Shown here: piece by piece, positions 1 to 42,288 of the stretch
How the letters are laid out: each line of letters opens with the position of its first letter
How positions within the stretch are numbered: position 1 is the first letter of the stretch
Origin: a virus
IMG/VR virus record: IMGVR_UViG_3300044952_000033
Span: 1 to 42,288 of that record
Length of the DNA: 42,288 bases
Direction: 5' to 3' (one strand)
Translations under genes and position numbers: made by a program
The notes under the pieces: generated by a model
Database searches by the model: none
Seen by the model: the letters and a program-made list of their open reading frames with translations, nothing else
Told to the model about the DNA's origin: nothing

Positions 1-62
1 TTTTAATTTTTTTATTTCACCTACCCCCCCGGTATATATAAAAAAATTAAAAGAAAGCACTT

Positions 63-74
63 GCGAACGTTCGC
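63..74. promoter_or_regulatory. Perfect 12-bp palindrome upstream of first gene (possible operator)
   Basis: GCGAACGTTCGC is perfectly self-complementary and lies 21 bp before the first start codon, in an AT-rich leader (1-95). A second palindrome, GTTTAAAC, follows at 81-88. The adjacent gene encodes a LexA-type winged helix, so an autoregulatory operator is a reasonable inference. The half-site CGAAC matches the Gram-positive LexA half-site, but the usual 4-bp spacer is absent. TATATA at 33-38 could be a -10 element, but no convincing -35 element was seen. Confidence 0.4.
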
Positions 75-95
75 TTTATCGTTTAAACTTCATCT

Positions 96-326
96 ATGAC
101 CAAACGCAGACAACTTGTTCTTGACTTCATAAGAGCTTATATACGGATACATAACGTGTCACCGTCATATGAAGTTATAGCCAAGAGCATTGGTCTGTCT
201 TCTAAGTCAAATATCCACCGGATAGTCCATCGTCTGAAGCAGGATGGGTTCTTGGATCTGCGTCCATATAAGTTTCATTCCATTAAGCTTGCAGACAAGT
301 CTGCCGCCCAGATCTCAAAGCTATGA
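96..326 (+). CDS. LexA-type winged-helix DNA-binding protein in the small-terminase position
   Basis: A 76-residue protein that looks like the N-terminal DNA-binding domain of LexA alone. RRQLVLDFIRAYI (4-16) matches helix 1, SPSYEVIAKSIGLSSKSNIHR (22-42) matches the helix-turn-helix, and HRLKQDGFLDLRP follows as the wing. There is no S24 peptidase domain, so it cannot self-cleave like LexA. It overlaps the large-terminase start by 4 bp (ATGA), where phages usually carry the small terminase. It may be the DNA-recognition packaging subunit, a transcriptional regulator, or both. The fold call is fairly sure; the role is open. Confidence 0.75.
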   Translation: MTKRRQLVLDFIRAYIRIHNVSPSYEVIAKSIGLSSKSNIHRIVHRLKQDGFLDLRPYKFHSIKLADKSAAQISKL

Positions 327-1822
327 CGCTATTGACCACAAAGGAGATCTCAGAGTATTTGTCTATAGTGGACAAAGTGCCTGATACGGAGCGGTCTAAG
401 ATTACAGCTTTGTTAGAAATGGACAGGGTAGAGCGGTGTAAGGAGTCTTTCCTATTCTTTGCCAAGCAGATGTGGCCTGTGTTTATCTCAGGGAAACATC
501 ATCAGATCATGGCAGATGCCTTTGAGAGGGTTGCCAATGGAACCCTGAAACGTCTGATCATTAATATGCCACCCCGTCACACTAAGTCGGAGTTTGCTTC
601 TTTTCTTTTGCCGTCGTGGTTTCTGGGTAAGTTCCCGGAGAAGAAGATCATCCAGACCGCTCACACCGCAGAACTATCCACAGGCTTTGGTCGTAAGGTC
701 AGGAACTTGGTCTCCTCGGACATCTACGCCAAGGTCTTTGATACCAAGCTATCGACCGACTCTAAAGCTGCAGGACGATGGAACACCAACAAGGGTGGTG
801 ACTACTTCGCTATTGGCGTAGGTGGAGCCGTCACCGGTAAGGGTGCAGATCTGCTGATCATTGACGATCCTCATTCGGAGCAGGAAGCAAAACAAAATAA
901 TCCAGCCGTCTTTGACGGGGTCTATGAGTGGTTTACCTCTGGCCCTCGACAGCGTCTGCAGCCGGGTGGGGCAATTATTATTGTTATGACCCGATGGGCA
1001 AAGAGAGACCTGACTGGGCAAATTCTAAAGAAGTCAGGTAACGACGGTGTGGATGACTGGGAGGTTATTGAGTTCCCAGCTATTCTCCCGTCAGGAACTC
1101 CCCTCTGGCCTGCGTTCTGGTCTAAGAAGGAATTGGATTCCCTCAAGGCAGAACTCCCCGTCTCGAAGTGGGAGGCCCAGTATCAACAAAATCCGACCGG
1201 TAACGAGGGTGCAATCATTAAGCGGGATCAGTGGCGGATCTGGGAGGGAGAGAAACCTCCGGCCTGTGACTACATCATTCAGTCTTGGGATACCGCCTTT
1301 GAGAAGAACAACCGCGCAGATTACTCTGCCTGCACGACGTGGGGGATCTTTGAGCATCCCAACGAGAATGGTAACTACAAGACAAACATCATCCTCCTTG
1401 ACGCTTTCAAGGAGCGTATGGAGTTCCCAGAGCTTAAAAAGACTGCTCTAGAGTTGTACAAAGAGTGGGAACCAGATACATTGATCATTGAGAAACGCGC
1501 TGCTGGCGCTCCCTTGATCTACGAGCTTAGGAAAATTGGCGTTCCCTTGTCTGAATACACACCCGGCAAAGGCAACGACAAGATAAGCCGTGTAAACTCC
1601 ATTGCGGATTTATTCGCATCTGGGGTTGTCTGGTGTCCATCGACACGCTGGGCAGATGAGGTCATGGAAGAATTGGCTGCATTCCCTAATGGGGATAACG
1701 ATGACTTGGTTGACTCCACCAGCCAAGCATTGATGAGGTTTCGACAAGGTGGCTTTATCCAAATAGCTTCAGATGAAGAAGATGAAGCACCAATCTTTCG
1801 TCGTAAGTACGAGTATTACTAA
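323..1822 (+). CDS. terL: Terminase large subunit (packaging ATPase and nuclease)
   Basis: This 499-residue protein is the motor that pumps DNA into the prohead and cuts it. The ATPase shows a Walker A-like loop PPRHTKSE (83-90), Walker B LLIIDDPH (177-184) and a coupling segment IVMTRWAKRD (220-229). The RNase H-like nuclease supplies acidic residues at SWDTAF (D323), LIIEKR (E390) and NDDLVD (D461, D464). Length and motif order fit the Terminase_6 N- and C-domain family. It is translationally coupled to the LexA-like gene upstream and is followed by the portal gene after 8 bp. Confidence 0.95.
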   Translation: MTLLTTKEISEYLSIVDKVPDTERSKITALLEMDRVERCKESFLFFAKQMWPVFISGKHHQIMADAFERVANGTLKRLIINMPPRHTKSEFASFLLPSWFLGKFPEKKIIQTAHTAELSTGFGRKVRNLVSSDIYAKVFDTKLSTDSKAAGRWNTNKGGDYFAIGVGGAVTGKGADLLIIDDPHSEQEAKQNNPAVFDGVYEWFTSGPRQRLQPGGAIIIVMTRWAKRDLTGQILKKSGNDGVDDWEVIEFPAILPSGTPLWPAFWSKKELDSLKAELPVSKWEAQYQQNPTGNEGAIIKRDQWRIWEGEKPPACDYIIQSWDTAFEKNNRADYSACTTWGIFEHPNENGNYKTNIILLDAFKERMEFPELKKTALELYKEWEPDTLIIEKRAAGAPLIYELRKIGVPLSEYTPGKGNDKISRVNSIADLFASGVVWCPSTRWADEVMEELAAFPNGDNDDLVDSTSQALMRFRQGGFIQIASDEEDEAPIFRRKYEYY

Positions 1823-1830
1823 GGAAAATC

Positions 1831-4359
1831 ATGGCAAACATTGACAAAAGTTTATACCAAGCCCCTGCAGGGCTTGATGAGTTAGCTCAAGCTGAAGATG
1901 CAATTGAGATTGAGATTGTTGACCCCGAAGAAGTCAATATCCGCATGGGCGAGTTGGAGATTTCCATTGCAGAAGCCGAAGGTGAAGACTTTGGTATGAA
2001 CTTGGCTGAGGTTATGGATGAAGGTGACATGTCTTTAATGGCAGGTGATCTTGAAGGAGACATCTCCAACGACAAGAGTAGCCGTAAGGACTGGGAAAAA
2101 GCTTACACAGACGGACTAAAGCTTCTGGGTCTTGGCTTTGAAGAGAGAACTGAACCTTGGCAGGGTGCTTCTGGTGTGTTCCACCCCATGATTACAGAGG
2201 CAGTTGTAAGATTCCAGTCAGAAACAATCACTGAGATGTTTCCTGCACAGGGTCCTGTAAGGACCAAGATTATTGGTCAAGAGACTATTGAGAAGAAAGA
2301 AGCTGCAGTTCGGGTCGAAGACGACATGAACTATGAGTTGACTGAGGTGATGCGTGAGTTCCGTCCGGAACAGGAACGTATGCTTTGGAGTCTGCCTGCT
2401 ACGGGGTCTGCGTTTAAGAAGGTTTATTACGACCCAAGTCTGGGTCGCCAAGTGTCAATGTTTATCCCAGCAGAAGACATCATTCTTCCTTATGGAACCA
2501 CTGACCTAGATTCATGTTACCGCCTGACTCACGTCATGCGGAAGACAAAGAATGAAATTGTGAAGCTCCAGCAAGCTGGATTCTACCTAGACATTGATCT
2601 CCCTGAACCAAGTAGGGACAAAGACGAAATCAAGCAGGCCAAAGACAAGGAAACAGGCTTTAGTGATTTAAACGACGATCGCTACACCATCTATGAAGTC
2701 CACGTAGATTTAGATCTCAAAGGCTTTGAAGATCTAGATGATGAAGGTGAACCCACAGGCATTGCTCTTCCCTATGTGATGACAATGATCAAGGGCACAA
2801 ACGATGTCCTAGCCATCCGCCGGAACTGGAACGAGGATGATGATCTGCGCCTGAAGCGCCAACACTTCGTTCACTACCAATACATTCCCGGATTCGGAGC
2901 CTATGGCTTTGGTCTGTTTCATCTGATCGGAGGCTTTGCTAAGTCTGCCACCAGCATCATGCGTCAGTTGATCGATGCAGGAACCCTATCAAATCTTCCC
3001 GGTGGATTAAAGTCCCGTGGACTGCGTATTAAGGGTGATGACACCCCAATTCAACCCGGAGAGTTCCGTGACGTGGATATCGGTTCAGGTGCGCTTCGGG
3101 ACAATATCTTACCGTTACCTTACAAAGAGCCAAGCCAAGTTCTCGCCGGACTCCTTGGTACGATTGTAGAAGAGGGTCGCCGCTTCGCAGCTACCGCAGA
3201 TTCAAACGTAAGTGATATGTCTGCCAACGCCCCTGTTGGAAGCACACTTGCCCTGTTGGAGCGTCAGCTTAAAGTTATGACGGCTATCCAAGCCCGCCTG
3301 CACTACACGTTTAAACAAGAGTTGGGTTTACTGTCTGAGATCATCAAAGACTACACAGACCCAGACTACGACTACAAACCTGAGAAGGGCGACAAGAGCG
3401 CCAAAAAAGCTGACTACGACTATGTAGAGATCATTCCTGTTAGCGATCCTAATGCAGCCACCATGAGTCAGCGTGTGGTTCAGTACCAAGCTGTTATCCA
3501 GATGGCTCAGATGGCTCCAGACATCTATGACATGCCACAGCTACACCGCCGGATGCTAGAAGTTCTTGGAATTAAGAACGCAGAGAAGCTGGTCAAACTC
3601 CCAGAAGATCAGAAGCCAATGGATCCCGTTACGGAGAATATGGCAGTTCTGAAGGGTGAACCTATTAAAGCTTTCTTCTATCAAGATCACGAAGCCCATA
3701 TACAAGTCCATATGGCTTTTGCCCAAGATCCCTCAATGGCACAGTTGATAGGCCAGAATCCCCGCGCCCCTCAGATCACCGGAGCGTTGATGGCTCACAT
3801 CGCAGAACACGCAGGATTTAAGTATCGCCAGCAGATCGAGCAGCAGCTTGGAATCTCTATGCCTCCAGAAGATGAGAAGCTTCCTCCTCAGATTGAGCTT
3901 TCCTTGTCAACCATGATGGCTCAGGCGGCACAGCAGGTTCTCCAGCAGAACCAAGCCCAAGCAGCCCAGCAGCAGGCCAAACAACAGGCTCAGGATCCTA
4001 TAGTTCAAATGCAGCAGCAGGAACTTCAGCTTAAACAGGGCGAGTTACAGCTTAAATCGCAAGAAGTTAACCAGAAGTATCAGATCGAACAAGCCAAACT
4101 TCAACTGGAAGAAAAGCGTTTTGTTACAGATGCAGCCTCAAAAGCAGACACAAACCAGATTAAGCGGGACGAAATCCAAGCTGATATGCAGCTAAAAGGT
4201 ACGCAGATTGGTGCTCAGATCAAGGAAAGCCAAGAAAAGCAGACCTTTAACCAAGAACACGCCGGAATCCAAATCGGCGCACAAATCGCTAAAGACAAGC
4301 GAGACCAAGCCCTGTCTGCTATGCAGTCAGTTAATCAACTACAGAAACCTGAAAAATGA
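1831..4359 (+). CDS. Portal protein
   Basis: At 842 residues this is the expected size for the portal ring of a short-tailed phage, and it lies directly after the large terminase. The start follows an AAGGAA ribosome site. The N-terminus is acidic (about 1-85). The core then shows WEKAYTDGLKLLGLGFEERT and PWQGASGVFHPM, which I recognise from podovirus-like portals. Residues about 695-842 are very rich in Gln and predicted coiled coil, fitting the portal barrel that projects into the capsid. The family seems closer to the P22-like portal group than to T7 gp8, but this is a memory-based judgement. Confidence 0.85.
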   Translation: MANIDKSLYQAPAGLDELAQAEDAIEIEIVDPEEVNIRMGELEISIAEAEGEDFGMNLAEVMDEGDMSLMAGDLEGDISNDKSSRKDWEKAYTDGLKLLGLGFEERTEPWQGASGVFHPMITEAVVRFQSETITEMFPAQGPVRTKIIGQETIEKKEAAVRVEDDMNYELTEVMREFRPEQERMLWSLPATGSAFKKVYYDPSLGRQVSMFIPAEDIILPYGTTDLDSCYRLTHVMRKTKNEIVKLQQAGFYLDIDLPEPSRDKDEIKQAKDKETGFSDLNDDRYTIYEVHVDLDLKGFEDLDDEGEPTGIALPYVMTMIKGTNDVLAIRRNWNEDDDLRLKRQHFVHYQYIPGFGAYGFGLFHLIGGFAKSATSIMRQLIDAGTLSNLPGGLKSRGLRIKGDDTPIQPGEFRDVDIGSGALRDNILPLPYKEPSQVLAGLLGTIVEEGRRFAATADSNVSDMSANAPVGSTLALLERQLKVMTAIQARLHYTFKQELGLLSEIIKDYTDPDYDYKPEKGDKSAKKADYDYVEIIPVSDPNAATMSQRVVQYQAVIQMAQMAPDIYDMPQLHRRMLEVLGIKNAEKLVKLPEDQKPMDPVTENMAVLKGEPIKAFFYQDHEAHIQVHMAFAQDPSMAQLIGQNPRAPQITGALMAHIAEHAGFKYRQQIEQQLGISMPPEDEKLPPQIELSLSTMMAQAAQQVLQQNQAQAAQQQAKQQAQDPIVQMQQQELQLKQGELQLKSQEVNQKYQIEQAKLQLEEKRFVTDAASKADTNQIKRDEIQADMQLKGTQIGAQIKESQEKQTFNQEHAGIQIGAQIAKDKRDQALSAMQSVNQLQKPEK

Positions 4360-4550
4360 TCCAAAACTTCGCACACGTATTGCGCCAAGAAATACGCAAG
4401 GACATGAACAACTACGCCGACGATCTGGCGGCTGGAGCATGTAAATCATTCGATGAGTATCAAAAACTTTGCGGGGTTATTCAGGGCCTAGCCCTCGCCG
4501 AGTCTTACCTACTGGCCCTGCTAAAGAAAGCTGAACAATCAGATGAGTGA
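4356..4550 (+). CDS. Small conserved phage protein between portal and co-chaperonin
   Basis: A 64-residue, mostly helical protein. It contains a YADDLAAGACKSFDEYQKLCG segment followed by GLALAESYLLALL. I have seen this arrangement in small head-region proteins of other phages, without a known function. It overlaps the portal gene by 4 bp (ATGA) and the next gene by 8 bp, so it belongs to the head operon. It has no signal peptide, membrane segment or metal site. It may be a head-assembly accessory factor; this is inference from position only. Confidence 0.75.
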   Translation: MIQNFAHVLRQEIRKDMNNYADDLAAGACKSFDEYQKLCGVIQGLALAESYLLALLKKAEQSDE

Positions 4551-4971
4551 TCTTATCCTGCCACCGGGGATTAGTTTCCCTGAACAGATTCAACCGGCAG
4601 AAATGCCTGCTGAAGATGCGACAAATGAAGAGAAAGCGAACCAGCTTCCAGAGCCAGTGGGCTACAAGCTGCTATGCGTCGTTCCCGACGTATCCGAAAC
4701 TATCGATGGTACTAACCTCGTGAAAGCCTCTGACGCTATGCGTCGTGAAGAGCAGACAACTACCGTACTTTTTGTGGTCAAAGTAGGACCTGATGCGTAT
4801 AAAGACACTACAAAATTCCCCGGAGGCCCTTGGTGCAAGGCTGGAGATTTCGTAATGACACGTACTTACACAGGAACCCGCTTCAAGATGTACGGAAAGG
4901 AGATGCGTTTAATCAATGACGACCAAATTGAAGGTGTCGTTCAAGATCCACGAGGTATTACACATGTCTGA
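4543..4971 (+). CDS. Phage co-chaperonin, GroES/Cpn10-like
   Basis: The 142-residue protein has the layout of a 10-kDa chaperonin. A core strand YKLLCVVPDVSETIDG is followed by a mobile-loop-like stretch with a hydrophobic triplet (NLV). Then come VVKVGPDAYKD, KAGDFVMTRTYTGTRFKMYG and INDDQIEGVV, which parallel the GroES strands ending in the D-I-L-A-V-V tail. An extra ~40 residues precede the fold. It would cap the host GroEL to fold phage proteins, most plausibly the capsid protein encoded downstream, as T4 gp31 does. It overlaps both neighbouring genes, placing it firmly in the head-assembly operon. Confidence 0.8.
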   Translation: MSDLILPPGISFPEQIQPAEMPAEDATNEEKANQLPEPVGYKLLCVVPDVSETIDGTNLVKASDAMRREEQTTTVLFVVKVGPDAYKDTTKFPGGPWCKAGDFVMTRTYTGTRFKMYGKEMRLINDDQIEGVVQDPRGITHV

Positions 4972-5893
4972 TTTTAAATTTCCCGATGAACAGGACGAAA
5001 ACAACGAAATTGAGTCTACTGAGGTAGAGATCGAGATTGTTGATGAAACTCCTGAAGAAGATCGAGGCCGAAAACCCCTAGACAAAGAGGTAATTGACCC
5101 CACCGACGATGAACTGTCGTCTTATTCCGACAAAGTTAAGGGCCGAATCAAGGAATTAACCCGTGTCCGGCACGACGAACGACGCGCCAAAGAGTCAATT
5201 ACCCGTGAAAAGCAGGAGTTAGAGCGTATTGCCCAACAGCTTTACGATGAAAACAACCAGCTTAAACAGTACGTGAATACAGGCAGTCAGCAATATATCG
5301 ACCAGTCTAAAACTCTGGCTGAGAATGAGCTTGATAACGCCCGTAAACAGTACAAAGTTGCTCAAGAAGCGTTTGATGCAGATGCTATTTTGGCTGCACA
5401 GGAGTCATTGTTAGAAGCAAAGATGAAAATCAATGCCATCAACAATTTTAAACAGACCCCTTTACAGACATCAGAAAATCGTGTACAACCGCAATCATAC
5501 GAATCGCCCGAACCGAAGCTAGACGAAAAAACCTTGCGCTGGCAAGCAAAAAACCAGTGGTTTAGCGCAGACGGGTTCGAGGATGTATCCAGCTACGCAT
5601 TAGGGCTGCACAAAAAACTGATGAATTCGGGTTACGACCCGCGCAGTGATGAATACTTCGAGCAAATCGATGCTCGCGTCAGAGAAAAGTTTCCAGAAGT
5701 TTTTGGAAACGAGCGACAACGGTCTAATGAGACCTCCAAGAGACCTACCTCTGTAGTTGCACCTGCTGCTCGTTCATCAGGTACAAAGAAGGTTCAAATG
5801 ACTCCCAGAGCTATGGCACTGGCAAAGAAGTTTGGAATCACACCGCAGCAATACGCTGCTCAAGTAGCAAAATTGGAGAAATCAAATGACTGA
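4964..5893 (+). CDS. Capsid scaffolding protein
   Basis: The start is the ATG at 4964 (MSDFKFPDE), preceded by GAGGT and overlapping the co-chaperonin gene by 8 bp; an upstream in-frame ATG at 4916 lacks this support. The 309-residue product is highly charged. It has an acidic N-terminus, a long coiled coil (about 45-110, then 130-160) and a basic helical C-terminus (TPRAMALAKKFGITPQQYAA). This is the usual plan of scaffolds, with the C-terminal helix binding capsid subunits. Its place between portal and capsid genes supports the call. Confidence 0.8.
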   Translation: MSDFKFPDEQDENNEIESTEVEIEIVDETPEEDRGRKPLDKEVIDPTDDELSSYSDKVKGRIKELTRVRHDERRAKESITREKQELERIAQQLYDENNQLKQYVNTGSQQYIDQSKTLAENELDNARKQYKVAQEAFDADAILAAQESLLEAKMKINAINNFKQTPLQTSENRVQPQSYESPEPKLDEKTLRWQAKNQWFSADGFEDVSSYALGLHKKLMNSGYDPRSDEYFEQIDARVREKFPEVFGNERQRSNETSKRPTSVVAPAARSSGTKKVQMTPRAMALAKKFGITPQQYAAQVAKLEKSND

Positions 5894-6329
5894 AAATCGT
5901 AAACCCCGTGACCTAGAGTCCCGCGAAAAGAATACTCGACCAGTGTATACGCCATCGAGCACATTGCCAGACCCAACACCTATTCCCGGATACAGGTTTC
6001 GCTGGATTGCGACACATGTTCTTGGTCAGGCGGATCCAACAAACGTTTCCCGAAAGATGCGTGATAAATGGGTTCCGGTAAAGGCAGTGGATCATCCGGA
6101 ATTGATGCTTGCTCCTAGTGAGAAGACAGGTAATGTTGAGGTTGGTGGATTGATGCTTTGCAAAATTCCAGAAGACCTCGCAGAAGCTATGGATACTTAC
6201 TATAACCAGCAAGCTAGATCTCAGATGGAATCGGTTGACAATACATTTTTACGACAAAATGATCCGCGTATGCCGTTGTTTGCAGACCGCAAGTCTTCTT
6301 CAACCCGTGGCGGTGCAGGTTTATCTTAA
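5886..6329 (+). CDS. Conserved head-region protein of unknown function
   Basis: A 147-residue soluble protein. Its N-terminus is basic and proline-rich, and its middle reads GYRFRWIATHVLGQADPTNVSRKMRDKWVPV. The C-terminus is polar and ends in a Gly/Ser tail. Similar proteins lie between scaffold and capsid genes in related phages, but I know no assigned function. The start overlaps the scaffold gene by 8 bp and follows a GGAGA ribosome site, so the two are translationally coupled. A minor capsid or assembly role is inferred from position only. Confidence 0.75.
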   Translation: MTENRKPRDLESREKNTRPVYTPSSTLPDPTPIPGYRFRWIATHVLGQADPTNVSRKMRDKWVPVKAVDHPELMLAPSEKTGNVEVGGLMLCKIPEDLAEAMDTYYNQQARSQMESVDNTFLRQNDPRMPLFADRKSSSTRGGAGLS

Positions 6330-6346
6330 TCAATAGGAGTCCTTAA

Positions 6347-6970
6347 ATGGCATCTACAGCTTCTCCCTACGGCTTAAAAGCCGTGAATGAGTTGGGTGGC
6401 CTACCTTACGCAGGTAGCACTCGCTCATTCCTATTCGATCCTGCTGGATATGGCGCAAACGTCTATAACGGAAGTTTGGTATACGTCAAAACTACAGGTT
6501 ATATTGAAATTGTTACCGCTACTGGCGCTGACGCAACTACAAACGGTTTCCCTGTTGGCACTGCTAACACCGGCGCTGTTGGTGTTTTCGTTGGTTGCTC
6601 TTACGTTAACGCACAAGGTCAAACCATTTTTTCACAATACTACCCGTCCGGTTCGCTGAACGCTACAGCATTTGTGATTGATGACGATCGTACTGTGTTC
6701 CAAGTTCAGTCTGCTGGTTCTGTAACCATCGCTGCTCTGGGTGCAAACGTGTTCTTCTCCACAGGCGCAGTGGATACCGGTAGTACATCTACAGGTAACT
6801 CTACCGCTTCTGTTGTGGCTGGCTCTTCCGCTGTTACGACTACCGCCGCTTTCCGCGTCGTTGGTTTCCCTAACATGGTTGGCTTCTCCACAGTAGGTGA
6901 CGCATATACTGATATTCTGGTGAAGTTCAACCCCGGATACCACTCTTACAGCAACGCTGTTGGTCTGTAA
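6347..6970 (+). CDS. Probable capsid decoration/structural protein
   Basis: A 207-residue protein rich in Gly, Ala, Thr, Ser and Val, with no charged helices. It starts MASTASPYGLKAVNELGG and consists of predicted beta strands. This composition, an AGGAG ribosome site and a position 13 bp before the major capsid gene point to a decoration or stabilising protein of the head. Cysteine is nearly absent and there is no signal peptide. The broad role is fairly likely; the exact family is not certain. Confidence 0.7.
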   Translation: MASTASPYGLKAVNELGGLPYAGSTRSFLFDPAGYGANVYNGSLVYVKTTGYIEIVTATGADATTNGFPVGTANTGAVGVFVGCSYVNAQGQTIFSQYYPSGSLNATAFVIDDDRTVFQVQSAGSVTIAALGANVFFSTGAVDTGSTSTGNSTASVVAGSSAVTTTAAFRVVGFPNMVGFSTVGDAYTDILVKFNPGYHSYSNAVGL

Positions 6971-6983
6971 AAGGAGCTAAATC

Positions 6984-7901
6984 ATGGCTATTTCACGCGC
7001 ACAACTACTTAAAGAACTGCTCCCCGGATTGAACGCATTGTTCGGTTTGGAATACGCTCGCTACGGCGAAGAGCACAAAGAGATCTACGAAACAGAAGCA
7101 TCTGAGCGTAGCTTTGAAGAAGAGACCAAACTCGCCGGTTTCGGTGCAGCACCAGTCAAGAACGAGGGACAGGCCATTGCTTATGACAATGCCCAAGAAG
7201 CGTTCACGGCTCGCTACAACCACGAAACCATCGCGTTGGGCTTCTCCATCACCGAAGAGGCTGTGGAAGATAACTTGTATGACTCACTGTCTGCTCGTTA
7301 CACCAAGGCTTTGGCTCGCGCTATGGCGTACACTAAGCAAGTTAAGGCTGCTGCTGTTATCAACAACGGCTTCACTAACTCGTCTCAGTACTACGGCGGC
7401 GACGGCGTACCTTTGTTTAGCATTGCACACCCACTGGTTAACGGTGGAACCAACAGCAATCGTCCTACAACTGGCGCTGATTTGAATGAGACTTCCTTGG
7501 AAGCCGCTGTTATTCAGATCGCCGCTTGGGTGGATGAAAAGGGTCTGTTGATCGCTGCTAAACCTCGTAAGCTGATCGTTCCTCCATCTTTGATGTTCGT
7601 TGCTACTCGCTTGTTAGATACCAACCTCCGTGTTGGCACTGCCGATAACGATATCAACGCATTGAAGAACAATGGTTCGATCCCTGAAGGCTACTGCGTT
7701 AATCACTACCTGACCGACACAAACGGGTGGTATTTGACTACTGACGTGCCTAACGGCTTGAAGCATTTCGAGCGTACTGCATTGACCAACTCAATGGATG
7801 GTGATTTCGACACCGGAAATGTGCGTTACAAGGCCCGCGAGCGCTACAGCTTTGGATGGAGCGATCCGCTCGGAATGTTTGGTTCTCCCGGTTCGTCCTA
7901 A
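6984..7901 (+). CDS. Major capsid protein, Mu gpT-like
   Basis: The 305-residue product matches the Mu-like major head subunit (gpT) group of HK97-fold capsid proteins. It shows GLNALFGLEYARYGEEHKE near the N-terminus, the E-loop-like segment YNHETIALGFSITEEAVED, then LFSIAHPLVNGG and a C-terminal segment ending RERYSFGWSDPLGMFG. A strong ribosome site (AAAGGAG) precedes the ATG. It is the last gene of the first structural unit: a strong terminator follows within 20 bp, fitting a need to insulate a highly expressed gene. Confidence 0.9.
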   Translation: MAISRAQLLKELLPGLNALFGLEYARYGEEHKEIYETEASERSFEEETKLAGFGAAPVKNEGQAIAYDNAQEAFTARYNHETIALGFSITEEAVEDNLYDSLSARYTKALARAMAYTKQVKAAAVINNGFTNSSQYYGGDGVPLFSIAHPLVNGGTNSNRPTTGADLNETSLEAAVIQIAAWVDEKGLLIAAKPRKLIVPPSLMFVATRLLDTNLRVGTADNDINALKNNGSIPEGYCVNHYLTDTNGWYLTTDVPNGLKHFERTALTNSMDGDFDTGNVRYKARERYSFGWSDPLGMFGSPGSS

Positions 7902-7917
7902 GCCCTTGGGCTTGTAG

Positions 7918-7943
7918 AAAAGGCTCCTTCGGGGGCCTTTTTT
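7918..7943 (+). terminator. Rho-independent terminator after the capsid gene
   Basis: A ten-base stem (AAAAGGCTCC with GGGGCCTTTT, one G-U pair) closes a TTCG tetraloop and runs into a T tract. A short AAGCCC/GGGCTT hairpin (7900-7913) lies just before it. This is the only classical intrinsic terminator I see in the window. Confidence 0.9.
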
Positions 7944-7948
7944 ATTTG

Positions 7949-7977
7949 TTGCACACATTTAAACAACATGTTATATT
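7949..7977 (+). promoter_or_regulatory. Sigma70-like promoter, extended -10
   Basis: TTGCAC (7949-7954) and TATATT (7972-7977) are separated by exactly 17 bp, with TG one base before the -10 hexamer (TGTTATATT). It lies 5 bp after the capsid terminator and before the next gene cluster. It would restart transcription with host RNA polymerase near position 7984. Confidence 0.7.
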
Positions 7978-7981
7978 CCAG

Positions 7982-8041
7982 CTAATCCGGGCTTTCCGGT
8001 GCATTAGACAGTCCCGGCTGACGACATACAGACTAATGCGC
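7982..8041 (+). promoter_or_regulatory. Structured leader with alternative hairpins
   Basis: The longest non-coding stretch (7902-8065) carries nested inverted repeats. GCATTAG (8001-8007) pairs perfectly with CTAATGC (8033-8039). Its ATTAG core can instead pair with CTAAT at 7982-7986, around an inner CCGG-GCTTT-CCGG stem (7987-7999). The two pairings exclude each other. The region lies between the promoter and an AAGGAA ribosome site at about 8057. No known riboswitch class was recognised. If transcription starts near 7984 the upstream arm would be partly missing, which weakens the switch idea. Confidence 0.4.
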
Positions 8042-8065
8042 CTAACTTGTATGTAAGGAAAAATC

Positions 8066-8599
8066 ATGGCAAATACCACATTCAATGGCCCAGTTCGCTC
8101 GCAGAATGGCTTTCAATCTATCTCTACCAATGCAACAACTGGCGCAGTCACTGTTACAGCTACCCTTGGCACTGCTACTAGCGTAACAACTTTGGCGGCT
8201 ACAACTGTAACAGCAACAAATCTGGTTTATACAGATCAGAATCACCCAACAACTGCTGCTATTAACGCAACAACCACAGCGACTGGTGCACAAGTTGCTA
8301 CCGGCTACATCACTTCTACGTCAGCCGCATCCACAGTTATTACTTTGCCTACCGGCACTGCTCTTGGCGAAGCCATAGGCGCAGTTCGTGGCACTGTTCT
8401 GGACTTGTATGTTGATAACACTGCTGGTGCGAGCAATGTGACCATTGCTGTTGCGGTCAATGGTATTTTGTCTACAGCCGCCACTGACACTGCTGGCAGT
8501 TTTGGTGACTTGACTATTACTGCTGGTGCAACTGGCATTGGTCGTTTTACCATCATGTTCTCCAGCCCAACAACTTACGTGTTTACACGCACAGCTTAA
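8066..8599 (+). CDS. Thr/Ala-rich structural protein
   Basis: A 177-residue protein, first gene after the promoter. The N-terminal third is a low-complexity run of short Thr/Ala/Val repeats (TGAVTVTATLGTATSVTTL), typical of phage fibre shafts. The C-terminal half looks like a compact beta domain with TVLDLYVDNTAGASNVTIAV and ends in FSSPTTYVFTRTA. It is probably a head fibre or surface decoration protein, since it directly follows the capsid gene. The beta-rich virion nature is likely; its exact place in the particle is unknown. Confidence 0.65.
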   Translation: MANTTFNGPVRSQNGFQSISTNATTGAVTVTATLGTATSVTTLAATTVTATNLVYTDQNHPTTAAINATTTATGAQVATGYITSTSAASTVITLPTGTALGEAIGAVRGTVLDLYVDNTAGASNVTIAVAVNGILSTAATDTAGSFGDLTITAGATGIGRFTIMFSSPTTYVFTRTA

Positions 8600-8607
8600 T
8601 TGATCTT

Positions 8608-8623
8608 GGGGGCTTCGGCCCCC
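8608..8623 (+). other. Perfect GC hairpin with TTCG tetraloop
   Basis: GGGGGC-TTCG-GCCCCC lies between two structural genes. It is very stable but has no T tract, so it is more likely a transcript-stability or processing element than an efficient intrinsic terminator. Confidence 0.6.
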
Positions 8624-8642
8624 GCACTACAGGAGATTGATT

Positions 8643-9146
8643 ATGATGCAAACAGACGTAAAACAGGGACACCTTAATAACTCTGGTTTTGTCCTGTTGG
8701 GTCGAACTAGACTTAAAGCTGCCTCTACGGTTGGCACGGCTACGGCTGGAACACTGGACATTTTTGATACCGCCGCAGCGCCTGTTGCTGCTACGTATGC
8801 AAGGTCTACTACGGTTATTACCGTTACAAAGGTAGCTCACGGTTTGGTTACCGGTGACGTAATTGGTCTTGCGTTTGCCACAGCAAGCGGGTCATCTGGC
8901 ACAAACGGTAATTACTCAATCACACGCACAGGCGCAGACACCTTTACAGTTACAGATATTAACTCTGGAACGATTGCAGGTGGGACAGTGGCGGCATACG
9001 CATCCCTGTGGATTGCTAGTTTTGATGTTGGTGCAACTGACGTGTTTAGTAATTTTGCGTTGATTCCCGGCGAGGGGATACTGGTTAAAAACGGTATCTA
9101 CTTGAACATGAGCAACCTTACTTCTGCCAACGTGTACTATGGCTAA
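8643..9146 (+). CDS. Beta-rich structural protein with a tail-type insertion module
   Basis: The ATG at 8643 is chosen because AGGAG ends 7 bp upstream; a TTG at 8637 would be too close. The 167-residue product contains TVITVTKVAHGLVTGDVIGL, a GNYSITRTGADTFTVTD stretch and a GTIAGG end. This small beta module also appears in many phage structural proteins. A similar module (VTVTDAAGGYVDGDFVTFFG) is seen in the nozzle protein at 23407. The C-terminus (GEGILVKNGIYLNMSN) resembles surface-exposed virion proteins. Function: structural, not further resolved. Confidence 0.7.
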   Translation: MMQTDVKQGHLNNSGFVLLGRTRLKAASTVGTATAGTLDIFDTAAAPVAATYARSTTVITVTKVAHGLVTGDVIGLAFATASGSSGTNGNYSITRTGADTFTVTDINSGTIAGGTVAAYASLWIASFDVGATDVFSNFALIPGEGILVKNGIYLNMSNLTSANVYYG

Positions 9147-9393
9147 GAAAACCCCATCCCTTGCAGTAGGTCGCGGCGAGAAGCTGCCGGTCTCTAAGGG
9201 GGCTGGGCTGACTGCAAAAGGACGTGCTGTTTACAATAAAGCCACAGGATCAAACCTCAAAGCGCCACAGCCGCAAGGCGGTGCTCGCAAGAAGTCATTC
9301 TGTGCGCGTATGTCTGGTATGCCCGGTCCAATGAAGGACGAAAAAGGCAAGCCTACCCGTAAGGCTGCTTCACTAGCTAGATGGAAGTGCTGA
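9139..9393 (+). CDS. Small basic protein of a conserved phage family (DUF6321-like)
   Basis: An 84-residue, strongly basic protein. Its conserved core reads GLTAKGRAVYNKATGSNLKAP, then RKKSFCARMSGMPGPMKDE and a C-terminal KAASLARWKC. I recognise this layout from a family I believe is DUF6321, which occurs in many phages and has no assigned function. The two Cys and many Arg/Lys suggest nucleic-acid or virion binding. The start overlaps the previous gene by 8 bp. It opens the run of small basic genes that continues to 13763. Confidence 0.8.
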   Translation: MAKKTPSLAVGRGEKLPVSKGAGLTAKGRAVYNKATGSNLKAPQPQGGARKKSFCARMSGMPGPMKDEKGKPTRKAASLARWKC

Positions 9394-9401
9394 GGTAAAA
9401 A

Positions 9402-9728
9402 ATGGCTAATAAAGAAGATGAAATTATCAATGGTTTAATGGAAGCAATTAAATCCAAAAAAGATACAGACCCCGGAATGACTCCACGTCGAGATGGTCGC
9501 GGTAGTACTTTTGGTGATGATCCCGGAATGACACCGATGAATAAGGTTGATAGGGAGGATATTGATTTTAATAAACTTCTTAATCGTGATGCGCCTCGTT
9601 CTAGTGCCTCTACAAAAAAGAAACCTTCTAATCCATATAATTTGAAAAATGGCGGAAAAGTTGCCACCGCTTCTAGTCGTGCCGATGGTATAGCCCAGCG
9701 TGGCAAAACCCGTGGGAAGATGTGCTGA
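9402..9728 (+). CDS. Small protein with C-terminal ADGIAQRG motif
   Basis: A 108-residue hydrophilic protein. It has an internal direct repeat (DPGMTPRRD and DPGMTPMNK, about residues 25-48), a charged middle, and the C-terminal motif ASSRADGIAQRGKTRGKMC preceded by NGGK. The same ending is found in the genes at 10961 and, slightly changed, at 11164. Codons differ between the copies, so the peptide rather than the DNA seems to be conserved. No enzyme motif is present. Function unknown; probably a virion-associated or assembly factor. Confidence 0.75.
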   Translation: MANKEDEIINGLMEAIKSKKDTDPGMTPRRDGRGSTFGDDPGMTPMNKVDREDIDFNKLLNRDAPRSSASTKKKPSNPYNLKNGGKVATASSRADGIAQRGKTRGKMC

Positions 9729-9729
9729 T

Positions 9730-9990
9730 ATGGAACTAAGCACAATTTGGTCGGCAGTACTTTCTGTTGTGATGGGGGTTTTTGGCCTATTCGTCAAAGA
9801 AAAGTTTGCTCAAATGAAAGAAATTGGCGAAGACACTAAGCGTGTCGAACGTCTTTTAAACATAACCCGCGAGGAGATTGCCCGTGATACAGTTACTCAA
9901 GCAGAAGTTCAACGAATTACTGACCACATTGACCAACGCTTTAACAAGCTTGAAGCAAAAATTGACCAGCTTATTCAAGCAGGGAAATGA
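9730..9990 (+). CDS. Small membrane protein with coiled coil (spanin- or holin-like shape)
   Basis: Starting at the ATG at 9730, one base after the previous stop, the 86-residue product has one N-terminal membrane helix (about 6-23, WSAVLSVVMGVFGLFV). A long charged amphipathic coiled coil (25-83) follows and ends KLEAKIDQLIQAGK. This shape fits an inner-membrane spanin or a small phage membrane protein. The main lysis genes lie 12 kb away (21382-23388), so a lysis role is uncertain. No lipobox partner was found. Confidence 0.65.
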   Translation: MELSTIWSAVLSVVMGVFGLFVKEKFAQMKEIGEDTKRVERLLNITREEIARDTVTQAEVQRITDHIDQRFNKLEAKIDQLIQAGK

Positions 9991-10001
9991 TGCCAAGTAG
10001 C

Positions 10002-10520
10002 TTATTTTCTTTGTGGGTGTATACGTTGATAACACGTTGTACACAAACCGTGGGAAAGATGTCTTTTTTCTTGCGTTCCACATTGCGTACAGCAGATAAA
10101 ATGACGCGACCATTGGGTAATACTGTGCGTTTCTCGGTGTTCTTTTGGGGTTACCAAAACAAGATTTTCCAGTCGGTTATCTTGAGTGTTTCCATTTTTA
10201 TGATGTACATGAATACCTTTTGGAGCAGTAGTAAGAACCCGATGCTCGTATTCCCATTTGTTTGGTTCGGCAATTTTTATTCGTATGTAGATACAACCAT
10301 CACTTGCTTTGTGAAGACGTTTACTTCCCACGGGAAGTTGTACCCGAATTTGATTTATAACTCTTTGCTTAGTTGCTTTGACTTCATCGGTCATTGCTTT
10401 ATTTGTACAGTTTGGGCAGCGCGGAGCGTAGTGATAGGCATTGCGGTCAATGCGTTTTTTACCGACAATAGGAACATTGCAAAAAGGACATGGTTTAGTA
10501 AAAAGTCTTTTCATACCCAT
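10002..10520 (-). CDS. HNH endonuclease with zinc-binding ends (homing-type)
   Basis: The only - strand gene inside the structural region. Using the ATG at 10520 gives 172 residues; a TTG at 10532 is possible and no good ribosome site separates them. CPFC and CPNC (C11, C14, C35, C38) form an N-terminal zinc knuckle. The HNH core is YEHRV (91-95), HVHHKNGNTQDNRLENL (104-120) and a following PKEHRE. CTQC and CTTC (144-163) form a second zinc knuckle. Free-standing HNH enzymes of this type spread by cutting alleles that lack them. The antisense placement supports recent insertion. It is not needed for virion assembly. Confidence 0.9.
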   Translation of the reverse strand: MGMKRLFTKPCPFCNVPIVGKKRIDRNAYHYAPRCPNCTNKAMTDEVKATKQRVINQIRVQLPVGSKRLHKASDGCIYIRIKIAEPNKWEYEHRVLTTAPKGIHVHHKNGNTQDNRLENLVLVTPKEHRETHSITQWSRHFICCTQCGTQEKRHLSHGLCTTCYQRIHPQRK

Positions 10521-10549
10521 ATTGTATGCCAAGCATAAAAGGAAATCAA

Positions 10550-10960
10550 GTGCCTTCTAAATCAATCAAACAACACAATTTCATGGCTGCGATAGCCAAT
10601 TCGCCATCGTTTGCTAAGAAAGTAGGAATCCCGCAGTCCGTGGGAAAAGACTTTAACGAGGCCGATAAAGGCCGTAAATTTTCTAAAGGTGGTGATACTA
10701 TGGCTTCTAAAATGAACCCCGGCTTCATGGCAATGATGGCTAAGAAAAAAGACGGTAAGGCCGAAGGCGGTAAAGCTGACATGAAACAAGACAAATCAAT
10801 GATGCAGAAGGCCGTCAACAAACACGAAGGCCGTTTACACAAAGGTGCGGCTATGACTAAATTGGCTAAGGGTGGATTCACTAAATCTGCTAACGGCGTA
10901 GCCCAGCGCGGTTTAACCAAAGGCAAGCAAGTCACCATGAAGAAAGGTGGGATGTGCTAA
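10550..10960 (+). CDS. Small basic protein with repeated GG motifs and ANGVAQRG motif
   Basis: The GTG at 10550 is preferred: AAAAGGA lies 6 bp upstream and the product then begins (M)PSKSIKQHNFMAAIANSPSF, the form I remember for this family. An ATG at 10526 has no ribosome site. The 136-residue protein is rich in Lys, Met and Gly. It contains VGIPQSVGKDFNEADKGRKF (about 23-42), four GG motifs (SKGGD, AEGGK, AKGGF, KKGGM) and the ANGVAQRGLTKGK variant of the cluster motif. Conserved among phages; function unknown. Its start lies 29 bp from the start of the HNH gene, in divergent orientation. Confidence 0.75.
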   Translation: MPSKSIKQHNFMAAIANSPSFAKKVGIPQSVGKDFNEADKGRKFSKGGDTMASKMNPGFMAMMAKKKDGKAEGGKADMKQDKSMMQKAVNKHEGRLHKGAAMTKLAKGGFTKSANGVAQRGLTKGKQVTMKKGGMC

Positions 10961-11164
10961 ATGAAATATCCTGACTCCACACCTGTGGATGAGCCTGTAG
11001 CAAAGCCAAAGCAAGCTACTAGCGCACCAAAAAAGGCAAAACCCAAGATGTATCCTGACTCAGTCCCAGTGGATGAGCCAGTGCGTATGGCTAAGGGTGG
11101 CTCCGCTTCTTCTCGTGCAGATGGTATTGCTCAACGTGGTAAAACCCGTGGAAAGATGTGCTAA
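10961..11164 (+). CDS. Small protein with PVDEPV repeats and C-terminal ADGIAQRG motif
   Basis: A 67-residue protein starting immediately after the previous stop. Two copies of YPDS-(T/V)-PVDEPV (residues 3-13 and 31-41) flank a Lys/Pro/Ala-rich linker. The C-terminus MAKGGSASSRADGIAQRGK carries the cluster motif, then TRGKMC, as in the gene at 9402. There is no hydrophobic core of normal size, so it may be disordered and fold on binding a partner. Function unknown. Confidence 0.75.
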   Translation: MKYPDSTPVDEPVAKPKQATSAPKKAKPKMYPDSVPVDEPVRMAKGGSASSRADGIAQRGKTRGKMC

Positions 11165-11748
11165 TGGCTACTAGATGGGACAATCTACCCGGTCTTAGAG
11201 ACGACGTTGTAAAACGTAGCGCTGAAGACGTTGGCAAAGCCAAAAAAGCTGCGAACATAAATTCATCTGACCTAAAGGGTGGAGCACGTCGATCAGTAAT
11301 AGAAGCCGGAGGCCGTGCTGTAAACAGAAACATTGGTCGTGCTGGTGCTGCTGGTGCTGCTTTAGAAGCTGGATATGGCCTTGGTCGTGCAATTGACGAA
11401 AAGACCGGGGCAGGTAAACAAATTGTTGATAAGTCTGGTCTAGGTGATTTAGCCGAGCGCGTTGCCAATAGCCGTGACAAAGTAGAACTTTCGGAAGACG
11501 CTAAGAAGCGTATTGCTAGGGGCGATCTAGACTCTGAAGAGGTTATCCCCTCTAAGAAAAAGAAATCTTCTGGCGGTAAAAATATGTCTATTGAAGGCAA
11601 AATGTACGCCGGTCGCAACCCGGAAATCGATGATGACACGCGGGAATCTGCTGGTGGATACAAACGTGGTGGTAAAGTTGTTTCCAAAGCATCAAGCCGT
11701 GCTGATGGTATTGCACAGCGCGGTAAAACCAAAGGTAGATATATATGA
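11164..11748 (+). CDS. Basic Gly/Ala-rich protein with C-terminal ADGIAQRG motif
   Basis: The ATG at 11164 overlaps the previous TAA by one base. The 194-residue product has a basic N-terminus (MATRWDNLPGLRDDVVKRS), a Gly/Ala stretch (about 55-70, NIGRAGAAGAALEAGYGLGRA) and a charged middle. It ends GGKVVSKASSRADGIAQRGK then TKGRYI, the same motif as its neighbours. It may be a virion-internal or neck-associated protein; this is inferred from position and basic charge only. Confidence 0.7.
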   Translation: MATRWDNLPGLRDDVVKRSAEDVGKAKKAANINSSDLKGGARRSVIEAGGRAVNRNIGRAGAAGAALEAGYGLGRAIDEKTGAGKQIVDKSGLGDLAERVANSRDKVELSEDAKKRIARGDLDSEEVIPSKKKKSSGGKNMSIEGKMYAGRNPEIDDDTRESAGGYKRGGKVVSKASSRADGIAQRGKTKGRYI

Positions 11749-11978
11749 TGTCTAGTCGCGGTATGGGTGATATCAACCCCTCCAAAATGCCTTCAGCCGT
11801 AAAGAAGGCTCGCCGGGATGATACTGCGTTTACACAGTATGCAGAAGGCGGTAAAGTGGGTTTGTACGCGAACATTCATGCCAAAAGAGCGCGTGGAGAA
11901 AAAATGCGTAAGCCGGGAGCTAAAGGTGCTCCTACTAACGCAGCTTTCTTGCAAGCCGCTAAAACGGCAAGGAAATAA
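11745..11978 (+). CDS. Small basic protein (MRKPGAKGAPT family)
   Basis: A 77-residue basic protein whose start overlaps the previous stop (ATGA). The N-terminus MGDINPSKMPSAVKKA and the C-terminal EKMRKPGAKGAPTNAAFLQA segment are ones I remember from small proteins encoded beside neck genes of other phages. A YAEGGKVGLY segment carries the GG motif shared across this region. Function unknown. It is directly followed by the tail-accessory adaptor gene, so a neck-assembly role is possible. Confidence 0.75.
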   Translation: MMSSRGMGDINPSKMPSAVKKARRDDTAFTQYAEGGKVGLYANIHAKRARGEKMRKPGAKGAPTNAAFLQAAKTARK

Positions 11979-11980
11979 CA

Positions 11981-12913
11981 ATGGCAACCTCTGGAACCAC
12001 ATCATTCAATTTAGAACTCACAGAAATTGTTGAGGAAGCATTTGAACGTGCTGGTTCCGAGCTTCGTTCCGGTTATGACCTAAAGACAGCTAGACGAAGT
12101 TTGAATCTTCTATTTGCAGACTGGTCTAATCGTGGTGTCAACATGTGGACGTTTGAACAAGGCACGATCACGCTAATACCCGGCGTTAGCACATATGCGC
12201 TACCTGACGACACCGTAGACCTTTTAGAGCATCTTATACGCACAGGCGCTAACTCCGTGGCGACTCAGGCTGATCTAACAATCACCCGGATTAGTGTTTC
12301 TACCTATGCAACCATTCCAAACAAGCTGCAACAGGCTCGCCCGATCCAGATTTGGATCCAAAGAATGGACGGTCAGACCAATTTAGTTGCCTCTACCGTT
12401 ACCACGGCAGTCACAACAACAGATTCAACAATTGCTTTAAGCAACATAAATCCCCTGCCATCAGCAGGATTTGTGAAGCTAGACAACGAAATCATCAGTT
12501 ATAGCTCGGTTACCTATACAGGTGGCACAGCCGGAACTCTGAACTTTTGCGGCAGGGCACAGCAAGATACCGCAGCAGCTACCCATATCGTAACAACCCC
12601 AGTTTATTGGACTCGCCCACCAGCCGTAACTGTCTGGCCCACCCCAGACAACACAACAACCTACCAGCTTGTTTACTACCGTATGCGCCGTGTTGACGAT
12701 GCCGGAAGCGGTGTAAACACTATGGACGTTCCATTCCGGTTTTTACCTTGCATGGTTGCAGGGCTTGCCTATTATTTGGCGTTAAAAGTGCCCAACGGGG
12801 CACAGCGCCTAGAGATCTTAAAAATGCAGTATGACGAAGCTTGGGAACTGGCTTCAACAGAAGACCGTGAAACAGCCGCTCTGCGGTTTGTTCCTCGACA
12901 GACTTACATTTAA
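11981..12913 (+). CDS. Head-tail adaptor / packaged-DNA stabilisation protein, P22 gp4-like
   Basis: A 310-residue protein beginning, after AAGGAA, with a helical region ELTEIVEEAFERAGSELRSG and then TARRSLNLLFADWSNRGVNMW (about 34-54). This is the signature I associate with P22 gp4-type tail accessory factors. A central beta insertion follows (about 110-215), then YQLVYYRMRRVDDAG and FLPCMVAGLAYYLALKVP. It would bind under the portal and retain packaged DNA. It is followed without a gap by the zinc-finger gene at 12914. Confidence 0.85.
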   Translation: MATSGTTSFNLELTEIVEEAFERAGSELRSGYDLKTARRSLNLLFADWSNRGVNMWTFEQGTITLIPGVSTYALPDDTVDLLEHLIRTGANSVATQADLTITRISVSTYATIPNKLQQARPIQIWIQRMDGQTNLVASTVTTAVTTTDSTIALSNINPLPSAGFVKLDNEIISYSSVTYTGGTAGTLNFCGRAQQDTAAATHIVTTPVYWTRPPAVTVWPTPDNTTTYQLVYYRMRRVDDAGSGVNTMDVPFRFLPCMVAGLAYYLALKVPNGAQRLEILKMQYDEAWELASTEDRETAALRFVPRQTYI

Positions 12914-13297
12914 ATGGCTAATAGGTTTGCTTCAGGTAAGAAGGCAATTGCGATCTGCGACAGATGCGGGGCGCAGTTTAAACTTGTTGACCTGAAAAAA
13001 GAGATTATTAAGACTAAGGTCTATGACCTTTTGGTCTGTAAGAGTTGCTGGGATCCAGATCAGCCACAACTCCAGTTGGGCATGTATCCTGTAGATGATC
13101 CTCAAGCTTTGAGGAATCCTCGTAGAGACACCACATATTTTGTTTCCGGACAGATGACTGACGGATACAATAGTGGCGGATCTAGGGATATTCAGTGGAA
13201 TTGGAACCCTGTTGGTGGAGCAAGTTTTTTTGATGCAGTTTTAACTCCAAATTATTTGGTTGCAACTGCAAGTGTTGGTACAGTAAGCGTTTCATAG
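12914..13297 (+). CDS. Zinc-knuckle protein conserved beside the neck gene
   Basis: A 127-residue protein starting right after the adaptor stop. CDRCG (about 15-19) and CKSCW (about 42-46) form a probable four-Cys zinc site. DPDQPQLQLGMYPVDDPQALRNPR then follows, a very conserved stretch in similar phage proteins in my memory. The C-terminal 40 residues look like an added beta tail (NPVGGASFFDAVLTPNYLVAT). No biochemical role is known to me; the tight link with the adaptor suggests neck or tail assembly. Confidence 0.75.
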   Translation: MANRFASGKKAIAICDRCGAQFKLVDLKKEIIKTKVYDLLVCKSCWDPDQPQLQLGMYPVDDPQALRNPRRDTTYFVSGQMTDGYNSGGSRDIQWNWNPVGGASFFDAVLTPNYLVATASVGTVSVS

Positions 13298-13306
13298 GAG
13301 TTAATC

Positions 13307-13495
13307 ATGGCATACACAAAAGCTGCAGATGGCGTAGCCTCAAAAGGTAAAACCAAAGGTAAAAATCTTGGCGATAGCGGCCCTTCCGTTGGCATTCAGC
13401 ATGGTGGAAAAGGTAGCAAAGGCGGCAAGACCAATGAAGAAATGCTGAAGCTAGGCCGTGGTCTAGCTAAAGTAGCTAATCAAAAGCGAGGCTAA
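13307..13495 (+). CDS. Small basic protein with N-terminal ADGVA motif
   Basis: A 62-residue, Gly- and Lys-rich protein preceded by AGGAG. KAADGVASKGKTKGKNLG at the N-terminus is a variant of the motif at the C-termini of the genes at 9402, 10961 and 11164; here it has moved to the front. The rest reads as Gly/Lys linker and a short helix (EEMLKLGRGLAKVANQK). Likely unstructured alone. Function unknown. Confidence 0.7.
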   Translation: MAYTKAADGVASKGKTKGKNLGDSGPSVGIQHGGKGSKGGKTNEEMLKLGRGLAKVANQKRG

Positions 13496-13496
13496 T

Positions 13497-13763
13497 ATGG
13501 CAACATTTAGTAAAAAAATGATGGGCAAGGAAGTTGGTGATGCCAGCGTTTACGCTAAACCCCACACTATGTCTGGCAAGGGTGTCACCGTTGCTGAGAA
13601 TCCCGGCAAAGAACCTAACCGCAGCAAGTTAGACTCGTTTGACGTAAGCGTAGGCAACATCAGTAAATCCGCTGGTAACGAGCCAACTAAGACCGATGGA
13701 ATTAAAATCCGTGGCACAGGCGCAGCTACTCGTGGGATCATGGCACGAGGCCCAATGGCATGA
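13497..13763 (+). CDS. Small basic protein of the GG/ADG cluster
   Basis: An 88-residue hydrophilic protein. Its C-terminal TDGIKIRGTGAATRGIMARG is a diverged relative of the cluster motif and ends in GPMA. Upstream lie a Lys/Asn/Ser-rich stretch and FDVSVGNISKSAGNE. No known domain. Its stop overlaps the start of the next adaptor gene (ATGA at 13760), so translation is coupled to a neck component. Confidence 0.7.
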   Translation: MATFSKKMMGKEVGDASVYAKPHTMSGKGVTVAENPGKEPNRSKLDSFDVSVGNISKSAGNEPTKTDGIKIRGTGAATRGIMARGPMA

Positions 13764-14440
13764 ACTACGCTGCTCTAGTGGTTGCTATCTCCGATTACAC
13801 GGAGAATACTTTCCCAACTGCGGATATGAATACGTTCATTACGCAGGCAGAGCAGCGCATTTACAACACCATTCAGTTCCCTTCAATACGTAAGAACGTA
13901 ACGGGTATTTTGTCAACCAACAACAAGTACCTGTCTTGCCCCAGTGACTTCCTTTCGCCTTATTCGTTAGCGGTGATTGAGGGCTACGGAACGGCTACGG
14001 AGACGTACCATTACTTGCTGAACAAGGATGTTAACTTCATTCGTGAAGCGTACCCAACCCCTGCGGATACAGCCCTGCCTAAGTACTACGCTTTGTTCGG
14101 GCCTACTACAACTGCGGGTAACCCACCTGTACCGACCAATGAGTTGTCGTTTATTCTTGGCCCAACGCCAGATGCACAGTACTACGCAGAACTACATTAC
14201 TACTATTACCCTGAGTCCATTACCACCGCGTTAACTACATGGTTGGGCGACAACTTTGATTCCGTGTTGCTCTATGGGTCGTTGGTGGAAGCAATCACCT
14301 ATATGAAGGGTGAGGCTGACATGGTTGCTCTTTACGATGGCAAGTACAAGGAAGCGTTAATGCTGGCTAAACGACTTGGCGATGGCCTTGAGCGTCAGGA
14401 TGCGTATCGTAGTGGTCAGTATCGTCAGGCAGTCACATGA
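13760..14440 (+). CDS. Second neck/adaptor protein, SU10-adaptor-like
   Basis: A 226-residue protein with helix ADMNTFITQAEQRIYNTIQF (about 21-40). A beta region LSCPSDFLSPYSLAVIEGYG follows, then a Tyr-rich strand (YYAELHYYYYPESI) and a C-terminal helical pair (FDSVLLYGSLVEAITYMKGE, YKEALMLAKRLGDGL). I recognise this as the SU10-type phage adaptor family, a relative of head-tail connector proteins. Together with the gp4-like protein at 11981 it would build the neck below the portal. Confidence 0.75.
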   Translation: MNYAALVVAISDYTENTFPTADMNTFITQAEQRIYNTIQFPSIRKNVTGILSTNNKYLSCPSDFLSPYSLAVIEGYGTATETYHYLLNKDVNFIREAYPTPADTALPKYYALFGPTTTAGNPPVPTNELSFILGPTPDAQYYAELHYYYYPESITTALTTWLGDNFDSVLLYGSLVEAITYMKGEADMVALYDGKYKEALMLAKRLGDGLERQDAYRSGQYRQAVT

Positions 14441-14850
14441 TCGTCCAAACCCAGACAACTTCGTTTAAAGCAGAGGTGTACCAAGCGGTACACGACCTGT
14501 TGACGGACACCATTAAAATTGCCCTGTACACGTCAAACGCTAACCTTGATGAGACTACCACGGTATACAGCACCTCAGAAGAGGTTGTAGCGTCAGGCTA
14601 TACAGCAGGTGGCGAGGTTATGACCGGGGTAGCACTTAATACTTCTGGATACACGGTCTACGTCAACTGGGCCAATGTGTCTTGGTCAACATCCGTGACA
14701 GCACGGTGTGCCTTGATTTACAATGCCAGCCAAGGAAATAAGTCCATTGCGGTGTTAGATTTTGGGTCAGATAAAACATCTACCGGTACGTTCACCATCA
14801 CAATGCCAGCCAATACAGCCACTTCAGCGTTAATTCGCAGTTCTAACTAG
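14437..14850 (+). CDS. Conserved beta-rich tail protein
   Basis: A 137-residue protein whose start overlaps the previous stop by 4 bp. The conserved core is FKAEVYQAVHDLLTDTIKIA, LYTSNANLDETTTVY, then EEVVASGYTAGGE and a C-terminal strand pair. Proteins of this type recur at the beginning of tail-fibre regions of many phages. It is probably a virion component of the tail tip or fibre base; no enzymatic residues are apparent. Confidence 0.7.
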   Translation: MIVQTQTTSFKAEVYQAVHDLLTDTIKIALYTSNANLDETTTVYSTSEEVVASGYTAGGEVMTGVALNTSGYTVYVNWANVSWSTSVTARCALIYNASQGNKSIAVLDFGSDKTSTGTFTITMPANTATSALIRSSN

Positions 14851-14859
14851 GAGTTTGAT

Positions 14860-15438
14860 ATGTCCAACGAAAAAGCACACGGTCTAGACGCAGTAGCAAG
14901 CGCATTGACGCAAGCCAACAGCACCGGGGATTCGGCAACTGCCAAAGGTGTTTACACCATGCAGTGTCTTGACGCAGACGGTAATCTGAAGTGGGAAGCA
15001 CGTTGCCCTAACCTAGTGGTAAACGAAGGTTTACAAGACATGAACGCCCAGTACTTCAAAGGCTCTGCATATACCGCTGCTTGGTATATTGGACTGTACG
15101 GCGCTGCGGCTTCTAACAGCCCTGCTGCTGGAGACACAATGGCATCTCATGCTGGTTGGACTGAAATCGTTCCTTACAGCAATGCTACACGCCCTGTGGC
15201 TACTTTCGGAACAGCTACTACAGCCAACCCATCGGTACAGACTAACTCTGCTTCTCCAGCATCGTTTACCATTAACGCCACAGCGACTGTGGGCGGTGCG
15301 TTCTTGGTTAGCAATAGCACTAAGTCTGGCACGACAGGTGTTCTGTTCTCTGCCTCTGACTTTACAGCCCCCGGAGACCGTTCGGTGGCTTCTGGCGATA
15401 CCCTCAATGTCACATACACATTCAGCTTGGCTGGCTAA
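14860..15438 (+). CDS. Tail-associated beta-sandwich protein
   Basis: A 192-residue protein with AGGAG upstream. The N-terminal part includes GVYTMQCLDADGNLKWEARC, then PNLVVNEGLQDMNAQYFKGS. The middle has AAWYIGLYGAA and a C-terminal Ser/Thr/Ala-rich beta domain (GVLFSASDFTAPGDRSVASG). I have seen the W-x-I-G-L core in phage tail proteins next to fibre genes. A structural role is likely; the exact position in the tail is unknown. Confidence 0.7.
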   Translation: MSNEKAHGLDAVASALTQANSTGDSATAKGVYTMQCLDADGNLKWEARCPNLVVNEGLQDMNAQYFKGSAYTAAWYIGLYGAAASNSPAAGDTMASHAGWTEIVPYSNATRPVATFGTATTANPSVQTNSASPASFTINATATVGGAFLVSNSTKSGTTGVLFSASDFTAPGDRSVASGDTLNVTYTFSLAG

Positions 15439-15447
15439 GGATTTAAC

Positions 15448-15621
15448 ATGGCACAGTTTAAAAAAGGCGATACCGTCCAATTAAAGGCAGTGGTTCCTCA
15501 AGGCCCTGTCATGGCTATGCGTATGGACGACGATGGCAACGTGCAGTACCTAATTGGCTGGACTGTTGATGGTGAGCCACAACAACGCTGGTTTGATGAA
15601 GCACAGCTAGAAGCGGTGTAG
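15448..15621 (+). CDS. Short YodC/DUF2158-like protein
   Basis: A 57-residue gene between two fibre genes, starting at ATG 15448. It begins MAQFKKGDTVQLKAVVPQGP, continues VMAMRMDDDGNVQY and ends WFDEAQLEAV. The pattern F-x-x-G-D-x-V-x-L-K followed by a central Met-rich strand and a final W-F-x-E-x-x-L resembles the DUF2158 (YodC) family of tiny beta proteins. No function is established for this family. It has a weak ribosome site. Confidence 0.65.
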   Translation: MAQFKKGDTVQLKAVVPQGPVMAMRMDDDGNVQYLIGWTVDGEPQQRWFDEAQLEAV

Positions 15622-15633
15622 CCCTTCGGGGTT
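15620..15633 (+). other. Small TTCG-loop hairpin between tail genes
   Basis: AGCCC-TTCG-GGGTT forms a short stem (including one G-T pair) starting in the stop codon of the previous gene. There is no T tract, so it is probably not a terminator. It resembles the TTCG hairpins at 7918 and 8608. Confidence 0.4.
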
Positions 15634-15639
15634 TGACGC

Positions 15640-16611
15640 ATGTTTGGCTACGCCACCTTTGCTCAGGCTCCCTTTGCCGCCCTTGGGCAAGTCCCAACTA
15701 CCTATGCGTCTAGCATTGAAGAGACAGCCACGGGGACGGATGTAGCAGCGGCTATACAACTTTTTGTATCTTTTCTGGCAGAAACAGCAACAGGTACAGA
15801 GACAATAAGTTCAGCGCAAACGTTTGAGACAGCGGTTACAGAAGCAGGTACAGGCTCAGAGACAGTAAGTTCAACGCAGACATTTGTTACCGGAATATCA
15901 GAGACAGGAACCGTAACCGATGTTGACTTAGTAGCCGGAAGCACGTTTACACCTAGTTTAGAAGAGTCTGCGACCGCAACAGACATTAATTCGGCAGTGC
16001 AGGTGTATGTGGCAGCCTTGACGGAAACAGGAACAATTACAGACGCGGCTTCAGCGGCACAGACGTTTATTACCGCCGTGGTAGAGGCGGCTACGGGAAC
16101 ACAGACAGACTCCGCAGCACAGACATTTGAGACAGCCGTTACAGAGACCGGGACAGTGACTGACGCAGATGCAGCATGGCAGGCGTTCTTTACCTCAATA
16201 ACCGAGTCTGCTTCGGGGCTGGATGCGTTGGCTACATCGTTCGTGTTCTTTGGGACTGCAGCAGAAACAGCGACCGGTACGGATGCAAGTTTTGGACAGC
16301 TAGGTGCTGTGGCGTTTATAAGTGAGACCGGGGCAGTCACAGATACGACAAGTTCTTTGGCTATATTTGAGACAGCAATAACCGAAAGCCTAACGGGATC
16401 GGATGTTTTTGTAGCCACAGCGGTGTTCATTGCTGCGCTCCAAGAGGCGGCTACTGGCTCAGATTCGTTCTCAGTGCGGTTACTATGGGAAGTTATCAAT
16501 GACAGCCAGACCGTAAGCTGGCAAAATATAGGTAGCGCACAGACCCCAGTGTGGAGTGTAATTAACGCCGCACAGACTACCAATTGGGTAGTCATCAATA
16601 CGCAAGGATAA
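15640..16611 (+). CDS. Repeat-rich tail-fibre-like protein
   Basis: A 323-residue, Thr/Ala-rich protein. After a short N-terminus (MFGYATFAQAPFAALGQ), which I associate with phage fibre-region proteins, about 13 tandem 20-residue repeats run from residue 28 to 287. Each begins E-(T/A/S)-x-T-G-x-D/E and ends in a hydrophobic helix or strand. The C-terminus carries a second, 11-residue repeat with Trp at its start (WEVINDSQTVS, WQNIGSAQTPV, WSVINAAQTTN). Such regular repeats suggest an elongated shaft. A receptor-binding accessory is likely; the repeat number may vary between relatives. Confidence 0.75.
   Translation: MFGYATFAQAPFAALGQVPTTYASSIEETATGTDVAAAIQLFVSFLAETATGTETISSAQTFETAVTEAGTGSETVSSTQTFVTGISETGTVTDVDLVAGSTFTPSLEESATATDINSAVQVYVAALTETGTITDAASAAQTFITAVVEAATGTQTDSAAQTFETAVTETGTVTDADAAWQAFFTSITESASGLDALATSFVFFGTAAETATGTDASFGQLGAVAFISETGAVTDTTSSLAIFETAITESLTGSDVFVATAVFIAALQEAATGSDSFSVRLLWEVINDSQTVSWQNIGSAQTPVWSVINAAQTTNWVVINTQG
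15721..16443 (+). repeat. Tandem 60-bp coding repeats (20 residues each)
   Basis: Twelve full units plus a partial thirteenth that extends beyond this span encode the E-T-x-T-G-T-D repeat of the fibre-like protein. One unit has an extra residue (about 15907-15969). Sequence identity between units is moderate, so the array is old rather than newly expanded. Confidence 0.8.
16486..16608 (+). repeat. 33-bp coding repeats with Trp at 11-residue spacing
   Basis: Three full 11-residue units and a partial fourth, each beginning with Trp and containing Q-T/Q-S-type polar positions, form the C-terminus of the same protein. The 11-residue period suggests a repeating beta structure. Confidence 0.7.
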
Positions 16612-16614
16612 AAA

Positions 16615-17103
16615 ATGGCCCTCGTACTCGCCGACCGCGTTAAAGAAACGACCACAACCACGGGTACAGGCACGCTTACATTGCTGGGAGCAGCCCTTGG
16701 GTTCCAGTCCTTTGCAGCCGTTGGCGATGGGAACACTACCTATTACACTATTTCATCCAACGGCGGGGCTGAGTTTGAAGTGGGTATTGGCACGTACACA
16801 TCCTCTGGAACAACGCTGTCTCGTACTACGGTGCTGACTTCCAGCAATTCTGGTAGCTTGGTTAACCTGTCCGCAGGAACTAAAGATGTTTTTGTAACGT
16901 ACCCAGCGAGCAAGTCCACTTACGAGACAGCAGGCCAAGAGATATACGCCGGAGCAGACGGCTCCATCTACCTGAACGCAATCACAATCACCAAAGACAC
17001 CGCCGTACCCGCAAACTACAACGGGATGAGTGCTGGGCCTATAACCGTAGCAAGTGGAATTACGGTAACTGTTGCAACTGGAAGCGTCTGGACAGTCGTA
17101 TGA
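16615..17103 (+). CDS. Tail-fibre module protein (RVKETTTTTGTG type)
   Basis: A 162-residue protein with AAGGAT upstream. The N-terminal domain (LADRVKETTTTTGTGTLTLL, then GFQSFAAVGDGNTTYYTIS) and GTTLSRTTVLTSSNSGSL form a module I know from many phage fibre regions. The C-terminal 40 residues contain NGMSAGPITVASGITVTVAT and end SVWTVV. A close variant of this ending closes the next gene. It is probably a fibre subunit or adapter that shares a trimerising or folding tip. Confidence 0.75.
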   Translation: MALVLADRVKETTTTTGTGTLTLLGAALGFQSFAAVGDGNTTYYTISSNGGAEFEVGIGTYTSSGTTLSRTTVLTSSNSGSLVNLSAGTKDVFVTYPASKSTYETAGQEIYAGADGSIYLNAITITKDTAVPANYNGMSAGPITVASGITVTVATGSVWTVV

Positions 17104-17159
17104 CCTACCCAAAATCATTATTTTTTAATACAATAGCTACATACCCGTAAGGATTTGAG

Positions 17160-17735
17160 ATGACCACATCAGCAACCACGCTCTTAGGATTGGCCCTCCC
17201 GGTCGATGGGGAGCTATACGGCACTTGGGGCGATACAGTCAACGACTCTATTACCTCGCTACTAGACACGGCTGTAGCAGGCACGACTACACTTAGCGCG
17301 GACTCTGATGTAACTTTAAGCACCACGACCCTAGCGTCAAACCAAGCGCGGCAGGCAATTATTCTGTGGACAGCGGGGGGCACAGTCACTCGCACCATCA
17401 CAGCCCCGGCCCGGTCAAAGCCCTATATCTTAATTAACAAGACATCGGGCACACAGAACATCAAGCTCGTAGGTGCTGGACCTACCACTGGGATTACCTT
17501 GGGTGCTGGCGAGAATTGCGTAGCAGCTTGGAACGGGGTTGACTTTATTAAGATTTCATCGTCAGGTGGTGCGACAGGTGGCCCCGGAAACGGTTTTGTT
17601 TACGAGAATGACATCACCGTAACGGAAGACTACACCATCACCACAGACAAGAACGCCATGAGCGCCGGACCCCTAACGATAAATGACGGCATCACAGTAA
17701 CCGTACCGTCTGGCTCGGTCTGGACAATTTTGTAA
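17160..17735 (+). CDS. Tail-fibre module protein sharing the GSVWT C-terminus
   Basis: A 191-residue protein with AAGGAT upstream after a 56-bp gap. The N-terminus TLLGLALPVDGELYGTWGDT, then VNDSITSLLD, is a conserved fibre-region domain. The middle is beta-rich (AGENCVAAWNGVDFIKIS). The end NAMSAGPLTINDGITVTVPS, then GSVWTIL, is homologous to the end of the preceding gene. A structural role in the tail fibre or baseplate is likely. Confidence 0.75.
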   Translation: MTTSATTLLGLALPVDGELYGTWGDTVNDSITSLLDTAVAGTTTLSADSDVTLSTTTLASNQARQAIILWTAGGTVTRTITAPARSKPYILINKTSGTQNIKLVGAGPTTGITLGAGENCVAAWNGVDFIKISSSGGATGGPGNGFVYENDITVTEDYTITTDKNAMSAGPLTINDGITVTVPSGSVWTIL

Positions 17736-17744
17736 GGAACAAAC

Positions 17745-18260
17745 ATGACAATCACAATTAACGGGTCAGGTACGGTTACAGGCATTATTGCTGGTGGGCT
17801 TCCTGATGCCATCATTACGCAGCCTGAACTGGCTACTGGTGTGGCTGGTACTGGCCCTGCGTTTAGTGCTTATTTAAACAGTACACAAAGTATTTCTGCG
17901 GCAACAATTACAAAAGTAACGCTTAGTTCAGAAGAGTTTGACACAAATAACAATTTTGATTCAGCCACTAACTATAGATTTACCCCAACGGTAACTGGGT
18001 ATTATCAGATTAACTGCAATTGCTATTTTGCTGGAACTGCAAACCCATTGATTCTTTTTCTTTACAAAAATGGTGCGCTATATAAAGAGTTTTCTCGATT
18101 AACGGCTGGAAATGCAACGGGTTCCGGCTCTTCTACTATTTATTTTAATGGCTCTACAGATTACGTAGAGATGTATGTTTATGTTAATTCCGCCATATTA
18201 ATTGGTTCTAGCGGAACTATTTATGTTTCAATGTCCGGTGCAATGGTAAGGAGCGCATGA
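17745..18260 (+). CDS. Fibre protein with C-terminal C1q-like domain
   Basis: A 171-residue protein. A short fibre-type N-terminus (ITINGSGTVTGIIAGGLPDA, then IITQPELATGV) leads into a C1q/TNF-like jelly roll from about residue 38. The diagnostic steps are AFSAYLNSTQ, then NYRFTPTVTGYYQINCNCYF, LFLYKNGALYKEFS, and STIYFNGSTDYVEMYVYVNS before a final SGAMVRSA. C1q-like heads act as trimeric ligand-binding domains, so this is a strong candidate for host-receptor binding. The AAGGAA ribosome site supports the start. Confidence 0.8.
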   Translation: MTITINGSGTVTGIIAGGLPDAIITQPELATGVAGTGPAFSAYLNSTQSISAATITKVTLSSEEFDTNNNFDSATNYRFTPTVTGYYQINCNCYFAGTANPLILFLYKNGALYKEFSRLTAGNATGSGSSTIYFNGSTDYVEMYVYVNSAILIGSSGTIYVSMSGAMVRSA

Positions 18261-18427
18261 TGACACTCTACGACAAAATCAAAGCCTTGTACCCTTCCTT
18301 GGAAGACAAAGACTTCATGGACACCATCCGTCTACAAAACGACAGCGATGGCAAAGGTGACTACATTGCCAAGTGGGAACACCCCACCTATGCACGACCA
18401 ACACAGGAGCAATTAAATGGGAGTTAA
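18257..18427 (+). CDS. Short fibre-associated protein, XkdW-like
   Basis: A 56-residue gene starting ATG-ATG at 18257, overlapping the previous gene by 4 bp and the next by 11 bp. LYDKIKALYPSLEDKDFMDT, then IRLQNDSDGKGDYIAKWEHP, matches small phage proteins of the XkdW type, often located after fibre genes. They may act as assembly chaperones or caps; this is not established. GGAG lies close upstream of the start. Confidence 0.75.
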   Translation: MMTLYDKIKALYPSLEDKDFMDTIRLQNDSDGKGDYIAKWEHPTYARPTQEQLNGS

Positions 18428-18953
18428 ACTCGCAGCGGCAAGCGGTGGAAGCATCGAACTTGTCCCAACAAACACAGCTAGTAACTTTACGGTGACGGTT
18501 CCTGCGGTGACGGCAACGATGCTGACAACGGCTACGGCTGGCACTGTATTGCAGGTGGTTAATGCTACAACTTCAACAGCAGTTACAAACGCATCTGTTA
18601 CTTATGCTGATACAGGTTTAACTGCTTCAATTACACCAACATCCACAACCAGCAAAATTCTTGTATTAGTAAGTCAAAATGGTGTTTACAAAAGCACTTC
18701 TGACACTTCTGCAAATTTCAAATTATTAAGAAACTCTACTGATTTATCTATATTTTGCAGATATGGTGCTGCATCAGGTTCAACTGCATTTATTGGTGTT
18801 GCTTCTGCAAGCACTAATTATTTAGATAGTCCAGCGACAACTTCATCTACAACTTACAAAACACAAATTGCATCAGATTCAGGTACTTCTCTTGCTGGTT
18901 GCCAAGTTGCTTCCGTAGTTTCTACAATTACTCTTATGGAGATTGCAGCATGA
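18417..18953 (+). CDS. Tail-fibre tip protein
   Basis: A 178-residue protein with AGGAG 8 bp upstream. The N-terminus GVKLAAASGGSIELVPTNTA, then SNFTVTVPAVTATML, is a widespread fibre connector. The C-terminal domain has SITPTSTTSKILVLVSQNGV and ends STITLMEIAA, which I recognise from phage fibre beta-sandwich tips. It may be a second adhesin beside the C1q-like protein. Ser/Thr-rich and low in charge, like its neighbours. Confidence 0.75.
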   Translation: MGVKLAAASGGSIELVPTNTASNFTVTVPAVTATMLTTATAGTVLQVVNATTSTAVTNASVTYADTGLTASITPTSTTSKILVLVSQNGVYKSTSDTSANFKLLRNSTDLSIFCRYGAASGSTAFIGVASASTNYLDSPATTSSTTYKTQIASDSGTSLAGCQVASVVSTITLMEIAA

Positions 18954-19207
18954 ACAAGCACCAAGCAATTTACGCAACTCATCCAGACGTTAAAGTCATC
19001 CGTGGCGATGAAGCTTTTGACGCTGCTGGCAACCCTGTTCAATACAGCGAGGTTGCTGTGCAAGCCTACATGGATGCCAACGCATACAAAGAAAAACGTG
19101 CAGCAGCATACCCATCAATTGCAGACCAACTTGACCTGCTGTACCACGGCGGCATGGACACTTGGAAGGCAGCAATCACAGCGGTAAAAGAGGAGTTTCC
19201 AAAATGA
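18950..19207 (+). CDS. Small fibre-associated protein
   Basis: The ATG at 18950 overlaps the previous stop by 4 bp; an upstream in-frame start at 18899 would lie inside the fibre gene and is not used here. The 85-residue product reads MNKHQAIYATHPDVKVIRGD at the front and YPSIADQLDLLYHGGMDTWK, then AAITAVKEEFPK, at the end. This C-terminus is common in small proteins coded after phage fibres and possibly assists their assembly. Its function has not been established as far as I know. Confidence 0.75.
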   Translation: MNKHQAIYATHPDVKVIRGDEAFDAAGNPVQYSEVAVQAYMDANAYKEKRAAAYPSIADQLDLLYHGGMDTWKAAITAVKEEFPK

Positions 19208-19248
19208 CCACATCAATAGGCGGCACAACAAGGTTTGGCAATGAGTAA
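19204..19248 (+). other. 14-codon ORF with strong ribosome site, possible fibre remnant
   Basis: MTTSIGGTTRFGNE is a tiny frame starting at an ATGA overlap with the previous gene, with AGGAG at the right distance. Its opening resembles the beginnings of fibre genes here (for example MTTSATTLLG at 17160). It stops just inside the homing endonuclease gene. It may be the decapitated start of a fibre gene interrupted by the endonuclease, or a leader that couples translation to it. Confidence 0.4.
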
Positions 19249-20032
19249 TTTTGCACCTACTGCTTTGCTCGTGATGACGCACAGGGTCACAGGGTTGAAG
19301 TATTTCTGCAAAACAGCACAACTGAATACGCTAAAGTATTACAGAGGTAGTGGGCATTACTGGAAACGTCATTTAAAAGTTCATGGCAAAGACATTGACG
19401 TAGGCGTTCTCGGTGTTTACTTTGAAGAAGCTAGATGCCTTGCTGCCGCAAAAGAATTTAGTGAACTGCATGACGTTGCAAACAACCCAGAGTGGGCCAA
19501 CCTGATTGCAGAAAATGGTGTTGACGGTGCGCCATCTGGAGTTAACCACCCCATGTACGGGAAGCCAAGCCCATCTAAAGGGCAGAAGCGTCCTTGGGTT
19601 GGAAAAAGTGGTGCTGATAACCCCATGTTCGGAACAGTTTGGTCTGAGGAGCGCCGTAAACAAGCAGTCCTTTCCCGCACAGGGCGACCCTTAAACCGCC
19701 CCTTGGGAAGCAAATCAGGCATGAAAGGTAAGGTATACCCAGAGTCAGGCAAGTTAAAATTGTCGCTGGCTTTAACTGGTCGTGTTAGCCCGAATTGGGG
19801 CAAATTGGCAAGTGAAGAAACCAAGGCAAAAATGAGCGCATCACAGAAGCAATACTGGGATTCTTTGGAAACTCACCCCAATGCGGGAAAAGTTGCTTCT
19901 TTGGAAACCAGAGCAAAGATGTCGGCATCAAAACGCAGCCAAGTCCAATCGGAAGAAACTAAACTAAAACGCTCTGAATCTATCACAGCGTGGCACAAAC
20001 AACGCAAGGAGTCGCTATGTCAGTCAGTGTGA
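19241..20032 (+). CDS. Homing endonuclease, GIY-YIG-like with NUMOD3 repeats
   Basis: From ATG 19241 (AAGG 7 bp upstream) the product is 263 residues. The N-terminal ~95 residues (THRVTGLKYFCKTAQLNTLK, then YYRGSGHYWKRHLKVHG) follow the pattern of T4 Seg-like GIY-YIG nucleases. The rest holds NUMOD3-type DNA-binding motifs: NHPMYGKPSPSKG (102-114), ADNPMFGTVWSEERRKQAV (125-143), SPNWGKLASEETKAKMSASQ (183-202) and HPNAGKVASLETRAKMSASK (212-231). Such enzymes move by cutting allelic sites. It sits between fibre genes and overlaps the next gene by 16 bp. Confidence 0.85.
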   Translation: MSNFAPTALLVMTHRVTGLKYFCKTAQLNTLKYYRGSGHYWKRHLKVHGKDIDVGVLGVYFEEARCLAAAKEFSELHDVANNPEWANLIAENGVDGAPSGVNHPMYGKPSPSKGQKRPWVGKSGADNPMFGTVWSEERRKQAVLSRTGRPLNRPLGSKSGMKGKVYPESGKLKLSLALTGRVSPNWGKLASEETKAKMSASQKQYWDSLETHPNAGKVASLETRAKMSASKRSQVQSEETKLKRSESITAWHKQRKESLCQSV

Positions 20033-21069
20033 ATGGAACCAATGGTTTGACGTTTAACGACGCTACAACCCAGAATACAAGTGCGTTTTATGGTGGCCTA
20101 GCCATGCGCAACCGCATCATCAACGGCGCAATGGTGATAGACCAGCGTAATGCTGGGGCTAGTGTTACTCCTGCAACAGGTGCATTTTTAGTTGATAGAT
20201 GGCAATATGCAGCTACCCAAGCATCTAAATTTACTGCACAGCAGACTCCAAGTGCAACTGAAACTGGATTTGCAACTCGTGTTTCGGCTGGCTTTACAAA
20301 CTATCAGGCATTGACTGTTGCATCTGCTGTTTCTGTTGGCGCTGGAGATACTTTTTATTTAAAACAAACCATTGAAGGGTTTAATGTTGCAGATTTAGCA
20401 TGGGGTACTGCTAACGCTAAAACTGTCACTTTGTCATTTTTGGCATATAGCTCATTAACAGGAACTTTTGGCGGCTCATTATTTAATTCTAGCGGCGCAA
20501 GAAGTTATCCATTTAGCTATTCGATACCTACGGCAAACACTTGGACGCAAATTTCTGTAACTATTGCGGGAGATACGTCAGGAACTTGGCTTACAACAAA
20601 CGGTATTGGCATAGCTGTTAACTTTGGTCTGGGTTCAGGCTCAACTTTTACAACAACTGCTAACGCATGGGCGGCTGGTACTTATGTTCAACCAAACTCA
20701 ACTGTTTCAGTAGTCGGCACAAGCGGAGCCACCTTCTACATCACAGGCGTACAGTTTGAAAAAGGCAGCACAGCCACATCGTTTGACTATCGGCCTTATG
20801 GGACGGAGTTGCTGCTGTGTCAGCGGTACTACCAAGAAGCGTGTTCTGTTGTTGCAACTACAAGCGCGTACATAAATCATCTTCGGTTGCCTGTATCTAT
20901 GCGTATAGGGCCATCAATTGGCACGATTACATTTGATGCCGGGACAGGCGCATCATTTGGACTTGTTGGAAATACAGGGGGGGGCACTGCTGGACTTAGC
21001 TTGTATCAAGCATCTAATCATTCAGTAATTGCAACAGCCCAAAAAATCCCTCTTTCTGCGGAGTTATAA
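20017..21069 (+). CDS. Tail fibre / receptor-binding protein
   Basis: The ATG at 20017 is preceded by AAGGAG (8 bp); an in-frame start at 19990 lies inside the endonuclease gene. The 350-residue product starts MSVSVNGTNGLTFNDATTQ, then contains AMRNRIINGAMVIDQRNAGA and FLVDRWQYAA. This is the opening I associate with carbohydrate-binding jelly-roll domains of phage fibres. FYITGVQFEKGSTATSFDYR and PYGTELLLCQRYYQEACS close that domain (about 242-280). The final ~75 residues are a separate tip. This is likely one of the main host-recognition proteins. Confidence 0.85.
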   Translation: MSVSVNGTNGLTFNDATTQNTSAFYGGLAMRNRIINGAMVIDQRNAGASVTPATGAFLVDRWQYAATQASKFTAQQTPSATETGFATRVSAGFTNYQALTVASAVSVGAGDTFYLKQTIEGFNVADLAWGTANAKTVTLSFLAYSSLTGTFGGSLFNSSGARSYPFSYSIPTANTWTQISVTIAGDTSGTWLTTNGIGIAVNFGLGSGSTFTTTANAWAAGTYVQPNSTVSVVGTSGATFYITGVQFEKGSTATSFDYRPYGTELLLCQRYYQEACSVVATTSAYINHLRLPVSMRIGPSIGTITFDAGTGASFGLVGNTGGGTAGLSLYQASNHSVIATAQKIPLSAEL

Positions 21070-21228
21070 ATGCTAACCTACACATTAAAAAATGGAATTG
21101 ACGGAAAGCCAAATTCTGTAATTTGCTCAAACGGATGGACTGTTCCTTTTGTTGAAGGAAATACAGACTACGCCGAATACCTAAAGTGGCTTGCTGAGGG
21201 CAACACACCCCTACCTGCGGACGAATGA
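21070..21228 (+). CDS. Short fibre-associated protein
   Basis: A 52-residue gene starting one base after the fibre stop. MLTYTLKNGIDGKPNSVICS is followed by FVEGNTDYAEYLKWLAEGNT and PLPADE. The D-Y-x-E-Y-L-x-W-x-A-E-G-N-T-P motif is frequent in small proteins encoded directly after phage fibre genes. A fibre-assembly role is suspected from this association. It overlaps the next gene by 4 bp. Confidence 0.75.
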   Translation: MLTYTLKNGIDGKPNSVICSNGWTVPFVEGNTDYAEYLKWLAEGNTPLPADE

Positions 21229-21398
21229 TTGATGCAATTGCTTCTGCTCAAGTACCGTGGCCCAATACCGAGACAAAAATCGTGTTGGTGTGCCGCGTCG
21301 TACTGCCGAGCGAGAAGTATGGAGCCAATGAGTTTTTAGACAAGGACGGGAGGGTGTGCCGCTGGGTTGTGGAGGTCAAGAATGATCGACCCAATTAG
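21225..21398 (+). CDS. Short unknown protein before the lysis genes
   Basis: A 57-residue frame (MIDAIASAQVPWPNTETKIV, then CRVVLPSEKYGANEF and a C-terminal CRWVVEVKNDRPN) with a start overlapping the previous stop and an end overlapping the next start by 17 bp. The tight coupling on both sides and a normal amino-acid composition suggest a real gene. I do not recognise it. It has two Cys and no membrane segment. Confidence 0.55.
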   Translation: MIDAIASAQVPWPNTETKIVLVCRVVLPSEKYGANEFLDKDGRVCRWVVEVKNDRPN

Positions 21399-21855
21399 CG
21401 CATTCGCCATAGCACAGGGTGCTATAAAAGGAATCCAAGCCGCAATCAAAATGGGCAAGGATGTCCAAGGCATCACGAATGACGTGATAAAGTTCTTCGA
21501 CGCTAAGGAAAAGGTTGCCAAGGAAGCGGTCAAAGACCCAAAGAAGAAATACTCTTCTGACACCAGCCAAGCGATGAGCACAGTGATGCAATTGCATGAA
21601 CTGAATAAAGCTGAAGAAGAACTCAAGTGGCACTTTATCAATCAGGGCCAGAGTCAGTTGTGGAGTCAGATTCTGCTTGAGCGCAACAGCATAGTGCAGC
21701 GCAGACGAACGCAAGAGATATTGGATGCTAGGGCGGCTAAAAACCGCAAGCAAGAAATAGACGAAGCCATCACGATGGGGCTTTGCATACTGGTAGCCGC
21801 TGCCATATTTTTCTTGGTGGCGTGGGGAATTATTGCAATGAAAGGCAAGCTGTGA
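21382..21855 (+). CDS. C-tail-anchored membrane protein of the lysis region
   Basis: The ATG at 21382 has GGAGG 6 bp upstream. The 157-residue protein begins MIDPISAFAIAQGAIKGIQA, then AIKMGKDVQGITNDVIKFFD, an opening I remember in proteins next to phage holins. A long charged coiled coil (about 65-125) follows and one membrane helix (132-152, TMGLCILVAAAIFFLVAWGI) near the C-terminus. It probably works with the neighbouring membrane proteins in lysis. Whether it is an antiholin, spanin-like or another factor cannot be seen. Confidence 0.7.
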   Translation: MIDPISAFAIAQGAIKGIQAAIKMGKDVQGITNDVIKFFDAKEKVAKEAVKDPKKKYSSDTSQAMSTVMQLHELNKAEEELKWHFINQGQSQLWSQILLERNSIVQRRRTQEILDARAAKNRKQEIDEAITMGLCILVAAAIFFLVAWGIIAMKGKL

Positions 21856-22469
21856 GCGAAGGAACTTTAAACGCTAATTCAACCCTTGACAAAGTTCTTG
21901 GGTATGTAGATTCGCCGTTTAAACTTGCCGCTATCCTTGTCATGGGCGTAGTTGCTTTTGCTGGTTACTTTGTGTACACAAACCAAGACCTGCTTATTGG
22001 GGCTTACAAAGAATCCAAGAAAATACCTAGCATTGCCGAGGACAGGGTTGAAGATGCCTCTGCCCACCTGTTCAAAACCACAAACGCCACTATTGTTGCG
22101 GTGTTCAAAGTCAACCCGATGTTTGGCACTAGGGTTCTTTACCGGGCCTATGCCAAGGATGGGCGAGACAAAACCAATGACGGGCTGGATGTTGGCCTGT
22201 TCACAAACAACGCAGCCAACAATGCAGATGTTGTTAAATTGATGGCAAACGAAATCCCTTGCGGTGAGTACCGCACAGCGCAGTCTGAAATGGGTATTTG
22301 GTACATTAACAAGGGCGTTACCTATACTTGCAGAATCAGTGTTCCACCAGAGCCGGGGCGGTTTGTGGGGCAGATAACCGTGGGATGGGAAACCGAACCC
22401 GAAAACTTAGAATCAGCACGAACCATGCTGAGTATTGCTGCAACCATGCTTTCAAGGAGTAAACAATAA
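21852..22469 (+). CDS. Inner-membrane protein with periplasmic domain, lysis region
   Basis: Start is GTG 21852, overlapping the previous stop, with AAAGGC upstream; longer in-frame starts lie inside the previous gene. The 205-residue product has one N-terminal membrane helix (about 24-42, KLAAILVMGVVAFAGYFVYT) and a soluble C-terminal domain. That domain holds only two Cys (C137 in PCGEY, C160 in YTCRIS), a possible periplasmic disulfide pair. The topology resembles antiholin-type regulators with a periplasmic sensor. No specific family was recognised. Confidence 0.65.
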   Translation: MSEGTLNANSTLDKVLGYVDSPFKLAAILVMGVVAFAGYFVYTNQDLLIGAYKESKKIPSIAEDRVEDASAHLFKTTNATIVAVFKVNPMFGTRVLYRAYAKDGRDKTNDGLDVGLFTNNAANNADVVKLMANEIPCGEYRTAQSEMGIWYINKGVTYTCRISVPPEPGRFVGQITVGWETEPENLESARTMLSIAATMLSRSKQ

Positions 22470-22960
22470 TGGATTGGCTAAAACAAATCGCACCTACTAT
22501 TGCAACCGCAATGGGTGGCCCATTTGGGTCGTTGGCTTATGGAATGGTGGCAAAAGTCATGGGTATCTCGCCCGAAGACGCACAAAAGACTATTGAATCA
22601 GGCAAGTTAACAGCAGACCAAATTGCTCAAATAAAACTTGCTGAAATTGAGTTGCAGAAACAAGCCAATGAACTTGGTCTTAACTTTGAAAAGTTGGAAG
22701 TTGAAGACCGCAAATCAGCACGGGATATGCAAGCCTCAACGAAGTCAATCGTGCCGCCTTTGCTGGCTGGTGCTGTGACTATTGGCTTTTTTAGCATCAT
22801 GGTGCTGATGTTTTTTAACAAGATTGACAGCAGCAACCCTGCCATCTTGATGATGCTTGGCTCACTGGGTACTGCTTGGACGGGGATTATTTCTTACTAT
22901 TTTGGCTCATCGGCAAGTTCTCAAAACAAAACAGATTTATTGTCAAAGGCAGCAAAATGA
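22469..22960 (+). CDS. Holin, GTA-type (3-TM family)
   Basis: A 163-residue protein. The N-terminal 35 residues are hydrophobic and Gly-rich (IAPTIATAMGGPFGSLAYGM). A charged helical middle (36-90) follows, with EIELQKQANELGLNFEKLEV, then RKSARDMQAS. Two clear membrane helices lie at about 95-117 (SIVPPLLAGAVTIGFFSIMV) and 124-146. This layout matches the family named 'holin of 3TMs, for gene-transfer release' (GTA_holin_3TM). It would open the inner membrane for the endolysin encoded next, with which it overlaps by 4 bp. Confidence 0.85.
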   Translation: MDWLKQIAPTIATAMGGPFGSLAYGMVAKVMGISPEDAQKTIESGKLTADQIAQIKLAEIELQKQANELGLNFEKLEVEDRKSARDMQASTKSIVPPLLAGAVTIGFFSIMVLMFFNKIDSSNPAILMMLGSLGTAWTGIISYYFGSSASSQNKTDLLSKAAK

Positions 22961-23388
22961 CACACCTAAGTAAACACTTCACCCTTGACGAACTGACCGT
23001 CACCGACCACCGTGAGTTTGACAACAGCCCAACACAAGAAGAAATAAGCAACCTGCAACGCTTGGCGCAATTGCTGGAGCAGGTCAAGGAAACCCTTGGC
23101 GGCAAGCCTGTAATGATTAACTCTGCGTTCCGCAGTAAGCAGGTCAATGATGCAGTTGGAAGTTCTGACAAGTCGCAGCATCGTAAGGGTTGCGCGGCTG
23201 ACCTCCGAGTACCGGGAGTTACCCCTGATGAGGTAGTCCGTGCAGTCATTGCTGCGGGTTTACCCTATGACCAGATCATCCGTGAATTTGACCGTTGGAC
23301 GCACATCAGCATCCCCAACACAGAAGACGCAGAACCCAGAGGAGTTGCGCTTATCATCGACCGCAGCGGTACTCGACCTTTTGCCTAA
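22957..23388 (+). CDS. Endolysin, M15-family peptidase
   Basis: ATG 22957 overlaps the holin stop. The 143-residue enzyme has the zinc peptidase motifs of the M15_3 family: NSAFRSKQVN (55-64), SQHRKGCAADL (73-83, with H75 and D82 as ligands) and REFDRWTHISIP (109-120, with H116). It would cut peptide cross-links of the cell wall. No signal peptide is present, so access through the holin is expected. Position after the holin confirms the lysis role. Confidence 0.92.
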   Translation: MTHLSKHFTLDELTVTDHREFDNSPTQEEISNLQRLAQLLEQVKETLGGKPVMINSAFRSKQVNDAVGSSDKSQHRKGCAADLRVPGVTPDEVVRAVIAAGLPYDQIIREFDRWTHISIPNTEDAEPRGVALIIDRSGTRPFA

Positions 23389-23406
23389 TTCATGGGAAAA
23401 TGAGCC

Positions 23407-25770
23407 ATGAGTTTACAAAAAATTTTGCTCAAGCCCGGTGTTAACCGAGAAGGAACCCGACTGACAACGGAAGGTGGGTACTATGAATCCGACAACATTA
23501 GGTTCCGTTTTGGTACGCCAGAGAAGATCGGGGGGTGGGCGCGTATATCTTCAGCAGTATTTGTAGGCGTATGCCGTTCTTTGTCAAACTGGGTCACGCT
23601 GGGCTTTTTAAACCTGCTTGGTGTTGGCACGAACTTAAAGTTCTACATTGAACTTGGTGGTCTCTACCGGGACATTACCCCTATCCGCGCTGAATCCACG
23701 TTGACCGACCCCTTCACAACAGTAAACCTATCCACTACCGTAACAGTAACGGACGCTGCGGGTGGTTATGTGGATGGGGACTTTGTTACGTTTTTTGGCG
23801 GCACAGCCGTGGGCGGCATCACCATCCTTGGCGAGTACCAGATTACTTTCCTAAGCGCGACTACCTACACCATTACATCTGCTACAGCAGCAACATCCTC
23901 GACTACGGGTGGCGGCACAGTCTATGCCGTGTATCAAGTTAACGTGGGCCCCGCATATTCAGTTCCATCTGTTGGTTGGGGATCAGGCGCTTGGGGTTCG
24001 GGTTCTTGGGGCTTTGGAGCTACTACCCTGCTCAATATGCGTATTTGGAACCAGAACAACTTTGGTCAAGACTTGCTTTTTGGGCCACGTAACGGGCCTC
24101 TGTACCTGTGGAATGCCAACATTGGGGTTACCCCAGTCGTTGCGACCATGACAATTGCGACCCCCTGCGTAGTCACCACAGCAGTAACACTAGCGGACAA
24201 AACAGCAATTACGTTTCAGACTGACGGGGCACTACCTACAGGGCTTGTTGTGGGCACGGTGTACTACACACGGTATGTATCAAGCACCACATTTAATCTA
24301 GCTACATCCACAACTTCAAGTGCAGCGTTATCAGGCGTAACTATTACAGGGACAGCAGGGCAATTTGGTTGTACTTCCCCAAGTTTTGGGTTGGCTATTG
24401 GGCAGTCATTAGTAATTAGCGGAACCTTGGGTGGCACAGGCTCTATTACTGGATACACCGACCCCACAACTTATTACGTTATAGCCACCAATGGCGCTAC
24501 AACATTTACCCTATCCACTACTGTAGGCGGTTCCGGGGTTACAACCACGGCAGGTGCGCCAACAGGTCTTACCTACACACTATCAACAACAATTAACACG
24601 TCGGGGTCTCAGTCTGGGACACACAAAATCTCTTCGCGGGGCATTGCGCTTACTGCATTAAACGGAGCATCGAGCGTTCCGCTGACACAGGCAAACTTTA
24701 TTATTTCTGATGCAAGCCGTTTTACCATTTGTTTTGGAACCAATGACTTTGGAAGCACCGAGTTTGATCCCATGCTTATCCGCTGGTCTGACCAAGAGTC
24801 GTACCTAGAGTGGGCTCCCGCAATTACAAACCAAGCTGGTAGTATTCGCCTGTCGCACGGCTCTAAGATTGTCACCGCAATACAAAGCCGCCAAGAGATC
24901 GTGGTTTGGTCTGATTCGGCAATATATTCCCTGCAGTACCTTGGACCACCCTACGTCTGGGGCACACAACTTCTTGCTGATAACGTCTCAATTGCGGGGC
25001 CTAACGCCGCTGCTATTGGCTCTGGCGCTGTTTTCTGGATGGGCATAGACAAGTTCTATAAATACGACGGTCGAGTTCAGACCATGCGCTGTGACCTGCG
25101 CCAGTACATTTACAGTGACATCAATCTGCAGCAAGCCGACCAGATTTTTGCTAACACCAACGAGGGCTTTAACGAGATTTGGTTCTTCTACTGCTCCTCA
25201 AACTCCACTACCGTAGACCGCTACGTGATCTACAACTATTTGGAAGACATCTGGATGTACGGCAATATGGCTCGCACAGCATGGCTGGATTCGGGTCTAC
25301 GTACTTTTCCTATGGCGGCTACCTACTCATATAACATTGTCAACCACGAGTCGGGTGTAGATGACAATACTGGCGACACTCCTATAGCCATTGAGTCAAG
25401 CATTACAAGCTCTCAGTTTGACATCGGTGACGGGCACAACATGGCGTTTGCTTGGCGTATGCTGCCGGACTTGACCTTCCGTGGCTCTACAGATGGGACT
25501 ACACCTAGCCTAATAATGCAGCTTCTGCCATTGCAGAACTCCGGCTCTGGGTACAACAACCCCTTATCGGTGGGCGGTACAAGTGCTACAGCCTCACAAG
25601 CCGTAACAGCTACGCAGACATACCCTATTGAACTAGACACTTTCACTGGGCAGGTAAACATTCGGGTGCGCGGTCGCCAGATGTCAATGAAAGTAAGTTG
25701 CAACACGCTTGGTACTCAGTGGCAGCTAGGTAGCCCACGGGTGGACATCAGACCTGACGGCAGACGATAA
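23407..25770 (+). CDS. Tail nozzle / DNA-stabilisation protein, P22 gp10-like
   Basis: A 787-residue protein beginning SLQKILLKPGVNREGTRLTT, then EGGYYESDNIRFRFGTPEKI and GGW. This is a highly recognisable opening of the phage stabilisation (P22 gp10-like) family that closes the tail nozzle. Beta insertions (about 95-180 and 240-400) contain fibre-like modules, including one similar to that in the gene at 8643. The rest (PMLIRWSDQESYLEWAPAIT, LSHGSKIVTAIQSRQEIVVW, VFWMGIDKFYKYDGRVQTMR) is the conserved beta-propeller-like body. Expected to sit under the adaptors and carry tail fibres. Confidence 0.88.
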   Translation: MSLQKILLKPGVNREGTRLTTEGGYYESDNIRFRFGTPEKIGGWARISSAVFVGVCRSLSNWVTLGFLNLLGVGTNLKFYIELGGLYRDITPIRAESTLTDPFTTVNLSTTVTVTDAAGGYVDGDFVTFFGGTAVGGITILGEYQITFLSATTYTITSATAATSSTTGGGTVYAVYQVNVGPAYSVPSVGWGSGAWGSGSWGFGATTLLNMRIWNQNNFGQDLLFGPRNGPLYLWNANIGVTPVVATMTIATPCVVTTAVTLADKTAITFQTDGALPTGLVVGTVYYTRYVSSTTFNLATSTTSSAALSGVTITGTAGQFGCTSPSFGLAIGQSLVISGTLGGTGSITGYTDPTTYYVIATNGATTFTLSTTVGGSGVTTTAGAPTGLTYTLSTTINTSGSQSGTHKISSRGIALTALNGASSVPLTQANFIISDASRFTICFGTNDFGSTEFDPMLIRWSDQESYLEWAPAITNQAGSIRLSHGSKIVTAIQSRQEIVVWSDSAIYSLQYLGPPYVWGTQLLADNVSIAGPNAAAIGSGAVFWMGIDKFYKYDGRVQTMRCDLRQYIYSDINLQQADQIFANTNEGFNEIWFFYCSSNSTTVDRYVIYNYLEDIWMYGNMARTAWLDSGLRTFPMAATYSYNIVNHESGVDDNTGDTPIAIESSITSSQFDIGDGHNMAFAWRMLPDLTFRGSTDGTTPSLIMQLLPLQNSGSGYNNPLSVGGTSATASQAVTATQTYPIELDTFTGQVNIRVRGRQMSMKVSCNTLGTQWQLGSPRVDIRPDGRR

Positions 25771-26070
25771 ATGGCACAAAAGAACGTAGTCGCCCCACGT
25801 CTTCCTGCTGCGCCGGATCAGTACGATCGTGCATACCAAGATCAATTTACCACCTTGCTGCGGTTGTATTTCAACCAACTAGATAACAGCGGCCCAATTA
25901 ACATCGCCACACAACGCATCGGAGCCAATATAATTGCGGCATTGAGCGCACCCCCTGTCCCCGGAACAGCCACTCCGAGCTTGCCAACTCAGGCAGATTT
26001 AGCTAACCTTCGTGTAGGCGATGTCTACTACGATACAACCGCCAGTAACGTGCTGAAAGTAAAAGTATGA
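25771..26070 (+). CDS. Conserved protein after the nozzle gene
   Basis: A 99-residue protein starting directly at the nozzle stop (TAAATG). Conserved-looking parts are YQDQFTTLLRLYFNQLDNSG and LRVGDVYYDTTASNVLKVKV, the latter a typical C-terminal beta hairpin in this family. It is probably a small tail component. Function unknown. The stop overlaps the next start by 4 bp. Confidence 0.75.
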   Translation: MAQKNVVAPRLPAAPDQYDRAYQDQFTTLLRLYFNQLDNSGPINIATQRIGANIIAALSAPPVPGTATPSLPTQADLANLRVGDVYYDTTASNVLKVKV

Positions 26071-27956
26071 GCCTACAGAATCTAGCAACCCAAATGGCGG
26101 CGCAAGGCCGTGGTCCAGACCGTACGCTTGTACATATGTCCCCCAAAGAAGTGCAGGGGCTTCAAGCGCTTGCTATGGCACACGGCGGCTCTTTGACAAT
26201 CAACCCACAAACAGGACTCCCTGAAGCAGGGTTCTTGGAAAGCATCCTACCCGCAGTCGCAGGATTCGCACTTAATGCTTTTGCTCCCGGAGTTGGTACT
26301 GCTGTTGGCGGCTTGTTTGGTCTTGGTGAAGCGGCTGGCACAGCCCTTACCGTTGGTGGAATTTCTGGATTAGCTTCTGGTAGCCTTGAGAAGGGCATCA
26401 TGGCTGGTATGGGTGCTTATGGTGGCGCTGGTTTGGGTCAAAGCTTGGGAGACATGGGCAGCGGTGTAAACGCTCGCGCAGCAAATGCTGCATTTGACAC
26501 AACTATGCCAAACCTAACGGATACAGAGCGTGTCGCAGCTATTCAAGCAGCATCTAAACCTGATATTGGTACAGGCTTTAGCGCAGCAGCAAAAGCGCCT
26601 ATGGACTTCCTTAAAGACAACAAGATGAATCTTGCATTGCTTGCAGCACCAATGTTAATGGACTCATTTGGCAATAAAGATTCTGGACCAGAAGCCAACC
26701 CTTCTCCGGGATATATTCGCACAATGAAGCGTGATCCTGTTACAGGACGTATATATCAGGAAAGCGCAATACCAACAGGAGAGTTTGGTAACCAATCAGT
26801 TGGTACATATGGTGGAGTACCTTCGCGGAGTATGGCTGAAGGTGGCGCTGTTGATGAGAACGCTCAAGTAGCTTACGACACACGTACAGACTCACAAAAA
26901 TCATTTGATTACCTCATGGGTAAACCCGGATCAACCAATCCAATGTTGTTTAAAAAGTTTGCAACAGGTGCAATACGGCCTGCAGACATGCTTACCAGAA
27001 CAGGCGGTCGCTATGTACTAGACGCAGCTACAAACACCTATGTGTGGGCTCCCGATGCTGGCGCTGCTGGTACTGCTGGTACTGCTGGTACTGCAGGTAC
27101 TGCAGGTTTGGCTAGTTTGCAAGAACGCCTTGGCGGTGGTAAAGGTGACAGAGACCCCCAAGAACAAGCACGTATTGATGCTTTTATGGATGCAGAAGAC
27201 GATAAAGATATAGCAGAGGGCAACCCAGTTGGTACAACTCGTGGAGCGCGTATTAAAGACGATTTATCGTTCCTTAGTTTTCTAAACCCGCTTAATATGG
27301 TTAATTCAGTTGTTGATGTCTTTCAAGGCAAAAACCCAGTAACCGGTGGCTGGAATACAGGCTATAACGAAGGAACACTGGGAACAGGGGTTTCTACGCA
27401 ATCTCAAGATGCGGCAACCAATGCAGAGGTAGAGAGCCAAGCGCAGGCTAACGCCGCCAATACTTTAGATGTAAATGACGCAGCCGTAAATGCTGCTGCT
27501 AATGCTGCACAGGCACAGGCCAACGCTATTGCTGAGGGTAATAAAGGCGAGAACCAAGGCGGTTCTTACGGGGTAACTGATGGCGGTTATGGTATGACAC
27601 CAGACGGCGGCATCGACGGTAGTATGTTTAGCAAAGGCGGTATTGCTGCCTTGGCTGGCGGCGGTTTAGGTTCTCTTGGCGGTTACTCTGATGGCGGTCA
27701 ACTGCTTCGTGGCCCCGGAGACGGTGTATCCGATAGCATCCCAGCTAGAATTGGACGCAAGCAGCCAGCACGACTTGCTGATGGTGAGTTTGTAGTCCCA
27801 GCCAGAATTGTTTCAGAACTGGGCAATGGTTCTACAGAGGCAGGAGCTAGACAGCTTTACAAGATGCTTGACCGCATTCAAGCAGGGCGGAAAAAGACAG
27901 TAGGCAAAAACAAAACGGCGGTGAACAGCAAGTCTACCCGCTATCTTCCAGCATAA
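26067..27956 (+). CDS. Glycine-rich internal virion/ejection protein
   Basis: A 629-residue protein. Residues about 50-130 are a run of glycine-zipper hydrophobic segments (LPAVAGFALNAFAPGVGTAV, GGLFGLGEAAGTALTVGG) able to insert into membranes. Further on come a GTA repeat stretch (334-347), an Asn/Ala-rich helix (about 455-490) and SKGGIAALAGGGLGSLGGYS. The conserved end is GPGDGVSDSIPARIGRKQPA, then RLADGEFVVPARIVSELGNG. I have seen this C-terminus in many phage virion proteins. Position before the transglycosylase supports an ejection role. Confidence 0.7.
   Translation: MSLQNLATQMAAQGRGPDRTLVHMSPKEVQGLQALAMAHGGSLTINPQTGLPEAGFLESILPAVAGFALNAFAPGVGTAVGGLFGLGEAAGTALTVGGISGLASGSLEKGIMAGMGAYGGAGLGQSLGDMGSGVNARAANAAFDTTMPNLTDTERVAAIQAASKPDIGTGFSAAAKAPMDFLKDNKMNLALLAAPMLMDSFGNKDSGPEANPSPGYIRTMKRDPVTGRIYQESAIPTGEFGNQSVGTYGGVPSRSMAEGGAVDENAQVAYDTRTDSQKSFDYLMGKPGSTNPMLFKKFATGAIRPADMLTRTGGRYVLDAATNTYVWAPDAGAAGTAGTAGTAGTAGLASLQERLGGGKGDRDPQEQARIDAFMDAEDDKDIAEGNPVGTTRGARIKDDLSFLSFLNPLNMVNSVVDVFQGKNPVTGGWNTGYNEGTLGTGVSTQSQDAATNAEVESQAQANAANTLDVNDAAVNAAANAAQAQANAIAEGNKGENQGGSYGVTDGGYGMTPDGGIDGSMFSKGGIAALAGGGLGSLGGYSDGGQLLRGPGDGVSDSIPARIGRKQPARLADGEFVVPARIVSELGNGSTEAGARQLYKMLDRIQAGRKKTVGKNKTAVNSKSTRYLPA
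27066..27107 (+). repeat. 9-bp tandem repeat inside coding sequence
   Basis: Four full copies of GCTGGTACT (the last with GCA for GCT) plus a partial fifth encode Ala-Gly-Thr repeats. Such short in-frame repeats can change length by slippage without breaking the frame. Confidence 0.85.
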
Positions 27957-27965
27957 GGGGCAATC

Positions 27966-28868
27966 ATGGCAGACCAAACAGTACAGTATCAAACGGGCTT
28001 TGCCCCTCAAATTGCTCCTTACGCAGAGACGCTTTTAGGTACAGCGCAGCAAGCCGTATCTACTCCATATCAAAGTTACGCGGATTGGGCGCAGTCACAG
28101 GGCCTCACTGGAGATCAGATTGCAGGCTTTACCGACCTTCAGAAGCAAGCGTTTACACAAGCAGGCGGAATGGAGCAAGATCCCAACTCTTTGGCTGCTG
28201 CTCAGGGTTTAAAGAGCCTTTCTGGTCAACAGTTTGGTCAGCAGCAAGCTGATCAATACATGAGTCCGTATATCCAAAGCGTGATTCAGAACCAACAGCG
28301 TGATGCTGCAAGGATGTCTGCCATTCAAGGAACCCAACAGCAAGCCCAAGCAGCACAGTCTGGCGCTTTTGGCGGTTCCCGTGACGCAATCATGCGAGCA
28401 GAGCGTGAGCGTAACTTAGGGATTCAGCAAGGTGACATCCAAGCAGCAGGCTTACAGAATGCTTACACCAATGCCCAGAATCAGTTTAACGCAGACACAA
28501 GCCGTGGGCTACAAGGTTATGCCGCATTAGGTTCTCAAGGTCAAAACCTGTACGGTCAGACCACAGGCAACCTAAACCTGCAGAACGCACTTGGAACCCA
28601 GCAACAGCAGCAAGTTCAAAATCTACTTAACATTGGAACTCAAAACTACAACGCAGAGCAGAACTACCCATACAAGCAAATCGGCTTTATGTCTGACATT
28701 GTTCGTGGTTTACCAACCTCACAGCTTGGATCTACCATGTACCAAGCTCCGCCTTCAATGTTGACCCAAGTCGCCGGTGCAGGCATTGCTGCCAAACAAG
28801 CTGGTTTGTTTAAACATGGCGGACAAGTTCGTGCTGGTCTTGCGGATCTTGCTATAAGCAGAATGTAA
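27966..28868 (+). CDS. Gln-rich internal virion/ejection protein
   Basis: A 300-residue protein, strongly enriched in Gln, Ala and Asn, with AAGGGG upstream. The conserved core includes YMSPYIQSVIQNQQRDAARM and QQAQAAQSGAFGGSRDAIMR (about 98-142), typical in my memory of podovirus-like internal proteins encoded before the transglycosylase. The C-terminus holds a short hydrophobic stretch (TQVAGAGIAAKQAGLFKHGG) and the GG motif. It is probably an alpha-helical component of the ejected channel. Confidence 0.7.
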   Translation: MADQTVQYQTGFAPQIAPYAETLLGTAQQAVSTPYQSYADWAQSQGLTGDQIAGFTDLQKQAFTQAGGMEQDPNSLAAAQGLKSLSGQQFGQQQADQYMSPYIQSVIQNQQRDAARMSAIQGTQQQAQAAQSGAFGGSRDAIMRAERERNLGIQQGDIQAAGLQNAYTNAQNQFNADTSRGLQGYAALGSQGQNLYGQTTGNLNLQNALGTQQQQQVQNLLNIGTQNYNAEQNYPYKQIGFMSDIVRGLPTSQLGSTMYQAPPSMLTQVAGAGIAAKQAGLFKHGGQVRAGLADLAISRM

Positions 28869-28871
28869 ACT

Positions 28872-31040
28872 ATGATCAATGTAACTCAAATCACACGTAA
28901 GCTCTCCAGACTCCCCGATGGGGAGTTAAAAAATTTTGCAGAAATGCATAAGCAGGATCCTTACACGTTCGCACTGGCAATCTCTGAGTCTATCCGCAGG
29001 AAAGACACAAGGTCTGCACCTCGCCCAGAGGAACAACAACCTACAGTGGCTGATCAGCAGCTTTCTGCAATGACTGAACTACCAGAAGATGTGGGTATTG
29101 CTGCTTTGCCAGTGGACATGAATATGGCTTCCGGTGGCATTGTTGCCTTTGATAAAGGTGGCGATGTTTACAGCAACGAAGGACGCAACTCAAAAACTGC
29201 GTACCGTGAATATGCATTGGCAAAAGCTAAGGAAAACGGGGTAGATCCAGTCCTAGTTGACTCTATCTTTAACATTGAGTCTGGCTACAGGGCTGACGCT
29301 CAATCTCCAACAGGCCCACAGGGTATCGGTCAGCTTACCAAAGCCACCGGTAAAGCCTACGGTGTAAACCCAGAAGACCGCAAAGACCCGTACAAAAACA
29401 TCGACGCTTCCATTGCGTTTATGGCTGATTTAAACAAGAAGTACGCCGGAGATCCAGCTAAAATTGCTGTAGCCTACAACCAAGGCGAGACAGTCTTAAA
29501 CAAGCATTTACGTGCAAACAAGGGTGAATTGAATGCATCAGCTTTGCCAACCGAAGCTCAGGGTTACCTGAAGAAGCTTCAGAAGTTTGCGTTTAAACTT
29601 GCACCCGGATCTACAGCACAAGCCGAATCTTTACCTGCAGCACAAACAGCTTCTGCGGTTAATGCACAATCATCTCAACCTAGAGTTGTTGACGGCTATG
29701 AAGTTGATGAGTTTGGAATCCCCGGTCGCAGAGCCGATGCTCCCAGAGTTCAGGCTCCAGAACCTGTAGATCAACGATCTATCTTTGAAAAAGGCGCAGA
29801 CTACGCTGGTATCCCGCAAGAGTTTCAGCGTAACTTCTCCAACACACTAAACGCCTTTGGTGGTGGTTTTGGTGGTGCTCCTCGTATGGCACGAGGAATT
29901 CAAAGTGGTGCTAAGGCGCTTGAGGAGGCTGTACAAGCCACCCCTGAAGCCGTGGCTGCTGCCGCTGCTGCCGCACAAAAAATAGCCAATACTCGTATTG
30001 CCAAACCTGTAGCGCAAGGCATTGAAAACCTTACTCAGGAAGCTCAAGCACTCCGTGCCGCTGCAGAAAACACTCGACTGGCTCGCGCTTTGAAGGGTGA
30101 CACAGATGCTGCTAGAGCAGCCCAAAAATCTGTTGATCAATCCAATGAGACAGCAAGGGTTCTTAGGCAGCAGGCTGAAGCAGCCGACTTAGCCAAAGCA
30201 GCCCAAGTCAACAGAGTGAATCAAGCCGTTAATGTTCCAAGAATAGCTTCTGGTTTAAACGCTGCTGGTGCTCAAACCGAGCGCAGCGCATTTGCAGCAA
30301 CTGATCCTCGCCGGACAGATGCCAAGCAAGTTGAAGCTTTAAACACTCCTGCGGCTCAGTCTTCTACAGAAGATATGCCTAGAGAGATACAAAGTCTTGA
30401 GAACAGATACCCCCTTAAAAAGGAAGATCTAACCAAGAAGGATGAAAAAGAAATTATTGCTGAGGCTAAGGCGTTCTCTCCAGAGCTTAAATCTAGAGGC
30501 TTTACCAACGATGATTGGCTGCAGTTTGGTCTAGCTTTGATGGCTGGTAAATCTCAGTACGCCTTTGAGAATATTGGTAATGCAGGTCTGTCTGCCGTGG
30601 CTGGTAAGAAGGAGCGCGAGAAAGAAGAACGCGCTGTGCTTTCCAAGATGATGGATAAGACCGATATGACCAAGGTCATCGAAAGGTTGATGAGGGATGA
30701 TCCAAAGCTGTCTTACAGACAAGCCTATGAGATCTTCCAGCAAGGTAAAACCAATGCAGATCTTATTGCTCGTGGTCTGGATATCAAGGGAGAGTCTGCT
30801 GGTACTGACAGGGCAGCAAAAATTGCACAAGGTATGGCAAAGTTGGATGAGTCTTATCCTCCAATTCTCAGGAACTCTAATTCCCCAACTGGGAAGAAGA
30901 TGGCTGCTGACTATGCAGCCGCAGTTGCCGCACTTCAAAGCCAATACCCCGCTGGCCCTACTGCTACCACAGTTGCTCCCGCCGCGAGTACAATGCCAGC
31001 ATTGCCCGGAGCTAAAATTGTTGGATCACGACCAGCCTAA
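28872..31040 (+). CDS. Ejection protein with lytic transglycosylase domain
   Basis: A 722-residue protein. The N-terminus (ITRKLSRLPDGELKNFAEMH, then KQDPYTFALAISESIRRK) and a GGIVAFDKGGDV segment (about 88-99) are features I know from internal virion proteins. The SLT domain spans about 112-230: DPVLVDSIFNIESGYRADAQ (catalytic E136), PTGPQGIGQLTKATGKAYGV and IAVAYNQGETVLNKHL. It would cut peptidoglycan during genome entry. Residues 310-480 are Ala-rich helical. The C-terminal region (SFTNDDWLQFGLALMAGKS-like, here FTNDDWLQFGLALMAGKSQY) is common in such proteins. Confidence 0.88.
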   Translation: MINVTQITRKLSRLPDGELKNFAEMHKQDPYTFALAISESIRRKDTRSAPRPEEQQPTVADQQLSAMTELPEDVGIAALPVDMNMASGGIVAFDKGGDVYSNEGRNSKTAYREYALAKAKENGVDPVLVDSIFNIESGYRADAQSPTGPQGIGQLTKATGKAYGVNPEDRKDPYKNIDASIAFMADLNKKYAGDPAKIAVAYNQGETVLNKHLRANKGELNASALPTEAQGYLKKLQKFAFKLAPGSTAQAESLPAAQTASAVNAQSSQPRVVDGYEVDEFGIPGRRADAPRVQAPEPVDQRSIFEKGADYAGIPQEFQRNFSNTLNAFGGGFGGAPRMARGIQSGAKALEEAVQATPEAVAAAAAAAQKIANTRIAKPVAQGIENLTQEAQALRAAAENTRLARALKGDTDAARAAQKSVDQSNETARVLRQQAEAADLAKAAQVNRVNQAVNVPRIASGLNAAGAQTERSAFAATDPRRTDAKQVEALNTPAAQSSTEDMPREIQSLENRYPLKKEDLTKKDEKEIIAEAKAFSPELKSRGFTNDDWLQFGLALMAGKSQYAFENIGNAGLSAVAGKKEREKEERAVLSKMMDKTDMTKVIERLMRDDPKLSYRQAYEIFQQGKTNADLIARGLDIKGESAGTDRAAKIAQGMAKLDESYPPILRNSNSPTGKKMAADYAAAVAALQSQYPAGPTATTVAPAASTMPALPGAKIVGSRPA

Positions 31041-31046
31041 AACGTT

Positions 31047-34000
31047 ATGCGTATTTATTCCCTTCAAGCACCTGATGGAAACATTTATGATTTACAGGCC
31101 CCGGAGGGAGCGTCAGAGCAGCAATTAACTGCAACGTTATATTCTTTAAAGCCTGAAGCGGCCCAGCCGTTTGTCAAAGAATCAGGTGTAATTGCTCAAG
31201 GGAAAAAGGGTATTGAACAGCTTGTTTCAGGCATCCAAACCACTGGAGATGTAGCTTTTGGTGATAAAAATGAAGCTGCTCGTAATGCCTTAGCTAGACA
31301 AGCCGAATTTGATAGAAAATACGAGCAAAGCCCCAGCTTAGAAAGAACAGCAGAAGCGTTTAAACAAAAAGGCTTCTTTTCTGGTCTGGGTCAACTTGCC
31401 TCAGATGCACCTGAAGTTATAGCTGCTCAAATACCTCAGTTTGGACTATCGTATGCTGGAGGAAGAACCGGAGCGGCAGCGGGGTCTAAATTAGGCTCTG
31501 TGTTAGGCGGTCGTGGTAGAGCTATCGGCGCTATTTTAGGTGGCGTTGCTGGAACCGTAGGTGCTAGTTACCCCGGTCAACTTGCTGGAAACGTTGAAAC
31601 TCAAGCTGAAGAGCAAGTTAGTACAGGTAAACCAATTGATATCAATGTTCCAGCCGCAGCCGGGGCAGCGGTTCCTCAAGCAGCTTTAGATGCTGTTGCT
31701 AATTTGCCATTTTTTGGGCGTGGCATCTTTGGAAAAATGCTTGGAATTCCTGAAGCTGCCTTAGTAAGAGGTAGTGCTGAATCTGTTGAAAGACTAGCCA
31801 AGGAAAGCCTTGCAGCCACCATAACCAAAGGTACAACAATAGGTTTTGCTGCCGAGTTCCCAACTGAAATTATTCAGCAGGCTATACAGCGTTACCAAGC
31901 AGGCAAACCCCTTACAGGCCCAGAGGCTTACAAGGAATATGGCGAAATAGCGTATCAAACCGCTCTCTTGTCACCGCTTGGCACTGCCGGGCGCGCCTTA
32001 GACAAACGAGGAGCCAAGGCACAGGTACAGCAAAAAGCATATGAAGAGCAGCAAATCGCTGACGCGGAGGCTCAAAAGGCCGCTCAACAGGTAGCACCTG
32101 TACAGCCTCAAGATATTGCAGGACGGTATCAGGCTGCAGAGAAGCGTAAGGCTGAACTCAAGGGACAGATCCGTAAGGTTGAAGAAGGATCCGTAACCGA
32201 GACCGCTGACCGTTTATACAACAAGGAACTTGAAGAGCAGATCAAGGCAATGGCTCCAGAGTTGGAGCAATTAGCTACTGAGTACAACCAATTCCAGAAG
32301 ACTGCTCCAGCCCCAGAAGCTGCTGCCCCAGAAGTTACTGAAGCTGCCCCAGAAGAGAGTAAACCTACTAGGGCTTTGACCGTTGGCGACTCTTTGGATA
32401 GCCCATTGGGTCGGTTTACCAAAGAAGAACTAACTAGCCGCTCACCTAAGATTGCAGCCTACGTTGACATGCAGCGTAAGAAGATGGGTAAGCCCGGTTT
32501 AAACGACTACTCCATCGAAGACATCCGGGATGCTATGCCCGGACAACTGCCAGAAGCTGAGAAGGCTGATTTAAACAGTCTCATCGCAGCTAAGACCGGG
32601 TACACCGGTGAAGTAATCTACAAGCCAGAAGATGTTGTAAACATCGCCAAGCAAAAGAACATCAACACCGACGCGGTCGGGTTTAAATACTTCCTGCAGC
32701 GGGCAACAGGAGACAATGATCTCTCCAGCATGTCCCAGCCGCAGCTTCATTCTGCGTTTAAATCGCTGTCTGAACTGCCAAAGTACGAAGAAACACAGAA
32801 CCTGCCTGAGAAGAGCAGTGTTACCCACTACAGCCCTGATCAGTATCGAAAGGCAGTAGACAAGATTAAGTCTCTTACCACCGACGGCATTCTTCCTAGC
32901 GCCAAGGCACAGGAAGTAGCTAAACAGGCAAGCGGATTAAAGCGTGACTCAGATGTCCAGTACATGCTGCAGTCCGCCTACCGTAACGGTGACCTAGACT
33001 TAGACTCTAATGGCAACTTCATTAGGGTTAACCCTGTACCTCAGTCTGAGTTCAGAATTGAGGAAGGTTTTGAACCAGCGGAACCTACTGGCTTCAATGT
33101 CATGCGTGGCGATAAAGTTTTGTTCTCTACCCAGAACGAAGCAGAGGCTAAGGCCAAGGCCAAAACGCTTGGTGACTCAGCGGCCCCGACAATCAGTCAG
33201 GTAGACAAGTCCATCGGCAATGAACAGAAGACGCTCAGTGCGAGCCAGCGTTCGTTGGATGCTATGGAAGCCAATGGGCTATTTGGAACCCCTGAGTACA
33301 ACAAGGCATCTGCCAAGCACACCGCTATGGTCGAAGAGTCAGCCAAGAAGGTTGGTGAGTTAAACAAGACAAAGGAATACCTCCAGCAGGAAGTTACGGT
33401 CAAGGCTGGCAAGAAGGCGGCAAACGTCAAGGCTTTCACCACGAAGGAAAAGGGCGTAAGCGAGAAGTCCTTTGCCACCCGTGAAGAAGCTCTTAAACAC
33501 GCCATAGAGAACCACACTGTTGCCCGTCTAAACGAGATTGCAGCAGAGACCAAGTCTCCCGGCCTAAAAGCCCGCATCAGCAAGGAATTGGAACGCAGGA
33601 AGGGCACTAAGCCTTTCTTGGCTGCAGAAAAACCGACAGAAAAACTTACTGAGAAGCCTGCCGAAGAACCCTTGGTAACTGCCCAGAAGGAGTCCATCAA
33701 GTCCAACCTTCTACCAATGTTGAAGAAGTTTGGTTTGGGTGATGTAGCCTTGCAGATTGAAGCGGGAATGAAGGAAGAAGGCTCTTACACCGCCAGCACT
33801 ATCAAGGTAGCCCTTGACGCTAACAACCCAATTAGGGTCTTACGCCATGAGTCCATACACGGTTTAAAAGACTTAGGCTTCTTTACCGACGGTCAGTGGA
33901 AGGTTCTGGAGAACCAAGCTGACAAGGTATGGATTGACAAGTACCTCAAAGAGCGCAACATCGATGGTCGTCCTCTAGAGGCTGGGCAACAGTCCCGCTA

Positions 34001-37000
34001 CGAGGCGTATGTAGACCTGTACAAAGGTGATATGCAGGCTGTCCGTGAGGAAGCCATTGCTGATGCTTTTGGTGACTTTGATTTAAACGGTTCACCCAAA
34101 GGGGTGTTTACCACCCTGCTGAACAAAATGCGTCAGTTCTTTGAGGCTCTGCGTAATTCGTTTAACGGTGCAGGCTACACAACATCCAATGATGTATTCG
34201 GCAAGGTTGAGCGTGGAGAGCTTTCTGCCGGAAAAAAAGCTGGAACAGCAGAAAAAGTAAGCGTTAGAAACACCAACAAAGGCTTGCTCAATCCCAATAT
34301 ATCTCCAAAGTACGAGAAGATTATCAACGACGTGGCTAATGAGATGGAGTTAACTCCAGAAGAATTTGCGTCCACATCTCTGATTAACCAAACCGGAAAA
34401 GCTGGAGTTGATCAGTTTGAATCTAACAAAATTGGCGGGTTGCCTGAAGTTGTTCAATTCTTGCAAGATCAACGCAGGAAATCTGGCTTGCCTTTGCTTG
34501 ATTTAGAAAAGCCAGCCGACAGGAAAATTGTTGCCAAGCTCATGGCTACTGAAGCAATGGCTGCAATCCGTTCCGGTGGTGCAAACCTTGAGTGGTATGA
34601 CTCCACCATCAATAAGACATTGGCGATGGCTGGCCTTAAATACCCAGAACTCAACACTGACATCAACGCTAGGACGGCTTTTAAGATTTCGACTGCGATT
34701 ACATCTCAAGGTTTAAACGTAGAAGATAACCTTAAATTTGCAATGAAGGTCTACGACCAGTTTAGACTAAATGGTAAGTTCCCAGAGATTGGTCAAGGCG
34801 CAGATCAAGGAGCAATGACTAGCAATTTCAAATTGGCTAACTACCTGATGGATGACATGGGGCCAAACCTTATGCGCCAGTTCTTGGAAACAGAATTTAC
34901 TGTTGAAGAGATGCGTAGCGCAGGGTTTAATGTCGCAGGAGAACTTGGAGATGAGAAAGTTCTTGGCTCCTCTGTGTTTGGGCCAAAAATTGGCTTTGGC
35001 TTTTATTCCAATTTAAACGGCAACTTTGATCCAGTGACAATGGATATGTGGTTTATGCGAACCATAGGTAGGCTGACCGGAAAACTCAAATCGTTTAGAC
35101 AAGATTTGTACGATGCCCAGCTTGATAAATTTAAAAACGAATTGGACACCGAAGGCAGCAACGGTGTATTTGCTAATCAGTTTGATCAGAATGAAATTGA
35201 TTTGGCTAAGGTAGATGACAAAGCCGCAGAAAATTTGGCTCGTAAGGTTAAGATTGCACACGATCGTGATTACAAGATTAACCGTGCTGCTTATGATGAT
35301 GGCACAAGAGAGAAGTCTAAGTTAGTTGCCGCATCAGAAATAATGATTAAGTCATTAGATTCTCCTAAAGATGCCCCGTCCAACGGATCAGAGCGTAGAA
35401 ACTTGCGTGACGTTGTTAAGCAAATGGCTGATATTGTTGAAGAGAAATACGGCAAGCGTGTTCCCCCCGCTTCATTGCAGGCGGCAATTTGGTATCCAGA
35501 GCAGGAACTGTACAAGTCTATGGGCGTAAAGCTCAGGGTTACAAGTCAGAACTATGCTGGAGCTATCGAGAAAATCTTAACAGGAGAAGGATATGGAGAG
35601 TCAGACCTTAGCGCAGCAGCCAAACTTGGATCAAGAACGACACAACAACTGGCTAAGTCAGCAGTCGCCAAGGGAACTCAAGCAACTGGCGCAGAACCTG
35701 TCAGACTTGGCCCACTCCAAGCTGAAGAAAAAGAAGCCCTCCTCTACCGTGGACGAAAACGAGTAGTCCTTGAAGAGGAAAAAGAGACACCCAAGCGTAA
35801 GCGGGTGATCTTTGAAGTTGCCCCTGATCCTAACAACAAAGCTCTAACAGCCAAATGGAAATCATTGTCTAACGATGAGCGTGTAGAAATCAGCGAAAAA
35901 ATTGGCAACTCTATTATTAAGAACGCCCTTAATAAATTTGGCTTGAAGGGCTATGTTGACACCCAAATTGGTAGCTATTTGGATGACACAAATCCGTCCT
36001 TTGCGCTTTATTTAGAATCAGGCGACTCTGTTGCAATGGCTAATTTCTTGGGCTATGCTTTGTCCCAAGATTCCATGATGGTAGTATCTCCCAAGGAAGC
36101 TAAAGGTCTTGAGAAGACTGGCGCTGTGCGTATAAAAATTGGTGATGCGTCAGCAAAAGATGTTGACAAGATTTACCAACAGCTTAGAGAGATTGAAGTT
36201 GACGGTGAAAAACCTGTTGGCGGACAGTCTTACATGAATGGGCATATGGTAGTATTGAACTACTCCAATGTTCCAACAAATCAACTTGCTTCCTTGATTG
36301 AAAGCAAGTTAGGCGGTGACTACGAAATAATAACCGAGGATGTTTACACGGCATTCCCAGAGAAAAAGGACTATGACTATGCCAATTCGTCAAGCGACCC
36401 CAGAGGAAACTCAGGCGTTCTACGCCAAGCCAGTCGTAATCTTCGGTCAGAAGCGACCAGACTCCTCCAAAAAGAACTTACCGGAAAACAAAAAAGCGTT
36501 GCAACCAGCCCAGCAGCAAAAGCAGCAGGGAATTTAAAAAATGTAGTTACTGACAAGACTCTGATTGAAGCACAAACAGAACTTAACCAGTATGACGAAA
36601 ACCTGTTCAACGAGCAAGTTACCCCTGCTCAACGCAGTCGTGCAAATAAAGCTTTAGCTCCTTACATAAGTCTAGCGGAACAAGAGAAGCCAGCGTTTGA
36701 TGCAATGGTAGAACGCATTGGCAACGATGTTGGTATACAGGTAAGACCCGATCCAATTAAAAACATAGTCAGAGCGGCAGAGAAACTTGTTCTCGAAACA
36801 GAGAACGGAACAAAGAACCCTGATGCTTCTTTAATTTTGGATTTGCTTCGCACCACTATTGTTGTTAACAACGAAGCGGAGATACCAAACGCGATTAAAC
36901 AGATAAAAAAATCTTTTGATGTTGTTCGTGTAAAAGACAGGTTTAAAAATCCTGCCTTAACAGGCTATAGAGATTTTCTAGTCAACGTTAAATTGCCTAG

Positions 37001-40000
37001 TGGATTGATAGCAGAGATACAGGTAAACATTCCCGCGATGATTGGCTCAAAGAGTACAGGGCATAAGCTGTACCGCATGTCTCGCAATATGGAGCAAGGA
37101 TCTTCTAAGCGGACGTATTTGGAAGGTCTGTCTAGAAGGCTTTACAACGAAGCGTATCGTTTTTCCCAAAATGACATATCTTCCGCATCTGCGCGGGATG
37201 CGTTGTTACGGAAAACGTCTGAAGGAAAAGATCTATTTGGCTCTTCTGCAAAGACAACAGAACCGTCTTCAAGTTTAAGAACAGGCGTTGCATCTACAGC
37301 CCAAACTGTTGCGCCTTTTGGTACATCAAACATAACATCTCCTACCAAAAATGGTAGTATAACAAAAGCAAGCCTCCGTACATCAGCAAAAGAATCTTTT
37401 GCAAGCAAGCCAACCGTATTGTCTGATGACATGAAGGCTCAACTGCGTGATGCTTGGATGAATGATTCAAGCGTTAGCATTCCGGTTGACATGATTTCTA
37501 TCCCGAAGTCTGTGCTTGATGGAGTGCTTGAGAACTTTGATAAATCTAGATACTCAAAGTCAGACGGCCCAATAGATGTTTGGTTGCAATCTGACGGTCA
37601 TCTGCTTGTTGCAGACGGAAACCATAGGTATGTGAAAGCTGTTTTAGATGGTAAAAAAGAAGTTGAGGTAAGCCTTCTTGGAGAAGGTTACTCAGACAAC
37701 TACACCGAGGTCACGGACAAAAACGGTGTTAGTGCTTCTCCATCCAAAGAAAAAGCAAGTCTCCGTACTAACGTAACAGAAGACATCAAGAACATGCCCA
37801 ATGGGGCAGCTATCTTTGCAGCTATTAACCGCACCACACAGACTCGCCAAGAGGTTGGATTCATTGAGCGTCTTACAGAGGCTTTGGCCCCTGAGTCTTT
37901 CAGCTACCTGCGCCAGAAGGGTCTTGATCGTTACAACCGATTGAGCGATGTAGAGAGATTGGTAGCCAAGAAGATGGGTGGGGTTGAGCGTTTAGCTGAT
38001 TCCAATGCCCACGCTGCTGCGCTTCAGTCTGATCTTGCCGCTGGTGTTGCTGCATCTGCATTGGGTGTAGGCGACCGTATTGGTGGCATTCCTGTATACA
38101 AAGATGGCTATACAACTGTCAGCAATGAAAACGGAACCATCAAAGGTGCTGTAGCTATATTTGCCCCATTAGCCCGTTACGGTGATCCTAAAATGTATCA
38201 GGCGTATCAGTTCTGGGCTGCGTCCAAACGCGGTAAGCGACTTTTGGCGAACGGTAAGGAAGAACTGTTTACACAGCAAGACTTTGAATACGCCAAACAA
38301 TTGGAACAAAAGTACCCAGAGTTCGTCAGTGTCCAGAAAGACTGGATCAAGTACAACGACGGCTTGGTTAAATACGCAGTGGATACAGGCGTTATCTCTG
38401 CACAGAACGCAGCCGAGTTTGTTAAGTACTCAGACTACCTGCCCTTCTACCGTCAGATCGATGGCGAGCGCACCATCGGACCAAACATCTTCCAAAGCAT
38501 CTCTGGGGTTAAAGCGCCCAAGAAGATTACTGGAAGCGATGCTCCATTGGCTGACTTCCTTGAGACAGTTGTCCGCAACACGCAGGCAACGATTCAAGCT
38601 GGTATGAAGAACGTGGCAGCTAAGAAGGCTGCTGATGCTGGTGTTTTCATAGGTATGGTTCAAAAGTTAGACAACGTCTCATCTTCTCCAAACACAATTA
38701 CCATCTTGGAAAAGGGACAGAAGGTCTCCTACGAATGCGCTGACCGGCTCTGGGTTGATGCTGTAAGCAGTTTAAACCTGCCTGAGTTGCCATTCCTAAG
38801 CATCTTTGCCAAGCCAGCAGACCTTCTGCGGAATTTAATTACCAAAGATCCGGGCTTCATGCTGGCTAACTTGATGCGTGACTCTGTATCTGCATACGTT
38901 ACAAGCGGTGCAAAGATTACCCCGCTCGTTTCAACGATGAAAGAGTTTGGCAGCGTCCTGATGAATAGTTCTCCTGAGTACCAGAAGCTACTGAGCGCAG
39001 GTGTTCTTGGTGGATATGAGTTCTCCCGTGATATTGAGGCAAGCACAAGCGAGTTTGCCAAAGACATCCGTAAGAAGACCGGAACAAAGACAACACTTGA
39101 GACAGCCGCCTCTCCGTTTACACTATTCTGGGGCGCTCTGGAAAAAGGTACAACAGCGTCTGATGCTGCCACCCGCATTGCAATCTACAAGGCAACCCTT
39201 GCTGAGACAGGCAATGAGGCAGAGGCTCTGCATCGTTCTTTAGAGGTGCTTAACTTTAACCGCAAGGGTAGCTCCGCTGTAGTCCGCATTGCAGCCGCCG
39301 TCATACCATTCTTGAACGCTCGTGTGCAGGGCTTGGATGTGTTCTTCCGCTCCGGCATCCGTCCGTTCTTTAATAAAGACGCTACAGCTATGGAGAAACA
39401 AGTCCAAAAGGCTATGTTTATCCGTGGATCAACCATCATGGCTATGAGCGCCATGTACGCCGCAGCTATCGCTGGTAACCCTGACTACGAAAATCAAGAG
39501 GAAGAGGTCAAGGACAACAACTGGATCATCCCGCTTGGCGAAGGCAGAGCACCTTTGAAGATTCCAATTCCATTCGAGGTTGGTACATTGTTTAAGACAG
39601 TCCCTGAGCGTATCTACCGCAGCTTCTATGGCATGGATACCAACAAGGATTCTGCCGAAGCAGCAAAGAGAGCTTTGTCGAACACCTTTGGCATAAGCCC
39701 ATTGCCTCAGTTTATAGCCCCTTACTATGAAGTAAAGTCAAACTACTCTCTGTTTACAGGTAGAGAGATTGTTTCTGGAAACATGAAAGATGTAGCCCCA
39801 GAGTACCAAGTTGGAGCAAATACATCTAAGGTGGCACAGGAATTGGGCATGGCAACAGGTATGTCTCCAATGAAGCTTGAGTATTTATACAAGGGCTACA
39901 CAGGAACAATGGGTATGTATGCCTTGGATCTTCTTGATGCATCCATCACCTCACTTATGCCAGACAGCGGTGTGCAAAGAGCATCCAAACGCTTTGAGCA

Positions 40001-40352
40001 GATGCCTGTCATCAAGCGGTTCTTTGCAGACCCAGAGGCTAGGGGCAAGATCACTGCGTACTACGACCTAAAGAACTCGGTTGACTCGGTTGTGCGGACG
40101 GTGAACTTCCTTGAGAAGAGCAATGACCCAACTATTGCTCAGTACGTAGAGAAGAATGCAATGCTGTATGCGGCTAAAGACTTCATCAACGATCTGAACA
40201 AGCAGATGCAGGACTTGCAGGATCAGGCAAACATGGTTCGCTCTGCAGACATCCCACCTGATGAGAAACGAGAAATCCTGCTTGAGATTACGAAGGCTCA
40301 GAATTTACTGGTGAATGATATACGGGCGATCCGGAAAATCATACAGCCTTGA
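31047..40352 (+). CDS. Giant polyvalent internal virion protein (zincin, RelA/SpoT-like, ParB-like, LPD38-like)
   Basis: A 3101-residue multidomain protein that follows the ejection genes, so it is probably packaged and injected. In order: a short IYSLQAPDGNIYDLQAPEG head (3-21); glycine-zipper hydrophobic region (about 136-182); coiled coils; a zincin with HESIH (934-938) and a later EEAIADAF (E1001/E1002); a large polyvalent-type domain (about 1082-1530); an unassigned domain (1568-1780); a RelA/SpoT-like nucleotidyltransferase fold (about 1880-2040; D1932, R1935, KDR 1963-1965, GYRD 1973-1976, EIQ 1990-1992); a ParB-like domain (2126-2215; DGNHR 2190-2194); then a region like large polyvalent-associated domain 38 (about 2450-2780). 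No clear ribosome site; the start fits the family opening. Domain calls are from motifs; activities are untested. Confidence 0.85.
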   Translation: MRIYSLQAPDGNIYDLQAPEGASEQQLTATLYSLKPEAAQPFVKESGVIAQGKKGIEQLVSGIQTTGDVAFGDKNEAARNALARQAEFDRKYEQSPSLERTAEAFKQKGFFSGLGQLASDAPEVIAAQIPQFGLSYAGGRTGAAAGSKLGSVLGGRGRAIGAILGGVAGTVGASYPGQLAGNVETQAEEQVSTGKPIDINVPAAAGAAVPQAALDAVANLPFFGRGIFGKMLGIPEAALVRGSAESVERLAKESLAATITKGTTIGFAAEFPTEIIQQAIQRYQAGKPLTGPEAYKEYGEIAYQTALLSPLGTAGRALDKRGAKAQVQQKAYEEQQIADAEAQKAAQQVAPVQPQDIAGRYQAAEKRKAELKGQIRKVEEGSVTETADRLYNKELEEQIKAMAPELEQLATEYNQFQKTAPAPEAAAPEVTEAAPEESKPTRALTVGDSLDSPLGRFTKEELTSRSPKIAAYVDMQRKKMGKPGLNDYSIEDIRDAMPGQLPEAEKADLNSLIAAKTGYTGEVIYKPEDVVNIAKQKNINTDAVGFKYFLQRATGDNDLSSMSQPQLHSAFKSLSELPKYEETQNLPEKSSVTHYSPDQYRKAVDKIKSLTTDGILPSAKAQEVAKQASGLKRDSDVQYMLQSAYRNGDLDLDSNGNFIRVNPVPQSEFRIEEGFEPAEPTGFNVMRGDKVLFSTQNEAEAKAKAKTLGDSAAPTISQVDKSIGNEQKTLSASQRSLDAMEANGLFGTPEYNKASAKHTAMVEESAKKVGELNKTKEYLQQEVTVKAGKKAANVKAFTTKEKGVSEKSFATREEALKHAIENHTVARLNEIAAETKSPGLKARISKELERRKGTKPFLAAEKPTEKLTEKPAEEPLVTAQKESIKSNLLPMLKKFGLGDVALQIEAGMKEEGSYTASTIKVALDANNPIRVLRHESIHGLKDLGFFTDGQWKVLENQADKVWIDKYLKERNIDGRPLEAGQQSRYEAYVDLYKGDMQAVREEAIADAFGDFDLNGSPKGVFTTLLNKMRQFFEALRNSFNGAGYTTSNDVFGKVERGELSAGKKAGTAEKVSVRNTNKGLLNPNISPKYEKIINDVANEMELTPEEFASTSLINQTGKAGVDQFESNKIGGLPEVVQFLQDQRRKSGLPLLDLEKPADRKIVAKLMATEAMAAIRSGGANLEWYDSTINKTLAMAGLKYPELNTDINARTAFKISTAITSQGLNVEDNLKFAMKVYDQFRLNGKFPEIGQGADQGAMTSNFKLANYLMDDMGPNLMRQFLETEFTVEEMRSAGFNVAGELGDEKVLGSSVFGPKIGFGFYSNLNGNFDPVTMDMWFMRTIGRLTGKLKSFRQDLYDAQLDKFKNELDTEGSNGVFANQFDQNEIDLAKVDDKAAENLARKVKIAHDRDYKINRAAYDDGTREKSKLVAASEIMIKSLDSPKDAPSNGSERRNLRDVVKQMADIVEEKYGKRVPPASLQAAIWYPEQELYKSMGVKLRVTSQNYAGAIEKILTGEGYGESDLSAAAKLGSRTTQQLAKSAVAKGTQATGAEPVRLGPLQAEEKEALLYRGRKRVVLEEEKETPKRKRVIFEVAPDPNNKALTAKWKSLSNDERVEISEKIGNSIIKNALNKFGLKGYVDTQIGSYLDDTNPSFALYLESGDSVAMANFLGYALSQDSMMVVSPKEAKGLEKTGAVRIKIGDASAKDVDKIYQQLREIEVDGEKPVGGQSYMNGHMVVLNYSNVPTNQLASLIESKLGGDYEIITEDVYTAFPEKKDYDYANSSSDPRGNSGVLRQASRNLRSEATRLLQKELTGKQKSVATSPAAKAAGNLKNVVTDKTLIEAQTELNQYDENLFNEQVTPAQRSRANKALAPYISLAEQEKPAFDAMVERIGNDVGIQVRPDPIKNIVRAAEKLVLETENGTKNPDASLILDLLRTTIVVNNEAEIPNAIKQIKKSFDVVRVKDRFKNPALTGYRDFLVNVKLPSGLIAEIQVNIPAMIGSKSTGHKLYRMSRNMEQGSSKRTYLEGLSRRLYNEAYRFSQNDISSASARDALLRKTSEGKDLFGSSAKTTEPSSSLRTGVASTAQTVAPFGTSNITSPTKNGSITKASLRTSAKESFASKPTVLSDDMKAQLRDAWMNDSSVSIPVDMISIPKSVLDGVLENFDKSRYSKSDGPIDVWLQSDGHLLVADGNHRYVKAVLDGKKEVEVSLLGEGYSDNYTEVTDKNGVSASPSKEKASLRTNVTEDIKNMPNGAAIFAAINRTTQTRQEVGFIERLTEALAPESFSYLRQKGLDRYNRLSDVERLVAKKMGGVERLADSNAHAAALQSDLAAGVAASALGVGDRIGGIPVYKDGYTTVSNENGTIKGAVAIFAPLARYGDPKMYQAYQFWAASKRGKRLLANGKEELFTQQDFEYAKQLEQKYPEFVSVQKDWIKYNDGLVKYAVDTGVISAQNAAEFVKYSDYLPFYRQIDGERTIGPNIFQSISGVKAPKKITGSDAPLADFLETVVRNTQATIQAGMKNVAAKKAADAGVFIGMVQKLDNVSSSPNTITILEKGQKVSYECADRLWVDAVSSLNLPELPFLSIFAKPADLLRNLITKDPGFMLANLMRDSVSAYVTSGAKITPLVSTMKEFGSVLMNSSPEYQKLLSAGVLGGYEFSRDIEASTSEFAKDIRKKTGTKTTLETAASPFTLFWGALEKGTTASDAATRIAIYKATLAETGNEAEALHRSLEVLNFNRKGSSAVVRIAAAVIPFLNARVQGLDVFFRSGIRPFFNKDATAMEKQVQKAMFIRGSTIMAMSAMYAAAIAGNPDYENQEEEVKDNNWIIPLGEGRAPLKIPIPFEVGTLFKTVPERIYRSFYGMDTNKDSAEAAKRALSNTFGISPLPQFIAPYYEVKSNYSLFTGREIVSGNMKDVAPEYQVGANTSKVAQELGMATGMSPMKLEYLYKGYTGTMGMYALDLLDASITSLMPDSGVQRASKRFEQMPVIKRFFADPEARGKITAYYDLKNSVDSVVRTVNFLEKSNDPTIAQYVEKNAMLYAAKDFINDLNKQMQDLQDQANMVRSADIPPDEKREILLEITKAQNLLVNDIRAIRKIIQP

Positions 40353-40626
40353 TCTTCTCATTCTCAAAGAGCCACCCAATAGTTGCCCGATGTGCATCCT
40401 CCCACATGTTTAAACGCTCCTCGCGTGACATGTTCTTGCCTTGGTCTAGCTCCGTGTGGCACTTGTAGCATAGTGCCGCGATACGGTAATCGTCAGCCTT
40501 GAGACCCCTGCCTTTCCCATCCCTCATCTGATTGGAATGGGCTGCGACTATGGTTCCATCCATAGCACCACAGCTTTGGCAGGGGCAGTCTCTGACAGAC
40601 TTTAGGAGTTTGTCACTCCGGTACAT
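40339..40626 (-). CDS. YbcO-like (DUF1364) putative nuclease
   Basis: A 95-residue protein. MYRSDKLLKSVRDCPCQSCG, then GTIVAAHSNQMRDGKGRGLK and IAALCYKCHTELDQGK, closely follow the pattern of YbcO/DUF1364, an HNH-like phage protein found near recombination genes. The Cys pairs (CPCQSC, CYKC) fit a structural zinc site and AAHSNQ / CH the metal-dependent active site. Its end overlaps the convergent 3101-residue gene by 14 bp. It overlaps the upstream gene by 14 bp, with a weak ribosome site. Confidence 0.88.
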   Translation of the reverse strand: MYRSDKLLKSVRDCPCQSCGAMDGTIVAAHSNQMRDGKGRGLKADDYRIAALCYKCHTELDQGKNMSREERLNMWEDAHRATIGWLFENEKIKAV

Positions 40627-40816
40627 TCTTCTTCTTTTTCTTGATGGCTACGATACCCTGCTGCTCCTCGGCTTTGAGTTCTCTAGTCTCCATGAACTTG
40701 TCAGCTATATCAAATGCCGATTCCACTATGCGTATGTCTTCTCGGCCCCGCATCAGCAGTCCAGCCATAGCAAACATTGCAGCCAAGTCTCTTAAATTTG
40801 TGTCGTGATCAGTCAA
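40613..40816 (-). CDS. Small early-operon protein of unknown function
   Basis: Starts with TTG at 40816: AAAGGAG is 8 bp upstream and the start overlaps the previous stop (TTGA), with no nearby ATG. The 67-residue product reads LRDLAAMFAMAGLLMRGRED and IVESAFDIADKFMETRE, ending in a Lys-rich tail. Similar short proteins (A-A-M-x-A-M-x-G-L-L and a later A-D-x-M/F-M-E-x-R) occur in phage early regions. Function unknown. Confidence 0.75.
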   Translation of the reverse strand: MTDHDTNLRDLAAMFAMAGLLMRGREDIRIVESAFDIADKFMETRELKAEEQQGIVAIKKKKKNVPE

Positions 40817-41094
40817 TTGAACATCTCCTTTGGTGGTGCATCTGACATAACTTCTTCCATGTTGTGTTTATGCAGGGTATCAATTAACCCTGCCATCTCA
40901 AAGCTGTCGGTGTTTGCACCCATAGTTAAAAAAGATTCCCCGTCTGTGTAAATCAGTACGCATTTAGTTCCAGAATCCGGGGAATGTGCGGCAGTAACGA
41001 GAGCAAGCATCCTTAAAAAGCTTGTGTAAACATCTCTGTCATCCCTTTCCTGAAGCTCTTTCACAACCTCAACAATGGCTTCTATAACATTCAT
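40813..41094 (-). CDS. Small early-operon protein
   Basis: The ATG at 41094 (MNVIEAIVEVVKELQERDDR) is preferred because GGAGG is 7 bp upstream; an ATG at 41109 lies before that site. The 93-residue product is helical at the front, with a beta middle CVLIYTDGESFLTMGANTDS, then MAGLIDTLHKHNMEEV. I do not recognise a known family. It overlaps the genes on both sides by 3-4 bp. Confidence 0.7.
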   Translation of the reverse strand: MNVIEAIVEVVKELQERDDRDVYTSFLRMLALVTAAHSPDSGTKCVLIYTDGESFLTMGANTDSFEMAGLIDTLHKHNMEEVMSDAPPKEMFN

Positions 41095-41261
41095 TTGCTT
41101 GCCTCCCATATCAGCCTCCGTATCTCTACCATAGAATCTTTGAGATCGCCCTGAAGCTGCTCGATGTGATCATGCTGCTCCTGCATCTTCCGGTAGGAAT
41201 CTGCTGCGAACTTTGCTAGGTTTTCATTACTCCATGCAGAAAAGTTTGGTACATCACTCAT
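41091..41261 (-). CDS. Short coiled-coil protein
   Basis: ATG 41261 (MSDVPNFSAWSNENLAKFAA) has AAAGG upstream and overlaps the previous gene by 8 bp; the longer frame from 41330 is inside that gene. The 56 residues are almost entirely helical and charged (QEQHDHIEQLQGDLKDSMVE). The only recognisable character is the coiled coil. Function unknown. Confidence 0.65.
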   Translation of the reverse strand: MSDVPNFSAWSNENLAKFAADSYRKMQEQHDHIEQLQGDLKDSMVEIRRLIWEASK

Positions 41262-41496
41262 GTTTGCCTTTCGGTCTAGGACAGTCTTCAGGTGGAACAA
41301 TGGCACACCATACAGCATGTGGTGGTTCATGCTTTACTAACTTCCATCGGTCAATGTAGGTATCAGGCATCTCCCCCAAAGCGTTCCTGACGGAGTCAGG
41401 CTTTAAGTCAAGCCACTCTGATATTTCAATAGATGTAAGTCCATCGTGGTACTTGTGCAACAGCTTGCGAATGTCGGGATGCCTTGATTTACTCAC
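41254..41496 (-). CDS. Small winged-helix-like DNA-binding protein
   Basis: Starts with GTG at 41496 after GGGAT, overlapping the previous gene by 8 bp. The 80-residue product has RKLLHKYHDGLTSIEISEWL, then DLKPDSVRNALGEMPDTYID. This is a plausible helix-turn-helix with a wing (RWKLVKHEPPHAVWCAIV). It may be a regulator of early genes. The family is not known to me and the DNA-binding call is moderate. Confidence 0.65.
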   Translation of the reverse strand: MSKSRHPDIRKLLHKYHDGLTSIEISEWLDLKPDSVRNALGEMPDTYIDRWKLVKHEPPHAVWCAIVPPEDCPRPKGKHE

Positions 41497-41740
41497 TACG
41501 CCATCCCTTCATTGGCTTAATGAACCCTGCCATAGGGATAGGAAAATGAGCATAGGGTGGCTCATCAAAGAAAACACGAGTTCGTAGAGAGTTTGTGTCT
41601 TGGTGAAAGTTTTCAGGGCACTGCTCCTGTAGCCTTGAAATAAAATCATTGAGCCGGATGTTGACCGTTCCTTGGTAGAAGTCACCAATCTTTGGTCTAA
41701 CCAGATCTTGTAACTGAGTCTTATGGTACTGTGTAAACAT
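41489..41740 (-). CDS. Unknown early-operon protein
   Basis: An 83-residue protein with AGGAG just before the ATG. It contains LQDLVRPKIGDFYQGTVNIR and a C-terminal RVFFDEPPYAHFPIPMAGFI. No motif for metal, nucleotide or membrane binding is seen. It is the first gene after a short 8-bp gap in this overlapping series. Function unknown. Confidence 0.65.
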   Translation of the reverse strand: MFTQYHKTQLQDLVRPKIGDFYQGTVNIRLNDFISRLQEQCPENFHQDTNSLRTRVFFDEPPYAHFPIPMAGFIKPMKGWRSE

Positions 41741-41748
41741 ACTATCTC

Positions 41749-42030
41749 CTATGTGCTGTATCCGTGGCTTTTAATTTTGAATGCATCGGTAGACCCTGCT
41801 CTTACAGGTTCACTCTTGTCGGGGATGTACACCTGACCATCCTTGACATGGTTGAACGTGCGGGGTGCTGCGGTGTGTTCTGTACGCTCCATCAGAATAG
41901 GCCCATCACCGAAGTGCTTGTATCTATTCTTGTTGTTAGGCGTAAATGGAATTGACCCAAGCGATGCTGTTCTGTTTACACGCATAGCTTGTTTCTTCAT
42001 AAGGTTAGGGTTGCCTGCTGCTAGTTTCAT
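41749..42030 (-). CDS. Unknown basic early-operon protein
   Basis: I use the ATG at 42030 because it overlaps the previous stop as ATGA; an ATG four codons earlier (42042) is possible. The 93-residue product is hydrophilic and basic (MKLAAGNPNLMKKQAMRVNR, SIPFTPNNKNRYKHFGDG, ERTEHTAAPRTFNHVKDGQV). It is low in predicted secondary structure. Function unknown. Confidence 0.6.
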   Translation of the reverse strand: MKLAAGNPNLMKKQAMRVNRTASLGSIPFTPNNKNRYKHFGDGPILMERTEHTAAPRTFNHVKDGQVYIPDKSEPVRAGSTDAFKIKSHGYST

Positions 42031-42227
42031 CGTGCTATCCATACTGTTTCACCGCCGGTTCCCTCAAACTCTCCGGTGTTTAAACGAATGTACTGTTGCC
42101 CATCTACGCCAGCGGACTGAACGTAACCTTGGATGCCCCAGTCTTTTACCTCGGTCACTGTGACCATGCAGGCTCCAAACATTTCTTTGCTTGGGTCTAC
42201 CTGTACTATGTCTCCTACTTTAATCAT
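42027..42227 (-). CDS. Small SH3-like beta-barrel protein, conserved in phages
   Basis: ATG 42227 has GAGGA 9 bp upstream, and overlaps the previous stop as ATGA. The 66-residue product MIKVGDIVQVDPSKEMFGAC, then MVTVTEVKDWGIQGYVQ and a C-terminal GGETVWIAR, resembles small beta-barrel proteins seen in many phage early regions. It is probably a small SH3-like fold. Function unknown. Confidence 0.75.
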   Translation of the reverse strand: MIKVGDIVQVDPSKEMFGACMVTVTEVKDWGIQGYVQSAGVDGQQYIRLNTGEFEGTGGETVWIAR

Positions 42228-42288
42228 GTGTTCTTTCCTCTCCAAATATTGATTGCACGTTTAAGCGCGTACCACAGACTCCGCTGCA
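42224..42288 (-). CDS. 3' end of a truncated gene
   Basis: Only the last 20 codons are in the window; reading from the edge gives QRSLWYALKRAINIWRGKNT then stop, ending in an ATGA overlap with the next gene. The basic amphipathic end resembles C-termini of small phage early proteins. The remainder lies beyond the right edge. Confidence 0.55.
   Translation of the reverse strand, partial: QRSLWYALKRAINIWRGKNT

Follow-up and report, generated by a model that had tools for sequence, protein, structure and literature searches.

A candidate interlocked four-helix RNA, related to Mu-gpT-DE, in the leader that follows the capsid gene of an uncultured virus

The stretch between the capsid gene and the gene that follows it in an uncultured virus fits an RNA of four interlocked helices, arranged in the order a-b-d-a'-d'-c-b'-c' over about 68 nt (7987-8054, plus strand). 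Coordinates are those of the window, by which we mean the whole stretch of DNA that was analysed: positions 1-42,288 of the IMG/VR record IMGVR_UViG_3300044952_000033, 42,288 bases in length. Comparison of sequences from related viruses supports the fold well, and it would presumably form in cells. The RNA is not in Rfam 15 at the scopes searched (the window, 20 relatives and the HTVC023P leader), and we would class it as a new, larger variant akin to the Mu-gpT-DE RNA, one that fails the score test of that family (RF03012). As to its role, we lean towards a gate that acts in cis on translation of the gene directly following that for the capsid, a reading that we consider somewhat probable; the leader would then regulate that gene, in one direction or the other and perhaps with the help of a factor that opens or locks the fold.

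The leader in the window

The window encodes a large terminase, a portal and a gpT-like capsid protein, the last matching PF10124 (Mu-like_gpT) and PF25209 in Pfam; a megablast comparison of window positions 1-25000 with named phages gave no match. The capsid gene has its stop at 7901 and the next gene runs from 8066, and the space between them holds a hairpin, a promoter-like site and the leader. The hairpin, read from the sequence, is terminator-like and carries a T run (7918-7946, plus strand). Similar hairpins are found 3' of the capsid gene in many relatives; a strict terminator scan of the window did not have the one at 7918-7946 among its matches. The promoter-like site (7949-7977, plus strand) consists of TTGCAC at 7949-7954, a spacer of 17 nt and the extended -10 TGTTATATT, with the -10 itself at 7972-7977; a promoter scan scores the same site as TGCACA-16-TATATT, with TG ahead of the -10. 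Five promoter-like sites were counted in 6000-10000 against a mean of 4.2 in shuffled sequence, so the match in the window means little when taken alone. The preliminary description had proposed that the late genes are preceded by a promoter and a folding leader, which could set expression of the entire late operon, and had considered a start of transcription near 7984. A promoter-like site and a structured leader are present in the sequence, an effect of the leader on the whole late operon is conceivable, and from the position of the -10 we arrive at the same likely start, which predicts a leader of about 82 bases up to the gene at 8066.

Within this leader, all on the plus strand, helix a joins CCGGG near the 5' end (7987-7991) to CCCGG (a', 8013-8017), which sits in the loop of mini-hairpin d (CAG at 8009-8011, CTG at 8018-8020). 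Helix b, formed by GGTGCATTAG (7998-8007) and CTAATGCGCC (8033-8042), encloses both the mini-hairpin and the 5' strand of helix c, ACATACAG (8024-8031). The 3' strand of c, TTGTATGT (8047-8054), ends where the Shine-Dalgarno (SD) sequence AAGGA begins (8055-8059); in the window the SD itself is unpaired, and c' simply abuts it. An A (8008) forms the junction from b to d, and the junction after d' is ACG (8021-8023). A second CCGG (a'', 7996-7999), which overlaps the start of b, is an alternative partner for 7987-7990 and would give a short hairpin that excludes helix a. The four-helix descriptor defined below fits the leader of the window, and it fits 4 of 3000 dinucleotide shuffles of the same leader. 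Nested folding of 7979-8110 was not stabler than shuffled sequence (z = +0.75; 155 of 200 shuffles equal or better). A start-stop pair, ATG-TAA, lies across the end of c' and the SD (8051-8056), and ATG-TAA or ATG-TGA is seen there in many leaders of the CCGG class.

This arrangement modifies the earlier reading of the leader, in which ATTAG (8003-8007) was to pair either with CTAAT downstream (8033-8037) or with CTAAT upstream (7982-7986). The downstream stem is real, and at ten pairs with one wobble (7998-8007/8033-8042) it is the nine-pair stem noted before plus one pair. The competing upstream arm is there in the window, but just 2 of 99 distinct leaders have it, one of them (L025) identical to the RNA of the window, and we reject it as a conserved alternative partner. 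Mutually exclusive hairpins are accordingly not upheld for 7982-7986; they are found for another arm, 7987-7990 with 7996-7999. An account built on a promoter-like site and a stem was sound in both its parts, but incomplete, the stem being one of four interlocked helices.

Distribution in related viruses

Relatives were taken as the best 80 of about 600 matches by capsid protein together with the best 80 of about 600 by downstream protein, of which 78 were new, giving 158 loci. The descriptor demanded five exact pairs in a/a', three to four exact pairs in d/d', and b and c over a score threshold. It fitted the plus strand in 131 of the 158 relatives from these best-80-of-about-600 sets, or 132 of 159 sequences when the window is included; five fits on the minus strand (L048, L050, L052, L110 and L119) were dropped as chance. 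A covariance model, R1, recovered 16 of the 27 loci missed by the descriptor at E<=0.001, and L096 weakly, so that 147 of the 158 loci hold the RNA by one or the other (R1 at E<=0.001). Ten of the 158 had no RNA by descriptor or R1: L004, L007, L050, L052, L055, L063, L100, L153, L154 and L156. Among these, the sequences of L050 and L052 stop inside the leader or ahead of it, and those of L154 and L156 start inside the downstream gene. In whole records, R1 found exactly one match in 30 of 43 and never two, many of these records being fragments; four of the 30 matches have E above 0.001, and one, that in ct2G2228, lies away from the capsid gap.

Viral contigs were also scanned with an exact pattern, which gave at least 119 stretches, with 78 new loci among the 80 listed. 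Upstream DNA of 300 bases or more is available for 72 of the new loci, and among these listed matches a capsid gene lies within 1.5 kb upstream in 70 of the 72; the two exceptions, L276 and L285, have a different upstream sequence. The gap between capsid and RNA measures 701-1147 bases in 17 of 64 capsid loci (L001, L002, L010, L012, L016, L024, L028, L030, L041, L051, L053, L057, L058, L064, L066, L071 and L078), and the RNA is still directly 5' of the next gene in each. By eye, the extra sequence in some of these 17 loci is homing-endonuclease-like, and reading frames of similar appearance are present in the window, at 10002-10532 (minus strand) and 19235-20032 (plus strand).

A tblastn search with the capsid protein returned 21 named records, 12 of which were examined. 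The leaders of HTVC023P, DSL-LC04 and ct7L0027 have the four-helix order and are all R1 matches too, and the carriers of the RNA include a lake phage (DSL-LC04) as well as a Pelagibacter phage (HTVC023P). HTVC027P and 023Pt_psg01 (L163), both missed by R1, have the order only by eye-picked helices, with a d of two pairs; in 023Pt_psg01 the surroundings of the junction letters AC and GA differ, and the eye-picked helices still pair. For L048, eye-picked arms gave no fit for a and b, and for L161 the arms of b were unequal in length and the check was negative. CRP-901 and CRP-902 have the Mu-gpT-DE type at the site, and Pag-Yong1, QDWS535, ct2G2228, GB2A and ct2os315 showed neither type by eye, R1 being without a match at the place. 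Capsid relatives were also found in bacterial genome contigs, at 22 loci in uncultured bins; the host names of these bins conflict, and we therefore infer no host.

Conservation and covariation

Removal of duplicates from the 132 leaders left 99 distinct sequences, which were aligned with MAFFT (alignment A1); L053 and parts of the CCTAG class are misplaced in it, and these rows were retained. In A1, 22 of 26 pairs show two-sided changes and 87.9% of cells pair. The covariation score of 0.545 exceeds the 0.194 obtained with shuffles and the 0.06-0.10 obtained when partners are slid; the figures for A1 are inflated by the selection of the rows with a descriptor that demands pairing. Two-sided changes occur in four of the five pairs of helix a, all ten of b, two of the three of d and six of the eight of c. 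Covariation in relatives had been proposed as a check on the downstream stem, and that stem, helix b, passes it: each of its ten pairs varies on both strands and 90.5% of cells pair, in rows pre-chosen for pairing.

The element measures 66-75 nt from a to c' in the 132 leaders, and its helices are kept while their letters change. Helix a occurs as CCGGG, CTGGG, CTAGG, CCTAG, CCGAG, CCAAG, CTCGG, CTTGG and TCGGG, among others, with a partner that matches each; hairpin d occurs as CAG, CTG, CGGC, CCG, CTAG, CCA, CTGG and CGG, likewise with matching partners. Conserved unpaired letters are few, with 2 invariant and 9 nearly invariant columns in the 99 leaders. The junction A is present in 97 of the 99, AC in 93 and GA in 81, and the C-G pair that closes d is found in every one. 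Among CCGG leaders 60 of 61 have the alternative hairpin a/a'', and so do 4 of 4 CCGA leaders, where the partner becomes TCGG, as against 2 of 34 others; since it is kept in 64 of 65 leaders of the two classes, a two-state leader working through the a'' arm is possible there.

To counter the pairing-based choice of the rows in A1, R1 was applied to loci outside that alignment. The model has pairs only in b and d, and its sequence positions span the whole element, a and c included. Thirty-nine loci were considered: 29 of 34 matches among the first relatives, leaving out the window, L020 and L119 (cut off), and L096 and L167 (weak), and 10 of 20 large-type matches with CRP-902-type capsids, the other ten being mostly near-copies. 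Helix c, with at least five pairs, is present in 39 of 39, and helix a, with at least five Watson-Crick pairs, in 34; the exceptions are L048, L054, L077 (three pairs), L191 (four) and L376, in which the upstream part is outside the match. The a' strand is thus supported by R1-found loci as well as by covariation, and b' and c' by covariation. It is not unusual for chance to give a five-pair helix a in a single row (p up to 0.21 in rows having helix a; up to 0.08 for c), so the weight rests on agreement over rows with different letters. Since the model also has sequence positions in a and c, the check answers the selection bias for these two helices only in part.

Signals upstream and downstream of the RNA

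A -10-like hexamer lies 4-14 nt 5' of the RNA in 78 of the 97 distinct leaders with enough upstream DNA, compared with about 31 in shuffles, and in 56 of these 78 the spacing to helix a is 8-9 nt. The hexamer is weak in the CTAGG class (5 of 11 leaders, about 2 expected). Three loci, L006, L009 and L074, have the capsid hairpin immediately 5' of the RNA, and in these the fold may be internal to a longer transcript. For most classes, the promoter-like sites would place the fold at the 5' end of a predicted mRNA.

On its other side, the RNA keeps a fixed relation to a start codon. In all 132 leaders (plus strand, window included) c' ends 7-18 nt 5' of an ATG, and the frame from that ATG has at least 60 codons in 118 and runs off the end of the contig in 13. 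An SD-like core is at the end of c' in 97 of the 132, inside c' in 18 and 1-5 nt after it in 15, and none was found in 2. The first gene after the capsid in the window (8066-8599, plus strand, from the list of open reading frames and from comparison) begins with the residues MANTTFNGPVRSQNGF. Its N-terminal 12-16 residues are common to the first-gene proteins of the window, HTVC023P, DSL-LC04 and CRP-902; BLAST among these four proteins found nothing beyond those residues, and Pfam had no match for any of them. The deposited annotation of DSL-LC04 names its first-gene product a "cement protein". Across the 132 leaders the N-termini are MAxTTFxGP-like in 102, MGFATHLGP-like in 18, STTQS-like in 3 and of other kinds in 9.

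The 12-16 shared residues (MAxTTFxGP...; window 8066-8113) stand on otherwise dissimilar proteins, as if the RNA and the N-terminal codons made up a cassette and the bodies were exchangeable. Further along the window, neighbouring small proteins share a near-identical tail, terminal or internal (ASSRADGIAQRGKTRGKMC-like), noted at 9681-9728, 11117-11164, 11701-11748 and from 13325 onward.

Relation to Mu-gpT-DE

Searched with Rfam 15, the window gave 0 matches at the gathering score, and at E<=5 no match lay mainly within 7984-8065. The 20 relatives searched gave one tRNA and nothing else, and the HTVC023P leader two chance-level matches at E<=10. The Roseobacter phage CRP-902 scores 72.3 bits with RF03012, above the cut-off of 49 bits, and is the sole match in 50 records; the RF03012 covariance model (53 positions; cut-off 49 bits) matched none of five records, the RNA of the window included. 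Mu-gpT-DE reportedly comes from the 2017 Weinberg motif set.

In its place and plan the Mu-gpT-DE RNA resembles that of the window. In CRP-902 it lies in the gap that separates a gpT-like capsid gene from the gene that follows, and reaches the start of the latter; the core has the same order, b - A - d - AC - c - GA - b'; and an outer stem encloses a hairpin (b and d), as in the structure line of Rfam. The junction letters are in the Rfam consensus as well, and in 27 small leaders they were set by the search pattern. Mu-gpT-DE also differs from it: no 5' strand a is seen, the loops that close d are short or variable, b has 4-5 pairs and overlaps the SD, and strand c pairs with the start codon, whereas in the window c pairs with 8047-8054, 5' of the SD. 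Pairing between the d loop of Mu-gpT-DE and the junction strand was considered and dropped, d often being closed by short loops.

All 27 distinct small leaders show the start-codon pairing: strand c fits ATG and codon 2 by 4-6 Watson-Crick pairs, in leaders found with a pattern that itself demanded ATGGC or ATGGG and the junction letters. GCC goes with ATGGC in 20 and CCC with ATGGG in 7 (34 and 26 of 60 loci), and as the 27 leaders are related, few independent changes may underlie these counts. Dropping the demand on codon 2 from the pattern brought no further leaders. The Rfam model of RF03012 stops at the AUG, and its structure line has no start-codon pairing. Codon 2 is GCT or GGT in nearly all of the leaders formed by L165 (4996-5048) and the 27 distinct small ones.

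The RNA of the window and Mu-gpT-DE occupy the same site as alternatives and replace each other. Among loci with CRP-902-type capsids (best 80 of about 600), 58 have the small type by pattern and 20 have the window type by R1; no locus has both, and two (L198 and L247) have neither. The large form in L174 and L180 and the small form in L181 and L183 accompany capsids that are 97-98% identical to that of CRP-902; the first genes of the two pairs differ, and the following gene is closely similar. A quick tree of capsids, with 89 rows (29 of the large form and 60 of the small), implies at least five changes of type by parsimony, two of them forced by well-supported branches.

No description of the four-helix leader was recognised in the literature searched, the scope of which did not extend to the original Mu-gpT-DE paper. 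A published analysis counts RF03012 among the families that have no covarying pairs in their database structure and are aligned differently in Rfam and in ZWD (PMC7657543); the start-codon pairing, or even the larger form, may already be contained in that analysis.

Proposed function and alternatives

Helix c contacts the initiation region in each form of the RNA: in the large form it lies just 5' of the SD, or on it in one class, and in Mu-gpT-DE it covers the start codon. Given that it falls in the ribosome landing zone in both forms, a gate that controls translation in cis is the simplest reading, for which comparison provides the helices, their fixed place, the lack of a second copy in the 43 records and this contact. 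Transcription would start about 1-3 nt 5' of helix a where a -10 is found, making the fold nearly the 5' end of the mRNA; the leader would fold as a compact chain of pseudoknots, in which the d loop pairs with the 5' end (a) and c with the stretch before the SD. The forming or melting of helix c, and of b, would then decide the access of the 30S subunit to the ribosome-binding site, and the gate would set the rate or the time at which the first-gene product is made. The first genes have several N-terminal types, and no single product is therefore an obvious regulator.

The spacing of 8-9 nt between the -10 and helix a in 56 of 78 leaders, which makes the fold a 5' end, would also suit an mRNA stabiliser, a knot that hides the end from 5'-end-dependent decay with the contact to the SD as a secondary matter, and the small number of conserved unpaired letters fits such a mechanical role. 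We think this unlikely, though the best of the alternatives: the CTAGG class (-10 in 5 of 11, about 2 expected), in which the fold is perhaps inside a longer transcript, and the loci L006, L009 and L074, with the capsid hairpin directly upstream, do not fit it well, and it leaves unexplained why c' tracks the SD, or the start codon in the small type. Slightly less likely again is a switch in which a metabolite, or a phage or host protein such as an unassembled head protein, binds the fold and represses or activates. The leader pseudoknot of T4 gene 32, which is bound by protein, is a precedent in the part of the source available (PMC3014915). The near-invariant A, AC and GA and the closing C-G of d could be a binding site, and the a/a'' hairpin conserved in the CCGG and CCGA classes could serve such a switch; against it, 023Pt_psg01 departs from the AC and GA surroundings with its eye-picked helices still pairing, the downstream genes are of several types, and 2 invariant and 9 nearly invariant columns are a small number for an aptamer that binds a small molecule. 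So low a number of invariant letters argues against an aptamer of that kind or a ribozyme, and not against a protein binder.

Two further readings appear improbable. HK022 put is an antitermination RNA that acts in cis, and a put-like RNA, modifying RNA polymerase while nascent, would let it read through a long late operon. The RNA does have a terminator-like hairpin and a promoter-like site ahead of it, and behind it the long reading frames are mostly on the plus strand, up to 40352; antitermination, however, has no need of a fixed distance to the SD or of pairing with the start codon, yet both are kept in these leaders, and we hold this to be a poor candidate. Least credible of all is a self-cleaving ribozyme or a processed RNA. 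Compact pseudoknots do occur in small ribozymes, and CTGACGA in the window resembles a box of the hammerhead, whose core has invariant CUGANGA and GAAA. The CTG of that box, however, belongs to the variable stem d (CTG, CAG, CTAG, CCG and others), invariant letters are few, and no Rfam ribozyme matched in the window; the hammerhead was rejected, as the CTG varies with its partner and Rfam has no match.

Beyond the translational gate itself lies a broader idea that we offer as speculation and rather doubt. The RNA of the window and Mu-gpT-DE would be two forms of a single superfamily of translational switches in phages, as yet undescribed. Its conserved b/d/c junction would keep closed the initiation region of the gene behind the capsid gene, and the larger form would add a lock between loop and 5' end (helix a) and a competing prefold (a''). 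An intermediate of capsid assembly, or a host factor, would throw the switch, and RNA, N-terminal codons and gene body would be a cassette swapped among lake and ocean phages, HTVC023P-type pelagiphages included.

If the gate is true, an interlocked RNA of four helices in fewer than 80 nt, of which the fold rather than the letters is kept from DSL-LC04 to HTVC023P, would be an unusual instance of RNA control next to a capsid gene. Mu-gpT-DE, for which we found no described role, would gain in the start-codon pairing a concrete hypothesis of function.

Comparison with other known systems

Pseudoknots have a place in translational operators, as in the S4 ribosomal-protein operator. The S15 operator is a pseudoknot too, according to the part of the source available (PMC3014915). 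Both share with the leader described here a pseudoknot tied to translation, and differ in that they belong to bacterial autoregulation. In the timP mRNA of a type I toxin-antitoxin system, exclusive conformations exist and a pseudoknotted one is needed for translation, as stated in the available part of PMC11228461; its genes and its fold are others, and it serves as an example of a possible mode of working. The T4 gene 32 operator is likewise a pseudoknot in a phage mRNA leader tied to translation of the following gene, lying 67 nt upstream of the start codon and bound by gp32 (PMC3014915, same part). That operator is one remote pseudoknot with gp32 as its binder, whereas the leader of the window has four helices that reach the SD, and a binder for it is hypothetical.
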